Origin: a bacterium 210820-DFI.6.37
GTDB taxonomy: Bacteria; Bacillota; Clostridia; Peptostreptococcales; Anaerovoracaceae
Reading direction: 5' to 3'
Length of the DNA stretch: 64,000 nucleotides
Assembly (NCBI GenBank): GCA_020558355.1
Contig: JAJCKG010000007.1
Location: 1-64,000, forward strand
Each line of letters opens with the position of its first letter. Positions within the stretch are counted from its first letter, which is position 1. A model generated the notes under the pieces. The model was not told the DNA's origin, ran no database searches, and saw only the letters and a list, made by a program, of their open reading frames with translations. The translations under genes were made by a program, and so were the position numbers. Of the stretch, positions 1-64,000 are shown one piece after another.

Positions 1-53
1 ATGGTTCCGATATTGATATGCGGTTTGGTTCTTTCAAACTTCTGCTTTGCCAT
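1..53 (-). CDS. tuf: Elongation factor Tu, N-terminal fragment (cut by window edge)
   Basis: Only the first 17 codons lie in the window. They read MAKQKFERTKPHINIGT, the diagnostic N-terminus of EF-Tu, the GTPase that delivers aminoacyl-tRNA to the ribosome. An AAGGAG ribosome-binding site lies just upstream of the ATG. The gene follows fusA by 15 bases, so it is the last visible gene of the rpsL-rpsG-fusA-tuf string. The rest of the gene lies outside the window, so its completeness cannot be judged. Confidence 0.93.
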   Translation of the reverse strand, partial: MAKQKFERTKPHINIGT

Positions 54-68
54 TTCAATTCTCCTTTA

Positions 69-2132
69 TTATTTGTTAATTGATTCAACTAAATTATCCG
101 GCAGCTTCTCAAAGTGATCCATCTGCATTACATAAACACCGCGTCCCTGCGTCTTGGAACGAAGGTCTGTAGCGTATCCGAACATTTCGGAAAGAGGTAC
201 ATAGCCTCTTACAGCTACGGCGCCGTTGTTCATATCGGATCCTTCGATTTTTCCTCTTCTTGAGCTGATATCGCCGATTACATCGCCCATATATTCTTCC
301 GGAACAGTAACCTCAACCTTGAAAATCGGTTCCAGAAGTACCGGTTTCGCTTTCTTGCAGGCTTCTCTGAATGCCATGGAAGCGGCGATCTTGAAGGCCA
401 TTTCGGAGGAGTCAACTTCGTGATAGGAACCATCATAAAGCTCAACACCAACGTCTACAACCTGATAACCGGCCATTGGACCAGTCTGCATCGCTTCCTT
501 AATTCCTTCCTCGATCTTAGGAATGTATTCCTTCGGAATAGCGCCTCCCACGATAGAGTTCTTGAATTCAAAGCCTTCGCCCGGCTCTCTCGGATAAAGC
601 TTGATTTTAACATGACCATACTGACCCCGGCCGCCGGACTGCTTAGCGTACTTGTGGTCAACGTCAGCAAGCTGTGTAATGGTTTCTTTGTAGGATACCT
701 GAGGCTTACCTACGTTAGCTTCTACCTTGAATTCACGCAGCAGTCTGTCTACGATGATTTCCAGATGAAGCTCACCCATACCCGCGATAATGGTCTGTCC
801 TGTATCTTCGTTTGTATAAGTTTTAAAGGTCGGGTCTTCCTCAGCCAGCTTTGCCAGAGCAATACCCATCTTTTCCTGGCCGGCTTTTGTCTTCGGCTCG
901 ATGGCGATTTCAATTACCGGATCAGGGAATTCCATGGATTCCAGGATAATCTCATGCTTTTCATCGCACAGCGTATCTCCTGTTGTTGTATCCTTAAGAC
1001 CTACAGCCGCGGCGATATCTCCGGAGTAAACCTCTGTGATTTCCTCTCTCTTGTTCGCGTGCATCTGCAGGATTCTTCCGATTCTTTCTTTCTTTCCCTT
1101 TGTTGAGTTGTAAACATAGGAGCCTGCCTGGAGTGTACCGGAGTATACTCTGAAGAAGGCCAGCTTACCAACAAACGGGTCAGCCATGATCTTAAACGCC
1201 AGAGCGGAGAACGGACCCTTATCGTCAGCAGGTCTTTCATCCTCTTCCTCTGTGCCTGGGATCACACCCTTGATCGCTGGGATATCCAGCGGAGATGGCA
1301 TATAGTCAACAACCGCATCCAGCATCATCTGAACGCCCTTGTTTCTATACGCGGAACCGCAGGTTACAGGAATCATTTCGCCTTTCAGGGTACATGCCCG
1401 GATGGCGCCTTTGATTTCCTTCTTTGTCAGCTCTTCACCCTCCAGGAATTTCATCATCAGCTCTTCGTCTGTTTCCGCGACAGATTCCAGCAGCTTTTCT
1501 CTCCATTCCTGAGCAGTGTCCTTCAGGTCATCCGGAATCTCCTCGATAGAGAATTCCTTTCCAAGATCGTCTTTATAAATCTCTGCTTTCATTTCTACTA
1601 AGTCAATAATCCCGATAAAATCCTCCTGGGATCCGATAGGCAGCTGAATTGGCACCGCGTTGGCCTTCAGTCTGTCTTTTACCATCTGCACGACTCTGTA
1701 AAAGTCCGCGCCCAGGATGTCCATTTTATTGACAAAAATCATTCTCGGAACTCCGTACTTTTCAGCCTGTCTCCAAACAGTTTCGGACTGAGGCTCAACG
1801 CCGCCCTTGGCGCAGAGTACAGTAACGGCTCCGTCCAGTACACGCAGGGAACGTTCTACTTCAACTGTAAAGTCCACGTGTCCCGGTGTGTCGATGATAT
1901 TGATTCTTACGTCTTTCCATTGTGCTGTAGTAGCAGCAGAGGTGATAGTGATACCACGTTCCTGTTCCTGTTCCATCCAGTCCATTGTAGCGGCGCCATC
2001 GTGTGTTTCACCGATCTTATGGGTTCTTCCTGTATAGAAAAGAATTCGTTCTGTGGTTGTGGTCTTACCGGCGTCGATGTGCGCCATAATCCCGATGTTT
2101 CTAGTTTTTTCTAATGGAAAACTTCTAGGCAT
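69..2132 (-). CDS. fusA: Elongation factor G
   Basis: Translocation GTPase that moves tRNA and mRNA through the ribosome. The N-terminal G domain shows AHIDAGKT (residues 17-24), DTPGH and NKMD, followed by EF-G domains II to V. The length of 687 residues is normal for the family. Two ATG codons are adjacent (2135 and 2132). The GGGAGG ribosome-binding site is only two bases from the first but five from the second, and family members start MPR, so I chose 2132. The gene sits between rpsG and tuf in the usual str order and is surely cotranscribed with them. No odd residues were noticed. Confidence 0.97.
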
Positions 2133-2206
2133 CATATCCTCCCTTCTACCTAATTCTTTTTATTTTTGGCAGGAAAGCCCCTGCCGGGCAAATACGCAGG
2201 GGCGCG

Positions 2207-2698
<492 letters not shown>

Positions 2699-2710
2699 TT
2701 ATAACTTCAC

Positions 2711-2772
2711 TTTTCACGGTATCGTGAAAAATTACTCTCCCCCGTTTCCTTTTAAACCGAATCGAAAACGGG
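2711..2772 (-). other. Structured rpsL-rpsG intercistronic region (possible S7 operator)
   Basis: The gap holds two inverted repeats. One has perfect 8-bp arms (2711-2718 with 2723-2730, loop GTAT). The other has 9-bp arms (2741-2749 with 2764-2772, one G-U pair as RNA). Neither is followed by a U-run on the coding strand, so they are not ordinary terminators. In E. coli ribosomal protein S7 binds the rpsL-rpsG gap to repress rpsG translation. These hairpins are candidates for an equivalent or for an RNA-processing site, but the sequence alone does not decide. Confidence 0.4.
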
Positions 2773-2872
2773 CAAGTCTGCTTTCGGTACTCGCAGGCTA
2801 AAGCCATATCCCGCAAAAGCCCGCGCGGCGCTCGTGATTTATGATCAAGAACACTCTTTTCTTTACCGATTA

Positions 2873-3289
2873 CTACTTCTTCTTAGGCCGTTTAGCGCCG
2901 TATTTGGAACGGGCTTTGCCTCTGTCTGCTACGCCAGCAGTATCAAGTGTTCCGCGCACGATGTGGTATCTAACACCAGGAAGGTCTTTTACTCTTCCGC
3001 CTCTGATCAGTACAACACTGTGTTCCTGCAGGTTATGACCGATACCAGGAATGTAGGCTGTTACTTCGATACCATTCGTAAGACGAACTCTTGCAACTTT
3101 TCTAAGAGCTGAATTCGGCTTCTTAGGGGTAACTGTTTTTACAGAAGTGCATACGCCTCTCTTCTGCGGTGAGTTAACATCGGTAGGGACTCTTTTCAGG
3201 GAGTTCATACCTTTACCCAGAGCCGGAGCGGTTGACTTCTTTACGCTGCTGGTTCTGCCCTGACGTACTAATTGGTTGATAGTAGGCAT
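2873..3289 (-). CDS. rpsL: 30S ribosomal protein S12
   Basis: Decoding-centre protein of the small subunit. The 138 residues begin [12 protein letters not shown] and contain [17 protein letters not shown], the conserved decoding loop; the lysine commonly mutated in streptomycin resistance is unchanged. The C-terminus is the basic tail typical of Firmicutes S12. A GGAG ribosome-binding site precedes the ATG. It follows rpoC after about 150 bases that contain a hairpin and precedes rpsG, the standard order. Confidence 0.97.
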
Positions 3290-3377
3290 TCTTATCTCCT
3301 TTCTTCTGCTGCCACAGGCAGCTGGTTTATCTATTTTAAACCCGCTTTGCAGGCTTAAAAGCGTTTAAGCACTTCAA

Positions 3378-3401
3378 TCTCGGGCTTTAGCAAGCCCGAG
3401 A
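3378..3401 (-). terminator. Hairpin between rpoC and rpsL
   Basis: A perfect 10-bp inverted repeat (TCTCGGGCTT / AAGCCCGAGA, 4-base loop) lies about 40 bases after the rpoC stop. No run of U follows on the minus strand, so it may be an RNA-processing or partial-attenuation element rather than a strong intrinsic terminator. Confidence 0.45.
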
Positions 3402-3442
3402 CCGAAGATAATTCTATCATAGGTTTCCACAAAAAGTCAATG

Positions 3443-6400
3443 TTATTCTTCATCAAACTCGATGATCTCAGAAGCCGCGCCTTCCGGCTCATTGAGGGAC
3501 GGTTCTTCCTCCATATCCGCTTCCGGTTCTTCTCCCTCGTCAGCGTCTTCCATTTGGAAGATTTCTTCGCCCTGCTCTTCGTCAGCGCCTTCCATTTCGA
3601 AGATTTCTTCACCTTGCTCTTCGTCAGCCTCTTCCCGCTGCTCCAGCTCCGGCGCTTCCGCAAGGAAATCATCATCCTCTTCTTCCTCCGCCATCATCGC
3701 GGTATACGCTTCCATCAGCGCGGTATTGATACCGTAATCCAGATCAATGCTCTTGTACCGCTTCATTCCGGTTCCCGCCGGAATCAGCTTACCGATGATA
3801 ACGTTTTCCTTCAGGCCCTGCAGCTTGTCATTCTTGCCCTTGATAGCCGCGTCGGTCAGAACTCTTGTCGTTTCCTGGAAGGAAGCTGCCGACAGGAAGG
3901 AATTGGTTGCCAGGGACGCTTTTGTAATACCCAGCAGGATCCGCTCGTACTGAGCCGGCGTCTGATCCTCAGAAAGGGCCGCGTTGGTTTCCTCAATTTC
4001 AAACTTGTTGTACTGTCCTCCCGGAAGCAGAGAAGTGTCTCCCGGATCGGTGATCTTGCACTTGGAAAGCATCTGACTTACAATGACCTCCACGTGCTTG
4101 TCGTTGATATCTACACCCTGCTGCTTGTATACGCGCTGTACTTCCTTGAGCAGATACTGGTATACGCCTTCTACGCCGTTAAGCCTTAAAATATCCTTTG
4201 GATCCAGCGGACCTCTCGTGATATTCTGTCCCGCCAGCACGTAGTCGCCTTCCTTTACATTGAGTCTCGCTCCGTAAGGAACCACATATTCTCTTTCTTC
4301 TTCGCCTCTGACCTTCACAACGGTTTTGTTGTCTTTTCTAGCTTCCACAGATACGACCGTCCCATCGGCCTCGCAGATCTCAGCAAGACCCTTAGGCTTT
4401 CTTGCCTCGAACAGCTCTTCTACTCTTGGAAGACCCTGGGTGATATCGGAACCCGCGACACCGCCAGTATGGAAGGTTCTCATGGTCAGCTGAGTACCCG
4501 GTTCTCCGATGGACTGAGCGGCGGTGATACCTACCGCTTCACCGATATTAACCGATTCGCCGGTAGCCAGGTTTCTTCCATAGCACTTGGCGCAGATGCC
4601 TGTTCTGCTGTGGCAGGTCATGACCGAACGGATAGCTACGGATTCGATGCCCGCGTCTTCAATGGCCTGGGCCTGATCCTCTGTAATCTCTTCATTCTGC
4701 TCTACAATCAGCGCTCCCGTTTCCGGATGGTAAACATCGGTGAGAGAGGTTCTTCCGATAATACGCAGCTTCAGAGATTCGATGACCTCCTTGCCGTCTG
4801 TAAAGGCTTTGACCGCAATTCCTTCATCCGTTCCGCAGTCAAATTCGCGGACGATCACGTTATGAGAAACGTCTACCAGTCGTCTTGTCAGATAACCGGA
4901 GTCGGCTGTTCTCAGGGCTGTATCGGCAAGTCCCTTTCTGGCGCCGTTGGAGGAAATAAAGTATTCCAGTACGGACAGACCTTCACGGAAGTTTGCCTTG
5001 ATCGGCATTTCGATGGTCTTACCTGTGGCGTTTGCCATCAGACCTCGCATACCGCCGATCTGACGGATCTGGTTTTTACTGCCTCGAGCTCCCGAGTGGG
5101 CCATGATGAACAGATTGTTCAGGGTTCCCAGGGAATCCATCAGCGCGTCGGCTACATCGTCTGTCGTCTTGTTCCAGATCTCGATTACCTTTTCGTAACG
5201 TTCCTGGTTGGAAACCAGACCTTTACGGAAGGCTTTTTCATATTTGTCTACCATCTTTTCTGATTCCTCGATGATTCCGGCCTTTGCTTCCGGAATCTCC
5301 ATGTCGGAAATACCGATGGTGATAGCTGCTCTTGTTGAGTAATGGAAGCCCATATCCTTGATATAGTCCAGCATAATGGCAGTTCCTGTGTTGCCGTGAA
5401 TGCGATAGCACCGATCGATGATCTGTCCCAGCTTTTTCTTATCACACAGGAAGTCGATCTCAAGCGCGTACGGATCCGCTTCTCTGTCTACAAATCCCAG
5501 ATCCTGCGGGATCTGTTCATTGAAAATAAACCGTCCTACGGTGGATTCTACCAGCTTGCCCCGTACATCGTCTTCATCCAGATACATACGGACCTTTACC
5601 CTCGCGTGAAGACCTACTTCTTTGTTCTGATACGCCATGAGCATTTCATCCATATCCGTAAAGATCTTGCCGTCGCCCTTTTCAGCCGGAGTATTTCTTT
5701 CCTCAACACCCGGGTGAGTCAGGTAGTAGCTTCCCAGAATCATATCCTGTGTCGGCGTTGTGATCGGGGAACCGTCCTTCGGCGCCAGAATGTTGTTTAC
5801 AGAAAGCATCAGGAATCTGGCTTCCGCCTGCGCTTCTACGGAAAGCGGCACATGCACGGCCATCTGGTCTCCGTCAAAGTCGGCGTTGAAGGCGGTACAT
5901 ACCAGTGGGTGAAGCTTGATAGCCTTACCCTCTACCAGTACCGGCTCAAAGGCCTGGATACCCAGTCTGTGAAGCGTCGGGGCGCGGTTGAGCATAACCG
6001 GATGCTCTTTGATAACCCCTTCCAGAACGTCCCATACCTCAGGTCTTACCTTTTCTACCATTCTCTTGGCGCTCTTGATATTGTGGGCGTAGTTGTTTTC
6101 CACCAGCTTTTTCATGATAAACGGTTTGAACAGCTCCAGCGCCATTTTTTTAGGAAGCCCGCACTGCCAGAAACGCAGCTCCGGTCCTACTACGATTACA
6201 GAACGGCCGGAATAGTCAACTCGCTTACCCAGCAGGTTCTGTCTGAAACGGCCCTGTTTTCCCTTTAACATATCGGAAAGGGATTTGAGCGGTCTTGAGC
6301 CCGGTCCTGTTACAGGACGGCCTCTTCTGCCGTTGTCAATGAGAGCGTCTACCGCTTCCTGGAGCATTCTCTTTTCATTTCTTACGATAATGTCCGGAGC

Positions 6401-7240
6401 GCCCAGCTCCAGCAGACGGTTCAGTCTGTTGTTTCTATTGATTACTCTTCTGTACAGATCATTTAAATCGGAAGTGGCAAACCGTCCGCCGTCCAGCTGC
6501 ACCATAGGGCGCAGATCTGGCGGAATAACCGGAATCACTTCCATGATCATCCATTCGGGTTTGTTTCCTGAAATCCGCAGCGCTTCAATGACCTCCAGAC
6601 GTCTTACGATCCGGATCTTCTTCTGGCCTGTAGCGCCTTTCAGTTTTTCTCTCAGGTCGCTGGACATTTCATCCAGGTCGATATGAGTCAGCAGTTCTCT
6701 TACCGCTTCCGCTCCCATCGCGGCTTTAAATCCGCTGCCGAACTGATCCTTGGCTTCCCGGTACTGCTGTTCGCTGAGAACTTCCTTATACGCGAATTCG
6801 GATTCTCCCGGGTCAGTAACGATATACGCGGCAAAGTACAGGACTTTTTCCAGATTCCTCGGGGAGATGTCCAGCACCAGTCCCATTCTTGACGGGATCC
6901 CCTTGAAATACCAGATGTGGGAAACCGGCGCCGCCAGCTTGATATGTCCCATACGTTCTCTTCTTACTTTTGCTTTTGTAACCTCTACTCCGCAGCGGTC
7001 ACAGACGATCCCCTTGTAACGGATCCTCTTATATTTCCCGCAGTGGCATTCCCAGTCCTTCTGAGGTCCGAAAATGCGCTCGCAGAACAAGCCCTCCTTT
7101 TCCGGCTTTAAGGTCCTGTAGTTGATAGTCTCAGGCTTTGTAACCTCCCCGTGAGACCATTCCAGAATCTTTTCCGTAGACGCCAGACCGATCTGCAGGG
7201 ATTCAAAATTATTTAACTCGTAGTTATTGTTTTCACTCAT
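3443..7240 (-). CDS. rpoC: DNA-directed RNA polymerase subunit beta'
   Basis: Largest subunit of RNA polymerase. Visible landmarks in order are the N-terminal zinc site ([20 protein letters not shown]), the catalytic [12 protein letters not shown], the second zinc cluster [11 protein letters not shown] and the trigger-loop region [20 protein letters not shown]. The length is 1265 residues. The last 83 or so residues (DNA 3446-3694) form an extremely acidic tail containing two near-identical 14-residue units ([14 protein letters not shown] and [14 protein letters not shown]). The gene starts 23 bases after rpoB. The catalytic core is entirely conventional. Confidence 0.98.
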
Positions 7241-7263
7241 TGGTCACTTCTCCTTCCCCATCA

Positions 7264-10953
<3,690 letters not shown>

Positions 10954-11004
10954 ATTCATCACTCCTTATATCTTCAACAAATTACATTTGCGTGGCAGTC
11001 TAAT

Positions 11005-11033
11005 ATGATATCATGGAAGTGTCAATCTGTCAA
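11005..11033 (-). promoter_or_regulatory. rpoB promoter
   Basis: On the minus strand TTGACA (11028-11033) and TATCAT (11005-11010) are separated by 17 bases, close to the vegetative sigma consensus. It would give rpoB-rpoC their own transcript in addition to read-through from rplJL. Confidence 0.7.
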
Positions 11034-11065
11034 CCTATTTTTGGAAAATTTATTTTTTTCAAATC

Positions 11066-11095
11066 AAAAAGCAGGAGAGGTCTGTTCTCTCCTGC
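11066..11095 (-). terminator. rplL-rpoB attenuator hairpin
   Basis: A perfect 9-bp stem (11071-11079 with 11087-11095, GC-rich) is followed on the minus strand by TTTTTGATTT. It lies about 20 bases after the rplL stop. Partial termination at this point is well known in bacteria and lets ribosomal protein and polymerase genes be expressed at different levels. Confidence 0.85.
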
Positions 11096-11116
11096 CTGTG
11101 ATTGCAAGTTTCAAAC

Positions 11117-11494
11117 TTATTTCAGTTCTACCTTTGCGCCAACTTCTTCTAACTGGCTCTTGATCGCTTCGGCTTCGGCCTTTTCGATATCTTCTTTGAT
11201 GTTGGAAGGAGCTCCGTCTACCAGTTCCTTCGCTTCTTTCAGACCCAGACCGGTGATCTCTCTTACAGCCTTGATAACCTTGATCTTTTCTGCTCCAACT
11301 TCTGCCAGAACTACTGTGAATTCAGTCTGTTCTTCAGCTCCGCCTGCTGCCGCTCCGTCAGCCGCCGCTACAACAACGCCTGCCGCCGCGGATACTCCGA
11401 ATTCTTCTTCACAAGCTTTTACCAGTTCGTTTAATTCCAGTACGGATAATTCTTTTATAGCTTCAATAAATTCAGCTGTTGTTAATTTTGCCAT
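11117..11494 (-). CDS. rplL: 50S ribosomal protein L7/L12
   Basis: Flexible stalk protein that recruits translation GTPases. The sequence has the N-terminal dimerization region, an Ala/Gly/Val-rich hinge (around residues 38-52) and the C-terminal domain with [13 protein letters not shown]. An upstream in-frame ATG at 11509 lies within the GGAGG ribosome-binding site (11503-11507), so the real start is the ATG at 11494 giving MAKLTTAEF and 125 residues. It follows rplJ closely, as is universal. Confidence 0.96.
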
Positions 11495-11539
11495 TCTAGT
11501 TTCCTCCATTTTTCTTTTTTTCTGATTTTCTTATTTATC

Positions 11540-12070
11540 TTACGCCTCCGCGGGTTCCGCAGCGGCTGCCGCTCCATCAGCACCGCCCTGTTCAGCGATC
11601 TGATTAAGCACACGAGCAAAGTTTGTAATCGGGGACTGGATGCTTCCCATGAACTTTGCGATAAGATTGTCTCTTGACGGAATTTTCGCAATCTGCTTTA
11701 TGCCTTCCGCGTCGAAGAATTCGCCTTCGATGACACCTGCTTTAAATTCCATCTTCTTATATTCTTCAATTACTTCGTTGATCACTCTTGCCGGCGCGGT
11801 CGCGTCGTCATAGCTGATCGCAAACGCGCTTGGTCCTGCCAGCACTTCGCCCAGGGACTCATACTGTGTGCCTTCGATAGCTCTCTTTACCAGCGTGTTT
11901 TTGTAAACGGTATAGTCCACATCTGCCTCACGAAGCTTTTTTCTCATAGCGTCCGCCTGAGCCACTGTGATTCCCATGTAGTCGATCACAACGGCAGCCT
12001 GCGCTTTTTCCAGCTTTTCTTTGATCTCATCAATGATGACCTGTTTTTCCTGCCATGCTTCTTTTGACAT
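11540..12070 (-). CDS. rplJ: 50S ribosomal protein L10
   Basis: Base of the ribosomal stalk, carrying L7/L12 dimers on its C-terminal helix. The 176 residues begin MSKEAWQEKQVIIDEIKEKL and show the VIDYMGITVAQADAMRKKLR region, ending in an Ala-rich tail. An L10 leader lies upstream, which normally lets free L10-L12 complex repress the operon. It is cotranscribed with rplL (45-base gap). Confidence 0.96.
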   Translation of the reverse strand: MSKEAWQEKQVIIDEIKEKLEKAQAAVVIDYMGITVAQADAMRKKLREADVDYTVYKNTLVKRAIEGTQYESLGEVLAGPSAFAISYDDATAPARVINEVIEEYKKMEFKAGVIEGEFFDAEGIKQIAKIPSRDNLIAKFMGSIQSPITNFARVLNQIAEQGGADGAAAAAEPAEA

Positions 12071-12099
12071 TGGTTTCTCTCCTTTCCTGAGATTTGTTT

Positions 12100-12230
12100 T
12101 TGGTACGCATAAATGAAAAGCCCTGATCTGTCAGACAAACCAAGGCCAATATACGCTTCATTTATATTGTACCTCGGCGGGATGATTAAGCTCGTACCTC
12201 GATAGTCGCCCCCGCTGTCTACGGTTATTA
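12100..12230 (-). ncRNA. L10 leader (ribosomal protein autoregulatory RNA) with attenuator
   Basis: The 180-base gap between rplA and rplJ contains, on the minus strand, the conserved L10-leader core: AACCGTAGACAGCGGGGGCG, then CCCGCCGAGGTACAATAT. It is followed by a hairpin (12120-12127 with 12139-12146) and TTTTCATTT, the arrangement of an attenuator. In Firmicutes this element senses excess L10(L12)4 and reduces rplJL expression. The assignment rests on the conserved core and position; a covariance-model search would confirm it. Confidence 0.85.
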
Positions 12231-12250
12231 TTCGCGATTAAATTCAAGTC

Positions 12251-12946
12251 TTAGCCCAGCTTCTGAGCGTTTATTTTCACTCCAGGCCCCATAGTAGCGG
12301 CAACCGTTACGCTCCTCAAATACTGGCCCTTTGCTGCTGCTGGTTTCGCTTTGATAACAGCTCCCATCAGCGCGTTGAAGTTTTCCTCCAGCTTTTCTTT
12401 TCCGAAGGAAGCCTTTCCAATTGGAGTATGGATAATATTGCTCTTATCCAGACGGTATTCAACCTTACCGGCTTTTACTTCCTGGATGGCTTTTTCAACA
12501 TCCATAGTAACCGTACCGGATTTTGGGTTCGGCATCAGGCCCTTAGGTCCCAGAATCTTACCAAGACGTCCTACAACACCCATCATATCCGGAGTCGCGA
12601 TAACAACGTCAAAGTCAAACCATCCTTCGGACTGGATTTTCTGCGCCATTTCCTCAGCGCCTACAAAATCGGCTCCAGCCGCTTCTGCTTCGGCCTGCTT
12701 CGGTCCCTTGGCAAATACTAATACCTTCTTTGTTTTACCTGTTCCGTGCGGAAGTACGATTGCGCCTCTGACCTGCTGGTCCGCGTGTCTTCCGTCTACG
12801 CCCAGTCTGATGTGAACCTCTATGGTCTCATCAAATTTTGCTTTCGCGGTCTTTGTAATGATTTCCATTGCTTCTGGAACATCATACGCAGTCTGCTTGT
12901 CGTAAGCTTTTAAAGCTTCTTTGTAATTCTTACCTCTTTTTGGCAT
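12251..12946 (-). CDS. rplA: 50S ribosomal protein L1
   Basis: Mobile L1-stalk protein of the large subunit that binds 23S rRNA near the E site. The 231 residues show the usual [17 protein letters not shown] start, the conserved [16 protein letters not shown] signature and a [13 protein letters not shown] region. It lies 43 bases after rplK. L1 commonly represses its own operon by binding mRNA near rplK, but I could not identify a binding site here. Confidence 0.97.
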
Positions 12947-12989
12947 TTTTACCTCCTTGTGGTATTAACGACGTCCTGCCTCCCACTTT

Positions 12990-13415
12990 TTAGTCTTCTA
13001 CAACGATTCCCATGCTTCTGGCAGTTCCCTTGATCATAGATGTTGCTGATTCAAGGTTTGCCGCATTCAGATCCGGCATTTTCGTCTTTGCGATCTCTTC
13101 AACCTGTGCTGTTGTCAGTGTAGCCACCTTTGTCTTGTTAGGCTCACCGGAAGCAGTGTCGAGACCGGCCGCTTTCTTCAGCAGTACTGCCGCAGGCGGT
13201 GTTTTGCAAATGAATGAAAACGATCTGTCCGCGTAAACGGTAATTACTACGGGAATGATCATGCCTGGCTGATCCTGAGTCTTAGCGTTGAACTGTTTAC
13301 AGAAATCCATAATGTTCACGCCGTGCTGACCCAGAGCAGGGCCTACTGGAGGCGCGGGGTTCGCGTTGCCGGCTGGAATCTGAAGTTTGATATAACCTTC
13401 GATTTTCTTAGCCAT
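12990..13415 (-). CDS. rplK: 50S ribosomal protein L11
   Basis: GTPase-centre protein that binds 23S rRNA with L10. The 141 residues begin [36 protein letters not shown], whose proline-rich segment is the family signature. They end in the GTARSMGI region that contacts rRNA. The gene lies between nusG and rplA in the standard order. Confidence 0.97.
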
Positions 13416-13432
13416 GTTTTTTCTCCTTTCTT

Positions 13433-14131
13433 TTAGATTTTATCTACCTGCGCGAAGTCAAGCTCCACAGGTGTATCTCGTCCAAACATGGAGATTCGGG
13501 CTTTCAGTGTCTGTTTTTCCATATTGACCTCTTCAACAACTCCCATAAAGCTTTCGAATGGTCCGTTGATCACCTTGACACTGTCACCCACTTCCACATC
13601 CAGATCGATGTATATTTTCTCGATACCCATTCTTCTCACCTCTTCTGTGGAAAGAGGGATCGGGTCGGAGCCATGACCGACGAAGCCTGTAACTCCCTGA
13701 GTATTTCTCACCAGATACCAGGATTCGTTGGTAACAATCATTTTTACAATTACATATCCCGGGAACATCTTTCTGGTTTTGATCTTACGCTGTCCATTTT
13801 TGATTTCCACCCGGTCTTCTGTCGGTACGACAACATCAAGGATCAAATCCTGCATTCCCCGGTTTTCAACGATTTTTTCAATGTTTACTTTTACTTTGTT
13901 TTCATGTCCGGAATAGGTATGCACTACATACCATTTTGCCACTCCATCGCCTCTCAGTCCCTCCAGACCTTCCAGATCCAGTTTTTTCTGAGGGGCTTCT
14001 TTCGCGGCCGGTTCAGCCGCTTCGGTTCCGGTCAGTTCTTCCGGCTCTACGCTTTCTTCAGACGAAATCGCTTCCATCTTTTCCGCGCCGTCCGGAGTTT
14101 CCATGATCGTATCCTTTTCGTTCTCTCCCAT
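13433..14131 (-). CDS. nusG: Transcription elongation/antitermination factor NusG (N-terminally extended)
   Basis: RNA polymerase elongation factor that couples transcription with translation or Rho. The conserved NGN domain starts [21 protein letters not shown], and the C-terminal KOW domain has [21 protein letters not shown]. Ahead of the NGN domain is an acidic, low-complexity extension of about 65 residues absent from standard NusG. The ATG at 14131 has a reasonable GAAGG site. A GTG directly before AKWY is an alternative start, but it has only weak GAGG upstream, so I keep the long form. The gene follows secE by 22 bases. Confidence 0.93.
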
Positions 14132-14153
14132 TTGTACCTTCAGTCCTTTTTAC

Positions 14154-14408
14154 TTACATAGTAATGCCCAGCAGACCCTTTAACGCTGCCAGGAATCCAG
14201 TATCGATCGCCCAGAATGCCGCGGCGAACACCGCGCAGGTAACCAGCACAACAACCGTATAGGAACCCAGTTCCTGTTTTGTCGGCCATACTACCTTTTT
14301 CATTTCCAGTTTGACACCCTTAAAGTAATCTTTCAGGCTGCCCCTTTTTTTCTTTTGCGGAGCTGTAGGAAGTTTTCTTTTGGATTCTTTTTCCTTTGCC
14401 TTTGCCAT
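14154..14408 (-). CDS. secE: Preprotein translocase subunit SecE
   Basis: Small essential subunit of the SecYEG channel. The 84 residues have a lysine-rich cytoplasmic N-terminus, the family motif LKDYFKGVKLEMKKVVWPTKQEL and one transmembrane helix (about residues 50-75). It lies 12 bases after rpmG and directly before nusG, the conserved arrangement. Confidence 0.95.
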   Translation of the reverse strand: MAKAKEKESKRKLPTAPQKKKRGSLKDYFKGVKLEMKKVVWPTKQELGSYTVVVLVTCAVFAAAFWAIDTGFLAALKGLLGITM

Positions 14409-14420
14409 GATTACCGCTCC

Positions 14421-14570
14421 TTATTTGGTTTCCTTATGCAATGTGTGCTTTTTGCAGAACTTGCAATATTTCTTCAGTTCAATACGATCAGGATTGTTTT
14501 TCTTATCTTTGATTGTATTGTAGTTCCTCTGCTTACATTCTGTGCAGGCTAATGTTACTTTTACTCTCAT
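14421..14570 (-). CDS. rpmG: 50S ribosomal protein L33
   Basis: A 49-residue protein beginning [17 protein letters not shown] and ending [16 protein letters not shown], diagnostic for L33. Both CxxC pairs are present (Cys9/Cys12 and Cys36/Cys39), so this is the zinc-binding C+ form. A GGAGGA site precedes the ATG. It is the first gene of the rpmG-secE-nusG transcript, preceded by a near-consensus promoter. Confidence 0.96.
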
Positions 14571-14648
14571 TTGATTGTCCTCCGTTAACTCAAAATTCAG
14601 AGCTGCTGACAGCTCTGCCTGAAATTATCATCATAAAGTCGCTTGATA

Positions 14649-14677
14649 ATTGTATATTACTGGGCTGTCAATGTCAA
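14649..14677 (-). promoter_or_regulatory. Promoter of the rpmG-secE-nusG-ribosomal operon
   Basis: On the minus strand TTGACA (14672-14677) and TACAAT (14649-14654) are separated by exactly 17 bases, a near-perfect vegetative promoter about 80 bases before the rpmG start. Confidence 0.85.
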
Positions 14678-14710
14678 GAGGTTTTTGTCTCTGACGATTT
14701 TCTCCACTTT

Positions 14711-14738
14711 AAAACTGCGGGGCACTTCCCGCAGTTTT
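14711..14738. terminator. Bidirectional-looking terminator after the anti-sigma gene
   Basis: Perfect 11-bp inverted repeat AAAACTGCGGG / CCCGCAGTTTT with a 6-base loop. The stem ends in A/T runs on both sides. It separates the anti-sigma gene (ending at 14869) from the promoter of the ribosomal operon. Confidence 0.85.
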
Positions 14739-14868
14739 AAGCCATCTTTATTATATTCTTTTATTTTTGCCGCGTCAAGACGCTTGCTGGCAGCTTTTGC
14801 GATTTTCTTTTCGCCCGCCGCTTTTCCGTCTCCATTTGGTTCTTACGGGAGGCAAAAGCCGCGGGATT

Positions 14869-15810
14869 CTAATAAAGCGGCATTTCCATATCATTTATGA
14901 CCAGCTTTTCCACCTGATCCATATCTATAATTTCCCGGAACACCCCTTCCATCGTTCCTGACGAGTCCGCTCCATCGCTGATCCAGCTGCAGCCGTCCGC
15001 CTCCAGAGGAACCAGCGTTCCATTTTTCATTTTCAGCTTTATATCTCCCAGATTGCTCCACGCGTCTTCCAGATCAGAGCTGTACTGTTTTACGCTGACC
15101 TCGATGAAGCAGGAAATCGGCGAAAGATCGATCCTGTCAACGCGGAGTTTTCCTTTCCCTAAAGTAAATACCGAGTGGGGCCGGTAGGTCTCCGAAACCT
15201 TTTTATATCTGAGCTGGAAATCCAGATTCCATTGGCCTTCGATGAGAACCTCCCGTTCATCCTCCCCCGCTGATGAATTTTTGACCAGGTTTTCGAAATT
15301 CAGGGATATTTCCTGTTTGTTGGCCGGTTCTTCCGACGCGATTTCCAGCAGCATGTCCATTCGTTTGCCATTCTCGGAAACCGCGTCATTGGCCGGGCTG
15401 ACGCTGGCCCCGAAATTGGCAGTTCTTGAGCAGGCTATGTCAAAGCCCTCAAAGCCGCAGCTTTCATCAAAGGTCAGGCCGGTCAGAGACGCGACTTCCA
15501 GCAGCACATATACTCTGTGTCCATCTCCCACCGCCTGCTTAGCCTGAATACGCAGCCCCTTATCTTCGGTAACGGCGTCCAGATTGGCTACAGCTCTCGC
15601 GATTTTCTCACTGTTTCCCCCTAGCACCCGCTCCAGCCTGCTATCCAGATCCAGCGCTTTCACGGTAAACGCGCCGCATGAAAAGACGATCACCGCGGCC
15701 ATCGCAATTGCTCCAACCTTCCTGAGACGATACCGGTTCCGGGGAATGCGTTCTTTTTCAATTTGAGACAACACACACTGTAAAATCCGTTCTTTTTCTT
15801 CTTTATTCAC
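14869..15810 (-). CDS. Membrane anti-sigma-like protein (DUF4179-type)
   Basis: Protein of 313 residues with a short charged cytoplasmic N-terminus and one transmembrane helix (about residues 31-51, AIAMAAVIVFSCGAFTVKAL). The large C-terminal part is extracytoplasmic and beta-rich. Its start overlaps the stop of the upstream ECF sigma gene at 15810, so the two are translationally coupled. This is the usual layout of an ECF sigma factor and its membrane-bound inhibitor or sensor. The extracellular part resembles DUF4179-type domains. No zinc-binding HxxxCxxC motif was seen, so the assignment to anti-sigma function is from topology and context. The signal sensed is unknown. Confidence 0.75.
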   Translation of the reverse strand: MNKEEKERILQCVLSQIEKERIPRNRYRLRKVGAIAMAAVIVFSCGAFTVKALDLDSRLERVLGGNSEKIARAVANLDAVTEDKGLRIQAKQAVGDGHRVYVLLEVASLTGLTFDESCGFEGFDIACSRTANFGASVSPANDAVSENGKRMDMLLEIASEEPANKQEISLNFENLVKNSSAGEDEREVLIEGQWNLDFQLRYKKVSETYRPHSVFTLGKGKLRVDRIDLSPISCFIEVSVKQYSSDLEDAWSNLGDIKLKMKNGTLVPLEADGCSWISDGADSSGTMEGVFREIIDMDQVEKLVINDMEMPLY

Positions 15811-16364
15811 TAGCGTATCCCCCTTTCTTTCAATTTTTCTTTTAACACACTTTTGGATCGAAAGAGTCTGTTTTCCACCTGCTTTTCTGAAAGATTCATT
15901 TTTAACGCGATCTCCTTCACTTTATAATCCTGAAAGAAACGCATGGCAAAAATAGTCCTGTCCGGCTCTGCCATTTCCGCTACTACCTGACGAACAGCCA
16001 GTTCCTCTTCTTTTTTTATGACCTGTTCTTCCGCTCCAGGCCATCCATTGGTCAGTTCCGCGTGTTCTATCCGCACTGTATTTCCCCCTTTGTACAGCGC
16101 CCTGGCTTTGTCCATTGCGGCATTTCTGGCAATACCATAGATATAACTTTTCAAAGAGGCGGTTTTACCGGGCCTAAAACTCTTTCCATAACGCCAGAGG
16201 CGTATGAAAGTCTCCGCGATGGCTTCTTCCACATCCTGCTTGGCGGCGCCTGCCAGAATCTCCCGGCAGATGGTCTTTACAGCGTCTCCATAAAGGTCCA
16301 AAGCCAGCGCGATACCCTTTTCCGGATTTCGTTCAATTGTTCGAATCAGTTTTTTATCTTCCAT
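15810..16364 (-). CDS. ECF-type RNA polymerase sigma factor
   Basis: Sigma-70 family regulator with region 2 (DVEEAIAETFIRLWRYGKSF, then SLKSYIYGIARNAAMDKAR) and region 4 (MAEPDRTIFAMRFFQDYKVKEIALKMNLSEKQVENRLFRSKSVLKEKL, a helix-turn-helix). The open frame extends upstream to a GTG at 16454, but that 30-residue extension is not sigma-like. It also contains a TATAGT element that could be a -10 box, so I start at MEDKKLIRTIERNPEKG (16364). That gives 184 residues, usual for ECF factors. The ribosome-binding site is weak for either start. It probably activates its own operon with the downstream anti-sigma gene. Confidence 0.88.
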   Translation of the reverse strand: MEDKKLIRTIERNPEKGIALALDLYGDAVKTICREILAGAAKQDVEEAIAETFIRLWRYGKSFRPGKTASLKSYIYGIARNAAMDKARALYKGGNTVRIEHAELTNGWPGAEEQVIKKEEELAVRQVVAEMAEPDRTIFAMRFFQDYKVKEIALKMNLSEKQVENRLFRSKSVLKEKLKERGIR

Positions 16365-16557
16365 TGCTGCATATCCCGCGGCCTTTTTTGCCGTACTTTG
16401 CTGCGGGGAAACTACCCTTTCACTATACAATACTGGCGCGTTGGCAAAAATCACTCACAAATTTTAAAATTTATTTTTATTTTTTCGGGCCTTTTTTCTC
16501 AGCCTGCCGTAATCATAATGGAACACGACGCTGGGCATCGTTCGGAAATCCATTGAA

Positions 16558-16587
16558 AAAAGAGCAGCTCCGCAGAACTGCTCTTTT
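16558..16587 (-). terminator. Terminator of the Ech hydrogenase operon
   Basis: 10-bp inverted repeat AAAAGAGCAG / CTGCTCTTTT with a 10-base loop, about 20 bases after the stop of the last hydrogenase gene. It ends in U-rich sequence on the minus strand. Confidence 0.85.
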
Positions 16588-16608
16588 CAATATAAAAGGC
16601 TCTGTTTT

Positions 16609-17463
16609 TTAGTCTATCATTTCCAGGCATTCCTTCGGACACTGGTTTACACAGGCTCCGCAGGTAACGCAAGCATCCTTGTCAACGCTCCAGACTTTTT
16701 CTTTTCTTTCAATTGTAAGCGCCTCAGCAGGGCAAATCTTCGCGCACAGTCCGCAGTAAATGCAGTCACTGGTCTTGCAGCGAAGCCCTTCCTCATCTTC
16801 AGGACAGCTGTATACCGGTTCCTTCACTTCTGGCTCCGCTGGCTTTTCAGCCTGATCCTTGGAATCTGCCGGGGCGGCTTCACCGCCGCCAAGAGCCAGA
16901 CATTTCTTAGGGCACTTGTCAATGCAGGCGCCGCAGCTCGCGCACGCGTCCTGATCGACCTTCCAGATCTTTTCCTTCCGATCAACGGTCAGCGCGTCAC
17001 ACGGGCAGTTCTTCGCGCACAGTCCGCAGTAAACGCATTCGTCCAGATTGCAGGTAAGCGCGTCGCCGCCGCTGCTTTCCGCGTTATCAGCCTTATTGAG
17101 CGCGGGTTTATCCTGCTTTGGAATTTCAAAAGTATGTACGACTTTTTCCGTTCCCGGTTCCGTATACTGGTTTTCCATTGTAAGACAGGTCTTAGGACAA
17201 ACCTCTACACAGCAGTTGCACTGAATGCACTGCATTCTCTCAATGGTCCAGGTTCTTTTGTTTCTGTCAACGGTAATCGCGTTTGCCGGACATTTTTTTG
17301 CGCAGATCCCGCAGACGATACAATCCTCTTTGCGGATTCCGATCTGGCCTCTTGTCCGTTCCTGCCATTCTCTAGGTACGACCGGGTACATGAGTGTTGC
17401 AGGCTTTTTAAATAAACTTTTCAGTACGACTTTACCAATTCTAAAAGTTGCCACAGCCCTCAC
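16609..17463 (-). CDS. echF: Ech-type hydrogenase ferredoxin subunit with six [4Fe-4S] motifs
   Basis: Polyferredoxin electron-entry subunit of the membrane hydrogenase. Over 284 residues there are three consecutive 8Fe ferredoxin modules, each with two CxxCxxCxxxCP motifs. They lie at about residues 45-100 (CIVCGICAKKCP, CIQCNCCVEVCP), 140-190 (CVYCGLCAKNCP, CASCGACIDKCP) and 235-284 (CIYCGLCAKICP, CVTCGACVNQCP), joined by Pro/Glu-rich linkers. Standard EchF-like subunits have a single pair, so this one is a triplication. It is the last gene of the operon and abuts the large-subunit gene (17463/17464). It should accept electrons from reduced ferredoxin and pass them to the small subunit. Confidence 0.9.
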   Translation of the reverse strand: MRAVATFRIGKVVLKSLFKKPATLMYPVVPREWQERTRGQIGIRKEDCIVCGICAKKCPANAITVDRNKRTWTIERMQCIQCNCCVEVCPKTCLTMENQYTEPGTEKVVHTFEIPKQDKPALNKADNAESSGGDALTCNLDECVYCGLCAKNCPCDALTVDRKEKIWKVDQDACASCGACIDKCPKKCLALGGGEAAPADSKDQAEKPAEPEVKEPVYSCPEDEEGLRCKTSDCIYCGLCAKICPAEALTIERKEKVWSVDKDACVTCGACVNQCPKECLEMID

Positions 17464-18543
17464 CTACCTTTCTGTACAGCTGATACAAGGGTCGATGGTC
17501 AGTACCAGGATTGGTACATCGGCCAGATCACACCCCTGCAGCATTTTAACGAGTGCGGGAATATTCATATTTGTCGGCGTTCTTACACGCATTCTTTCCA
17601 GGAATTTAGAGTCAGCTCCCTTTGCGTAGTAGAAGCCTTCTCCTCTTGGCTGTTCCAGTCTTACCGCGAATTCGCCCTTTACATTTCCCTTTACAGGAAC
17701 ATCAATCGGGCCGTCAGGAATCTTGGTAACCGCCTTTTCAATCAGCTCGATGGACTGGAAGACCTCACGGATCCGGACAACGCATCTCGCGTAAGAATCT
17801 CCGGCTTCCTCGACAATCGGCTCAAAATCCAGCTGGTCATATACGCCAGGGTCGTTAAGCCGCATATCCATTCTCACACCGGAGCCCCTTGCTACCGGGC
17901 CTACCGCTCCCAATTCCATCGCGTCCTCTTTTGTGAGGACACCAACGCCGCACAGTCTGTTTTTAACAGAAGTATCGTTGATAAATACGTCTGTCAGCGT
18001 TTTGATTTCTTTCTTAATGCCATTGAGCGTGTCAACGATTTCCTTCAAAGTCTCGTTGTCGATATCTTTTCTTACGCCGCCCACTTTACATACGGAGAAA
18101 ATAACTCTTCCGCCTGTTGTTTTCTCAAACAGATCCAGAACCGTTTCTCTTACCTTCCAGCAGTGCATGAACAGGCTGTCAAAAGCAAATCCATCAGCCA
18201 AAAGACCCAACCACAGAAGATGACTGTGTATTCTGGACAGTTCATGCCAGATCGTTCTCAGATATTTGGCTCTTTCCGGAATCTCCACGTCCATAGCTCC
18301 TTCCACGGCCGCGCAATAGCCCCAGCCATGTCCGAAACTGCAGATCCCGCAGATTCGTTCTATAACATATACCATTTCGGTATATTCCTTTTTTTCCACC
18401 AGCTTTTCCAGACCTCTATGAATAAATCCAATAGAAGGAATCGCTTCTACTACCACTTCATCCTCGAGCACCAGGTCGAGATGAATCGGTTCCGGAAGCA
18501 CCGGATGCTGCGGTCCGAAAGGAATGATCGTTCTTTTACCCAT
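17464..18543 (-). CDS. echE: Ech-type [NiFe] hydrogenase large (catalytic) subunit
   Basis: Catalytic subunit that binds the Ni-Fe centre and reduces protons to H2. The two Ni-ligand motifs are present: RICGICSFGH (Cys65, Cys68) near the N-terminus and DPCISCTER (Cys353, Cys356) at the extreme C-terminus. This distinguishes it from the homologous complex I subunit NuoD, which lacks these cysteines. Only three residues follow the last cysteine, so there is no cleavable C-terminal extension. The length of 359 residues fits group 4 enzymes. It sits between the NuoC-like and polyferredoxin genes. No hyp maturation operon is present in the window. Confidence 0.95.
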   Translation of the reverse strand: MGKRTIIPFGPQHPVLPEPIHLDLVLEDEVVVEAIPSIGFIHRGLEKLVEKKEYTEMVYVIERICGICSFGHGWGYCAAVEGAMDVEIPERAKYLRTIWHELSRIHSHLLWLGLLADGFAFDSLFMHCWKVRETVLDLFEKTTGGRVIFSVCKVGGVRKDIDNETLKEIVDTLNGIKKEIKTLTDVFINDTSVKNRLCGVGVLTKEDAMELGAVGPVARGSGVRMDMRLNDPGVYDQLDFEPIVEEAGDSYARCVVRIREVFQSIELIEKAVTKIPDGPIDVPVKGNVKGEFAVRLEQPRGEGFYYAKGADSKFLERMRVRTPTNMNIPALVKMLQGCDLADVPILVLTIDPCISCTER

Positions 18544-18558
18544 AATCTTTCTTCCTTT

Positions 18559-18912
18559 CTAGTTCTTTGGATTCCAAGGAGTAGGCTGGGAAACCTTAAA
18601 GAAGTGTCCGCCGTAATCCAATTCGCTGTTTATGATTTTAATTCCAAAAAGGTCATGCATTTCATTCTCATAAATAAACGCTCCCCAGTATTCACCGGTA
18701 ATGCTCTGAACCTCTTCCTCTTCCGGAATCGTCAGTCTGAGGTTAGTCAGTTCATGATCCTTATCGAAAGAATACATGATTTCAAACCCTTCGGAAACCT
18801 TTGTCGCGCAAATCTGCAGCAATCTGAAGCCGTCAGCCTTCATGCCTCTGGCTTTGTTCAGAATGTCAGAAGCTTCAACAGGGATAATCACCTGTTCATT
18901 ATATGGTCTCAT
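18559..18912 (-). CDS. echD: Ech-type hydrogenase subunit, NuoC/30-kDa-like
   Basis: A 117-residue homolog of the complex I 30-kDa (NuoC) subunit, which forms part of the connecting module beside the hydrogenase core. The segment EYWGAFIYENEMHDLFGIKI is the conserved NuoC-family signature (xExxDLFGI). It is shorter than NuoC and matches the truncated form used in group 4 hydrogenases. Its start directly follows the small-subunit stop (18912/18913), so the genes are coupled. Confidence 0.88.
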   Translation of the reverse strand: MRPYNEQVIIPVEASDILNKARGMKADGFRLLQICATKVSEGFEIMYSFDKDHELTNLRLTIPEEEEVQSITGEYWGAFIYENEMHDLFGIKIINSELDYGGHFFKVSQPTPWNPKN

Positions 18913-19389
18913 CTACGCTTCCTCCTTTTCCGCAGTTTCTACCGGCGCGGAAACAGCAGCTTTGCTGTTCATCGCCTTTCTCTTTTCTCCAAGAACACCC
19001 AGACCTTTCACTACGCCGTCAATAATCGCTTCCGGTCTTGCCGCGCATCCCGGAACATACACGTCAACAGGAATCACTGTATCCACGCCGCCCAGAATGT
19101 TATAGCATTCTTTAAAGATACCGCCGTTATTTGCGCAGATCCCGATAGCCACAACTACCTTCGGCTCCGGCATCTGTTCATAAATCTGTTTTACAACTTC
19201 TTTGTTCTGTTCATTGACAGAACCTGTTACCAGGAATACATCCGCGTGTTTCGGGTTTCCGGTATTGATAATACCGAACCGCTCAACGTCGTACATAGGT
19301 GTAAGGCATGCCAGTACTTCTATGTCACATCCGTTGCAGCTGGAACCGTCATAATGGATGACCCATGGTGATTTGGTTACATATGACAT
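18913..19389 (-). CDS. echC: Ech-type [NiFe] hydrogenase small subunit
   Basis: NuoB-like subunit holding the proximal [4Fe-4S] cluster that feeds electrons to the Ni-Fe site. Cluster cysteines are visible at SCNGCDIE (Cys18, Cys21), GICANNGG (Cys85) and VPGCAARPE (Cys115). The 158-residue length and lack of a signal sequence fit a cytoplasm-facing membrane-bound hydrogenase. It lies between the NuoH-like and NuoC-like genes in the operon. Confidence 0.94.
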   Translation of the reverse strand: MSYVTKSPWVIHYDGSSCNGCDIEVLACLTPMYDVERFGIINTGNPKHADVFLVTGSVNEQNKEVVKQIYEQMPEPKVVVAIGICANNGGIFKECYNILGGVDTVIPVDVYVPGCAARPEAIIDGVVKGLGVLGEKRKAMNSKAAVSAPVETAEKEEA

Positions 19390-19401
19390 CTCTACACCTC
19401 C

Positions 19402-20277
19402 TTATACCAGATAGAGAATGAACAGGTTGATCACGCCCAGGATCAGAGCTACGATCCAAGCGGAGTTAATGGCAACCTGCCACTTCATTCTTGCAAAGCT
19501 GTTGTCGATGAATACTTCCAGGAAGTACGCCAGCAGACAAACAACCACACCGATTACCGCTCCCCATACTGTGCCGTTGGCAAAGAACAGGAAAATGAAT
19601 CCCAAAAGGAATATGTTTTCATACCAGTGAGCCATTTCCACCAGAGCCATGGTTTTACCGGAAAACTCGGTAGTAATACCTCTTACCAGCTCCTGATGCG
19701 CGTGGTGGGACATAGACAGATCGAACGGTGATTTTCTGAATTTAATGGTCAGAATGAACAGGAATCCAAAGAATACGCCGATCAGAGGCAGGAAGTCCAT
19801 ATTTGTGTCAGAAATGATCTGACGAACTTCGAAGCTCTTATCTACCATATAAAATCCAACCGCTGTCAGAAGAACCATCGGCTCGTAAGCCATCATCTGC
19901 AGCAGCTCTCTTTCCGCGCCCAGCTGCGCGTACGGAGAATTGGATGAAAACGCCGCAACGATCAGGAACACGCTTGCCAGTGTCAGAGTAAAGATCACCA
20001 GCAGCAGATCTCCTCCCGCGAAGAAGAAGGAACCGGTTACCAGTACAAAGACAAAGAAGCACGCTACATAAAAATCCTGTACCTTGTTTACTGTGATATC
20101 CTCTTTTTCTCTCAGCTTCAGTACATCGTAAAACGGCTGCAGCACCGGAGGACCGACTCTTCCCTGCATTCTAGCGGAAATGACGCGGTCAACGCCTGCC
20201 AGAAATCCTCCTACGATCGGCGCAAGTACCAGATAGGCAACTACAAGTATTATTGTCTTAATCATTTTACATTGCAC
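19402..20277 (-). CDS. echB: Ech-type hydrogenase membrane subunit, NuoH-like
   Basis: Integral membrane subunit of 291 residues with about eight hydrophobic helices. It shows NuoH-family motifs such as GVDRVISARMQGRVGPPVLQ and the acidic loop AERELLQMMAYEPM. It links the hydrogenase module to the ion-pumping module. Its start overlaps the preceding antiporter-like gene by 11 bases (20267-20277), which implies translational coupling. Confidence 0.93.
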   Translation of the reverse strand: MQCKMIKTIILVVAYLVLAPIVGGFLAGVDRVISARMQGRVGPPVLQPFYDVLKLREKEDITVNKVQDFYVACFFVFVLVTGSFFFAGGDLLLVIFTLTLASVFLIVAAFSSNSPYAQLGAERELLQMMAYEPMVLLTAVGFYMVDKSFEVRQIISDTNMDFLPLIGVFFGFLFILTIKFRKSPFDLSMSHHAHQELVRGITTEFSGKTMALVEMAHWYENIFLLGFIFLFFANGTVWGAVIGVVVCLLAYFLEVFIDNSFARMKWQVAINSAWIVALILGVINLFILYLV

Positions 20278-22198
20278 CTCCTGTCACGATAGCAACCAGA
20301 GAGCCGATCATCAGGCCCAGGCCCGCAATAAGAACTCCTGCGGAAATTGTACATCCGATGACATTCATCTTCTTTTCACCGAAATAGCTTTCCATATGCC
20401 AGTTTCTCAGGGAAGCTTCCACCGGTCTGTCCATAGCTCCATGGAATTTCAGGTTATCCCCTTCATTCGCTCCAGCCATGTAGATCGGTACAATCCGCTT
20501 CTTTGTTCTTCCGAAGAAGAAAACAATCAGCAGCAGAACAACCGCTACCATGATGCACATGATAATCATGTTGTCAGAAGACAGCGCCAGAGAAGAAAGT
20601 CCTCCGAACACGCCTTCCAGATATGGAACCAGCATTTGCGCGGAGATCAGAGGGAACGCGAGACACGCCGCAATGGTCAGAACAACCAGAGTTCCCTGTA
20701 CGAACCATTCTTCTTTATGTACATTCTGTTGAATATTTTCAGTGTTAGCAACAATTGCACTCAGTTTTCCCAGCCATTTTGTCCAGTAGAAAGCTGTTGC
20801 CGCACTGCCGAAGCAGATGATTCCTACCAGCAGGATATTACCTGAATCTACAAAGGCTGTCATGGATGCCCACTTTGAAATCAGCATTCCGAAAGGAGCC
20901 AGGAACATTCCCGCGATACCAACCATCATGAAAGCCGCCAGACGAGGCATTCTTCCAAAGAGGCCGTCCATATCCTCAATATCTCTGCTTCCGATATTGT
21001 GTTCAGCAGTACCTACGCACAGGAACAGTAAGGATTTTGTAACCGCGTGGAATATGATCAGCATGATACCTGCCCAAACCGCTCCGGCTGTTCCGATGCC
21101 GCCGCAGGTAACGATCAGTCCCAGGTTCGCGATGGTGGAATAAGCGAGAACTTTCTTCGCGTTGCTCTGAGAAATGGCCGCGAAGGAAGCCATAAGGAAT
21201 GTAACGCCTCCCACAGTCATAACCATCAGACCCGCAAAGTTGCTCATTCCAAGGCATGGCGCCAGTTTGATAATCAGGAACACACCGGCCTTAACCATGG
21301 TGGAAGAGTGAAGCAGTGCCGAAGTCGGAGTCGGCGCTACCATAGCGCCCAGCAGCCAGCTGTTAAACGGCATCTGCGCCGCCTTTGTAATTCCGGCAAA
21401 GGCCAGGAACGCCGCCGGAATCGCCATAATTCCGCTGTACATCGTTCCGTAAGTAATCATAGTGCTCAGTTCCAGAGTACCATATACAATTCCCAGAATC
21501 AGAATTCCTACCGCAAAGCCAAGTCCGCCCAGCAGGTTCATAATCAGAGCCCTGAAAGCGTTGTTGGTCGCTTCCTCTGTCTTGGTGTATCCAATGAGGA
21601 AGAAGGAAGAAAGACTTGTGATTTCCCAGAAGAAGTACATCCAGATCAGGTTGTTTGATGTAACCAGACCGAACATTGCCGCCAGGAACAGGAACATAAC
21701 GAAGAAGAACCAAGGTCTTCTGTCCTTTTCTCCCGCGTGATGATGCTGGAAATCCTTCATGTAGCCCAGAGCGTACACAGTAATAAGACTTCCGATGATT
21801 CCAATGATCAGGACCATGATCGTTGAAAGCCGGTCAATATACATGTTATTGACAACTTCAATGTGATGTCCTTTAGTAAGCTCAAACCATATCAGAAGCG
21901 GAGTCTGAATAATGGCGAAAAGCGATGCAAGGTATTTCTTGTGACGAATACCTGTAATGATAATATACACAGCCAGACAGGCTTCGATGACCATCATTAC
22001 ATAGTTTACAGTTTCATTGCTGAAGTCAAAGAACTGACTTCCCGTCTTGAAATACTGCACTGCAAGGTAGATGGATCCAGCCGCGATTACGATCGCCGCG
22101 AATTTTACGATCACATCTCTTGCCGCATCAGCTTTAACTACTAAAAGAACAAAGGCCACAACTAATGGAAACAAGATTAGAAAAAAAATAGTGCCCAT
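20267..22198 (-). CDS. echA: Ech-type hydrogenase ion-translocating subunit, NuoL/Mrp-like
   Basis: Large proton- or sodium-pumping subunit of 643 residues with some 15-16 hydrophobic segments. It carries the proton_antipo_M signature region, including PFNSWLLGAMVAPTPTSALLHSSTMVKAG, typical of NuoL/MrpA/EchA proteins. It is the first gene of the hydrogenase operon, preceded by an AGGAGG site and a promoter. It should couple ferredoxin-driven H2 formation to ion export. Whether H+ or Na+ is moved cannot be told from the sequence. Confidence 0.93.
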   Translation of the reverse strand: MGTIFFLILFPLVVAFVLLVVKADAARDVIVKFAAIVIAAGSIYLAVQYFKTGSQFFDFSNETVNYVMMVIEACLAVYIIITGIRHKKYLASLFAIIQTPLLIWFELTKGHHIEVVNNMYIDRLSTIMVLIIGIIGSLITVYALGYMKDFQHHHAGEKDRRPWFFFVMFLFLAAMFGLVTSNNLIWMYFFWEITSLSSFFLIGYTKTEEATNNAFRALIMNLLGGLGFAVGILILGIVYGTLELSTMITYGTMYSGIMAIPAAFLAFAGITKAAQMPFNSWLLGAMVAPTPTSALLHSSTMVKAGVFLIIKLAPCLGMSNFAGLMVMTVGGVTFLMASFAAISQSNAKKVLAYSTIANLGLIVTCGGIGTAGAVWAGIMLIIFHAVTKSLLFLCVGTAEHNIGSRDIEDMDGLFGRMPRLAAFMMVGIAGMFLAPFGMLISKWASMTAFVDSGNILLVGIICFGSAATAFYWTKWLGKLSAIVANTENIQQNVHKEEWFVQGTLVVLTIAACLAFPLISAQMLVPYLEGVFGGLSSLALSSDNMIIMCIMVAVVLLLIVFFFGRTKKRIVPIYMAGANEGDNLKFHGAMDRPVEASLRNWHMESYFGEKKMNVIGCTISAGVLIAGLGLMIGSLVAIVTGGAM

Positions 22199-22251
22199 TT
22201 TATCCTCCTAATAAATAAAACTTTTATAATGAGTGCAACTTCTCACACTTC

Positions 22252-22279
22252 ATTATACAATATATATAAGTAATAACAA
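22252..22279 (-). promoter_or_regulatory. Ech operon promoter
   Basis: On the minus strand TTGTTA (22274-22279) and TATAAT (22252-22257) are 16 bases apart, about 50 bases before the echA ATG, which has an AGGAGG site. Confidence 0.65.
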
Positions 22280-22615
22280 GCGGTTTAATTATATTTATAA
22301 TGTTCTGAATTCTCTGTTTTCGGGTCTTTTTTCGTTGAATTTGCTGACATTTACAAATTTTTCAAAAAAAATCTCAAAAAAAAGATTTTTTTACCTTTTT
22401 CCTCCACCTTCTCCAGCCGCGTCCTATATACATTCTCGTTTTTAAGTATCCCGTTTCTTTTTGATATTTCTTATAAAGTAAATTCTTACACGCTGTTATT
22501 TCCGTCTTTTATCTCAATAATAAGAATTGAGATTTTTACGGCGTTTCCCAGCTTGCCCGCAGCTCCATTATCGGAAATTATTTTCCTTTTTTTCGATGAA
22601 AGCCACGCCTATGAT
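22280..22615. other. A/T-rich spacer between Ech operon and permease gene
   Basis: About 330 bases without a credible gene. It contains long A and T runs (around 22350-22400) and some pyrimidine-rich sequence. Beyond the Ech promoter at one edge and the permease terminator at the other I see no defined element. Confidence 0.5.
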
Positions 22616-22626
22616 TCACGAAAAAA

Positions 22627-22656
22627 CCGCGGAGCAGATAACCTTCCACTCCGCGG
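22627..22656 (-). terminator. Terminator of the first APC permease gene
   Basis: Perfect 8-bp GC-only stem CCGCGGAG / CTCCGCGG with a 14-base loop, followed on the minus strand by TTTTTT, 18 bases after the stop codon. Confidence 0.92.
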
Positions 22657-22673
22657 CCTGAGTTCAAACGCCT

Positions 22674-24362
22674 TTATTTCTTCGGTTCCACTTTTTTGGA
22701 TACCAGATAGAATACAATACATCCAATCGCGCATACAGCAGTCAGAATATAAAGCCCCAGCTGTATGGTTCCAACAATGGTACCTACATTCATGTTTTCC
22801 AGAATGCCATCGAAATAATCTCCGGATTCCCACGCGTCTTCTGTTCCCCAGCCCTCATACCAAGGCTCAAAGGCCAAAGCGACAGCATTCATGATGGTCA
22901 TAATCAGCAGCAGGAAAGAAATTTTCCTGGTGTCGCCTACAGCAAGGCCCGTCTTTTTATTAACAGGGAACGCAGCGGGATCCTTCTTTGTAAGGCCTCC
23001 GTAACGCCTTCTCCAGATAAAGTACAGAATCGGTCCGGTTATAATTCCTACCATGCCGCCCAGATAATAGTCGGATCCATTGATAAAGTTAGCAAAAATC
23101 GCCACACAGATCGGAACAACACAGATCAGGGTCAGGAAACCATTTCCGCCTGGAACCTTAAATACATATTCTTCTTTTGGAATTCTCCTTCTGAGAACCA
23201 TTGCGGAAATATATACCAGGATGTAAGACGCCATCAGCATCGCGACATCAAGTACAATGATAAATCCAAACGGGAACATGCAGAAAATCAGATTGAAAAT
23301 TCCAACGGATAATACCGCAATGTACGGAACACCGTGCTTCTTATCGCATTTAACCAGAATCGGCGGCGCCAGATTATCATCCGCCAGAGAGAAGAACCCT
23401 CTGGAGCCCGAAGCGATATAGGTATTATAAATCGAGCACTGAGCCAGAATCGCGACAATAACAAAAATAACACCGAACGCGGGTCCCCAGAAATGGGCCA
23501 CTACATCCGCGTAGCCTACACTGTCACCGTCTGTTCCCCAGCTTTCCCAGTTCCCCAGGGAACCAAGTCCCGCCGTTGTAGGCAGAATATAAACAGCCAT
23601 AATAAGCGGAATCGTGATCAGAGTCCCCTTTGGAATTACCTGAGGATTGGCCACCTCGCCCGCGATGGTAGACATAGATTCGTATCCGGAGTACATCCAC
23701 ATACCGATGGAAATGCCTCCCGCGATATAGAAGAACCAGTCGCCGATGCCTTCAGCAGGCTCCGCCGTCATCTGGAAGGAAATCGTCGACGCCGTCTCCG
23801 CGTCTCCTCCCCAGTTGATAAAGCCGCATATGGCAACAACGCCAAAAGCAACCATGACCAATATGGACAGAATCGTACTCGCAACGCCTACGTCTTTTAC
23901 GCCCCGGATATTAACCAGTGTGAAAATCAGAATCATCCCGAATTTCAGCGCGAATTCCGCGCCCCAGGACATATCCCATACAGTTGCCGCGTACCCGCCG
24001 GCCAGGATCACATACGAGGTATTATCTATATATATGGAAATCGTTCTCCACCATCCCGCCTGGAAGCCCCAGAATTCTCCAAGCGCTTCCTGGACCCACT
24101 TGTAATAACCGCCTTCCTGAGGCCGCACAGACCCCAGCTCCGAAGCTACCAGGCCAAAAGGCAGCCCCCATACAAAAGGCAGCACACACAGCATAACAAT
24201 CGTCAGGCCGGGACCGCATTCCGGTATCATTTCTTCAATACCGTAGCAGCCGGCTGCCACCAGACAGAAAATCATAAACACTACAGTTGAAACCTTGATG
24301 TCATGCTTTTTCAAGCCATGTTCGCCTACATCAGCAACTGAAGCTTGCCTCTGTTCACTCAT
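22674..24362 (-). CDS. APC-superfamily amino-acid permease
   Basis: Integral membrane transporter of 562 residues with about 12-14 hydrophobic helices. The N-terminal APC fold starts after a short cytoplasmic tail at VSTVVFMIFCLVAAGCYGIEEMIPECGPG and continues to GLVASELGSVRPQEGGYYKWV. Both are typical of APC-type amino-acid/polyamine antiporters or symporters. The C-terminus extends with two extra helices and a lysine-rich tail. It has its own promoter and terminator. It is only distantly related to the next two permeases. The substrate cannot be read from the sequence. Confidence 0.88.
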   Translation of the reverse strand: MSEQRQASVADVGEHGLKKHDIKVSTVVFMIFCLVAAGCYGIEEMIPECGPGLTIVMLCVLPFVWGLPFGLVASELGSVRPQEGGYYKWVQEALGEFWGFQAGWWRTISIYIDNTSYVILAGGYAATVWDMSWGAEFALKFGMILIFTLVNIRGVKDVGVASTILSILVMVAFGVVAICGFINWGGDAETASTISFQMTAEPAEGIGDWFFYIAGGISIGMWMYSGYESMSTIAGEVANPQVIPKGTLITIPLIMAVYILPTTAGLGSLGNWESWGTDGDSVGYADVVAHFWGPAFGVIFVIVAILAQCSIYNTYIASGSRGFFSLADDNLAPPILVKCDKKHGVPYIAVLSVGIFNLIFCMFPFGFIIVLDVAMLMASYILVYISAMVLRRRIPKEEYVFKVPGGNGFLTLICVVPICVAIFANFINGSDYYLGGMVGIITGPILYFIWRRRYGGLTKKDPAAFPVNKKTGLAVGDTRKISFLLLIMTIMNAVALAFEPWYEGWGTEDAWESGDYFDGILENMNVGTIVGTIQLGLYILTAVCAIGCIVFYLVSKKVEPKK

Positions 24363-24412
24363 GATTTTACCTCCTCAAAACATAGTTATAGTCAGAACAT
24401 AATTACAATATT

Positions 24413-24440
24413 ATTATACACTTCAATTTTGAATTATCAA
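24413..24440 (-). promoter_or_regulatory. Promoter of the first APC permease gene
   Basis: On the minus strand TTGATA (24435-24440) and TATAAT (24413-24418) are separated by 16 bases, about 50 bases before the ATG at 24362. Confidence 0.65.
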
Positions 24441-24456
24441 TAAATTTCGAAAAATT

Positions 24457-24488
24457 AAAAAGAGAACAGCAAAGCAGTTCTCTTTTTT
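24457..24488 (-). terminator. Terminator of the second APC permease gene
   Basis: AAAAAGAGAAC / GTTCTCTTTTTT inverted repeat with a 9-base loop, A- and T-flanked, about 60 bases after the stop codon at 24549. Confidence 0.88.
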
Positions 24489-24548
24489 CAACAACTTTAT
24501 TTGGTTTTGGTTCCGATCTTTGCCCCTTAATAAGAATCGGCCGGACCT

Positions 24549-26105
24549 TTATTTTGTCAAATCAGGGAAGGTTTCATCAAAGGTCTTTTCGTGCTCGCCA
24601 AGAGCGTTGATATCTCTGATTTTTCCTCTTGATTTCGCGATTTTATATCCGATCATCGGCAGAATAACCGCCGCGCACGCCACGCTGAAGATTACGATTC
24701 CGCCGCCGGCGTTTCCTTCCGGATCGATAATATCGCCAAAGGCCAGCATAACCAGACACGCAAGCTGCGCAATCATGGCAAACCACGGAATCCACGCCAT
24801 ACCCGGCTTTACTCTCGCCTGCAGGATAGAATCCGCGTCATAGCCCCGCTTTTTCAGCTTGCTTCTGAACCGCTTCTGAGAAGCGATAATTCCTACCCAG
24901 GCCAGCGTTCCCGTAAAGCCTGAGAGCGACAGCAGCGTCCCGTACAGACTCGCGAAAAGTCCGGTCAGCTCGGAAATGAGACCCAGAATCAGCACAACCC
25001 ACATAAACGCCAGTGTAAAGAATACCGCGTTTCTCGGATTTCCCTGCTTATTTACCTTTGACAGGAATTTCGGAGCCAGTCCTTCAACAGACAGGCCATA
25101 CATACATCTTACTGTTCCATAAAAACCGGTATTCGCGCAGCTGAAGGCCGCTACTAAAACAATCGCGAGGAATACGATGGCAAAGGCGTCAAAGCCGTAA
25201 GCCTTCATAATATCGGAAAATACCGGTGTTTCATCGGTTGCCAGCGCAGTCGGGAATACCAGCAGAACCAGCAGAATCGGCACCAGATACAGCCCTACGA
25301 TACGGTAAGTAACGCTCTTGCAGGCTCTTGGTACGGATTCATCCGGATTCTGAGATTCCGCCGCTGCCAGACCAACAATTTCTGTGCCCTGGAAGGTAAC
25401 CAGAACAACCACCATAAGAACCAGACAAATGGCAAAGCCATTCGGGAAGAGATCGCTGTATAAGCTGCCGCTTCCAAAGTTGATTCCCACGCCTTTGAAT
25501 CCGTCTTCAACCGCGCCTAAAACCGCGCTGTCAGGGGTGCCCCAAAGGCCTACCCAGATACCAAAGGATACTAAAATAAACAGAATAATAACAATTACTT
25601 TTGTAATAGCAAGACCGGATTCGATCTTCGCGAAGATATCTACCGCGCAGAGATTGATCAGGGTCAGAGCCGCCAGCGCTCCAATCGCGAAGGCCACATA
25701 GGCCACGCCGCTGCGAACTCCGGTCAGCTCCTGCAGAACCAGAGCCACCGCGATTGCCTCCGACGGGCAATAGCATACCCAGTTGAACCAGAACGACCAT
25801 CCCATACCGGTGGATATAGTCGGCCCTAAAAATTCATTGGTATAAGCCACAAAGGATCCTTTTCTCGGTAAGTTAACAAGTAATTCCGCGTAAGCGATCA
25901 TAAGTCCGAAAACAATAACTCCAACAATAGCAAAAGCGATAAATACAGCCGGGCCCATAACCTGGATACACCAGCCTACGCCCAGAAAATAACAGGATCC
26001 GATTACACCGCCAAGTCCAATAAACGCGACCTGCCAGCCCTTGATTCCCCGTTTCAGTTCTTGCGTCTCTTCCGATGCCTGAACAACTTTTTTCTCTTCT
26101 GACAT
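24549..26105 (-). CDS. APC-family amino-acid permease (paralog A)
   Basis: Amino-acid permease of 518 residues with about 12 helices. The N-terminal signature GWQVAFIGLGGVIGSCYFLG is the substrate-binding helix 1 of the APC/AAT group, followed by AYAELLVNLPRKGSFVAYTNEFLGP. It is a close paralog of the permease at 26454-27956. They share most of their sequence, including the C-terminus GLGEHEKTFDETFPDLTK-like (here ALGEHEKTFDETFPDLTK). It has its own promoter, a structured leader and terminator. The likely substrate is an amino acid, possibly cationic or GABA-like, but this is inference. Confidence 0.9.
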   Translation of the reverse strand: MSEEKKVVQASEETQELKRGIKGWQVAFIGLGGVIGSCYFLGVGWCIQVMGPAVFIAFAIVGVIVFGLMIAYAELLVNLPRKGSFVAYTNEFLGPTISTGMGWSFWFNWVCYCPSEAIAVALVLQELTGVRSGVAYVAFAIGALAALTLINLCAVDIFAKIESGLAITKVIVIILFILVSFGIWVGLWGTPDSAVLGAVEDGFKGVGINFGSGSLYSDLFPNGFAICLVLMVVVLVTFQGTEIVGLAAAESQNPDESVPRACKSVTYRIVGLYLVPILLVLLVFPTALATDETPVFSDIMKAYGFDAFAIVFLAIVLVAAFSCANTGFYGTVRCMYGLSVEGLAPKFLSKVNKQGNPRNAVFFTLAFMWVVLILGLISELTGLFASLYGTLLSLSGFTGTLAWVGIIASQKRFRSKLKKRGYDADSILQARVKPGMAWIPWFAMIAQLACLVMLAFGDIIDPEGNAGGGIVIFSVACAAVILPMIGYKIAKSRGKIRDINALGEHEKTFDETFPDLTK

Positions 26106-26108
26106 GTT

Positions 26109-26211
26109 TGCCTCCTTCTCACATATTCCATCAATATGATTAGATTTATCTCAATTATGAAAACCGCTGGTTCAAGGGGTAAAAGCAGCTCGAATTTTCA
26201 GTTAATTGAGA
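26109..26211 (-). ncRNA. Structured 5' leader of permease A (candidate cis-regulatory RNA)
   Basis: The leader begins at the predicted +1 with a 9-bp stem (26203-26211 with 26149-26157). It continues into 6 more pairs (26195-26200 with 26158-26163) and an inner 5-bp stem (26184-26188 with 26164-26168). The inner loop contains ACCCCTTGAACC. A second hairpin, CATATT/AATATG (26133-26138 with 26122-26127), sits directly before TGAGAAGGAGGC, the ribosome-binding site. The leader of permease B has the same architecture with different paired bases. No known riboswitch class was recognised. Confidence 0.6.
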
Positions 26212-26218
26212 CTTTTTC

Positions 26219-26247
26219 ATTTTTTCATACTTCTTTTTCGATGTCAA
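26219..26247 (-). promoter_or_regulatory. Predicted promoter of permease A
   Basis: TTGACA (26242-26247) with a weak -10 AAAAAT (26219-26224), 17-base spacing. The same arrangement occurs before permease B. The predicted +1 coincides with the first base of the leader stem. Confidence 0.5.
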
Positions 26248-26384
26248 TATTTTTGAGAAAGTTCTTATTTTTGATTTTTAAAATTCTTGTAAACGAGACT
26301 TATAAAACGTCTTTTTTCTCCATTCTTATCCTTTTTTTCACCTTCTTTTCGTTGAAATTGCTCAATTTAGACTTTTAACTCAAT
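26248..26384. other. A/T-rich spacer upstream of permease A
   Basis: About 140 bases, part of the 348-base gap between the two paralogous permease genes. The remainder of that gap is the leader, promoter and terminator described separately. It is strongly pyrimidine/AT-rich and no other element is apparent. Confidence 0.5.
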
Positions 26385-26421
26385 AAAAACTGGACCGTTT
26401 TTAAAAAACGGTCCAGTTTTT
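26385..26421 (-). terminator. Terminator of permease B
   Basis: Long perfect inverted repeat (26385-26402 with 26403-26421) of the form A5-CTGGACCG-T5, about 30 bases after the stop codon at 26454. It is A/T flanked on both sides. Confidence 0.93.
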
Positions 26422-26453
26422 CTCCCCTTGTATTTTTATTGTTATAATCTGCT

Positions 26454-27956
26454 TTACTTAGTTAAATCCGGGAAAGTCTCATCAAAGGTTTTCTCATCAT
26501 TACCAAGCGCGTTGATATCGCGGCAGTGTCCAGTCTTCACTGTAATCTGGCGAACGATCATCGGTACAAAGATAGCCGCGCATGCCAGAATGAAGATCGG
26601 CAGCTGTCCTTCGCCAAACGCCAGCATTACCAGACAGATAACCTGAGCGATCATGGAGAACCATGGAACCCACGCCTGTCCTTTGCTTACTCTTGCTCTC
26701 AGACAAGTCTCCGGATCATATCCTCTCTTCTTCAGACGTTTTCTGAAGATGATCTGGGAACCGATGATGCCTACCCAAGCCAGAGTACCTGTAAATCCGG
26801 ACATGGACAGCAAGCTTTCATACAGGCTGGCCAGCGCGCCAGTCAGCTGTGAAACCAGACCAACGATCAGTACGACCCACATGAACGCCAGTGTAAAGAG
26901 TACCGCGTTCTTCGGATTTCCCTGCTTGTTTACATTGCCCAGGAACTTCGGAGCAAGACCTTCGATGGACAGACCATACATAGCTCTTACTGTTCCGTAG
27001 AAACCTGTGTTGGCACAGCTGAACGCCGCAATCAGTACAACCGCGCTCATAACCAGAGCAATTCCGTTCAAATCATACAGTTTCAACGCGTCGGAGAATA
27101 CCGGTGTCGCGTCGGAGCCAAGCGCGTACGGGAAGATCAGTACCAGCAGCAGGATCGGTACTAAGTACAGTCCTACGATACGATATGTAACGCTCTTGCA
27201 CGCTTTTGGAACAGATTCGTCCGGATTTTCCGCTTCCGCGGCGGACAGTCCAACGATTTCGGTTCCCTGGAAAGTAACCAGTACAACTACCATGGAAGTG
27301 ATAACGATGCCTGTTCCGTTCGGGAATAACTGCGCCGCGAATCCTGTATCTCCACCGAAGTTTACGGAAGCGCCCAGGAATCCGTCGCTGCCCCACAGGC
27401 CAACCCAAACGCCGAAGGCCGCGATGATAAACAGGATGATAACGCACACTTTTGTAATAGCAAGGCCGGATTCGATCTTCGCGAAGATATCAACCGCGCA
27501 AAGATTGATAATGGTCAGTGCCAGCAGCGCTCCTACCGCAAAAGCAACATAGGCCGTTTTGCTGTTCGCGCCGGTCAGGGACTGAAGCACTGTCGCTACA
27601 GCAATCGCCTCTGACGGACAATAGCATACCCAGTTGAACCAGAAAGCCCATCCAAATCCTGTGGATATGGTTGGCCCAAGGAACTCGCTGGTGTAAGCGA
27701 CAAAGGATCCTTTTCTAGGTAAGTTGACCAGTAATTCCGCATAAGAAATCATAAGTCCATAAACAATAACGCCAACTACACCAAATGCAAGGAATACGGC
27801 AGGTCCCATATCACTGATACAGATACCAAGTCCCAGGAAGTAACAAGAACCGATTACGCCGCCAAGTCCGATAAACGCGACCTGCCAGCCTTTAATCCCT
27901 CGTTTTAGCTCCTGGCTTTCGCCTTGCGTCTCTACTACATTTTTTTCTTCTGACAT
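26454..27956 (-). CDS. APC-family amino-acid permease (paralog B)
   Basis: Amino-acid permease of 500 residues with about 12 helices, closely similar to paralog A along its full length. It has the same helix-1 motif GLGGVIGSCYFLG, the same LPRKGSFVAYT segment and the same C-terminal EKTFDETFPDLTK. Differences cluster in the loop around residues 195-215 and in the middle helices, which could change substrate preference. The gene is not cotranscribed with paralog A, as a terminator, promoter and leader separate them. The pair arose by duplication together with the upstream control region. Confidence 0.9.
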   Translation of the reverse strand: MSEEKNVVETQGESQELKRGIKGWQVAFIGLGGVIGSCYFLGLGICISDMGPAVFLAFGVVGVIVYGLMISYAELLVNLPRKGSFVAYTSEFLGPTISTGFGWAFWFNWVCYCPSEAIAVATVLQSLTGANSKTAYVAFAVGALLALTIINLCAVDIFAKIESGLAITKVCVIILFIIAAFGVWVGLWGSDGFLGASVNFGGDTGFAAQLFPNGTGIVITSMVVVLVTFQGTEIVGLSAAEAENPDESVPKACKSVTYRIVGLYLVPILLLVLIFPYALGSDATPVFSDALKLYDLNGIALVMSAVVLIAAFSCANTGFYGTVRAMYGLSIEGLAPKFLGNVNKQGNPKNAVLFTLAFMWVVLIVGLVSQLTGALASLYESLLSMSGFTGTLAWVGIIGSQIIFRKRLKKRGYDPETCLRARVSKGQAWVPWFSMIAQVICLVMLAFGEGQLPIFILACAAIFVPMIVRQITVKTGHCRDINALGNDEKTFDETFPDLTK

Positions 27957-27959
27957 TTT

Positions 27960-28068
27960 TGCCTCCTTCTCACATATCTAAAATATGATTAGACTTGTCC
28001 ATCATTCAGCAGGCAACGCCTTTCCAAGGGTCAAAAGGCAATTCTAAATTTTCTGTTTTCTAATGGAC
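27960..28068 (-). ncRNA. Structured 5' leader of permease B (candidate cis-regulatory RNA)
   Basis: It starts at the predicted +1 with an 8-bp stem (28061-28068 with 27997-28004, one G-U pair). An inner perfect 6-bp stem GCCTTT/AAAGGC (28034-28039 with 28018-28023) has loop TGACCCTTGG. A hairpin CATAT/ATATG (27983-27987 with 27973-27977) then sits just before the shared ATATGTGAGAAGGAGGCAAA ribosome-binding region. Stem positions match those of the leader of permease A although the paired bases differ. Confidence 0.6.
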
Positions 28069-28074
28069 ACTCTT

Positions 28075-28103
28075 ATTCTTTCACATTTAAAATAAAATGT
28101 CAA
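28075..28103 (-). promoter_or_regulatory. Predicted promoter of permease B
   Basis: TTGACA (28098-28103) and AAGAAT (28075-28080) with 17-base spacing. As for permease A, the predicted start of transcription coincides with the first base of the leader stem. Confidence 0.5.
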
Positions 28104-28178
28104 CATTTTCGAGATTTTTCTTATTTTTGATTTTTTTAATTCTTATTGTTGCAAATTTCTACACAATTCCGCATTTTG

Positions 28179-28448
28179 TTACAAATTAAAAAAGAGAAGA
28201 AGACAAACTGCCCCAGGCAGTCCAAGCACGCCTGTAATCGCGGCGGTCAGGATATTAAAAGGCACAAAGATTCCCCAGCTTCCGCCGATCAGATTGACAA
28301 GAAGGATCAACGCGCCGCCTATCAGACTGCTCAATACCAGCTTTCCCGCCCATTTCAGCGGAACTAGCAAAAATCTCCCCATCAGATAAATCAAAAAAAG
28401 TCCTGCTGCGTAAGCAATAAAAATACCCGCTTCCAAACCAAAGCTCAT
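28179..28448 (-). CDS. bofA: Sigma-K factor-processing regulatory protein BofA family
   Basis: Small membrane protein of 89 residues with two or three hydrophobic segments and the BofA-family C-terminal pattern LVNLIGGSWGIFVPFNILTAAITGVLGLPG (key residues N, G, PFN, TA, GxLGxPG). In sporulating Bacilli BofA holds the SpoIVFB protease inactive until the pro-sigma-K checkpoint; here the role is by family. It follows recR, as in Firmicutes generally, after a terminator. A strong GGGGAGGGG site precedes the ATG. Confidence 0.87.
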   Translation of the reverse strand: MSFGLEAGIFIAYAAGLFLIYLMGRFLLVPLKWAGKLVLSSLIGGALILLVNLIGGSWGIFVPFNILTAAITGVLGLPGAVCLLLFFNL

Positions 28449-28500
28449 AAGCCCCTCCCCATGTTTATATTCTTAAAACAAGGTATGCGAAACCGGCGTA

Positions 28501-28527
28501 AAAAAGACCCGCTCCTTACAGAGCGGG
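28501..28527 (-). terminator. Terminator after recR
   Basis: 7-bp GC stem CCCGCTC / GAGCGGG (28508-28514 with 28521-28527) followed on the minus strand by TCTTTTTT, 36 bases after the recR stop. It ends the dnaX-ybaB-recR transcript before bofA. Confidence 0.88.
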
Positions 28528-28562
28528 CCGCGCCGCGGGCGTCTTTGATTTTCATTTTCTTA

Positions 28563-29162
28563 TTACAATTCTCTGCGCCCCTCCACAGCTTTCAGGAGCG
28601 TCACCTCATCCGCGTATTCCAGATCGCCGCCTACAGGGATTCCGTGGGCGATCCTCGAAACCCGAATACCGGAAGGCTTTATAAGCCGCGCGATATACAT
28701 GGCGGTGGCTTCCCCTTCAATATTGGGATTCGTGGCCAGAATCACTTCCTTCACGTCCTCCTGCTGCAGCCGCACGATCAGCTGCTTTAAATTGATATCC
28801 TCCGGGCCAATTCCTTCCATGGGCGAAATAGCGCCGTGCAGGACATGATACAGACCGCTGTACTCCCGGATTCGCTCCATGGCGACTACATCCTTGGGTG
28901 ATTCCACAACACAAATCACGCTCCGGTCCCTGGACGGATCCGAGCAAATCGCGCAGGGATCCATATCGGTCAGATTCCCGCAGACAGAGCAGTATTTCAT
29001 GTTCTCCTTGGCGTCTATAATCGCGTCCGCCAGAGAGCGGGCTTCCCCCTCCTTCATAGAGAGTATGTGAAAGGCCAGCCGCTGCGCCGTTTTTCCCCCG
29101 ATTCCCGGAAGTCTGGAAAGCTCATTAATAAGCTTTCCCAGCGGTTTCGCATAATACTTCAT
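28563..29162 (-). CDS. recR: Recombination protein RecR
   Basis: RecFOR-pathway DNA repair protein that helps load RecA at gaps. The 199 residues show the helix-hairpin-helix [17 protein letters not shown], the four-cysteine zinc finger [18 protein letters not shown] and a Toprim domain starting [15 protein letters not shown]. It begins 4 bases after ybaB, as is typical for dnaX-ybaB-recR. Confidence 0.97.
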
Positions 29163-29165
29163 CGT

Positions 29166-29519
29166 TTACAGTCCCGGAATTCCCAGGCTTCCTGTCAGCT
29201 TGTTCATTTCATTCTGGGAGATTTCCTCCATCTGACGAAGCGCTTCGTTGGCGGCCACCAGTACCAGATCCTGCAGCATTTCAATATCGTCCGGATCAAC
29301 CACTTCCGGCTTGATTTCAATATTTTTGATTTCTTTCTTTCCTGTGACAGTTACAGTCACCGCTCCGCCTCCGGAAGTAGCCGTTGTTTCCATCTGGTCG
29401 ATCTCATTTTGCAGCTCTTCCATCTTTCTCTGCATGGCCTGCATCTGCTGCATCTGTTTCTGCATATTCCCCGCGCCGGGCGCCTTTGGCTTTTTTCCGG
29501 CTCTCATACCTTTTCCCAT
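29166..29519 (-). CDS. ybaB: YbaB/EbfC nucleoid-associated protein
   Basis: Small DNA-binding protein found between dnaX and recR in most bacteria. It has a basic, glycine-rich start (MGKGMRAGKKPKAPGAG), a long helix NMQKQMQQMQAMQRKMEELQNEI and the ATSGGGAVTVTVTGKKEI strand region. A longer frame opens at 29543, but a GAGGAGG site lies five bases before the ATG at 29519, which is therefore the start (117 residues). Its precise cellular role in this organism is unknown. Confidence 0.95.
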   Translation of the reverse strand: MGKGMRAGKKPKAPGAGNMQKQMQQMQAMQRKMEELQNEIDQMETTATSGGGAVTVTVTGKKEIKNIEIKPEVVDPDDIEMLQDLVLVAANEALRQMEEISQNEMNKLTGSLGIPGL

Positions 29520-29529
29520 AGGTTCCTCC

Positions 29530-31101
29530 TCATTCGATTTCAATATTTAATCCAAGCTTGCTTCCTGCCTCTCGGGCAAGCTTTTCCACGTCTTTTTTCC
29601 CGCCGCAGGATTCTTCTTCCATAGAGCACCGAAGCCCCCGCCGCTTTCCCGTATGTTTTTCCATCAGGTCTTCCAGCACCTGCCGGTTATTTTCAACATA
29701 ACCTTCCACCGCCGCGTTGGAAGCGATGACCGAAAAATAGTCTTCCGTCAGCTCACTGAGTCTGGTGCCGCTGCGGATCAGGTTAAAGCTTCCCCGGGAA
29801 GCTTCCGCCTCTTCAAAAATCGCGTGCCACAGGCTGTCATAATCAAAGCTTTCCTCCGGCACCGGCCCGCCGCTTTCCTCCGCCTGATCCTCCATCCTGC
29901 TCTTTCTCGTTACGGTCTTCTGTTCCCTCGCGGCTCCTGCCGCGGCAGGGCTTCCTGTTCTCACCGCAGACGCTGACCGCTGGGAAGCCGCGGGTCCCGC
30001 GGGAACAGCTGACGGCTCCATCAGTTCTGTCGCCAGCTTTACCATGCACAGCTCCAGCAGAATCCTTGGCTGGGTAGACCATTTGGCTTCTGACATAGTT
30101 CTGGAAAGCTCAATAATAGCAAAGTTAATATCCGCCAGATCCAGACTGTCGCTCTGACGCCGGATCCGATCTACATTTTCCGGCGAAAGATTCAGCATGT
30201 CCTCCGGTTTTTTTACAAATTTCGTAATCAGCAGGTTCCGGTAATGAGCCAGCCAGTCCTTCATAAACTGACGGGTGTCCTTTCCGTCCGCCAGGACCTG
30301 ATCCAGCAGCAAAAGCGCCTCGGAAGGCTGACGAAGCGTAATCTTGTCTGTCAGCTCCAAAAAAACCTCTTCTCCTGCCGTTCCCAGAAACTCCAGCACA
30401 TCGGCTCGTTCCACCCGGCTTTGCCCGCCGGAAATACACTGATCCAGAATGCTGAGGCCATCCCGCACCGAACCGTCCGCGTTGGCCGCGATCAGCCGGA
30501 GAGCGCCTTCGGAGACCTGAATTCCTCTCTGATCACAGATATCCGCCATTCCCTTTATAAGGGTCTCTTCCGGAACCCGTTTGAAATCCAGGCGCATACA
30601 CCTGGAAAGGATGGTGGCTGGAAGCTTCTGAGGTTCTGTCGTAGCCAGAATGAACATAACGTTTTCCGGCGGCTCCTCCAGCGTCTTGAGCAACGCGTTG
30701 AAGGCCCCCGGAGACAGCATATGGACTTCATCTACGATGTAGACTTTCTTTCTGCCCGCTGCCGGAGGATACTTGACGCTTTCCCGCAGCTCCCGGATGT
30801 TGTCCACTCCGTTATTGGAGGCCGCGTCGATCTCGATCACATCCATGAAAGCCCCTTCCTTGATGGCCCGGCAGTTAGCGCAGACGCCGCAGGGGCGCGG
30901 ACCCTCTGATGTACAGTTGACCCCCTTGGCCAGAATTCTGGCCGTAGTCGTCTTTCCAGTTCCCCGGGTACCGCAGAACAGATACGCGTGACTTACCGAA
31001 TCGGTGGCAAGCTGATTTTTCAAAATTTTTATGATATGGCCCTGTCCCAGGATCTCTTCAAAGACCTCTGGCCTGTAGGCTCTGTACAAAGCAGTATACA
31101 T
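29530..31101 (-). CDS. dnaX: DNA polymerase III subunit gamma/tau
   Basis: Clamp-loader ATPase. Visible features are Walker A GTRGTGKTTTARILAKG, a four-cysteine zinc module (CTSEGPRPCGVCANC) and the Walker B/sensor region IVDEVHMLSPGAFNALLKTLEEPPENV. A variable C-terminal part after about residue 370 is rich in Ala/Ser. The frame opens at 31131, but AAGGAAC precedes the ATG at 31101, giving MYTALYRAYRPEVFEEILGQ and 523 residues. It lies directly after the SRP RNA gene. I saw no obvious slippery site for a programmed frameshift. Confidence 0.96.
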   Translation of the reverse strand: MYTALYRAYRPEVFEEILGQGHIIKILKNQLATDSVSHAYLFCGTRGTGKTTTARILAKGVNCTSEGPRPCGVCANCRAIKEGAFMDVIEIDAASNNGVDNIRELRESVKYPPAAGRKKVYIVDEVHMLSPGAFNALLKTLEEPPENVMFILATTEPQKLPATILSRCMRLDFKRVPEETLIKGMADICDQRGIQVSEGALRLIAANADGSVRDGLSILDQCISGGQSRVERADVLEFLGTAGEEVFLELTDKITLRQPSEALLLLDQVLADGKDTRQFMKDWLAHYRNLLITKFVKKPEDMLNLSPENVDRIRRQSDSLDLADINFAIIELSRTMSEAKWSTQPRILLELCMVKLATELMEPSAVPAGPAASQRSASAVRTGSPAAAGAAREQKTVTRKSRMEDQAEESGGPVPEESFDYDSLWHAIFEEAEASRGSFNLIRSGTRLSELTEDYFSVIASNAAVEGYVENNRQVLEDLMEKHTGKRRGLRCSMEEESCGGKKDVEKLAREAGSKLGLNIEIE

Positions 31102-31120
31102 TTTGTTCCTTTCCCCAGAT

Positions 31121-31286
31121 AAAAAAAACAAATTGCCCTTTGAGAGCTCCGCAAGGCGCTAGCAAAGGCTGATCTGCGGCACATAAGAGCTTCCGCTTAT
31201 TGCTGCTTCCTTCCGGACCTGACAAGGTTCACAGAGTCTTATTGCGCAGGACCCAAACCATACCAGACGGAGCTTTCAAAGGGCAA
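31121..31286 (-). ncRNA. ffs: Signal recognition particle RNA (small bacterial type)
   Basis: On the minus strand the conserved SRP domain IV is intact (GTCAGGTCCGGAAGGAAGCA followed by GC, with the facing strand). The ends TTGCCCTTTGA and TCAAAGGGCAA pair to close a long helix (31276-31286 with 31133-31143). A T-rich tail (TTTGTTTTTTTT, 31121-31132) follows, serving as terminator. The RNA body is about 154 bases, an extended 4.5S-like form without a clear Alu domain. Binding partner is Ffh, and FtsY (the receptor) is encoded at 52733-53629. Confidence 0.95.
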
Positions 31287-31301
31287 TTTTCATGCTTATC
31301 A

Positions 31302-31330
31302 ATTATATTCTTTTTGGCGGCATTAGTCAA
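31302..31330 (-). promoter_or_regulatory. SRP RNA promoter
   Basis: TTGACT (31325-31330), 17 bases, then perfect TATAAT (31302-31307) on the minus strand, placing +1 a few bases before the RNA 5' end. Confidence 0.88.
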
Positions 31331-31369
31331 GTAGGAAACTGTTTTCAATTGCTCCCCGCTCGGCATTGC

Positions 31370-31417
31370 AAAAAACAGAAACAATCACCCGAAACCAGGG
31401 TGATGTTTCTGTTTTTT
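31370..31417. terminator. Terminator downstream of the secreted repeat protein
   Basis: Long inverted repeat AAAAACAGAAACAATCACCC / GGGTGATGTTTCTGTTTTTT with one bulged base and a 7-base loop. It ends transcription from 31452 and separates it from the SRP RNA promoter. Confidence 0.93.
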
Positions 31418-31451
31418 AATCCGATTGCTCTGACTCCCAATTAAAATTTTT

Positions 31452-32327
31452 CTAATCCCGTTCTTTCTCTTTCTTCAGGATCTTTCCTGTCAAAGAGATA
31501 TCATAATCATAGTCGTATCCGCCCGCTTCAAAGCTGACTTCATATTTTGTCACGCCGTTATCCCGATCTTTTTCCACTTCCAGATCCCGAACCTGCGCCG
31601 CAGTCAGTCCCGCGTCCTTCAGGGCGATAGCCTTTGCCTGAGCCGCGGTGATGCTTGTAGTGGCCTTTTTGATTTTAAAGGAACCGGTAGCCTTGCCGTA
31701 GGTCTTTGTACCTTCCTTTTTCACTCCAGTAATCGTGAATTTATAAGTCTTTCCGGTCTTATAGCTCTTTACCTTAAAGCGAAGCTCATCGTCATCTTTT
31801 TTGTAGACAGAAGTCTTGTAGGTCTTTCCGGACGTATCTTTTACTGTTACTTTTACGTTTTTATAATCCACGTCATTGCGGAATTCCACTTCTACTTTGC
31901 CTTTGCCCAGATACTTTACCTTTTCCACATTAACCTTTGTGGTGGCTTTTTTGATTTTGAAGGTGCCCTTTACAGAGCCGTAGGACTTGGTTCTTTCCTT
32001 TTTTACACCGCTGATGGTGAATTTGTAGGACTTCCCTGTTTTATAGCCCTTCACCTTAAAGCGAAGCTCATCGTCATCTTTCTTATAGACAGAAGTTTTA
32101 TACTTCTTGCCGGATGTGTCTTTTACAGTTACTTTTACGTTTTTATAATCCACATCCTGATGAAATTCTACTTCTACCTTTCCTTTTCCCAGATACTTTA
32201 CTTTCTCTTTTGTCGGGGCTGACGCGAAGGACGGCGCCGCTCCCAGTGTAAGGAGCATAGTCAGTATCAGTACGAACGCGATGGGGAGTCTCATTCTGTT
32301 TTTTCTTTTTTCGATCATCTTTTCCAT
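31452..32327 (-). CDS. Secreted protein with two tandem repeats and a PepSY domain
   Basis: Exported protein of 291 residues. It has a signal peptide (about residues 13-37, PIAFVLILTMLLTLGAAPSFASA) and two nearly identical 94-residue repeats (41-134 and 135-228), each starting EKVKYLGKGKVEVEF and containing SVYKKDDDELRFKVK and YKFTI.GVKK. A C-terminal PepSY-like domain follows (about 228-285, AKAIALKDAGLTAAQVRDLEVEKD, then YEVSFEAGGYDYDYDIS). The protein is very lysine-rich. PepSY domains occur in protease inhibitors and cell-surface proteins. The repeats resemble extracellular beta-sandwich modules but I cannot name the family. A GGAGG site precedes the ATG and the gene is monocistronic. Confidence 0.8.
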   Translation of the reverse strand: MEKMIEKRKNRMRLPIAFVLILTMLLTLGAAPSFASAPTKEKVKYLGKGKVEVEFHQDVDYKNVKVTVKDTSGKKYKTSVYKKDDDELRFKVKGYKTGKSYKFTISGVKKERTKSYGSVKGTFKIKKATTKVNVEKVKYLGKGKVEVEFRNDVDYKNVKVTVKDTSGKTYKTSVYKKDDDELRFKVKSYKTGKTYKFTITGVKKEGTKTYGKATGSFKIKKATTSITAAQAKAIALKDAGLTAAQVRDLEVEKDRDNGVTKYEVSFEAGGYDYDYDISLTGKILKKEKERD

Positions 32328-32449
32328 AATATTCCTCCGTTTATTACTAGATTGTTAACTAAGATTTATTATGGCTCTATCATACTGGGCTTAGATTAAA
32401 GAAAAATTAAAAAACAGAATTATTTTATTTTAAGGCGATTTTTTTATTT

Positions 32450-33445
32450 TTAACCAACGACCCGGTAGATTTCATCGCTGCCCGGCGGATCGATCTCTGT
32501 CAGCTTTCCGCCAGCGTTCATACGGATTCCCGCTTCCTTTTCTTTAATAACGCCAATGCAGGAAAGCTCCACGCCGGCTTCCTTCATGGCCTGTTCCATG
32601 GCTTCTCTTTTATCCGGAGCAGTCATAATGACCATGCAGCCGCTGGAAATCAGCCGCAGATAATCCACATCGAAATGACCGCAGATCTTCTTTGTCACTT
32701 CCTTTACCGGCACCTGATCCAGCCAGACCTCCGCTCCCAGATCCGCAATATGGCACATTTCCCATACGGCTCCCAAAATACCGCCTTCCGTCACATCGTG
32801 CATGCCGTGGGTCCCTACTTTTCCCGCGGCCACGCCTTCCTTTACAACACTGACCTGATCCAGCAGCCCTTTGGCTTCCTGAATTTCCTCTGAAGTGAGA
32901 ATATCCTTCAGCTGATCTTCCAGATCGCACGCGATAATACCGGTTCCTTCCAGCCCGGCTGACTTGGTGATCATAATGTAATCCCCCGGCCGTATATTTT
33001 CCGCGCTCTGAGAAGCCCCCTTGGGCCCTCTGCCGATGGCCGTAGAGACAATCACAGGCTTTGTCACCGCCGAAGTGATTTCCGTATGCCCGCCTATGAT
33101 CTCCACTTCCAGCGCCTTAGAGGCTTCTCCCGCCTGACGCATCATCTCCTCGATTTCTTCCTCTGTCGTTCCCTCCGGAAGCAGTACAGCCAGCATAATT
33201 CCCAAAGGCTGTATCCCGTTGGAAGCGATATCGTTGCAGGAAATATGGATGGAAAGCCGTCCGATATCGCTGATGGCGGCAGTGATCGGGTCTGTAGACA
33301 TAACGCACTCCTCCTGCCCGAAATCCACTACGGCGCAGTCCTCGCCGATGCCTGGCCTGGTCAGCACCTCGGGGCGTCTGAATTTAATGTTGTTGAATAC
33401 GATTTTTTCCAGCAGATCGCTGTCCAGTTTTCCTGTTTTAAGCAT
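32450..33445 (-). CDS. AIR-synthase-related protein, HypE-like
   Basis: Member of the PurM/AIR synthase fold of ATP-dependent enzymes. It shows PGIGEDCAVVDFG near the N-terminus, the STDPITAAISDIGRLSIHISCNDIASNG core and a GGHTEITSAVTKPVI motif, which together resemble the hydrogenase maturation enzyme HypE. The HypE C-terminal cysteine used for thiocyanate carriage is absent, as the protein ends in DEIYRVVG. It may therefore act on another substrate. The frame opens at 33463. The ATG at 33445 overlaps the ligA stop (ATGCTTAA), and a GGAGG lies 11 bases before it, but starts at 33454 or 33463 are possible. It is cotranscribed with ligA. Confidence 0.75.
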   Translation of the reverse strand: MLKTGKLDSDLLEKIVFNNIKFRRPEVLTRPGIGEDCAVVDFGQEECVMSTDPITAAISDIGRLSIHISCNDIASNGIQPLGIMLAVLLPEGTTEEEIEEMMRQAGEASKALEVEIIGGHTEITSAVTKPVIVSTAIGRGPKGASQSAENIRPGDYIMITKSAGLEGTGIIACDLEDQLKDILTSEEIQEAKGLLDQVSVVKEGVAAGKVGTHGMHDVTEGGILGAVWEMCHIADLGAEVWLDQVPVKEVTKKICGHFDVDYLRLISSGCMVIMTAPDKREAMEQAMKEAGVELSCIGVIKEKEAGIRMNAGGKLTEIDPPGSDEIYRVVG

Positions 33446-35414
33446 TTGGTTCATTTCCTCCATTTTCTAGCATAGCGATAAAAGTTTCTTCTGTTATGAT
33501 TGGTATCCCCAGCTCTTTTGCCTTCTTGTTCTTAGAAGAGCCGGACTGAATATCGTTGTTAATGAGATAATCGGTTTTTTTGCTGACCGAGCCTGCCGCC
33601 TTGCCGCCCGCTCCTTGGATAACGGCCTTGAGGGCGTCCCGGTTTTCATAATGGACAAGGCTTCCGGTAATCACAAAGGTCTTTCCTTCAAAAGGCTGCT
33701 CTCCCGTTTCTTCAAAGCTTTCATCCAGCCGCAGCTGCGCCAGAAGATCTCGGACCTTCTTCCGGTTTTCCTCCCGCGCGAAAAAATCCACATATCCGGC
33801 CGCCATAATCTCGCCGATGCCGTCGATCTCCGTCAGTTCTTCCTGGGAAGCCCGCTCCATACGGCTCCAGTTATTCTTGAAAGCCTTCGCGATAATCCTG
33901 GCGTTGGCCGCGCCGATCCCGGGTATCCCCAGACTGTACAGCAGCCGGTCCGGCGTCGCGTTTCGGGCCGTTTCCAGCGCGTTCATAAGGTTTTCAAAGG
34001 ATTTCTGGCCAAAGCCCTCCATGACAGTGATTTCGCTCCGGTATCGCCGCAGCTGGAACAGATCGGACAGCTCTCTGATGTAGCCTCTTGCCACCAGCTT
34101 TTCCAGCGTAGCTTCCGAAAGGCCGTCAATATTCATGGCGTTGCGGCTGACAAAATGGGTAAGCGACTTGATCTGTTTTGCCAGACACTGGGGATTGGTA
34201 CAGTACAGCACCTCCACATCCCGGTCCTTTTTGATCTCCGCTTTCTGCCCGCACACAGGACATTCCCGGGGGATAGCAAGGTCCCCGCTTTTTGTCAGAT
34301 TTTCCGCGATCTGAGGGATGATCATGTTGGCCTTGTACACCTGAATCCGGTCCCCGATTCCCAGCTTGAGCTCCTTTACAATGCTTACGTTGTGCACGGA
34401 AGCCCGGCTGACAGTAGTTCCCTCCAGCTGAACCGGATCGAAGATGGCTACCGGATTGATCAGTCCCGTTCTGGAAGCGCTCCACTCGATTTCTCTCAGT
34501 GTAGTCTCTCTGGTTTCATCCTTCCATTTGAAAGCGATGGAATCCCGGGGAAATTTAGAAGTGGCTCCCAGAGAAGCGCCATAAGCGATATCATCAAAGA
34601 TCAGCACCAGTCCGTCGGAAGGAATATCGTTTTCCTCCACACGCTCCGCGAACCATTGGATCCGTTCCCGCAGATTTTCCTTATCCACCATCTTATATTC
34701 TACAACGTCAAAACCCTGGCGGGCAAGCCATTGAAACTGCCGCTGCCTGGTTTCCATCTCCAGTCCCTGCGCCCGCACCAGAGAGAATGCATAAAAATGC
34801 ACGTTTCGCTGGGCCGTAATCCTGGTGTTGAGCTGGCGCACACTGCCGCTGCACAAATTTCTGGGATTTTTGTACCGGGCGTCCGCGTCTTCGATGGTTT
34901 CGTTGATCTTCTCAAAGTCCGAATACCGGATGCAGGCTTCTCCCCGAAGGATCAGCTCTCCCTGAAAAGGGATGCTGACGGGAAGATTTTTGAAAAATCC
35001 CGCGTTGGGCGTGATCACTTCTCCCACTTCCCCGTTTCCTCTGGTAACAGCCTTAAAAAGCTGCCCCTGCCGGTAGGTCAGTACAATGGTCAGGCCATCG
35101 ATCTTCCAGGACAAAAGGCCCTTCTGATCTCCCAGCCAGTCCGCCAGCTCGCCGGAATCCTTCGTCTTGTCCAGAGACAGCATGGGAGACGGATGCCTCT
35201 CCTTGGGCAGATCGCTCAGCACCTGATAACCCACATTTCTGGTAGGGCTCTGCGCCATAACGATGCCGGTCTCCTTTTCCAGCGCTTCCAGCTCATCGTA
35301 AAGCCGGTCGTATTCAAAATTGCTCATGATCTCCCGGTTCTCCTGATAATAGGCTCTGGAGGCCCGGTTGAGCAGTTCGATCTTTTCCTGTATGATCCTG
35401 CGTTTTTCTTCCAT
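33438..35414 (-). CDS. ligA: NAD-dependent DNA ligase (divergent)
   Basis: Seals nicks in replication and repair. Order of domains: Ia, adenylation domain with the nucleophile lysine in WKIDG (Lys104), OB fold, zinc finger CPVCGQ...YCTNPQC, helix-hairpin-helix region and a C-terminal BRCT domain starting FEGKTFVITGSLVHYENRDAL. The length of 658 residues is normal. Motif I reads LSWKIDGLTIVL where most LigA proteins have an acidic residue two positions before the lysine, and the RGDG motif is RGNG. It is therefore a divergent ligase. Neighbours are pcrA upstream and the AIR-synthase-like gene downstream. Confidence 0.92.
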   Translation of the reverse strand: MEEKRRIIQEKIELLNRASRAYYQENREIMSNFEYDRLYDELEALEKETGIVMAQSPTRNVGYQVLSDLPKERHPSPMLSLDKTKDSGELADWLGDQKGLLSWKIDGLTIVLTYRQGQLFKAVTRGNGEVGEVITPNAGFFKNLPVSIPFQGELILRGEACIRYSDFEKINETIEDADARYKNPRNLCSGSVRQLNTRITAQRNVHFYAFSLVRAQGLEMETRQRQFQWLARQGFDVVEYKMVDKENLRERIQWFAERVEENDIPSDGLVLIFDDIAYGASLGATSKFPRDSIAFKWKDETRETTLREIEWSASRTGLINPVAIFDPVQLEGTTVSRASVHNVSIVKELKLGIGDRIQVYKANMIIPQIAENLTKSGDLAIPRECPVCGQKAEIKKDRDVEVLYCTNPQCLAKQIKSLTHFVSRNAMNIDGLSEATLEKLVARGYIRELSDLFQLRRYRSEITVMEGFGQKSFENLMNALETARNATPDRLLYSLGIPGIGAANARIIAKAFKNNWSRMERASQEELTEIDGIGEIMAAGYVDFFAREENRKKVRDLLAQLRLDESFEETGEQPFEGKTFVITGSLVHYENRDALKAVIQGAGGKAAGSVSKKTDYLINNDIQSGSSKNKKAKELGIPIITEETFIAMLENGGNEPNA

Positions 35415-35420
35415 TGGCTG

Positions 35421-37628
35421 TTATTCCTTTCCTTTTATGTATCTGGAAAGCGGCGCCAATCCGGCCGCCAGCTTTTTCAGGGAGCCGTCCAGAAAGGCCA
35501 CATGGATGATTTTATCATCCGCGCGCACCACAGTACCCCGTCCGAATTTTGGATGGACCACCTGGTCGCCTTCTTTAAACGGTTCCGCCGCGGTTTTCTT
35601 TACCTGCTGTTTTACATATTTCAGCTGCTGGAAAGGATCGAAAGGCTTTTCCCTGCTATAGCCGTCCATGGAAGAAGCGGCCCTCGCGTCTTTCTTTTTC
35701 TCATAAATAGCGTCTCCATCAATCAAATGTTTATCCAGATCCCGCAGGAACTGAGATTCCCTTGTAAAATCGGTCTTCCCGTACAGGGTCCGCATCTGAG
35801 CGCTGGTGAGGCAGAGACGTTCCTTGGCCCGGGTCATGCCCACATAGCACAGGCGCCGCTCCTCCTCCAGCCCGTCTTCCCGGTCAAAAGTGCGCCAGCC
35901 TGGAAAGAGCCCATCCTCCATTCCCGGAAGGAATACAAAAGGAAATTCCAATCCCTTTGCGCTGTGCATAGTCATAAGCACAACCGCATTTTCATTCTCA
36001 TCGTGATTATCCACTTCCGCCATAAGCGCGATTCGCTCCATAAAGTCCGGAAGCGAAAGCTGCGGGTCGTCCTTTTCATAATCATAGATGACGGATTTGA
36101 ATTCCATCAGATTTTCGATCCGGCCTTCCGCTTCCAGAGTATTCTGATCTTCCAAAGCTTTCAGATAGCCGGTGCGGACCAGAACTCCGTCATAAATATC
36201 CGATACCCGAAGATTCTCCTGCTCCTGATTATATTCCTGGATTACCCGGACCATCTGCTCAATGCCAGCGGAAGCCTTTGCGGAAAGACTGCCTGTCACC
36301 TCTTCATCGGTCAGGGTCTGAAAAAGGCTTTCCCCCCGAACCCGGGCCAGAGCCTGAAGCTTCTCTATGGTCTTCGCGCCCACGCCCCGTTTTGGTTCGT
36401 TGATAATCCGCGTCAAAGCCAGATCGTCCGCCGGATTCTGAACCAGGCGCATATAGCTGATAATGTCCTTGACTTCTTTTCTGTCGTAGTACCGCAGCCC
36501 GCCCAAAACCCTATATGGGATGTCTCTTCTGGACAGCGCCTCTTCAAAGGTACGGGACTGCGCGTTGGTCCGGTACAATATGGCAAATTCGCTGTAACGC
36601 CGCTCTCTGGTTTTGAGCCGATCGATCTCCTGGGCCACATAGCGGGCTTCGTCCCGCTCATCCTCCGCCCGGTAATAGACGATCTTATTTCCCGCTTCTT
36701 TGGAAGTCCACAGCTTTTTCTCTTTCCTTCCTTTGTTTTTTTCAATAACTGAATGGGCCGCGGCGAGAATATTGGCAGTGGACCGGTAATTCTGCTCCAG
36801 CTTTACCACCTTGGTATTTTTAAAATCCTTTTCGAATTCCAGGATATTACGGATATCCGCGCCTCTCCACTGATAGATGCACTGGTCATCATCCCCTACC
36901 ACACAGATGTTATTGTGGCGCTGAGCCAGCATTTTTACAAAGGTGTACTGAATGAAGTTGGTATCCTGGTATTCGTCCACCATGATATACCGAAAGCGAT
37001 TTTGATATTCCAGCAGCGCCGCTTCATCCTTCTGAAAAACCTTCACCGCGTTGAGCAGCAGATCGTCAAAATCCATCGCGTTGTTTTTTTTCAGCAGGGC
37101 TTCATAAGCCGCGTAAGCGTTGTATATGATCTTTGTTTTCAGGTCTTCTCCGTGGGCAGCCCGGTATTCCTCAGGGCTCATGTTCTTTTCCTTGCAGTCG
37201 CTGATAATGCTGAGAAAATAAGCCGGGGTGTACCGCTTGTCATCCAGGTTCAATTCCTTTACGATGGACTTCATGGCGGCCTTCTGGTCCGCCGGATCGT
37301 AAACGGCAAAATCCCTGCTATAGCCCAGCAGCTCCGCGTGCTTTCGCAGCACGCGAAGACAAGCCGAGTGAAAGGTCAGGATCCACATGTTCACCCCGCC
37401 TCCAATGAGGGCTGCCACTCGGTCCCGCATTTCTCCCGCCGCCTTGTTGGTAAAGGTCACAGCCAGAATATTATAGGGGCTGACGCCCTTCTCCCGGATC
37501 AGATAGGCGATTCTGCATGTCATAGTGCTGGTTTTTCCGCTTCCCGCGCCTGCTAAAATCAGGAGAGGCCCCTCTGTATGCAGAGCCGCCTCCCTTTGCC
37601 GCGGATTTAAGTTGTCTAAGTAATCCAT
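35421..37628 (-). CDS. pcrA: ATP-dependent DNA helicase PcrA/UvrD
   Basis: Superfamily 1 helicase used in nucleotide-excision repair and replication restart. It shows LNPRQREAALHTEGPLLILAGAGSGKT (Q motif and Walker A), VDEYQDTNFIQYTFV (Walker B), DDDQCIYQWRGAD (motif III), VVKLEQNYRS and the C-terminal VVLMTMHSAKGLEFPFVFLPG. The length is 735 residues. A GGGAGAAG site precedes the ATG. Its stop lies six bases before the ligA start, so the two repair genes form an operon. Confidence 0.96.
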   Translation of the reverse strand: MDYLDNLNPRQREAALHTEGPLLILAGAGSGKTSTMTCRIAYLIREKGVSPYNILAVTFTNKAAGEMRDRVAALIGGGVNMWILTFHSACLRVLRKHAELLGYSRDFAVYDPADQKAAMKSIVKELNLDDKRYTPAYFLSIISDCKEKNMSPEEYRAAHGEDLKTKIIYNAYAAYEALLKKNNAMDFDDLLLNAVKVFQKDEAALLEYQNRFRYIMVDEYQDTNFIQYTFVKMLAQRHNNICVVGDDDQCIYQWRGADIRNILEFEKDFKNTKVVKLEQNYRSTANILAAAHSVIEKNKGRKEKKLWTSKEAGNKIVYYRAEDERDEARYVAQEIDRLKTRERRYSEFAILYRTNAQSRTFEEALSRRDIPYRVLGGLRYYDRKEVKDIISYMRLVQNPADDLALTRIINEPKRGVGAKTIEKLQALARVRGESLFQTLTDEEVTGSLSAKASAGIEQMVRVIQEYNQEQENLRVSDIYDGVLVRTGYLKALEDQNTLEAEGRIENLMEFKSVIYDYEKDDPQLSLPDFMERIALMAEVDNHDENENAVVLMTMHSAKGLEFPFVFLPGMEDGLFPGWRTFDREDGLEEERRLCYVGMTRAKERLCLTSAQMRTLYGKTDFTRESQFLRDLDKHLIDGDAIYEKKKDARAASSMDGYSREKPFDPFQQLKYVKQQVKKTAAEPFKEGDQVVHPKFGRGTVVRADDKIIHVAFLDGSLKKLAAGLAPLSRYIKGKE

Positions 37629-37637
37629 CTCTTCTCC

Positions 37638-38360
37638 CTAAAATATAATATAGTCCCAGATCAGTTCCATAAAGAAGCTTACTCCCGGCGTCAGAATCAG
37701 ATCTGTAATATCAAAAATGATCAGCGCCATAAGGATGAAAAAGCCATTATTATAGATGGTATAATACAGCTGCGTGTGCCGGATATTAAACAGTTCCGTA
37801 ATAATGGAAAAGCCGTCCAGCGGCGGTACTGGAATCAGGTTGAAAATCATCAGTACCAGATTGATCTGCACCACATAGAGCAGAATCGTCCACAGCGCTC
37901 CTCCTAGGCTGGAATCGATAAATCCGGCGCCGGCGCCCATTAGAACCAGCTTCATGATAAAGCCAAAGACTACGGCTATGATGAGATTCATCACCACGCC
38001 CGCCAGAGATACCAGCAGTTCATCCCGTCTCCGGTTCTTAAAATTATTTGGGTTGATCTCCACTGGCACGCCCCATCCAAAGCCGGCCAGCATCAGCGCT
38101 ACAAAGCCGATAGGATCGATATGCGCCTTCGGGTTGACGGTCACTCTCCCCTGAAATTTCGGAGTAGGATCGCCCAGCTTGTAGGCCACCCATCCATGCG
38201 CGAATTCATGGAAGGAAAGGCCGATTACCACGCCCGGAATGATCAGTATGGTACTGATAAGCCAGTCCATTGGGCTGTCATACCTCCTAATGGAATTAAA
38301 CAGCAATATCACCAAAAATATAGCAAATACAGGGTCAATTCTTCTTCTCAAATCCTTCAT
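37638..38360 (-). CDS. Site-2-type M50 membrane metalloprotease
   Basis: Intramembrane zinc protease of about 240 residues with five or six hydrophobic segments. The active-site motif HEFAH appears in LSFHEFAHGWVAYKLGDPTPKFQGR. The second metal motif region NLIPVPPLDGFSI (the NPDG-like motif) follows near the C-terminus. It resembles the YwhC-type M50 group. The frame continues upstream to 38774 but overlaps a LysM gene on the other strand and has no family homology there. I start at MKDLRRRIDPV (38360). An AGGAGG site 12 bases before an internal ATG (MDWLIST) makes a shorter start possible. The substrate is unknown. Confidence 0.85.
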   Translation of the reverse strand: MKDLRRRIDPVFAIFLVILLFNSIRRYDSPMDWLISTILIIPGVVIGLSFHEFAHGWVAYKLGDPTPKFQGRVTVNPKAHIDPIGFVALMLAGFGWGVPVEINPNNFKNRRRDELLVSLAGVVMNLIIAVVFGFIMKLVLMGAGAGFIDSSLGGALWTILLYVVQINLVLMIFNLIPVPPLDGFSIITELFNIRHTQLYYTIYNNGFFILMALIIFDITDLILTPGVSFFMELIWDYIIF

Positions 38361-38510
38361 CCTTTCTTTTTCACCAGTTTTCTCTGCAAGTTTTCCCGGC
38401 CTTCCGCGCGGGGCCAGCCCCTTTGCGGCTCCGGCATAAAGTATTATATATTCTATCACAATCCGGATTTTTTTTGAATAACATAAACCAGAAAGGAGAC
38501 TGTTATTTTT

Positions 38511-38909
38511 ATGGCAAATCAATATATCTGCACTGATATCCATACGGTCCAGGCCGGGGATACGCTTTATTCCGTATCCCAGCGCTACCATGTAGATGTG
38601 GATCTTCTGATGCGTGTAAACCGGATCCGCAACCCGTATAACCTGCGGATCGGCACCAGGCTGTGCATTCCGGGCCTGGCAGACGCATCTCCCGCACCGC
38701 TGCCAGAAGTAGATCCGGATCAGCCTCAGGACGGCGCTTCTAGTCCGGACACCGCCCGCTGCCAGATGATTCACATCGTAGAGGAAGGCGACACTCTTTA
38801 TCTAATTGCGAAACGCTACAGAGTAACTCTGGAAAATCTGATGAACGCCAATACGCATATCGATCCGTACAATATGAAGATCGGTATGGAAATCTGCATT
38901 CCCCGGTAG
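38511..38909 (+). CDS. Double LysM-domain protein
   Basis: A 132-residue protein made of two LysM modules, residues about 9-55 (HTVQAGDTLYSVSQRYHVDVDLLMRVNRIRNPYNLRIGTRLCIP) and 87-131 (HIVEEGDTLYLIAKRYRVTLENLMNANTHIDPYNMKIGMEICIP). They are joined by a Pro/Asp-rich linker. LysM domains bind N-acetylglucosamine-containing glycans such as peptidoglycan. There is no signal peptide or catalytic domain, so it might be a spore-associated or cytoplasmic protein. An AAAGGAGA site lies 11 bases upstream. Confidence 0.88.
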   Translation: MANQYICTDIHTVQAGDTLYSVSQRYHVDVDLLMRVNRIRNPYNLRIGTRLCIPGLADASPAPLPEVDPDQPQDGASSPDTARCQMIHIVEEGDTLYLIAKRYRVTLENLMNANTHIDPYNMKIGMEICIPR

Positions 38910-38925
38910 CGCTGCCTCTTGGAAA

Positions 38926-38960
38926 AAATACCGCGTTAGATTTGATCTGACGCGGTATTT
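38926..38960 (+). terminator. Terminator of the LysM gene
   Basis: 16-bp stem (38926-38941 with 38945-38960, one G-U) with a 3-base loop, followed by CTTTTCC, 17 bases after the stop codon. Confidence 0.92.
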
Positions 38961-39174
38961 CTTTTCCTGAAAGGCCTTTAAGTATATTTTTATATGCTTT
39001 TTTAACAGAAAACTATACAAACATAAGGGATACAGAGGATGAAACGGCCGCGGAAAGAGAAAAAGCGCCAGATTCCTGAGTCTCGACAGCGAGACCCCTT
39101 GAAAACATATACTTTTTCCGCCAAAAATTCGAAAAAAGTATAAAGCGGCATTTCCTGAGTCTCCATGTACCGGC

Positions 39175-40650
39175 TTAGAGAATATCCGACAGCAGCCGGG
39201 CAACGCTTTCCTTGCACTGAATCCATACGCCCCGCTGCTGGTACAGCTCCAGCGTCAGCTCATGACAGTCCTCCATATCCCGCTCAAAAATGGCTTCCAG
39301 CCCGCGCGCTTCCTTTCCGTCATAAATAATGGCATTGGCCTCAAAATTAAGGCTAAAGCTGCGCACATCAAAATTAGCGGAGCCTACGCTGGCCACCTCG
39401 CCGTCCACTACCAGCGTCTTGGCGTGGAGAAAGCCTTTGTCATAGATATAAGCCCGTCCTCCGGATTGGATCAGTTCCCCCACATAGGAGTAGGTAGCCC
39501 AGTAAACAAACATGTGATCCGGCATACAGGGAATCATGATCCGCACATCGACACCGCTCTGCGCCGCCATCTTTAGAGATTCCAAAATACTGGCGTCCGG
39601 AACAAAATAAGGGGTCTGAAGGCAGATGCTCTTCTGAGCGGAGGTAATCATCTTCATATAAGCCCGTTTCACGGCAACCCGCTGGGAGTCGGGGCCGCCG
39701 GACACGATTTGTATTCCGGTGTTTCCGCCTTCAATGATATCGCTGTAGTAAGCCTGGCTCAGAACCACCTCTTCCTTTGACGCAAAACGCCAGTCCAGCA
39801 GGAACCGGGCGTTGATATCCTGCACGCAGCTTCCGGTCACTCTGATATGGGTGTCTCTCCAATAGCCGAATTTTTTCTTCATTCCCAGGTATTCTCTGGC
39901 AATATTAAAACCTCCGATATACCCGATCTCTCCGTCAATGACCGCCAGCTTACGGTGGTTCCTGTAATTGAACCGGAGATTGACAATACGGAATTTTCTC
40001 GGAAAAAAGTAGGCCCGTTTGCCGCCTGCCTCCATCAATTCCTTCAGCACCTTATCGTTGATCTGCCGGCTTCCCATAGAATCCAGCAGCAGGCGCACTT
40101 CCACCCCTTCCCTCGCCTTTTTCGCGAGGGTTCGGATCAGCTTCCTTCCTACCGGGTCGTCCTTCACAATAAAATACATGATGTTAATAGAGCTTTGCGC
40201 CTTTTCGATATCGTTAATCAGGCTGCGGAACTTGCGTCTTCCGTCTGTTAAGATATCGATCCGGTTGTTCTGCGTATAATAGGCTCTCCCGTACAGCCCG
40301 TTCAGATGGACCATATCCTTCCACTGCCGCGCCTGAGGATTGGCGAACGGAAAATTCCCGTCCTCAATTTCCCGAAGCTGCCTTTTCAGGCTTCCGTCCA
40401 GCTCCTCTTCCTCTGACCGGGTCAGGCGAAAGATTTTCTTTTTTGCGATATTCTGTGAAAACAGAAAATACAAAAGGATCCCCGCTACAGGCAGGAGGAA
40501 CAGCACCATGATCCAGGCCAGAGCCGCTGATGGATTTTTGCGCTCCAAAAATATGATAGTAAAGGCGATTACCAGATTCACCACAAAAAGCCCGCTGGTA
40601 AACTGCGCAAAGTGAGGGATCTCGCTCCATATTCCAAACCAGTCAATCAT
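39175..40650 (-). CDS. cls: Cardiolipin synthase (phospholipase D family)
   Basis: Condenses phosphatidylglycerol to cardiolipin at the membrane. It has two N-terminal transmembrane helices (about residues 15-36 and 43-64) and two HKD motifs: HRKLAVIDGEIGYIGGFN and HAKTLVVDGEVASVGSANFD. The length of 491 residues is typical for ClsA-type enzymes. A TTGAAG/TATAAT promoter (17-base spacing) and a GGAGAGAG site precede the gene. It is divergent from the metal-resistance genes. Confidence 0.95.
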   Translation of the reverse strand: MIDWFGIWSEIPHFAQFTSGLFVVNLVIAFTIIFLERKNPSAALAWIMVLFLLPVAGILLYFLFSQNIAKKKIFRLTRSEEEELDGSLKRQLREIEDGNFPFANPQARQWKDMVHLNGLYGRAYYTQNNRIDILTDGRRKFRSLINDIEKAQSSINIMYFIVKDDPVGRKLIRTLAKKAREGVEVRLLLDSMGSRQINDKVLKELMEAGGKRAYFFPRKFRIVNLRFNYRNHRKLAVIDGEIGYIGGFNIAREYLGMKKKFGYWRDTHIRVTGSCVQDINARFLLDWRFASKEEVVLSQAYYSDIIEGGNTGIQIVSGGPDSQRVAVKRAYMKMITSAQKSICLQTPYFVPDASILESLKMAAQSGVDVRIMIPCMPDHMFVYWATYSYVGELIQSGGRAYIYDKGFLHAKTLVVDGEVASVGSANFDVRSFSLNFEANAIIYDGKEARGLEAIFERDMEDCHELTLELYQQRGVWIQCKESVARLLSDIL

Positions 40651-40697
40651 TGCTCTCTCCTTTTTCTTCTCAGCCCCGGGCCTTTTCTCGTTCTTTT

Positions 40698-40726
40698 ATT
40701 ATATGCAATTGGCGGATTTTCTTCAA
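40698..40726 (-). promoter_or_regulatory. cls promoter
   Basis: TTGAAG (40721-40726) and TATAAT (40698-40703) with 17-base spacing on the minus strand, about 48 bases before the cls start. Confidence 0.75.
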
Positions 40727-40770
40727 GTAGGAAGCTTTAACGGAACCGGAAGGACCGCCTTTTCCCGGGC

Positions 40771-40799
40771 TTGACAATCCGCCGCCGTCTTCATATAAT
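40771..40799 (+). promoter_or_regulatory. csoR promoter
   Basis: Perfect TTGACA (40771-40776) and TATAAT (40794-40799) with 17-base spacing. The first CsoR-type operator lies just downstream (40812-40827). Confidence 0.88.
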
Positions 40800-40811
40800 T
40801 TTATCATACGC

Positions 40812-40827
40812 ATACCCCTTATCGTAT
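40812..40827 (+). promoter_or_regulatory. CsoR-type operator 1
   Basis: ATACCCCTTATCGTAT, with ATAC/GTAT arms and a C-rich left half. It lies at about +7 to +22 of the csoR promoter, so bound repressor would block early elongation. It matches two sites before the downstream ATPase gene. Confidence 0.75.
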
Positions 40828-40841
40828 CTGGAGGTGAACAA

Positions 40842-41117
40842 ATGAGACAATGTATGGATGCGGACAATCTGCACCGCAGGCTGAAAAAAATCATCGGACA
40901 GGTTCAGGCCATCGACCGGATGGTGGACGAAGACGTCCCCTGTGAAGACGTTCTGGCTCAGATCAACGCGGCAAAGTCCGCTCTTCATAAAGCGGGACAG
41001 GTTGTTCTGGAAGGCCATATACAGCATTGTGTCCGCGACGGTATCAAATACGGCGACGCGGACAAGACGATAGAAAGCTTTACAAAAGCCGTGGAACGCT
41101 TCGCGAATATGAAATGA
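40842..41117 (+). CDS. csoR: CsoR-family metal-sensing transcriptional repressor
   Basis: Small all-helical repressor of the CsoR/RcnR (DUF156) family, 91 residues, beginning MRQCMDADNLHRRLKKIIGQVQAIDRMV. The ligand set Cys34-His59-Cys63 has exactly the spacing of Cu(I)-sensing CsoR (25 then 4 residues), which argues against RcnR, FrmR or CstR. It is followed after a terminator by a metal P-type ATPase sharing the same operator sequence. That partner is not a typical copper ATPase, so the metal is uncertain. Confidence 0.9.
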   Translation: MRQCMDADNLHRRLKKIIGQVQAIDRMVDEDVPCEDVLAQINAAKSALHKAGQVVLEGHIQHCVRDGIKYGDADKTIESFTKAVERFANMK

Positions 41118-41124
41118 GTCTTTG

Positions 41125-41166
41125 GATCCTAAGCCCAGGTTATGTCGGCATAGGATCTTTTTTTAT
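41125..41166 (+). terminator. csoR terminator
   Basis: 7-bp inverted repeat GATCCTA / TAGGATC (41125-41131 with 41151-41157) followed by TTTTTTT, directly after the csoR stop. Confidence 0.85.
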
Positions 41167-41180
41167 TTTCTTCAAGCCCC

Positions 41181-41210
41181 TTGACAAACCTATACCCCCA
41201 TATGTATATT
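41181..41210 (+). promoter_or_regulatory. Metal ATPase promoter
   Basis: TTGACA (41181-41186) with TATATT (41205-41210, 18-base spacing) or a slightly later TATTAT. Two operator copies overlap or flank it, a layout suited to repression. Confidence 0.7.
41192..41207 (+). promoter_or_regulatory. CsoR-type operator 2
   Basis: ATACCCCCATATGTAT, lying within the -35/-10 spacer of the ATPase promoter. It shares ATACCCC and GTAT with operators 1 and 3. Confidence 0.75.
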
Positions 41211-41216
41211 ATAGCT

Positions 41217-41232
41217 ATACCCCTATAGGTAT
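41217..41232 (+). promoter_or_regulatory. CsoR-type operator 3
   Basis: ATACCCCTATAGGTAT, immediately at and after the predicted transcription start of the ATPase gene. It lies 25 bases (about 2.4 turns) after operator 2. Confidence 0.75.
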
Positions 41233-41290
41233 ATAAAATCACTTACTATTATCACCCCGCTACCCTATTCATACATAAGGAGGTTTTTCT

Positions 41291-43174
41291 ATGACCGGGC
41301 TTATCGAAAAACTGGAACACGTCCTGGAGCTGGGCGGAACCAAAAAAGATATCGTATTTCTCATCCTTTCCGCAGCGGCGCTGCTGATCAGCATCTTTGA
41401 TCTTCTCCCGCTTCCCTTTGACGCGGCCTGGGTCGCCATTATACTCTGCGGCCTGCCCATTATTCTGGAAGCAATCATCGGACTGATTACAGCTTTTGAT
41501 ATCAAAGCCGATGTCCTTGTATCTCTGGCCCTCATCGCGTCACTCTGCATCGGCGAAGATTTTGCCGCGGGCGAGGTTGCTTTTATTATGCAGATCGGCG
41601 CGCTTTTAGAGGATCTGACTGTAGCCAGAGCAAGGGCGGGCATTGAAAAGCTGGTTCGCCTTACGCCGCAGACAGCAAGAGTCCTTACGGAAAAAGGAGA
41701 ACGTACCATTCCCGCGGCTCAGGTCCAGGTGGGGGATATTCTCAGAGTTCTTCCCGGTGAAAGCGTTCCTGTTGACGGAATCATCACTTCCGGCCAGACC
41801 TCTGTAAACCAGGCCGTTATGACCGGTGAGTCGCTTCCGGTGGACAAAACCATCGGCGACGAAGTTTCCAGCGGCACAGTAAATCAGTTCGGAGCTTTTG
41901 AAATGAAAGCCGCGAAGGTTGGAGAGGACAGTTCCATTCAGCGCATGATCCGCCTGGTGCAGTCCGCCGACGCGGACAAGGCAAAGATCGTCAGTCTGGC
42001 AGACAGATGGGCCACCTGGATCGTTGTCATCGCTTTGACCGCCGCACTTTTAACCTGGCTGATTTCCGGTGAGATCATCCGGGCCGTAACGATCCTGGTA
42101 GTATTTTGTCCATGCGCTCTGGTTCTGGCCACCCCTACCGCTATTATGGCCGCCATCGGCAACGCGACCAAGCACGGTTTTCTTGTGCGGGAAGGCGACG
42201 CTCTGGAGCGGTTAGCGGCAGTGCGTAAAATCGCCTTTGACAAAACCGGTACTCTCACTTACGGCAGGCCTCAGGTCGTTGCCGTAAAAAGCTGCTGCCC
42301 GGATTACACGGAAACCCGTGTCTATACCCTGGCGGCTTCCGCGGAGCAGCTTTCTGAGCACCCGCTTGGAAAAGCGATTGTCCGCTGCCGCAAAGAGCAG
42401 CTGCAGGACGAGGTGCCTCAGGCTCAGCAGTTTTCCATGCTTCCCGGCCGGGGTGTTTCGGCTCATGTCCAGGGGCTTTCCATCCTTGCGGGCAACAGGG
42501 AGCTTCTGCTGGAGCGTGAAATTCCTCTGAAAAGCGCTGTGCTTTCCGAAGCAGAGCAGTATCGAAAGGAAGGCTGCACGGTTATCTATGTTGCCGCTTC
42601 CGGGCAGCTGATCGGCTATATCGCCTTGTCCGACACCCTTCGGGAGGAAAGCGGAGAAATGATCGCAAGACTGGACGCGCTTCAGGTTCAGCCTGTCCTT
42701 CTGACAGGTGACCATGAAAGCGCCGCTGTCACCATTGGTAGCCAGCTTCACATCAAAGAGATCCACGCGGGCTGTCTGCCGGAAGATAAGCTGGAGTGGA
42801 TCGGTTCCTATCAGAAGAAAAAGGAAGCGGTCTGCATGATCGGTGACGGCATCAATGACGCTCCCGCTCTGAAAAAAGCGGACGTGGGAATTGCCATGGG
42901 CGGAATCGGAAGCGACATTGCTGTGGACGCGGCGGATATCGCTCTGGTGGATGACGAGGTAAAGGAGCTTCCTCACCTGCTGGCCCTGTCGAAACGAATG
43001 ATGCTGACCATCAAATGTAATCTGTCCTTTTCCATGGGTTTGAATTTCCTCGCGATTATTCTGGCCATTACGGGAATCCTCAATCCGGTAGTAGGCGCTC
43101 TGGTGCATAACGCGGGTTCCGTCCTTGTTATTATCAATTCGGCGCTTCTGCTGAAATGGCGGAAGAAGATGTAG
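41291..43174 (+). CDS. Heavy-metal P1B-type ATPase without N-terminal metal-binding domain
   Basis: Metal-pumping ATPase of 627 residues. Landmarks are TGES (residues 178-182), the transport motif CPC (273-275), the phosphorylated DKTGT (Asp317), the HP motif SEHPLGKA and GDGINDAPAL. There is no N-terminal HMA domain. The last membrane helix reads ALVHNAGSVLVIINSALLL, which is not the Cu+ pattern and has HN where Zn/Cd pumps usually have an acidic residue. The transported metal therefore cannot be assigned. It follows csoR and carries two csoR-like operators in its promoter, so it is probably derepressed by the metal it exports. Confidence 0.9.
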   Translation: MTGLIEKLEHVLELGGTKKDIVFLILSAAALLISIFDLLPLPFDAAWVAIILCGLPIILEAIIGLITAFDIKADVLVSLALIASLCIGEDFAAGEVAFIMQIGALLEDLTVARARAGIEKLVRLTPQTARVLTEKGERTIPAAQVQVGDILRVLPGESVPVDGIITSGQTSVNQAVMTGESLPVDKTIGDEVSSGTVNQFGAFEMKAAKVGEDSSIQRMIRLVQSADADKAKIVSLADRWATWIVVIALTAALLTWLISGEIIRAVTILVVFCPCALVLATPTAIMAAIGNATKHGFLVREGDALERLAAVRKIAFDKTGTLTYGRPQVVAVKSCCPDYTETRVYTLAASAEQLSEHPLGKAIVRCRKEQLQDEVPQAQQFSMLPGRGVSAHVQGLSILAGNRELLLEREIPLKSAVLSEAEQYRKEGCTVIYVAASGQLIGYIALSDTLREESGEMIARLDALQVQPVLLTGDHESAAVTIGSQLHIKEIHAGCLPEDKLEWIGSYQKKKEAVCMIGDGINDAPALKKADVGIAMGGIGSDIAVDAADIALVDDEVKELPHLLALSKRMMLTIKCNLSFSMGLNFLAIILAITGILNPVVGALVHNAGSVLVIINSALLLKWRKKM

Positions 43175-43175
43175 C

Positions 43176-44573
43176 TCAGCGTTTTTTCTTTCCGTTTTTC
43201 TTCAGGGAAAGCGCGGCTCCGGCGCCGCAGGCCCCGGCAAAAATAAGAAAGGCGCTTCGCATGGTTTTTACCAGCAGCTCAGGCGGCGCGTCGCTCAGTG
43301 TCTGCTCTCCCATATAACGGCTTACCAGCAATGTGATCAGCACCATGCTCGCGGTATGTCCAATGGACCGCATGGTGGCCAGAATGGAGGACGCTACGCC
43401 GTAATCCTTTGTCTCGACACAGGCCATAACCGCATTGGTGTTGGGCGAAGAGAAGAAGGCGAAGCCGGTTCCGGTGACCACAAGGGCCGCCAGGATCATC
43501 CACAGAGGCGTATCGGTTCCCACAAAGGCGAAGAGCAGCACTCCGGCGGCGCACAGCCCCATTCCCAGGGAGGCCAGTATAAAGGGAGACCGCCGGTCCG
43601 ACAATTTTCCTGTATACGGGGAAAGCAGGGCCATCAGCGCTGGCTGAACGATCAGAATGACCCCCGCGGTCTGGGAGCTAAAGGCCATAACCTCCTGCAG
43701 ATAGATGGACAGCAAATATCCGACGGAAAAGATGGCTCCGTAATTGATCAGCGCCGCCAGATTGGAAAAGCTGTACGCCAGATTGTTTTTAAACACGCGG
43801 ACCTGCATTACCGGAGAGGCCGCTTTCAATTCGCGGAAGACAAAAAGCGGCCCCATAGCCAGACCGCAGCCCGTCACAAGCAGGCTCTTTGGATCCAGTG
43901 AAAATTCGGAAAGGCCGTATAAGGTCAGTACGATCATGCCGATATAAAGGAGGTTTCCCGCCGCGTCATAATCTTTTGAAAAGGCGGCTGACGCAAAGCC
44001 TTCCGCCCTTTTATCTTTCGGAAGTTTTTTCCAGGCAATCAGCAGAACCGCGAACCCTACCAGCGCGGTAAGTATAAAGATGGATCTCCATCCCAGATTA
44101 TAATTCAAAAATCCGCCCGCTACCGGCCCCGCTGAAAGCCCCACATAATTGGAAGCAATGGAATATCCCAGGACCTTGCCTCTGTCCTTTTCCGGAAAGG
44201 CGCTGATCAGCACGGCTGTATTGGTACTGAAAATCATGGCCCCGCCGATTCCCTGCGCAATCCTGAGCAGGATCAGCATCCACATGGAAAAGCCCAGAGC
44301 AGCGCCCGCCGAGCTGAGGCTGAAAAGCAGAATACCCATCACCAGAATTCGTTTTCTTCCGGTCAGATCCGCAATACGCCCGAAAGGGACAGAAAGAGCC
44401 GCTACAGTAAGCATATACGCCGTTACCAGCCAGCCTACGGAGCTGGCGCTCGCATGAAAGTCGCTTCCTATATCGGGAATGGAAAGATTGAGGGCGCTCC
44501 CGGTAAAGGTGGTAATGAAGGTAGTAGTGACCACCACAAAAATCGTTGTTTTCTGTTCTTTTTCATATTTCAT
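43176..44573 (-). CDS. MFS drug/metabolite exporter (DHA2-like)
   Basis: Major-facilitator transporter of about 465 residues and 12-14 helices. Motif A is GRIADLTGRKRILVMG. The motif-C-like antiporter signature region is SNYVGLSAGPVAGGFLNYNLGWR, and a second half starts at SFSNLAALINYG. This pattern fits DHA2/EmrB-type multidrug or metabolite exporters. The frame opens at 44729, but the first 50 residues are not transporter-like and run across the divergent promoter, so I start at MKYEKEQKTTIF (44573). An ATG at 44609 is an alternative. Its stop lies one base from the convergent ATPase stop. The substrate is unknown. Confidence 0.85.
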   Translation of the reverse strand: MKYEKEQKTTIFVVVTTTFITTFTGSALNLSIPDIGSDFHASASSVGWLVTAYMLTVAALSVPFGRIADLTGRKRILVMGILLFSLSSAGAALGFSMWMLILLRIAQGIGGAMIFSTNTAVLISAFPEKDRGKVLGYSIASNYVGLSAGPVAGGFLNYNLGWRSIFILTALVGFAVLLIAWKKLPKDKRAEGFASAAFSKDYDAAGNLLYIGMIVLTLYGLSEFSLDPKSLLVTGCGLAMGPLFVFRELKAASPVMQVRVFKNNLAYSFSNLAALINYGAIFSVGYLLSIYLQEVMAFSSQTAGVILIVQPALMALLSPYTGKLSDRRSPFILASLGMGLCAAGVLLFAFVGTDTPLWMILAALVVTGTGFAFFSSPNTNAVMACVETKDYGVASSILATMRSIGHTASMVLITLLVSRYMGEQTLSDAPPELLVKTMRSAFLIFAGACGAGAALSLKKNGKKKR

Positions 44574-44628
44574 GCGTTTAGTATGTGTATTTCCGCCTGA
44601 ATTAAACATCCCCCGCGGCTGCTGAAAA

Positions 44629-44657
44629 TTGACAAGCTTCGTCTGAAACTTTATAAT
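44629..44657 (+). promoter_or_regulatory. Promoter of the PAS-domain gene
   Basis: TTGACA (44629-44634) and TATAAT (44652-44657) with exactly 17 bases between, 30 bases before the start codon. Confidence 0.9.
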
Positions 44658-44687
44658 TAAAACAGGTGAAGGTTCAGGAGAAAAACA

Positions 44688-45521
44688 ATGGACAAAAACA
44701 TATTCCGTGATTTTGAAAACAACAGGCAATATACGATGGAACGGCTGGATGGTATTTCATCTGCCGTGGTTCTTTTTATGGTATCAGATGAAATCAAATT
44801 CCTGCATTTCAATCTGGCCGCAGACAAACTGTTTGGCTACGAAAAAGGCGGCCTTTCCGCGCTGACTCAGAAAGACGCTCTGTCCATCTTCCACCCCGAC
44901 TATGTGGATCGTCTTTACAGCGAGATCATTGCGACTATGCGGGATGGAAAGCTCTTTAACTATGACTGCCGGATCCTGTGCCGCGACGGAAGCTATCAGT
45001 GGACTAAGCTGTCGGCGCAGCTGGCCCGCCAAAGGGAAGGCGGCAGGCTTTATTTTCATGGTGTTCTGACACCGATTCCCGCTCCTTTAGACAGTATTCT
45101 CAAGGGCTGTCACTACCTTATCGCAGCCGGAGAAGCGGCAGACCGCGGCGTTCTTCTTGGCCTCATCGAGCAAATGGGAGGAACCTGCGATATAACGGAT
45201 AATGGTCTGGATGCGCTGGATCTTTTTACCGGCTCCGGGCAGCAGGATTACCGCGGCATTTTTATCGGCTCCCGTCTCAGTGTACTCAACGGGTTTGAAC
45301 TGGCAAAGGATATCCGCCACTGCGATCATCCCTCAGGCGCGTGTATCCCGCTCATCCTTTTGGTTTCCGCCTCTGATCATGAGACGGTTCAGGCCGCGCG
45401 GGATATCGGGATCGATACCTTTCTGAAAAAACCACTGGACCAGGAGGAAGTCTCCGGGCTTTTAAAAGCTCTGAAACAGCCGGCCCATTCTTCCCCGCAG
45501 CCAGGTAGAAATCGTGTCTGA
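44688..45521 (+). CDS. PAS domain plus degenerate receiver-domain protein
   Basis: A 277-residue cytoplasmic protein with an N-terminal PAS domain (about 17-130, ending in DGSYQWTKLSAQLARQ...GRLYFHGV). The C-terminal half (about 140-262) has the fold pattern of a response-regulator receiver. The phosphoacceptor position reads IFIGSRLSVLNG, with Gly194 where Asp is required, while Ser227 and the KP pair (Lys248-Pro249) remain. It therefore looks like a pseudo-receiver that cannot be phosphorylated there. There is no kinase, GGDEF or DNA-binding domain. It is expressed alone from a consensus promoter and its last 60 bases overlap the convergent gene. The function is unknown. Confidence 0.8.
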   Translation: MDKNIFRDFENNRQYTMERLDGISSAVVLFMVSDEIKFLHFNLAADKLFGYEKGGLSALTQKDALSIFHPDYVDRLYSEIIATMRDGKLFNYDCRILCRDGSYQWTKLSAQLARQREGGRLYFHGVLTPIPAPLDSILKGCHYLIAAGEAADRGVLLGLIEQMGGTCDITDNGLDALDLFTGSGQQDYRGIFIGSRLSVLNGFELAKDIRHCDHPSGACIPLILLVSASDHETVQAARDIGIDTFLKKPLDQEEVSGLLKALKQPAHSSPQPGRNRV

Positions 45522-46304
45522 TATTTCTCTGGACGTCAAGGGATGTTTTCGATCTTCAAAAGTGAGTATGAGATTATCATTTACGCAAATCCCTGCTTCT
45601 TTATAGGCCATCAGCTTGGAGGCATTCTTCAGGACGTATTCCGGATCTTCCATTTTTCCCAGATGCTCCCAGTATCGCAATTTCCGATCCCTGGGCCTCA
45701 GAAGAATGAAATCAGGCGAATACCGCCTTCCATTTATTTCTATAACCGCGTCATAACGAAAAGGAATCTGGTAATCAGAAAGATGATCGATAATCATTGC
45801 TTCCGCTTTGGAGCGGGCTTTAATGCCGCAAAGGGTTTCGTGAACCAGATTCTCCGGATGCGAAGTATTTTTTTCGTATTCCCGGCCGGCCCATTCCCTC
45901 AGAAACAGGTCCGGGTAAAGCCAAGACTCCGCGCCTTTCTTTCCTTGCTGATACGCGCAAGATAATGTTTTCATAACCTGCTCCGGCTCAAAGGGCAGCA
46001 GGTTTTCAAGCGCCCTCTCCAAAACAGCAATATTTTTATTCAGTATAGGAAGGCTTTTTTTAATAAACTGCCGACGGGTTAATTGAGAGATCAAACTGGC
46101 GTCCGCAGGGATCCTTTGGTTTAGATAACGGTTTATCTTTTTTCCATTCCTGCGAAAGCTATGATAAAAGTAGCAGGAACTCTTATTTTTTCGCATGGTT
46201 AGACTTCCTTCCGGAAGCTCTGACAGGCTTTTTTGAAAATCCCTCTTCATTCTGGTCAGCTTTTCCAAAGCGTCTTTTAGTTCTTCCTGTATTCCCTGTA
46301 TCAT
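45462..46304 (-). CDS. Uncharacterised protein with nuclease-like C-terminal domain
   Basis: I do not recognise a named family for this 280-residue protein. The N-terminal 120 residues are helical and basic (ELKDALEKLTRMKRDFQKS; a YFYHSFRRNGKKINRYL segment). The C-terminal part shows RSKAEAMIIDHLSDYQIPFRYDAVIEI...SPDFILLRPRDRKLRYWEHLG, with spacing of E...D...ExxG that resembles PD-(D/E)XK nuclease folds. That is a suggestion, not an assignment. A TTTACA/TATAAT promoter (17 bases) and AAAAGG site precede it. Its 3' end overlaps the PAS gene by 60 bases. Confidence 0.6.
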   Translation of the reverse strand: MIQGIQEELKDALEKLTRMKRDFQKSLSELPEGSLTMRKNKSSCYFYHSFRRNGKKINRYLNQRIPADASLISQLTRRQFIKKSLPILNKNIAVLERALENLLPFEPEQVMKTLSCAYQQGKKGAESWLYPDLFLREWAGREYEKNTSHPENLVHETLCGIKARSKAEAMIIDHLSDYQIPFRYDAVIEINGRRYSPDFILLRPRDRKLRYWEHLGKMEDPEYVLKNASKLMAYKEAGICVNDNLILTFEDRKHPLTSREISDTISTWLRGRMGRLFQSF

Positions 46305-46342
46305 AATCCTTTTCTCTCAAAATAGTTAGGTGAATTACACCA

Positions 46343-46371
46343 ATTATAAGATGGAAGTCAGAATATGTAAA
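46343..46371 (-). promoter_or_regulatory. Promoter of the nuclease-like gene
   Basis: TTTACA (46366-46371) and TATAAT (46343-46348) with 17-base spacing on the minus strand. Confidence 0.7.
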
Positions 46372-46775
46372 GAAATATTTTACAAATATGTAATTTAAAG
46401 TATTATTTTCGCCGCAGAGGACTTTGGGCATTCTATTTTTTGTAATATTATGTAAATTTTGTTCCCAATTAAAAAATCCATAAAGAAAGGGAACACATTG
46501 CCTGCTCATTTGCAGTTTGCATTCCTTGCCATGGGCTTTTTTGATTGTCGAAACCAGTTGAAATCAGTCGAAATTGATCGAAAATCTAAAACCTATAGCC
46601 CTTTTTTTGCCAGCATTCCGCTTTTTCGCAGGCTGAGCGCTGAATTTTTGTTCCCTAAAGCAGAAAAAAATAAAAGCGGGAGCAAATTTTCTATATATTT
46701 CCATTTTCTCGCTGCCTGACAGATCCGGGACTTTCATCCGCTTCCTGCTGCCTGACAGATCCGAAACTTTCACAC
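46372..46775. other. Non-coding region with short tandem repeats
   Basis: About 400 bases without a credible gene. Two features stand out. Four 10-base units (TCGAAACCAG, TTGAAATCAG, TCGAAATTGA, TCGAAAATCT) lie at 46548-46587. A 36-base-period direct repeat with 24 of 27 bases identical lies at 46711-46737 and 46747-46773. A GTG-started frame of 69 codons on the minus strand covers the second feature but starts right after a terminator without a ribosome-binding site, so I do not call it a gene. Confidence 0.55.
46711..46773. repeat. Two-copy 27-base direct repeat, 36-base period
   Basis: GCTGCCTGACAGATCCG followed by GG or AA and ACTTTCAY is present twice with 3 mismatches. The 36-base period keeps the reading frame. 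Confidence 0.85.
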
Positions 46776-46805
46776 GTAAAAAAAGCGGCTTTTGGCAAAC
46801 CGCTT
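46776..46805 (-). terminator. spoIVA terminator
   Basis: AAGCGG / CCGCTT stem (46783-46788 with 46800-46805) just after the spoIVA stop, followed by TTTTTTT on the minus strand. Confidence 0.8.
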
Positions 46806-46812
46806 CTTTTTC

Positions 46813-48291
46813 TTATATTACAATGCAAATAAAATATTCTTTTCCTTCATCGCTGATCTTTTGCAGGGATTTCTGCACTTTGACCCTTATATGCTCCGGT
46901 ACTCCCGCCAGCTTGCTCTGCATCTGCTCGGCTACCATGTCATAGAGGGTTTTTCCGAAAATATTGGTTTCCCATATTTTCTCCGGCTCGTTTTCAAACT
47001 GGGTCAGCAGATGCTTTGCCAGGTCCTCTGACTGCTGCTCAGAGCCTACGACCGGAGCCACTTCTGTTGTAATATCGGTCCGGATAATATGCAGGCTCGG
47101 CGCGGTGGCAGTCAGACGAATGCCGCATTTGCTGCCTTCCTTAAAGACTTCCGGCTGCCCTAAAACCATTTCTGTCAGCTTTGGCTGGACAATGCCGTAG
47201 CCGGTGGCTTCTACCTGCTCCAGCGCGCCCTTTACTTTATCATAGGATTTCTTCGCGGCGGAGAATTCTCGAAGCAGGCGGAAAAATTCATAATCGTTTT
47301 CCACCTTTTCATCCATCAGTTCTTCAATGACCTTATAAAAGAGACTGTCATCCAGCTTCACCTCTATGACGGCCCTGCCAGTTCCCAGATCCATATCGGC
47401 TACATGGGCATTCTGAATGATCTGCCCGTCTGACAGGCTGCCCGTAGTCTTTTGAATGTCCTCCGCGTTTTCAAAGCTCTGAGCCCAGGTACGGATGCTT
47501 TCGATAACAGAGGCCTTGATCCAGTGGTCGTTTTCCAGGCCTTCTACAAAGCCGGGCAGCTGAAAGGATATTTCACTGACAGGGAACTGATACAATACCT
47601 TTTCTATGATCTGATTCAATTCGCCCGCGTTCATCCTCGCACAGTTGACCGCTATGGCCGGAACTCCATATGTCCTTTGCATTCCGTCCGCCAGAGCCTT
47701 TGCCTTTTCTGATCCGGGGTCCGTAGAGTTGACCACAACCGCGAAGGGCTTTTTCAGCTCCTTCAGCTGACGGATCACTTTCTGCTCCGCTTCCTCATAA
47801 TTTTCTCTCGGAATTTCCGATGTAGTTCCGTCCGTAGTCACGACAATTCCGATCGTAGAATGCTCCTCAATGACCTTTCGCGTCCCTCTTTCTGCCGCTT
47901 CCTCGAAGGGGATCTTCTCGTCATCCCAGGGAGTATCTACCATTCTGGCTTTGCCGTCTTCCACATGGCCCAGCGCCTGCGGAACTAAATATCCCACACA
48001 GTCCACAAGACGCACCCGGCAGTTCATATTTCCCGGCATAGTAAGATCCACAGCCTCAGCCGGAACAAACTTCGGCTCAGTTGTCGTAATGGTCCTGCCG
48101 GAACCGCTTTGCGGCATTTCATCCAGCAGCCGCTGTCTGGCATAGACATTTTTCATATTCGGCACTACTAAGAGATCCATAAACCGCTTGATAAATGTGG
48201 ATTTTCCTACGCGGACCGGACCGACAACGCCTATATAGATATCACCCTGGGACCTTTTAGCAATGCTTTCATAGATATTTAAACTTTCCAA
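46813..48291 (-). CDS. spoIVA: Stage IV sporulation protein A (spore-coat ATPase)
   Basis: Morphogenetic ATPase that polymerises on the forespore surface and anchors the coat. The N-terminal domain shows IGVVGPVRVGKSTFIKRFM (Walker A), GRTITTTEPKFVPAEAV and the Sensor/Walker B region VRLVDCVGYLVPQALGH. The C-terminal polymerisation domain follows, ending GKEYFICIVI. The frame extends upstream, but GGGAGG lies nine bases before a TTG at 48291. That start gives 492 residues beginning with LESLNIYESIAKRS, the same length as the B. subtilis protein. It is the last gene after gpsA and miaB, and the start is preceded by a possible sigma-E promoter. Confidence 0.95.
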   Translation of the reverse strand: MESLNIYESIAKRSQGDIYIGVVGPVRVGKSTFIKRFMDLLVVPNMKNVYARQRLLDEMPQSGSGRTITTTEPKFVPAEAVDLTMPGNMNCRVRLVDCVGYLVPQALGHVEDGKARMVDTPWDDEKIPFEEAAERGTRKVIEEHSTIGIVVTTDGTTSEIPRENYEEAEQKVIRQLKELKKPFAVVVNSTDPGSEKAKALADGMQRTYGVPAIAVNCARMNAGELNQIIEKVLYQFPVSEISFQLPGFVEGLENDHWIKASVIESIRTWAQSFENAEDIQKTTGSLSDGQIIQNAHVADMDLGTGRAVIEVKLDDSLFYKVIEELMDEKVENDYEFFRLLREFSAAKKSYDKVKGALEQVEATGYGIVQPKLTEMVLGQPEVFKEGSKCGIRLTATAPSLHIIRTDITTEVAPVVGSEQQSEDLAKHLLTQFENEPEKIWETNIFGKTLYDMVAEQMQSKLAGVPEHIRVKVQKSLQKISDEGKEYFICIVI

Positions 48292-48330
48292 AACAAAAAA
48301 CCTCCCTGTGCCTTCTACTTGTAAATTAAT

Positions 48331-48361
48331 ACAGTATATTAGAGAGGTTTGCTGTTTATTC
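48331..48361 (-). promoter_or_regulatory. Possible sigma-E-type promoter of spoIVA
   Basis: In the 86-base gap between miaB and spoIVA the minus strand has GAATAAA (48355-48361) and TATACTGT (48331-48338), 16 bases apart, a partial match to sigma-E elements. spoIVA is a sigma-E gene in B. subtilis. The match is weak. Confidence 0.35.
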
Positions 48362-48377
48362 AACTCTTTTTGAAAAT

Positions 48378-49703
48378 TTATAGTTTCGCGATCCGCCCTT
48401 CCAGACTAAAGGTCTTTCCCTCTGTAACTTCTACGTCAACCAGCTTTCCTGTCAGCTCCGGGCCTGCCGGAAAGTTGATCAGTTTAAAGCCCTCGGTCCT
48501 GCCCGTATAGGTCTGGCTGCTGGTCTTACTTGGTCCTTCTACCAGCACTTTTTCGATCTTCCCTACATAGGCCGCGTTTTTCTTCGCAGAAATGGAATTG
48601 ACCAGCTCTACCAGCCGATTAAAGCGTTGGTGCTTTACGTTCTCCGGAATCTGGTCCTCATATTTTTCCGCCGGAGTTCCTTTCCTTATGGAATAGAGGA
48701 AGGTAAACGCGGAGTCATATTCTACCTGCCGCACAAGGTCCAGGGTCTCCTGAAAATCCTCTTCTGTCTCTCCCGGAAAGCCTACGATAATATCCGTGCT
48801 GATGGTTATCCCCGGCACAGCCTTTTTCAGCTTTTGAATCAGCTGAAGATAGGATTCTCTCGTATACCTGCGGTTCATCCTTTTAAGGACCCGGCTGCTG
48901 CCGGACTGGACCGGAAGGTGAATGTAATCGCACAGCTTGCCGCAGTCCACATAGGCCTGTATCAGCTTGTCGGACAGATCCTTGGGATGGGAAGTCATAA
49001 ACCGGATCCGCTCAAGGCCCTCCACCTCATTGAGGCGGTAGATCAGGTCCGCGAAATCGGTCTGCCCGTCACCCTGATAGGAATTGACATTCTGCCCCAA
49101 AAGGGTCACTTCCCGAACTCCGTCAGCCACAAGGCGTTTTACCTCATCCAGAATGTCCTCCGGCTTTCTGCTCCGCTCTCTTCCCCTGGTATAAGGGACA
49201 ATGCAGTAGGTACAGAAATTATTGCAGCCGTACATAATGTTGACAAAGGACTTGTGCTTGTACAGCCGCTTTGCCGGAAGCCCCTCTACAATCTCGCCTC
49301 CGTCCTCCCAGACATTGACGATCTTCTCCTTTTCGGTCAGCACACTGGAAAGCAGCTGCGGAAACTGATGGATATTATGGGTTCCGAAGATAATATCCAC
49401 CCAGGGATATTTTGTTTTAATACTGTCGATGATATGCTGCTGCTGCATCATACAGCCGCAGACACAGACTGTAAAGTCTGGATTTTCTTTCTTGAGGTGT
49501 TTTAGCTGTCCCAGGGTCCCGAAAAATCGTTTGTCCGCGTTTTCCCGGACGCTGCAGGTATTAATGATGACCACGTCCGCCCGGTCCCGCTCAAGACTTT
49601 CGGTAAAGCCCATTTCAGACAGCATTCCGGCGATGGTCTCTGAATCGTGCTCGTTCATCTGACAGCCGAAGGTGGTAATATGATATGTCCTATCCCAGTT
49701 CAT
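48378..49703 (-). CDS. miaB: tRNA-2-methylthio-N6-dimethylallyladenosine synthase MiaB
   Basis: Radical-SAM methylthiotransferase that modifies A37 of tRNAs reading U-starting codons. Present are the N-terminal UPF0004 cysteines (FGCQMNEHDSE, INTCSVREN, CVCGCMMQQ), the radical-SAM motif CNNFCTYCIVPYTRGRERSR and a C-terminal TRAM domain. The frame opens at 49760, but the ATG at 49703 gives MNWDRTYHITTFGCQ, matches the family length (441 residues) and overlaps the gpsA stop, so I use it. Confidence 0.95.
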   Translation of the reverse strand: MNWDRTYHITTFGCQMNEHDSETIAGMLSEMGFTESLERDRADVVIINTCSVRENADKRFFGTLGQLKHLKKENPDFTVCVCGCMMQQQHIIDSIKTKYPWVDIIFGTHNIHQFPQLLSSVLTEKEKIVNVWEDGGEIVEGLPAKRLYKHKSFVNIMYGCNNFCTYCIVPYTRGRERSRKPEDILDEVKRLVADGVREVTLLGQNVNSYQGDGQTDFADLIYRLNEVEGLERIRFMTSHPKDLSDKLIQAYVDCGKLCDYIHLPVQSGSSRVLKRMNRRYTRESYLQLIQKLKKAVPGITISTDIIVGFPGETEEDFQETLDLVRQVEYDSAFTFLYSIRKGTPAEKYEDQIPENVKHQRFNRLVELVNSISAKKNAAYVGKIEKVLVEGPSKTSSQTYTGRTEGFKLINFPAGPELTGKLVDVEVTEGKTFSLEGRIAKL

Positions 49704-50685
49704 GCTTTTTCTCTCTCCCCATAAGCAGTGTTTCCGCGTCGGCCGCGCTGGTCTTTCCATTTATTACATTGTACAGCTGCTCTGTAATAGGCATTTCCAC
49801 CTGCTCTCTTCTGGAAAGGTCATAGGCCGCCTCAGTTGTGAACATACCTTCCACTACCATGCCTACTTTTTCTGTCGCTTCCTTAGGATCCATTCCCTCT
49901 CCGATCATAATGCCGCAGCGCCGGTTTCTGGAATGCATGCTGGTGCAGGTAACGATCAGATCGCCCACTCCTGTAAGCCCCGCGAAGGTAGCGGGATCCG
50001 CTCCCATTTTCAGTCCCAGCCTTTTGATCTCCGCAAGACCTCTGGTCATCAGGGCCGCCTTGGCATTGTCGCCAAATCCCATTCCATCTGAAATACCCGC
50101 GGCCAGAGCAATGATATTTTTCAGTGCGCCGCCCAGCTCGACGCCGACCACATCCTCTGTCGTGTAGACCCGGAACCGTTCTGTAATGAAAATATCCTGC
50201 ACCTCTTCCGCAAGGGCCAGATCTTTACAGGCCGCCGCTACGGTAGTCGGCAAATTCCGCCCGACTTCCTCCGCATGGGAAGGACCAGACAGCACTACAT
50301 ATTTCGCGTCCGGAAGCTTGTCAAAAGCAATCTCCGACATCCGAAGCAAAGTCTTCTGCTCGATTCCCTTTGCCACATTGACCAGAATCATTTCCGGCTT
50401 TAAATAAGGCATGGCGTTTTCCAGAGCGCTTCTGAAATGCTGGGCCGGAGCGGAAAAGATCACCAGCCCCGCGCCGCTGACCGCTTCCTCTACGGTCTTT
50501 GCGATTTGCAGGTTATCATTGAATTTTATACCCGGCAGATATCTTACATTTTCCCGATTCTCCGAAAGCTCCTTCAGGTGCTCCGGGTTTACATCCCAGA
50601 TTTTCACCTGATGTCCCTTGCCGCTAAGGGTGATGGCCAGGGCTGTACCCCAGCTTCCCGCGCCTATGACACCGATCTGTTTCAT
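49690..50685 (-). CDS. gpsA: Glycerol-3-phosphate dehydrogenase [NAD(P)+]
   Basis: Makes sn-glycerol 3-phosphate for phospholipid synthesis. The N-terminal Rossmann motif is GVIGAGSWGTALAITLSGKGH. The catalytic lysine region is VELGGALKNIIALAAGISDGMGFGDNAKAALMTRGL. The length of 331 residues is normal. It follows plsY, which uses its product, with a 4-base overlap (50682-50685). Confidence 0.97.
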   Translation of the reverse strand: MKQIGVIGAGSWGTALAITLSGKGHQVKIWDVNPEHLKELSENRENVRYLPGIKFNDNLQIAKTVEEAVSGAGLVIFSAPAQHFRSALENAMPYLKPEMILVNVAKGIEQKTLLRMSEIAFDKLPDAKYVVLSGPSHAEEVGRNLPTTVAAACKDLALAEEVQDIFITERFRVYTTEDVVGVELGGALKNIIALAAGISDGMGFGDNAKAALMTRGLAEIKRLGLKMGADPATFAGLTGVGDLIVTCTSMHSRNRRCGIMIGEGMDPKEATEKVGMVVEGMFTTEAAYDLSRREQVEMPITEQLYNVINGKTSAADAETLLMGREKKHELG

Positions 50686-51422
50686 GATTTTTTCTCCTTG
50701 TCAAAAATACTCAAGATTGGCTCTTCCCCTTTGAACAGCCGAACAATATTGGCCCTGTGCTTTACCAGAATCAGAATGGCCAGGACACATCCCAGATAGA
50801 TAAAATCCGGTTCTAAAAAATAGCAGATCACTGGAAAGGACAAAGCCCCCAGCATAGAGCCCACCGACATTCTTCTGGAAATCAATACGCCGATCAGAAC
50901 CACTCCCAGAGCCGAAAGCCCCAGCAGCGGATTCAGCCCCAGCAGCGCGCCGAAGGCGGTGGCTACGCCTTTTCCGCCTTTGAACCTATATACTACCGGC
51001 CAGATATGGCCCAGCATAACGGCCACTACGCAGAGCATGCCGCACCAGCCGCCGCAGATCAAATCTCCCAAAAGAACCGAAACGACCCCTTTCAGGATAT
51101 CCACCACTAATGTAATGGCGCCCGCCTTTTTTCCCATGACCCGCAGGGCGTTGGTGGTTCCCGCGTTGCCGCTTCCTTCTTTTTTTATATCAAGGCCTCT
51201 GGACTTTGCCAGCAGAGTGGAGGGGGAAATGTTGCCGATGAAGTATGCCAGCAGCACCATAGCCGCCAGAACTGCAAGAAACCCTGCAAACTGCCCCGCA
51301 GAGCCGCCGCTGTCTCCGCCCAGAATCCAGTTTCCTGCAAGGCCCAGATCCTGATTTCCCGTCAGATAGATCGCGGTAGGCCCGTCAGCTCCTCCGATTA
51401 TTCCAATACTTGTATCATTCAT
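50682..51422 (-). CDS. plsY: Glycerol-3-phosphate acyltransferase PlsY with unusual N-terminal extension
   Basis: Integral membrane enzyme that transfers the acyl group of acyl-phosphate (made by PlsX) to glycerol 3-phosphate. The PlsY core has the three family motifs: KKEGSGNAGTTNALRV, GHIWPVVYRFKGGKGVAT and the later VKHRANIVRLFKGEE. Ahead of the first core helix is an extension of about 45 residues including SIGIIGGADGPTAIYLTG (residues 5-22). That motif is otherwise characteristic of the beta subunit of sodium-pumping decarboxylases. The start at 51422 overlaps the der stop by 8 bases and gives 246 residues. Confidence 0.93.
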   Translation of the reverse strand: MNDTSIGIIGGADGPTAIYLTGNQDLGLAGNWILGGDSGGSAGQFAGFLAVLAAMVLLAYFIGNISPSTLLAKSRGLDIKKEGSGNAGTTNALRVMGKKAGAITLVVDILKGVVSVLLGDLICGGWCGMLCVVAVMLGHIWPVVYRFKGGKGVATAFGALLGLNPLLGLSALGVVLIGVLISRRMSVGSMLGALSFPVICYFLEPDFIYLGCVLAILILVKHRANIVRLFKGEEPILSIFDKEKKS

Positions 51423-52740
51423 CTTCCTTGTCACCTTTTTCTCTGAATACAAATTTTAAAGAAGTTCCTTCAAATCCAAAGCCTTCCCGTATTTTATTCT
51501 CCAGATACCGGGCATAAGAAAAATGCATCAGTTCTCTGGAATTTATTTTAAAGGAAAAGAGCGGCGGCTTGACCCCTACCTGAGAAACGTAATAGATTTT
51601 TAATCGTTTTCCCTTATCCGCAGGCGGCTGCTTCATCATGGTCGCGTCAGCAATCAGACTGTTGAGCTGTCCTGTAGAAACCCGCATAGCCCGATTTTCC
51701 GCTACTGCCTTGGCTGCGGCCAGCACATTCCCCATTCGCTTTCCTGTCAGCACCGAAATGAAGATGGCCGGCGCGTAGGACATAAAGGTCAGCTCCTTCG
51801 CGATTTCTTTTCGGAACTGGTTCATGGTATTGGTTTCCTTTTCCACCAGATCCCACTTGTTGACCACGATAATGATCCCTTTTCCAGCCTCATGAGCCAC
51901 TCCCGCGATTTTCTTGTCCTGCTCTGTGATTCCCTCTGTAGCGTCAATCATGAGAAGGCACACATCGCATCGCTCTATCGCGGCTACAGCCCGCAGAACG
52001 CTGTAACGCTCGATGTTCTCATTGACCTTGCTCTTTCTTCGGATTCCGGCTGTATCGATGAGAAGATACTTTTCGCCGTCCTGTTCAAAAGGCGTATCGA
52101 TGGAGTCTCTTGTGGTTCCCGCAATGGGGGAAACAATAACCCGCTTTTCACCAAGCAGCGCGTTAATGAGCGAGGATTTTCCCACATTGGGTTTTCCAAT
52201 CACCGCGATTTTGGTTTCCTCTTCCTCCTCTGTCCCCGCGCCCTCCGGGAAATTGTCCACGATCAGGTCCAGCAGATCGCCGAAATTGAGCATATTGACG
52301 GAAGAAATGGCAATGGGTTCTCCCAGCCCCAGCTCATAAAAATCGTAAAAATCATCGGGCAGAGTCTGTTTATCCACCTTGTTTACAGTAAGGATCACCT
52401 TTTTTCCGGTCCGGGTCAGCATCATACCCACTTCCCGGTCCGCTGCCGTAAGCCCTTCTTTTCCATCCACCATAAACAGGATCACATCCGCCGTATCGAT
52501 GGCCACCTCTGCCTGCTCCCGCATCTGAGAGAGAATAATGTCCTTGCTGTCCGGCTCGATACCGCCTGTATCGATCAAGGCAAAGTGGATGCCCCTCCAT
52601 TCCGCTTCCGCGTAAATCCGGTCTCTCGTCACGCCGGGAGTGTCCTCTACAATCGCCACTCTCCGGCCTACGACTTTATTAAAAAACGTGGATTTTCCCA
52701 CATTTGGTCTGCCTACAACGGCAACGATGGGTTTACTCAT
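51415..52740 (-). CDS. der: Ribosome-assembly GTPase Der (EngA)
   Basis: Essential 50S-assembly GTPase with two tandem G domains: GRPNVGKSTFFNKV with NKVD, and GKPNVGKSSLINALL with NKWD. A C-terminal KH-like domain follows. The frame opens at 52758, but a GGGAGG site precedes the ATG at 52740, which gives MSKPIVAVVGRPNVGKST (441 residues). It lies between ftsY and plsY. Confidence 0.97.
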   Translation of the reverse strand: MSKPIVAVVGRPNVGKSTFFNKVVGRRVAIVEDTPGVTRDRIYAEAEWRGIHFALIDTGGIEPDSKDIILSQMREQAEVAIDTADVILFMVDGKEGLTAADREVGMMLTRTGKKVILTVNKVDKQTLPDDFYDFYELGLGEPIAISSVNMLNFGDLLDLIVDNFPEGAGTEEEEETKIAVIGKPNVGKSSLINALLGEKRVIVSPIAGTTRDSIDTPFEQDGEKYLLIDTAGIRRKSKVNENIERYSVLRAVAAIERCDVCLLMIDATEGITEQDKKIAGVAHEAGKGIIIVVNKWDLVEKETNTMNQFRKEIAKELTFMSYAPAIFISVLTGKRMGNVLAAAKAVAENRAMRVSTGQLNSLIADATMMKQPPADKGKRLKIYYVSQVGVKPPLFSFKINSRELMHFSYARYLENKIREGFGFEGTSLKFVFREKGDKEDE

Positions 52741-53629
52741 CGAAAATTCCTCCCGCAAATTCCTCCGGATCGAATTCCTTCAGATCATCGATCCCTTCTC
52801 CTACACCAATGTATTTGACAGCCATATCAAACTCATCCGCGATAGTAATGACAATGCCGCCCTTAGCTGTACCGTCCAGCTTCGTCAGGATGATGCCGGA
52901 AATATCGGCGCTTTCATTGAATTCCTTTGCCTGAGAAACGGCGTTTTTTCCAGTCGTAGCGTCCAGCACCAGAAGATTTTCTCTCAAAGCCTCCGGAAAT
53001 TCCCGGCTGATGACCTTGTTCATCTTAGCCAGCTCATCCATCAGGTTCTTTTTGTTCTGAAGCCGTCCCGCCGTATCGCAGATCAGCACATCGATGCCCT
53101 TTGCTTTGGCTGACTGAATCGCGTCATAAATAACGGCGGACGGGTCCGCTCCCTCCTGGTGGCTTATAACGTTGACGCCGACGCGCTCGCCCCAGATTTC
53201 CAGCTGCTGACTGGCCGCGGCCCGGAAGGTATCGGCTGCCGCCAGCATGACGGTCTTTCCTTCCTGCCTGCATTTGTGAGCAAGCTTTCCAATGGATGTG
53301 GTTTTTCCGCCTCCATTGATGCCGATCATAAGGATAATGAGAGGGGTTTCCTGACACAGCTGATGCCGCTCGCCTTTATCCATCAGCCGGGCAATAATTT
53401 TTTTCAGCTGATCTTTTACCTGCTCCGGCTCACTCAGATAATTGTTTTTTATATCGGACCTGAGCTGTTCGATAATATGCATCGTAGTTTCCATGCCGAT
53501 ATCGGAAGTAATCAGTATTTCTTCCAGATCATCCAGCAACTCTTCATCAATTGCGGGCCTTGCCAGGATCACATCTCCGATCCGCTCAGACAGCCGGCCA
53601 AAAAATCCTTTTTTCTTTCCAAATGCCAT
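52733..53629 (-). CDS. ftsY: Signal recognition particle receptor FtsY
   Basis: SRP receptor GTPase at the membrane; partner of Ffh and the SRP RNA at 31.1 kb. The NG domain shows GINGGGKTTSIGKLAHK, DTFRAAASQQLEIW and DTAGRLQNKKNLMDEL, ending in TKLDGTAKGGIVI and a GVGEGIDDLKEFDP tail. At 298 residues it has only a short N-terminal region, without the large acidic A domain of proteobacterial FtsY. This is common in Firmicutes. Confidence 0.97.
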   Translation of the reverse strand: MAFGKKKGFFGRLSERIGDVILARPAIDEELLDDLEEILITSDIGMETTMHIIEQLRSDIKNNYLSEPEQVKDQLKKIIARLMDKGERHQLCQETPLIILMIGINGGGKTTSIGKLAHKCRQEGKTVMLAAADTFRAAASQQLEIWGERVGVNVISHQEGADPSAVIYDAIQSAKAKGIDVLICDTAGRLQNKKNLMDELAKMNKVISREFPEALRENLLVLDATTGKNAVSQAKEFNESADISGIILTKLDGTAKGGIVITIADEFDMAVKYIGVGEGIDDLKEFDPEEFAGGIFDE

Positions 53630-53673
53630 CGTTTCTTCTCCTTTTTTCAGCGGGGCAAGCGCCGCTTCCCGCC

Positions 53674-56600
53674 TTATATTTCAAAATCGTCTCCCATGTT
53701 CAGGGAAAGCACCTTGGAAACGCCCTGCTCCGGCATAGTAACGCCGTAGAGAACATCCGCGTGCTCCATGGTCGCTTTCTGGTGAGTCACCAGAGTAAAC
53801 TGTATATCATGAAAGGTTTTCAGGTATTTCGCGAAACGCTCGATATTGGCGTCATCCAGGGCAGCCTCTACCTCATCCAGAATACAAAATGGAGTGGGCT
53901 TTGTTTTCAGAACCGCGAACATCAGCGCAATGGCGGTCATTGTTTTTTCTCCGCCGGAAAGCAGGTTGATATTCTGCAGCTTTTTCCCCGGCGGCTGAGC
54001 AATAATCTCAATGCCTGACTCCAGCGGATTCTTTTCATCATCCAGACGCAGCTCCGCATGCCCTCCTCCGAACAGCTCGGAAAAAACAGCCTCAAAGTGG
54101 ACGACCACCTGGTCAAAGCTCTCTTTAAAACGGGCTTTGATGGTCCGGTCCATATCCTCTATGATCTTTTTCAGACTGTCCGCCGCCTCCAGTATATCTG
54201 CCCGCTGGGAGGTGAGAAATTCATAGCGCTGGCTGACTGTCTCAAATTCCGTAATAGCGCCTACATTTACTTCCCCCAGCTCTTTGATCCTGGCTTTGAT
54301 CCTGCGGTTTTCCTTTACCGCCGCGGCCATTCCAAAGTCCTTTTGTTTAAACTCCATAGCCTGGATATAGGAAACCTCAAAGTCTTCCCACAGCTTTTCC
54401 TTATAGGTGTCCAGCTGGGTTTCATTTTTGGCTTCTTTGATTTCCAGCTCATATTTCTGGTCCTGCAAAGCGTTTACCTGCTGATCCAGCGCTTCTTTTT
54501 CGGAAGTCATCTGATTGATACGGGCCAGGTTTTCCGTCCTCTCCTGAGTCAGCTCCTGAAGATACTCCCGCAGATTTTCCTTTTCTTCTTCTTTTTCCTT
54601 TATGACCGCTTCCATACCGGAAAATCCGGACTGCAGCCGCTCCCGCTCTTCTTCAAGCCCGGAAAGCTGCTGCTCCTTATGGTGGATATCGCTCCTGTAT
54701 TCGCTGATCATAAGCCGGATTCTCTGGGCCATTTCATCCGCGCTGGCTTTCCGGTTCTCGCAGGCTCCCGCTTCGATCCTGGCGGCAGTAATAGCTTCAC
54801 TGAGCTGCTCCAGCCGCTCTTTCTTTTCGTCATACTGATCCAGCCGCTCTTCCGCAAGGCGCTGCCTTTCCTCTATGATTTCCCGCTCTTCCCGGATCTT
54901 CTTTTCCAGATCCAGGATCATATTCCCCGCGGATTCCTGTTCGCCTCGGATACGGTCCAGCTCCTGCTGCCACTTTCCGCTGTTTTCTTTAAAGTCCCTC
55001 AGCGTCCGTTCCGCCGCTGTTAATTCATTTTCTTTTCCAAGGACAGTCAGCTCCAGCTCCCGGCCCTGCTGGGCAAAACGGGCTGCACTCTCCCTGTTTT
55101 CCTGAAGCCGCAGCTGCAGATCAGAAAGCTGTTTTAAGGCGTCCTCCTTGCGCCTGCTGCCGCTTTTCAGCTTTTCCTCCAGCCTTGTAACTTCCGCCTT
55201 CCGCTCCAGAAGGTTCGCGGTCCTGTTCTTATACCGGCCGCCTGTAATGGCGCCTCCCGCGTTGATGATTTCCCCTTCCAGGGTGACAAAGCGCAGCCCC
55301 GCGGCTTTTTTGGAAAGCCGGACCGCGTGGTCCATGGTATCTACAATAACCACCCGGCCTAAAAGGTATTCCATAACCGGCCGGTAGTCTTCATCAAATC
55401 GGATACAGTCCGTCCCAAAGCCTTTGAAGCCCGGCTCCCGCTCCAGGTTTCTGTCATAGCGGCTCCTGCCGCCTCGTATGGAGGAAACCGGGAGGAAGGT
55501 CAGCCTTCCGGCCCTGTTTTCTTTTAACTTTAAAATCGCGTTCTGGGCGCTTTTGTCATCGGCGCAGACGATATTCTGAAGCGCCGCTCCCATTGCGGTC
55601 TCTATGGCCGTCTCAAATCCGGCCGGAACCGAGATCAGCTCCGCCACTGTGCCGAAAATTCCGGGAAGGGACGCTTTCATAATAAAGCGCACGGCATAGT
55701 TATAGCCTTCGTAATTGCTCTCCATTTCTTCAATGGTCTTTTTCCGTTCCGAAAGCTGGCCGATAAAAACCCGCAGCTCTTCCAGCTCCTTTGTAAGCTG
55801 CCGTTCCTTCGCGAGCTGCCGCGTTTCCGTTTCCCGGCAGCGGCTCTGCTCTCGTTTGTTCTGCTCCAGCTCTTCTTCCAGACTGGCTTTTTCTGCCCGC
55901 AGCTTGTTGAGCGCGTCCATGGTGTCCCGGCTGTCCGCTTCGCCGGAGCTTTTTTCCTGGCTGATCTGGCTTTTTCTGCGCTCCAGCGTTTCCTTCAGGT
56001 TTTCCAGACTGGTGATCTCCGCCTTTCTGGAGCTGATGCTGCTGTGGGCCCGGAACATCTCTTCTTTGTACCGGTCCGCCTGCTCCGCGGCCTGAGACAT
56101 TTCTTCCGTAACGGACGCGTGCTGCCGTATTTTTTCCTGGAGGGCCGCTCTGGTCCGTTCCATTTCCTGCTCTGCCGCGAGTCTGGTCTTTTGCAGCTCT
56201 TCCGCGTTCGCGCTTTCCTTTTCCAGCTTTTCTTTCAGCTGACGCAGCTCGTCTGTCAGCCGGTCCCGGCTGGCTTCTATGGTGCTGATTCTCTGGCTGC
56301 TGAGTTTTCCCTGACTGATCAGTCCGTTGATTTCCTCTGTATCCCGCATCAGCTTTTCCCGGCTCTGATCCATCAGCTGCTGCAGGTTTTCGCTGGCTTC
56401 CTTTGTATCTGTCAGCTGCTGGTCCAGCTCTTCCTTTTTTTCCCGTTTTTCTTCCAGATCGATCTTCAGCTCTGTAATGTCGTCTTTGAGATATTCATTT
56501 TTCAGTTCCAGGCTTTCGATGTTCTGAAGGGTGATATTGATTTCCAGCTCCTTGTGCCGGTCCCGCAGGCCTATGTACTCTCTGGCCTTGACGCTGTCTT

Positions 56601-57219
56601 CCCGCAGACCGTCGATGCGGCCTTCGATCTCGCCGATAATATCGTTGATCCGCTCCAGGTTGGCTGAGGTGGCGGAAAGCTTTCTTTCTGACTCCGCTTT
56701 TCTGGTGCGGTACATGACGATTCCGGCAGCCTCTTCAAAGATCTCCCGCCGGCTTTCTGTTTTATTGCTGACAATATCCGAGATCTTCCCCTGACCGATC
56801 AGGGAATAGCCATCAACGCCGATGCCCGTGTCCATGATCAGTTCCCGGATGTCCCGCAGCCTGCATGGGTTGCTATTAATGGAATATTCGCTTTCACCGG
56901 ACCGGAACATCCGGCGGGTAATGGCGACTTCATTATAGTCGATGGGAAGGGTTCCTTCCCCGTTATCGATGACCAGTGTGACCTCCGCCATACCTCTGGA
57001 TTTCCGGCTGGCGGTTCCGGAAAAAATGACCTCTTCCATTTTTCCTCCCCGGAGCATTTTCGGGCTCTGTTCTCCCAGGACCCAGCGGATCGCGTCACTG
57101 ATGTTGCTCTTGCCGCTTCCATTGGGCCCGATCACACAGGTGATCCCCTGATGGAATTCAATTGTCACTGGTTCCGCAAAGGATTTGAACCCGTGCATTT
57201 CAATTCGCTTAAAGTACAT
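53674..57219 (-). CDS. smc: Chromosome partition protein Smc
   Basis: Condensin ATPase of 1181 residues. N-terminal Walker A is GPNGSGKSNISDAIRWVLGEQS. Two long coiled-coil arms flank a hinge around residues 520-650 (IPGIFGTVAELISVPAGFETAIETAMG-like). The C-terminal head has the signature LLSGGEKTMTAIALMFAVLKTKP and Walker B FCILDEVEAALDDANIERF. It overlaps rnc by 11 bases and precedes ftsY, as in most Firmicutes (rnc-smc-ftsY). Confidence 0.97.
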   Translation of the reverse strand: MYFKRIEMHGFKSFAEPVTIEFHQGITCVIGPNGSGKSNISDAIRWVLGEQSPKMLRGGKMEEVIFSGTASRKSRGMAEVTLVIDNGEGTLPIDYNEVAITRRMFRSGESEYSINSNPCRLRDIRELIMDTGIGVDGYSLIGQGKISDIVSNKTESRREIFEEAAGIVMYRTRKAESERKLSATSANLERINDIIGEIEGRIDGLREDSVKAREYIGLRDRHKELEINITLQNIESLELKNEYLKDDITELKIDLEEKREKKEELDQQLTDTKEASENLQQLMDQSREKLMRDTEEINGLISQGKLSSQRISTIEASRDRLTDELRQLKEKLEKESANAEELQKTRLAAEQEMERTRAALQEKIRQHASVTEEMSQAAEQADRYKEEMFRAHSSISSRKAEITSLENLKETLERRKSQISQEKSSGEADSRDTMDALNKLRAEKASLEEELEQNKREQSRCRETETRQLAKERQLTKELEELRVFIGQLSERKKTIEEMESNYEGYNYAVRFIMKASLPGIFGTVAELISVPAGFETAIETAMGAALQNIVCADDKSAQNAILKLKENRAGRLTFLPVSSIRGGRSRYDRNLEREPGFKGFGTDCIRFDEDYRPVMEYLLGRVVIVDTMDHAVRLSKKAAGLRFVTLEGEIINAGGAITGGRYKNRTANLLERKAEVTRLEEKLKSGSRRKEDALKQLSDLQLRLQENRESAARFAQQGRELELTVLGKENELTAAERTLRDFKENSGKWQQELDRIRGEQESAGNMILDLEKKIREEREIIEERQRLAEERLDQYDEKKERLEQLSEAITAARIEAGACENRKASADEMAQRIRLMISEYRSDIHHKEQQLSGLEEERERLQSGFSGMEAVIKEKEEEKENLREYLQELTQERTENLARINQMTSEKEALDQQVNALQDQKYELEIKEAKNETQLDTYKEKLWEDFEVSYIQAMEFKQKDFGMAAAVKENRRIKARIKELGEVNVGAITEFETVSQRYEFLTSQRADILEAADSLKKIIEDMDRTIKARFKESFDQVVVHFEAVFSELFGGGHAELRLDDEKNPLESGIEIIAQPPGKKLQNINLLSGGEKTMTAIALMFAVLKTKPTPFCILDEVEAALDDANIERFAKYLKTFHDIQFTLVTHQKATMEHADVLYGVTMPEQGVSKVLSLNMGDDFEI

Positions 57220-57913
57220 TCATACCCCTTTCTATCGCGTCCTTTGCCGCGTTCTGCTCGGCCAGCTTTTTGCTCTTTCCGGTTCCGCGGCCCGCCGCTT
57301 CTCCCCGAATATCCAGCCTTACAGAAAATGTTTTATCATGGTCGGGTCCTTCTTCTTTTTCCAGCACATAGCGGATGTTCAGGATCCCGTTTGCCTGCAG
57401 CTGTTCCTGCAGCTCGGATTTGTAGTCCCGGTTGCTGAGCTTTCCTCGCCCCGCGTCCTGAAGATCCTCTTTAAAGATTTTCAATACAAAAGCCTTTGCC
57501 TGTTCATATCCGCCGTCAAGATAGATGGCCCCGATGACCGCTTCCATAGCGTCGGCCAGGATGGAGGCCCGGTCCCGTCCGCCGCACTTTTCCTCGCCCC
57601 TGCTGAACAGCATATGCCGGCCGATTCCCAGTCTTCGCCCTGCCTGCGCCAGGGATTTTTCGCATACAATGGAAGCCCGCATCTTTGTCAGGGTACCTTC
57701 TTCCGCCTGTGGAAGCGCCCGGTAAAGGGCTTCTCCTATGACTGCGTCGAAAAAAGCGTCTCCCAGAAATTCCAGCCGCTCGTTGTCATTAAGGCGGCTC
57801 TGGCCGTTTTCCTTGACATAGGAGCTGTGTGTCAGCGCCTTATCCAGCAGCTGTCTGTCCCGGAAAGTATATCCGATTTTTTTCTCAAATTCTTTACTGT
57901 TGTTCACCAGCAA
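57209..57913 (-). CDS. rnc: Ribonuclease III
   Basis: Double-stranded RNA endonuclease used in rRNA processing. The signature NERLEFLGDAFFDAVIGEALYR, with catalytic Glu/Asp and the later ADAMEAVIGAIYLDGG, is intact. A C-terminal double-stranded RNA-binding domain follows (about 160-230). The length is 234 residues. It overlaps plsX by 20 bases at the start and smc by 11 at the stop. Confidence 0.96.
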   Translation of the reverse strand: MLVNNSKEFEKKIGYTFRDRQLLDKALTHSSYVKENGQSRLNDNERLEFLGDAFFDAVIGEALYRALPQAEEGTLTKMRASIVCEKSLAQAGRRLGIGRHMLFSRGEEKCGGRDRASILADAMEAVIGAIYLDGGYEQAKAFVLKIFKEDLQDAGRGKLSNRDYKSELQEQLQANGILNIRYVLEKEEGPDHDKTFSVRLDIRGEAAGRGTGKSKKLAEQNAAKDAIERGMNVL

Positions 57914-58913
57914 TAATCTCCTCTAAATCCGCGATGGAATCCTTTATAATCGTTACAACGCCTTCCCGCGCGTATGGTATTCCTTTGAGTATGGTATTCT
58001 TTACCGCCTTGGCGTTGGAAGAACCGTGCATTTTGATCATGGCTCCGTCTACGCCCAGGATCGGGGCTCCGCCGTATTCGGAGTAATCGAACTCGTCTTT
58101 CAGCTCGTAGAGCTTTCCTTTCAAAAACATCGCTCCGAATTTGGCTTTCGCACCTTCTACGAATTTCTTTTTTACCAGCTTCAGGATGTTCCAGGCCAGG
58201 CCTTCTGTCAGCTTTAAGATGACGTTTCCCACAAAGCCGTCGCAGACGATTACGTCGCAGGCTCCCGCCGGAACTTCTCTGGCCTCTACATTTCCGATAA
58301 AGTTGATGGGCGCCTGGGAAAGCTGCTTGTACGCTTCTTTTGTTACGCTGGTTCCTTTTCCCTCTTCAACGCCCAGATTTACAAGTCCCACCTTCGGGCC
58401 CGGGCGTCCGAATACCTTCTCTACATATATACTGCCCATTGTTCCGTATTCTAGTAAATTATGCGGCTTGGATTCCGCGCTGGCGCCCGCGTCTACTAAA
58501 AGACAGGCTTTTCCGCCCAGCACCGGGTAGATGCTGGCAAGAGCCGGACGGTCGATGCCGTTGATTCTTCCCAGGATCATTCTTCCGGCTACAACCTGGG
58601 CTCCGGTGTTTCCCGCGGAGACAAACAGGTCGCCTTCTCCGTCTCTCAGCATAGTCAGCCCTTTGACCATAGAGGAATCTTTTTTCCGCTTAATGGCTTT
58701 TACCGGGCTGTCTTCATTGGTAATGACTTCACTCGCGTGAACTACTGTAATTTTTTTCTTATCATATTTATACTTTTTCAGTTCCTCCTGTATCTGGTCC
58801 TCAATTCCTACGATACAGATTTCATGCTCAGTCTCTTTAGAAGCTTCTACTGCCCCTTTTACGATTTCCATCGGCGCGTGATCGCCGCCCATACCATCAA
58901 GTATTATTCTCAT
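57894..58913 (-). CDS. plsX: Phosphate acyltransferase PlsX
   Basis: Makes acyl-phosphate from acyl-ACP, the substrate of PlsY encoded at 50.7-51.4 kb. The 339 residues start MRIILDGMGGDHAPMEIVKGAVEASKE and contain LLVDAGASAESKPHNLLEYG and a conserved VCDGFVGNVILKLTEGLAW segment. Unusually for the common plsX-acpP-rnc order, no acpP lies between plsX and rnc here. It is the first gene of the long operon that runs to miaB, with a TTGCAA/TATTAT promoter upstream. Confidence 0.96.
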   Translation of the reverse strand: MRIILDGMGGDHAPMEIVKGAVEASKETEHEICIVGIEDQIQEELKKYKYDKKKITVVHASEVITNEDSPVKAIKRKKDSSMVKGLTMLRDGEGDLFVSAGNTGAQVVAGRMILGRINGIDRPALASIYPVLGGKACLLVDAGASAESKPHNLLEYGTMGSIYVEKVFGRPGPKVGLVNLGVEEGKGTSVTKEAYKQLSQAPINFIGNVEAREVPAGACDVIVCDGFVGNVILKLTEGLAWNILKLVKKKFVEGAKAKFGAMFLKGKLYELKDEFDYSEYGGAPILGVDGAMIKMHGSSNAKAVKNTILKGIPYAREGVVTIIKDSIADLEEIIAGEQQ

Positions 58914-59004
58914 CCTCTTCCTCCATTAATTTTATAATCCGCGCGGCCTGCCTTTGCGGCGCTTGCATTTGCCATTTTCATTTGCATATAAAGATACAGA
59001 ATAA

Positions 59005-59033
59005 ATAATATCACAAATGGAAGGGATTTGCAA
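59005..59033 (-). promoter_or_regulatory. plsX operon promoter
   Basis: TTGCAA (59028-59033) and TATTAT (59005-59010) with 17-base spacing on the minus strand, about 90 bases before plsX. Confidence 0.7.
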
Positions 59034-59091
59034 ATTTGTGTTGGACTCGGACCTGCGGAGGGCCAGAGGCGGTTCGGCAGCGGGCGGCAAA

Positions 59092-59137
59092 AAAAACGTG
59101 TAAAATCAATCAAAACCGATTCATTTTACACGTTTTT
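59092..59137. terminator. Terminator of the pilus operon
   Basis: 20-base inverted repeat (59092-59111 with 59118-59137, one mismatch) with A5 and T5 ends, 17 bases after the stop of the last pilin gene. It separates the pilus operon from the plsX promoter. Confidence 0.93.
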
Positions 59138-59153
59138 ATAGTTTCGCCTTTTT

Positions 59154-59843
59154 TTATTCGTACTGGTCGTTTCTTCGGAGTATCCATCCGATGACAAAGA
59201 GGGTCAGCCCTGCCGCCGCGAAAAGCGGTACTGGCCACCAGAGCTGTCCGGTCTGCGGAAGCCTTGTTTCGCCCGGCTTTGCCGGTTCGCTTCCCGGACT
59301 GGTTCCCGATTCCTGGGCTTTTGTAACTGTCCCCGCTTTTGGAGAGGCGTCCACATCATAGATCAGGCCGCTTCCCTCCTTTAAAGGAACCGTCACTAGG
59401 AAAGGCGCAAGCCGGGAATATCCCTCCGCTGGTGAATCCTGCGTTACCAGATAAAGGCCCAGCTCCAGATCAGAAAAGCGCACGGTTCCCGCGGAAACCT
59501 TTTTTTCCGCCTTGACTGCCGCTTTTTTGTCCGCCGCGTAGTCTGCCAGCTCTTGAGCCAGCTCCTGTGATGAAAGCTTTTCTAAAGAAAACGGGCAGCT
59601 GGAAAAGGCCTTCGTATATGTGAAAGAATAATTTCCATCGTCAAGCTTTACTGACGCTACTTTATACAGCCGCAGTGCCCCGCCGGAAACCTTTGACTGG
59701 CTTTCCGTATCCCGCACAGTCACTGTAATGGACCCTTTTCGATCCAGATCCGGCAGCTGATCTGCCGCAAAGGCGGGCGCGCCGGAACAACAGATCAGCA
59801 GAACGGATAAAATAAAAGGGATGCTTTTCTTTATAATCTTCAT
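59154..59843 (-). CDS. LPXTG-anchored minor pilin (Cna B-like)
   Basis: Surface protein of 229 residues with an N-terminal signal peptide (about 1-26, ending APAFA). A SpaA/Cna-B-like domain contains GSITVTVRDTESQSKVSGGALRLYKVASVKLDDGNYSF and the ELGLYLVTQD strand. The sorting signal LPQTG is followed by a hydrophobic helix and RRNDQYE. The position after the sortase gene suggests an anchoring (basal) or minor pilin subunit of the pilus encoded in this operon. No pilin-motif lysine was recognised with confidence. Confidence 0.85.
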   Translation of the reverse strand: MKIIKKSIPFILSVLLICCSGAPAFAADQLPDLDRKGSITVTVRDTESQSKVSGGALRLYKVASVKLDDGNYSFTYTKAFSSCPFSLEKLSSQELAQELADYAADKKAAVKAEKKVSAGTVRFSDLELGLYLVTQDSPAEGYSRLAPFLVTVPLKEGSGLIYDVDASPKAGTVTKAQESGTSPGSEPAKPGETRLPQTGQLWWPVPLFAAAGLTLFVIGWILRRNDQYE

Positions 59844-59848
59844 TTCAA

Positions 59849-60664
59849 TTACCTCTTTTTTCTTTTTCTGGTGGACACCAGCAGCCAGATCAGCAGAGCC
59901 GCCAGAACAGGCGCGGCCAAAGCAGGCGCCACGATTACCGGGTCGATCTGCAGAGCGTCCGCCGTAACCCGGGCGTTATCCTGATTCGGGACCCGATGGC
60001 CCCGCACCAGCATACGGTGCGTATTGATGCCATAAGGCGTACAGGTCACCAGCGTACACAGGTCCTTTCCCTTCTCGATTCGCAGGGCGGTCAGATCGTC
60101 CGGAAGGACCGTCAGAATCTGATCCACCTCATAGGTCAGAACTTCATCTAATGTCCGAATTATGAAGGTATCCCCTTCCTCCATCTGATCCAGATTGCTG
60201 AACAGCTTTGCTGAGGGCAGACCCCGGTGGCCTGACAAAACGCAGTGGGAGCTTTTTCCGCCCACTGGAAGAGATGTTCCCTCAATATGGCCGATGGCCG
60301 TCTGCAGCACGCCCTCATCCGTCCCGTGATAAATAGGAAGAGAACACTGAATCTTGGGAATCTCAATGTATGCCATGACCTGCGTGTTATCCACCTTCAG
60401 CTGACTTTCATATTCCTTCAGTTCCTCCTTTGTCAGCTTCCAGTGAATGCCGTTTTTTCCAATGGCCTTGTTGTACTGGACCGCTCTGTTCCAGATTGTT
60501 TCGTAAGTGTCGTCATCCAGAGCGGCGACAGACTTTGTATATCCGGCAATGGCCCTGGACTGGTGAAAGGAGTTCCAATAGTCGCTGAGGGTAGGATACA
60601 GCAGCAGGGACAGCCCTATAACGAAAATCGATATAAGTAAAATTGTAGGCAAGCGTTTTTTCAT
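59849..60664 (-). CDS. srtC: Class C (pilin-polymerising) sortase
   Basis: Membrane transpeptidase that joins pilin subunits. It has an N-terminal transmembrane helix (about 6-25), the catalytic domain with His146 (LSGHRGLP), Cys208 (TLVTCTPYGINTHR) and Arg217, and a C-terminal transmembrane helix and basic tail. The latter is typical of class C. The canonical lid motif DP(F/W/Y) is not seen before the catalytic domain. The gene sits between the backbone and minor pilin genes. A GC-rich hairpin precedes it and may lower its expression relative to the pilins. Confidence 0.92.
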   Translation of the reverse strand: MKKRLPTILLISIFVIGLSLLLYPTLSDYWNSFHQSRAIAGYTKSVAALDDDTYETIWNRAVQYNKAIGKNGIHWKLTKEELKEYESQLKVDNTQVMAYIEIPKIQCSLPIYHGTDEGVLQTAIGHIEGTSLPVGGKSSHCVLSGHRGLPSAKLFSNLDQMEEGDTFIIRTLDEVLTYEVDQILTVLPDDLTALRIEKGKDLCTLVTCTPYGINTHRMLVRGHRVPNQDNARVTADALQIDPVIVAPALAAPVLAALLIWLLVSTRKRKKR

Positions 60665-60679
60665 ATAAGGTTCTCCTTA

Positions 60680-60719
60680 CTGCTGTATGCCGGAGAAGCT
60701 AAGCCCCTCCGGCAGCAGC
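60680..60719 (-). other. Intercistronic hairpin between backbone pilin and sortase
   Basis: GCCGGAG / CTCCGGC (60689-60695 with 60707-60713), extended by a CTGCTG/CAGCAG pairing, forms a long hairpin on the pilus transcript without a U-run. It may protect or partly attenuate the transcript. Confidence 0.55.
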
Positions 60720-60753
60720 AGAAATATTCGTTCCTGTTTTCAGGAGCTTATGC

Positions 60754-62397
60754 TTACTTTTCAGCGTTTATACGTCTGCGGGTAATGAGCAGAACGCCAG
60801 CTCCTACTACCAGGACGCCGCCCAGGATGTAGAAGATGGTGGTTCCCATGCCGCCTGTGGATGGAAGAACCGCACCGCTCTGGTTGACAACGTCCATGGA
60901 TAATGTGCCATCCTCGCCTACAGTAACTGTATTATTGTTTGTCGCCTCTGCTGTGAATTCATACGTGTTGTCGGTAGCATTCTGGCTAAAGCTAATCTTT
61001 ACATCAAAGTCGGCAATTTTGTTATACCCGTCCGGGACAACGATTTCAGAAATCGTGTAAGTACCCGCTCCCAGACCGGTGAAGGTCAGTTTACCCTCAC
61101 TATTAACAAATGCCTCTACATTTGTAGTGCCGCCTGTTCCATTTAATGTAGTTTCTGTTTCTTTTTTATATTTTGTCGAGGTGTCTACATATTTAGAAGT
61201 ATCAATTCCTTCTGTCGCAGGATCGTCTGTCGTATAAGTACCATCTTTCAGATTCCAATAGGTTCCGTCTTCAGATTCCACATAGACATCTCCGGTTGTA
61301 ACCACTTGCTTCACGCCATCTCCGGTGATTCTAAAGGCGGCTCCCGTCAGGGCATTTTTTCCATCCGTCTTGTTAATTGTCAGTGCTGTCGTATAGGTTT
61401 TTGTCTTGGATTCGCCGGATTTCCCTTTTGGTTCATTCTCACCAAAGTCGTCTTCGCTTTTGTCATAGTCCTGTGTGTAGGAAGGGTCATTGGAGTATTC
61501 AATCGTGGCTGCATTGCTGTTGCCCTGAACTGTTCCAACGGCAGCCTTATCATTTACCGTTGCTGTATATTTAATAACGATTTCAGCACCTTCTGTATAC
61601 TTTGCAGCGACTAAATCCTTGAGAATAAAGCGAATGGTCTTCCCATCTTCACTTTTTGTGACCGTATAAGCAGTCTCAGCCAGAGGATCACCTCCTCCAA
61701 CCGTAATACTGGTTAGGTCCTTATAAGTCAATCCCTCTGACAGAGTGTCCTTTGCCACAAATTTATACCATTTGTATCCTGTCAGGTCCGGGACCTTTGA
61801 AGTCAGGGTAAAAGTCACATCATCACCGATGGATGCGGAATTTGCGCTGACGAAATTCTGCCCATCAACGATTTGCTTCTCTACCGACGGATATACTGCT
61901 TTGACATTGATTGTAGTATCCTTTCCAGACAATGTATTCATGGAAAACATTGTGGCATAGCCTGGAGAAGCAGCGCTTCCGCCTCTCGGGTTCATAACAT
62001 AGTAGCCATAGTCGAGATTAGTTGTCGCAGTAGATGTCGTAGCTTCTACAGACTTTGCCGGATCAATTTTCGATTTAATTGCATATTCCGTCAGCGCCTT
62101 GGCCAGATTGGAGAGCACACTAGCATCATCTTTATTCTTTTGAATAAAATCAACCAGATTTTGACCATCCGTCATGCTATTGTAGGAAAATTTTTCAAAT
62201 GCGCTATTTACCGTATAAGAATAAGCGTCCCCGCTTTGGGTCAGATCCAGCACCTTATACAGGTCATATGTTTTTCCATCTGTTGTGCCATTGATTATCA
62301 GATCCCCTGTCTGGGCTGACGCAAAGGCCGGCACAGCCATGGCCACTAGCATGATACACGCCAGCAGCATGGTAAATAATTTGTTTCGTAGTTTCAT
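60754..62397 (-). CDS. LPXTG-anchored major (backbone) pilin
   Basis: Secreted surface protein of 547 residues. It has a signal peptide ending near PAFASAQ, an N-terminal fimbrial domain with the pilin-motif region NVKAVYPSVEKQIVD, and a Cna-B domain starting TTALTINKTDGKNALTGAAFRITG with the isopeptide acceptor pattern ISEIVVPDGYN. The C-terminus is the sorting signal LPSTG plus helix and RRRINAEK. The expected YPK lysine is displaced (YPSVEK), so the crosslinking lysine is uncertain. An AAAGGA site precedes the ATG at 62397; an upstream ATG lacks one. Confidence 0.9.
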   Translation of the reverse strand: MKLRNKLFTMLLACIMLVAMAVPAFASAQTGDLIINGTTDGKTYDLYKVLDLTQSGDAYSYTVNSAFEKFSYNSMTDGQNLVDFIQKNKDDASVLSNLAKALTEYAIKSKIDPAKSVEATTSTATTNLDYGYYVMNPRGGSAASPGYATMFSMNTLSGKDTTINVKAVYPSVEKQIVDGQNFVSANSASIGDDVTFTLTSKVPDLTGYKWYKFVAKDTLSEGLTYKDLTSITVGGGDPLAETAYTVTKSEDGKTIRFILKDLVAAKYTEGAEIVIKYTATVNDKAAVGTVQGNSNAATIEYSNDPSYTQDYDKSEDDFGENEPKGKSGESKTKTYTTALTINKTDGKNALTGAAFRITGDGVKQVVTTGDVYVESEDGTYWNLKDGTYTTDDPATEGIDTSKYVDTSTKYKKETETTLNGTGGTTNVEAFVNSEGKLTFTGLGAGTYTISEIVVPDGYNKIADFDVKISFSQNATDNTYEFTAEATNNNTVTVGEDGTLSMDVVNQSGAVLPSTGGMGTTIFYILGGVLVVGAGVLLITRRRINAEK

Positions 62398-62500
62398 CGT
62401 TTCATGTCCTTTCTTCATTTATTTCTCTTGCTATTAATAAATATAGTATTATCTATGGGGTACAGGACCGGTATTTGTACCATTTACCGAAGTCCAAGGC

Positions 62501-64000
62501 TTAAACCTTCAACCTCCTTTCCCGTTTTCGCCTTGCGCTGTATCCGTATATAACGCTGGCCGCCAAAAGAAGCAGCCCGCCTGACAGATAGTAGATCCAG
62601 GAGCCCGGCCCTCCGGTGTCGGGGAGCTTGTAGCCCGGGTTGTTTGGAAGTTGAATCACATAAACCGTTGTTTCATAAGTCAGGCTCTGGTTCGCAACTG
62701 TAATTGGTTGCTTCCCACCGTCTCCTATCTCCGCAGTTCCTGATCCGCCTGTAACAGTGACAGGCTGCGCATTATTTCCATCCTTACTCAGGGCCAGCTT
62801 AACGCTGTCTTTCGGCAGGTTATATCCATCAGGAGCCTTGGTTTCAACGATGTAATAGGTTGTATCAGGCTCAACCTTGAAGTTATCCGCAATTACGCCA
62901 CCTTCTCCGACCGTTATATTCTCATATCCATCCATAGGAACAGCGTTATCATCTGACGGGTCCGCATTGTATATGCTGAATTCCGCTCCGGCCAGAACAG
63001 CATAACTCATATCCGTTTTTATGAGGTCCACATAAATTGGATCGTTTTTGATCTGCCAGCCATCCGTCAACAAATGGCCATTCTCATCAGTGCGGATGTA
63101 AAGCATGTTTGCCTCTTTTTGGGGATCTTGCTTGAGATTCTCTTGATTCTCTGTGTAGCAGACTGAAATTTTCCATTCTTCCGGGTTATCCTGACTTTTC
63201 TGATAGCCTGCCGGAGCCTTTGTTTCTGTCAGCGTATAGGTGCCGCACGGAAGATTTTCCGCTCTGTAAGTACCTGTCCCTATTCCGGCATCATCCTTTA
63301 CTTCATTAACGCTGTATGTGTCGCCCTTGCTATCCTTCAGTTCAAATACAGCGCCCTGAAGCTTCTCCGTGGTATCTTCCCGATTCACCTTGTCAAATTC
63401 AACATCGTACAGCAGGCCCCGCACATAGGGCTGCTGAAAATCAACAGTCCCATCATCATATTCTAACGTAGCGGAATTATTTACTTTGTAGGATTCCGCA
63501 GCACCCTCTTGACTGTTTATGTTTTCTGCGGCACTGTTAAAGCCAGTCTTTGAAACATCGAGCCGTACTTTATAAACCAGTTCTGACACATTCAGCGCCC
63601 AGGATTCATACTTATATACAGTTTCCGTCCGGACCTTTCCGTCATGATCCATCCACTCCACTTCCTTTGATTCATCTGTCTTGACCTTGTCAATGGTTGG
63701 GTTTTCTTTGATTTTTGGTATCCAGGTCAGCGTCCTTGTACTTTCGTTATATGTAGGCTCTGTGTCATAATCGCCTGCCACAACCGATTCAAATTCTATG
63801 TAGCCTCCCATTTCATCTGTCACCTGGTCTAAAATTGCCTTCTGGGCAACATCCGACATGATAAGCCGCTCCGCTTCTTCAGAAAGCATAACAACTTCCG
63901 AGTCTCCGCTTTTAATAGAAAGACCAGTAAGTACATATGTTTCGCTGCCTCCATCACCTATTTGAAGATAAATAGTAATATTATTCGCCTGACTCCAGTA
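62501..64000 (-). CDS. LPXTG-anchored pilus tip/adhesin protein, N-terminus outside window
   Basis: The frame is open without a stop to the window edge, so only the last 499 residues are visible; an internal ATG at 63889 is not the start. After a beta-rich, probably VWA-linked region there are two Cna-B/SpaA domains. One has EKLQGAVFELKD...GTYTLTETKAPAGY, and the second has AVLAGAEFSIYN...TYYIVETKAPDGYN; each shows the ETKAP glutamate used for isopeptide bonds. The C-terminus carries LPDTG, a hydrophobic helix and a basic tail. Position before the backbone pilin and the Cna-B layout fit a tip or ancillary pilin. Confidence 0.88.
   Translation of the reverse strand, partial: YWSQANNITIYLQIGDGGSETYVLTGLSIKSGDSEVVMLSEEAERLIMSDVAQKAILDQVTDEMGGYIEFESVVAGDYDTEPTYNESTRTLTWIPKIKENPTIDKVKTDESKEVEWMDHDGKVRTETVYKYESWALNVSELVYKVRLDVSKTGFNSAAENINSQEGAAESYKVNNSATLEYDDGTVDFQQPYVRGLLYDVEFDKVNREDTTEKLQGAVFELKDSKGDTYSVNEVKDDAGIGTGTYRAENLPCGTYTLTETKAPAGYQKSQDNPEEWKISVCYTENQENLKQDPQKEANMLYIRTDENGHLLTDGWQIKNDPIYVDLIKTDMSYAVLAGAEFSIYNADPSDDNAVPMDGYENITVGEGGVIADNFKVEPDTTYYIVETKAPDGYNLPKDSVKLALSKDGNNAQPVTVTGGSGTAEIGDGGKQPITVANQSLTYETTVYVIQLPNNPGYKLPDTGGPGSWIYYLSGGLLLLAASVIYGYSARRKRERRLKV

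Follow-up and report, generated by a model that had tools for sequence, protein, structure and literature searches.

The two amino-acid permease genes considered here are each preceded by a leader that is probably an undescribed control element, in which a stem, P1, runs from the predicted +1 and is followed by a short linker and a small hairpin, P2, that abuts the Shine-Dalgarno (SD) sequence. The leaders lie on the minus strand of a stretch of 64,000 nucleotides from a Clostridia genome, the whole of which was analysed and is called the window. P1 is established as selected RNA structure in leaders with a TTGACA-type promoter, the type found in the window. P2 is, judged by its sequence conservation, the conserved core of the leader, and selection on RNA structure is supported for its outer stem. 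A lineage-specific, two-part structured translational leader of a permease gene and its neighbouring duplicate, acting at P2, is the explanation that we favour, and we give it about an even chance of being right.

Permease A (24549..26105, minus strand, 518 aa) and permease B (26454..27956, minus strand, 500 aa) both match AA_permease (PF00324) and are paralogs with 72% identity. Neither reaches an NCBIfam cut-off; the solved chain nearest to permease B by sequence is the lysine-specific permease 9eyd_A (E 3e-44). Upstream of permease B lie bofA (28179-28448) and recR (28563-29162), and at locus L086 a BofA-like protein and a recR-like frame (the latter by inspection) stand in the same order before the permease. 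Between permease B and leader A lies a strong, A/T-flanked hairpin (26384-26422, minus strand) that also attracted chance matches to microRNA families and is probably the terminator of permease B. Elsewhere on the minus strand of the window, Rfam models recognise a ribosomal protein L10 leader (12105-12242) and a small SRP RNA (31159-31258).

Leader A, which precedes permease A, spans 26111-26213 from P1 to the SD (minus strand, as are all leader features below). The 5' arm of its P1, GTCTCAATTA (26203..26212), sits at the predicted +1 and forms 10 pairs, one of them G-U, with the 3' arm TAATTGAGAT (26148..26157). An inner hairpin GCTG/CAGC (26166..26189) encloses CCCTTG (26178-26173), and the P2 core CTAATCATATT...AATATGTGAGA with the SD AGGAGG (26111-26116) occupies 26111..26143 (54.1 bits); within P2, CATATT pairs with AATATG (26138-26122), after which comes TGAGAAGGAGGC. 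Leader B, before permease B, spans 27962-28069 from P1 to the SD. Its P1 consists of the 5' arm GTCCATTA (28061..28068), likewise at the predicted +1, and the 3' arm TGATGGAC (27997..28004), joined by 8 pairs including one G-U, and is accompanied by an inner hairpin GCCTTT/AAAGGC (28018..28039) around CCCTTG (28030-28025). The P2 core CTAATCATAT...ATATGTGAGA with the SD AGGAGG (27962-27967) lies at 27962..27992 (55.2 bits) and contains the pairing CATAT/ATATG (27987-27973). A first-pass annotation of this DNA had described the same order of elements in both leaders, and all the strings that it quoted are present on the minus strand; its outer stem of 8 pairs in B is confirmed, whereas the 9 bp that it gave for A become the 10 pairs above. 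The promoters likewise share the geometry that it had reported, TTGACA followed after 17 nt by AAAAAT (A) or AAGAAT (B): the -35 boxes lie at 26242..26247 and 28098..28103 and the -10 boxes at 26219..26224 and 28075..28080, the latter matching the consensus weakly, and the starts are predicted ones.

When leaders A and B were folded alongside 200 dinucleotide shuffles each, the region of P1 and part of P2 was equalled by 0 shuffles for A (z -3.96) and by 5 for B (z -2.59), and the whole leaders to the start codon by 10 (z -1.81) and 1 (z -2.61), respectively. Two copies of the string ATATGTGAGAAGGAGGCAAA are present where 0.03 would be expected, which by itself says little since A and B are paralogs; it is the 18 relatives' leaders described below that supply independent evidence. 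Inspection of these two leaders found no U-run after P1, as had been claimed, or after P2, and no intrinsic terminator between leader structure and gene. The absence of a U-run makes control of translation or of stability likelier than termination; the first-pass annotation had named translation.

Relatives were collected by scanning genome contigs with the A/B alignment, which yielded 42 permease loci whose upstream regions were inspected. A covariance model, R1, was built from 16 P2 sequences, themselves chosen by pattern. Over the window and the 42 loci, R1 returned 14 full matches (at least 41.8 bits), two in the window and 12 in 11 loci, with L001 carrying two; next below came a degenerate copy in L004 (18.7 bits) and then scores of 13.0 bits or less. 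A full match is absent from 31 of the 42 loci, among which L024 and L038 have almost no upstream sequence, and P2 is therefore dispensable in the wider permease family. Nine of these P2-less loci (L016, L017, L020, L025, L028, L033, L037, L040 and L042) share another leader stretch, CGCTATTAT...AGCTTTTAGGAGG, which by inspection of the upstream regions precedes the same permease family.

In wider searches, the exact P2 pattern was found in 9 of 393 genomes of the order, and a backwards-pattern control gave 0 matches in every order genome listed. R1 gave 11 matches of at least 41.8 bits in 10 of the 393 order genomes (12 further genomes reached at most 25.4 bits), a strong match in one of 391 genomes of the class (G001, which belongs to the same family; four further genomes reached at most 26.9 bits) and 18 matches of at least 38.7 bits in 16 of 349 genomes of the family, the filters being, in every search of more than 40 genomes, strict enough to miss weak matches. 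The family list contains all ten order genomes with a strong match. We regarded the 16 weak matches from order and class, none above 26.9 bits, as chance; five of them (L055-L058 and L069) were inspected as raw sequence. All 18 family matches directly precede a permease of this family, in one case on a contig that ends after 15 codons, and the two matches in G777 may represent one gene split over two contigs. Many covarying pairs in distant genomes, which the first-pass annotation had named as support, are thus not seen: P2 was found in 16 of 349 genomes of one family, and the class contributes G001 as its only strong match. The 18 family matches, L021 and the two window leaders made 21 sequences, from which L087 was dropped as its upstream sequence is missing; the compared set thus holds 20 leaders, two from the window and 18 from relatives, with L052 and L083 nearly identical. 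The permeases behind 19 of the 20 were compared with permease B and are 45-100% identical to it.

Permeases as little as 45% identical are still preceded by the P2 core CUAAYCAUA/UAUGUGAG, whose DNA forms CTAAYCATA and TATGTGAG are common to all 20 leaders, Y being C only in L002. This constancy is partly built in, because the collecting pattern required core bases; the evidence for a real constancy is the gap in the R1 scores, which is empty from 18.7 or 26.9 up to 38.7 bits. Among the 16 sequences, the four inner pairs and the CU/AG pairs are invariant and hence silent on covariation, a further shortfall against the many covarying pairs expected, and at one pair beyond these both partners differ in three. 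The core halves lie 4-16 nt apart, and the loop ends keep pairing while their length and sequence vary: the 17 distinct loops form 28 extra pairs compared with 8.9 in shuffled loops, and none of 20000 shuffles did as well. The first-pass annotation had noted from A and B that the second hairpin varies and stays paired, which the outer P2 stem of the relatives corroborates. In contrast, the CCCTTG loop that it had placed in the shared core is absent from 15 of the 20 leaders; it occurs in A, B, both L001 copies and L012, and also in L018, which is without the P2 sequence, and so it does not belong to the shared core. Pairing of CCCTTG with the SD was considered and set aside, inspection finding only four pairs (CCUU/AAGG). 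The bases of the internal loop of P2 did not seem to fit the K-turn, the UAA/GAN motif or the 11-nt tetraloop receptor.

P1 differs from P2 in that its interior varies widely in sequence and length among the leaders. The stem sits at the start predicted from the -10 boxes in the TTGACA-type leaders and is separated from P2 by a linker of 3-6 nt, while the distance from the end of the -10 box to P2 ranges from 48 to 84 nt, and is 155 nt in L034. When 12 whole leaders were aligned with MAFFT, the P1 5' arms came out in the wrong place, and the stem was therefore tested by arm swapping: the -10 box fixed the position of the 5' region and P2 that of the 3' region, and own partners were compared with permuted ones. 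Own-partner duplexes sum to -140.4 kcal/mol against a permuted mean of -80.9 kcal/mol, with 0 of 20000 permutations as good (14 leaders); without the leaders that carry a TCTGAAA arm, 2 of 40320 permutations were as good (8 leaders). Both sets include L036, in which TTGACA lies 178 nt upstream and is probably a chance match; this leader was left out of the shuffle test because no promoter was placed. Against dinucleotide shuffles, P1 of the 13 TTGACA-type leaders reached a Fisher p of 7.7e-15, a value to which related and thus not fully independent leaders contribute, and taken singly L002 (0.19) and L021 (0.31) were not significant. In the six sigma54-like leaders together, P1 was not significant against shuffles (Fisher p 0.18) and is not established there, which again falls short of the covariation anticipated. 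The central claim of the first-pass annotation, that pairing kept despite base changes reflects selected RNA structure, is upheld by P1 of the TTGACA-type relatives and by the outer stem of P2, and it is these two parts that provide the covariation-backed structured core looked for in a new riboswitch class.

The promoters upstream of these leaders are of two types, TTGACA in 13 leaders and TGGCAY-N5-TTGAA in six (L052, L053 and L083-L086), none having been placed in L036. The second type resembles the sigma54 consensus. A sigma54 gene scored above the cut-off in 8 of 10 genomes checked; among these ten it was not found in G777 and was found only below the cut-off in G778, both of which have sigma54-like leaders, and this weighs against sigma54 as the interpretation, barring gaps in the two assemblies. 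P2 is kept under both promoter types, which favours a role at the RNA level. Upstream of the -35 boxes of the window lies an imperfect dyad (26254-26267 and 28110-28123, minus strand) that looks like a candidate regulator site; three of the 20 upstream regions, those of L012, L021 and the second L001 copy, have it in perfect form (TGAGAAATTTCTCA), and degenerate forms are seen by inspection in other TTGACA-type leaders.

Transcription of these genes may involve CodY, for which PMC5314169 gives the box consensus AATTTTCWGAAAATT. Leader A carries a CodY-like box, AATTAACTGAAAATT, with two mismatches (26193..26207, minus strand), that overlaps the P1 5' arm. Across the 20 upstream regions (up to 230 nt), 29 boxes with at most three mismatches were counted against 2.7 in shuffles (maximum 7 in 200), and 18 of the 20 regions, leader A included, hold at least one; leader B and the second L001 copy have none at this threshold. 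Several boxes overlap the P1 5' arm as (G/A)TCTGAAAATT, and in leaders such as L002, L013 and L035 a CodY half-site is itself the P1 5' arm. A CodY gene was found in all 14 related genomes searched, so that a box near the promoter together with a CodY gene, as expected of a CodY regulon member, occurs among the relatives and not for permease B. The leaders resemble CodY-controlled promoters, as described in PMC5314169, in that boxes like AATTTTCWGAAAATT lie at the start site and near it, but CodY accounts for neither P2 nor the co-changing arms of P1. The doubling of the P1 5' arm as a CodY box in several relatives, a role at the DNA level, was not foreseen by the first-pass annotation, nor was the competing register of P2 described next.

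P2 can be drawn in two registers, both of which are possible according to folding predictions. Register 2 pairs TCATAT with ATGTGA and is, by computed energy, the more favourable of the two in 17 of 20 leaders, and the predicted probability of register-1 pairing is low in most leaders. In 12 of 20 leaders, register 2 would also allow a lower helix between CU and the first AG of the SD; as the register-2 stem is broken in L002, this SD-pairing part accompanies an intact stem in 11 of 20, and it is missing in 8 of 20. Predicted accessibility of the SD ranges from 0.06 to 0.85 among leaders (with 40 nt after the SD included), and folding of whole leaders gave no consistent OFF state for the SD. 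In 20 of 20 leaders the P2 3' strand contains, just upstream of the SD, the string ATGTGA, in which a stop codon directly adjoins a start codon; a functional AUG-UGA frame is unlikely because no SD is seen before it.

The leaders were also compared with known RNA families. A search of the whole window with Rfam 15 gave two matches above the gathering cut-off, neither within the leaders and none to a T-box; six sub-threshold matches in 25900-28300 (E<=5) also fall outside them, and 10 related loci gave no match. No Rfam family thus matches the leaders, in agreement with the earlier impression that they resemble no known riboswitch. A literature search of titles and abstract openings, with supplements, preprints and most subscription papers lying outside it, returned no description of the element, and the main text of PMC8040213 mentions neither permease, amino acid transport, Anaerovora nor APC. 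The claim of novelty rests on this absence from Rfam and from the search results. Among the nearest described parallels are two candidate riboswitches of amino-acid transporter genes, the livJ and trpB motifs, which, like the present leaders, are structured 5' leaders (PMC11109978). According to that paper, the SD of livJ is predicted in a bulge of its P1, and trpB has at least two hairpins, the second terminator-like with a U-run, in contrast to the leaders studied here; both motifs are tied to ABC-transporter genes rather than an APC permease, and trpB has more than 900 representatives in Firmicutes and Fusobacteria compared with one family here (PMC11109978). It is by these descriptions that the present set is told apart from livJ and trpB.

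For the favoured explanation, a translational leader acting at P2, the following sequence of events is proposed. P1 would close the 5' end of the mRNA from about its first base and, after the linker of 3-6 nt, P2 would hold the nearly fixed CUAAYCAUA/UAUGUGAG against the SD. P2 could then serve as the control point for ribosome loading, either because a protein or small molecule recognises it or because it shifts between its two registers, of which register 1 would leave the SD free and register 2 would pair its first two or three bases. P1 would present P2 and protect the 5' end, and transcription is probably set separately, through the CodY boxes and the promoter. Every strong P2 match found is associated with this permease family. 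The widely varying interior of P1 is unlike a metabolite aptamer and counts against this explanation. So do the lack of significance of P1 in the sigma54-like leaders and in L002 and L021 taken singly, the absence of the SD-pairing part of register 2 from 8 of 20 leaders, the broken register-2 stem of L002, the inconsistent predicted accessibility of the SD, the low register-1 pairing probability and the permease loci that lack a full P2 match.

The main rival, which we consider distinctly less probable though still a serious contender, is by analogy an aprE-type leader that stabilises the mRNA and offers the ribosome a stand-by site while sensing nothing: the 5'-terminal stem would block decay that depends on the 5' end, and the small hairpin would keep the SD region open. 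The aprE leader combines a stem-loop at the 5' end with a strong ribosome binding site, as these leaders are predicted to do, and P1 behaves as such a stem should, starting at the predicted +1 and tolerating many sequences and interior lengths provided that pairing is kept. L018, although without the P2 sequence, still has, by inspection, GTCCAC/GTGGAC. However, sixteen fixed P2 bases, some of them unpaired in either register, exceed what a generic hairpin needs, and the 3-6 nt linker between P1 and P2 suggests one architecture. We know of no invariant SD-adjacent hairpin in the aprE leader, whereas P2 is the most conserved part here. Work on the B. subtilis leader as a 5' stem-loop stabiliser is cited in PMC3997798.

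Two readings that ascribe more to P2 are both doubtful, and to a like degree. In the first, P2 would be a minimal register-shift switch, a single hairpin with two frames two bases apart, of which one frees the SD and the other pairs CU with the first AG of the SD, the frame being chosen by a factor or by stacking of P1. Nearly every P2 base would then be fixed because it has to serve both frames; in the eight leaders with a more distant SD, only the slip of the hairpin would remain. In the second, the leader would respond to an amino acid or a related signal, either as a small riboswitch acting on translation or as a protein-binding RNA, and P1, linker and P2 would form its binding domain. Fixed bases beside the SD, the link to an amino-acid permease only, the lysine-specific nearest solved relative of permease B and the occurrence of the element before each of the tandem copies and with two types of promoter all fit such a receptor. 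Against it, few bases are conserved and a single short hairpin holds them all, the interior of P1 lacks conservation, and the element was found in one family and before one type of gene, whereas a riboswitch class commonly regulates several genes of its pathway. That the repeats are DNA operators for CodY and another regulator, with the RNA folds as by-products, is very improbable in spite of the enriched boxes, the overlap of several of them with the P1 5' arm and the CodY gene in all 14 genomes searched, for P1 pairing persists without the TCTGAAA arms, P2 is no CodY box and has halves too variably spaced for a dimer operator, and leader B carries no box with up to three mismatches.

Taken together, these results define an RNA element, open to experimental test, that belongs to an amino-acid permease gene of a Clostridia family on which little work has been done, apparently the Anaerovoracaceae. 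If a binder were found, the element would represent a new regulator class, and if the register shift proved real, it would be among the simplest RNA switches. If it acts only as a stabiliser, it would still be a modest but clear example of leader evolution.
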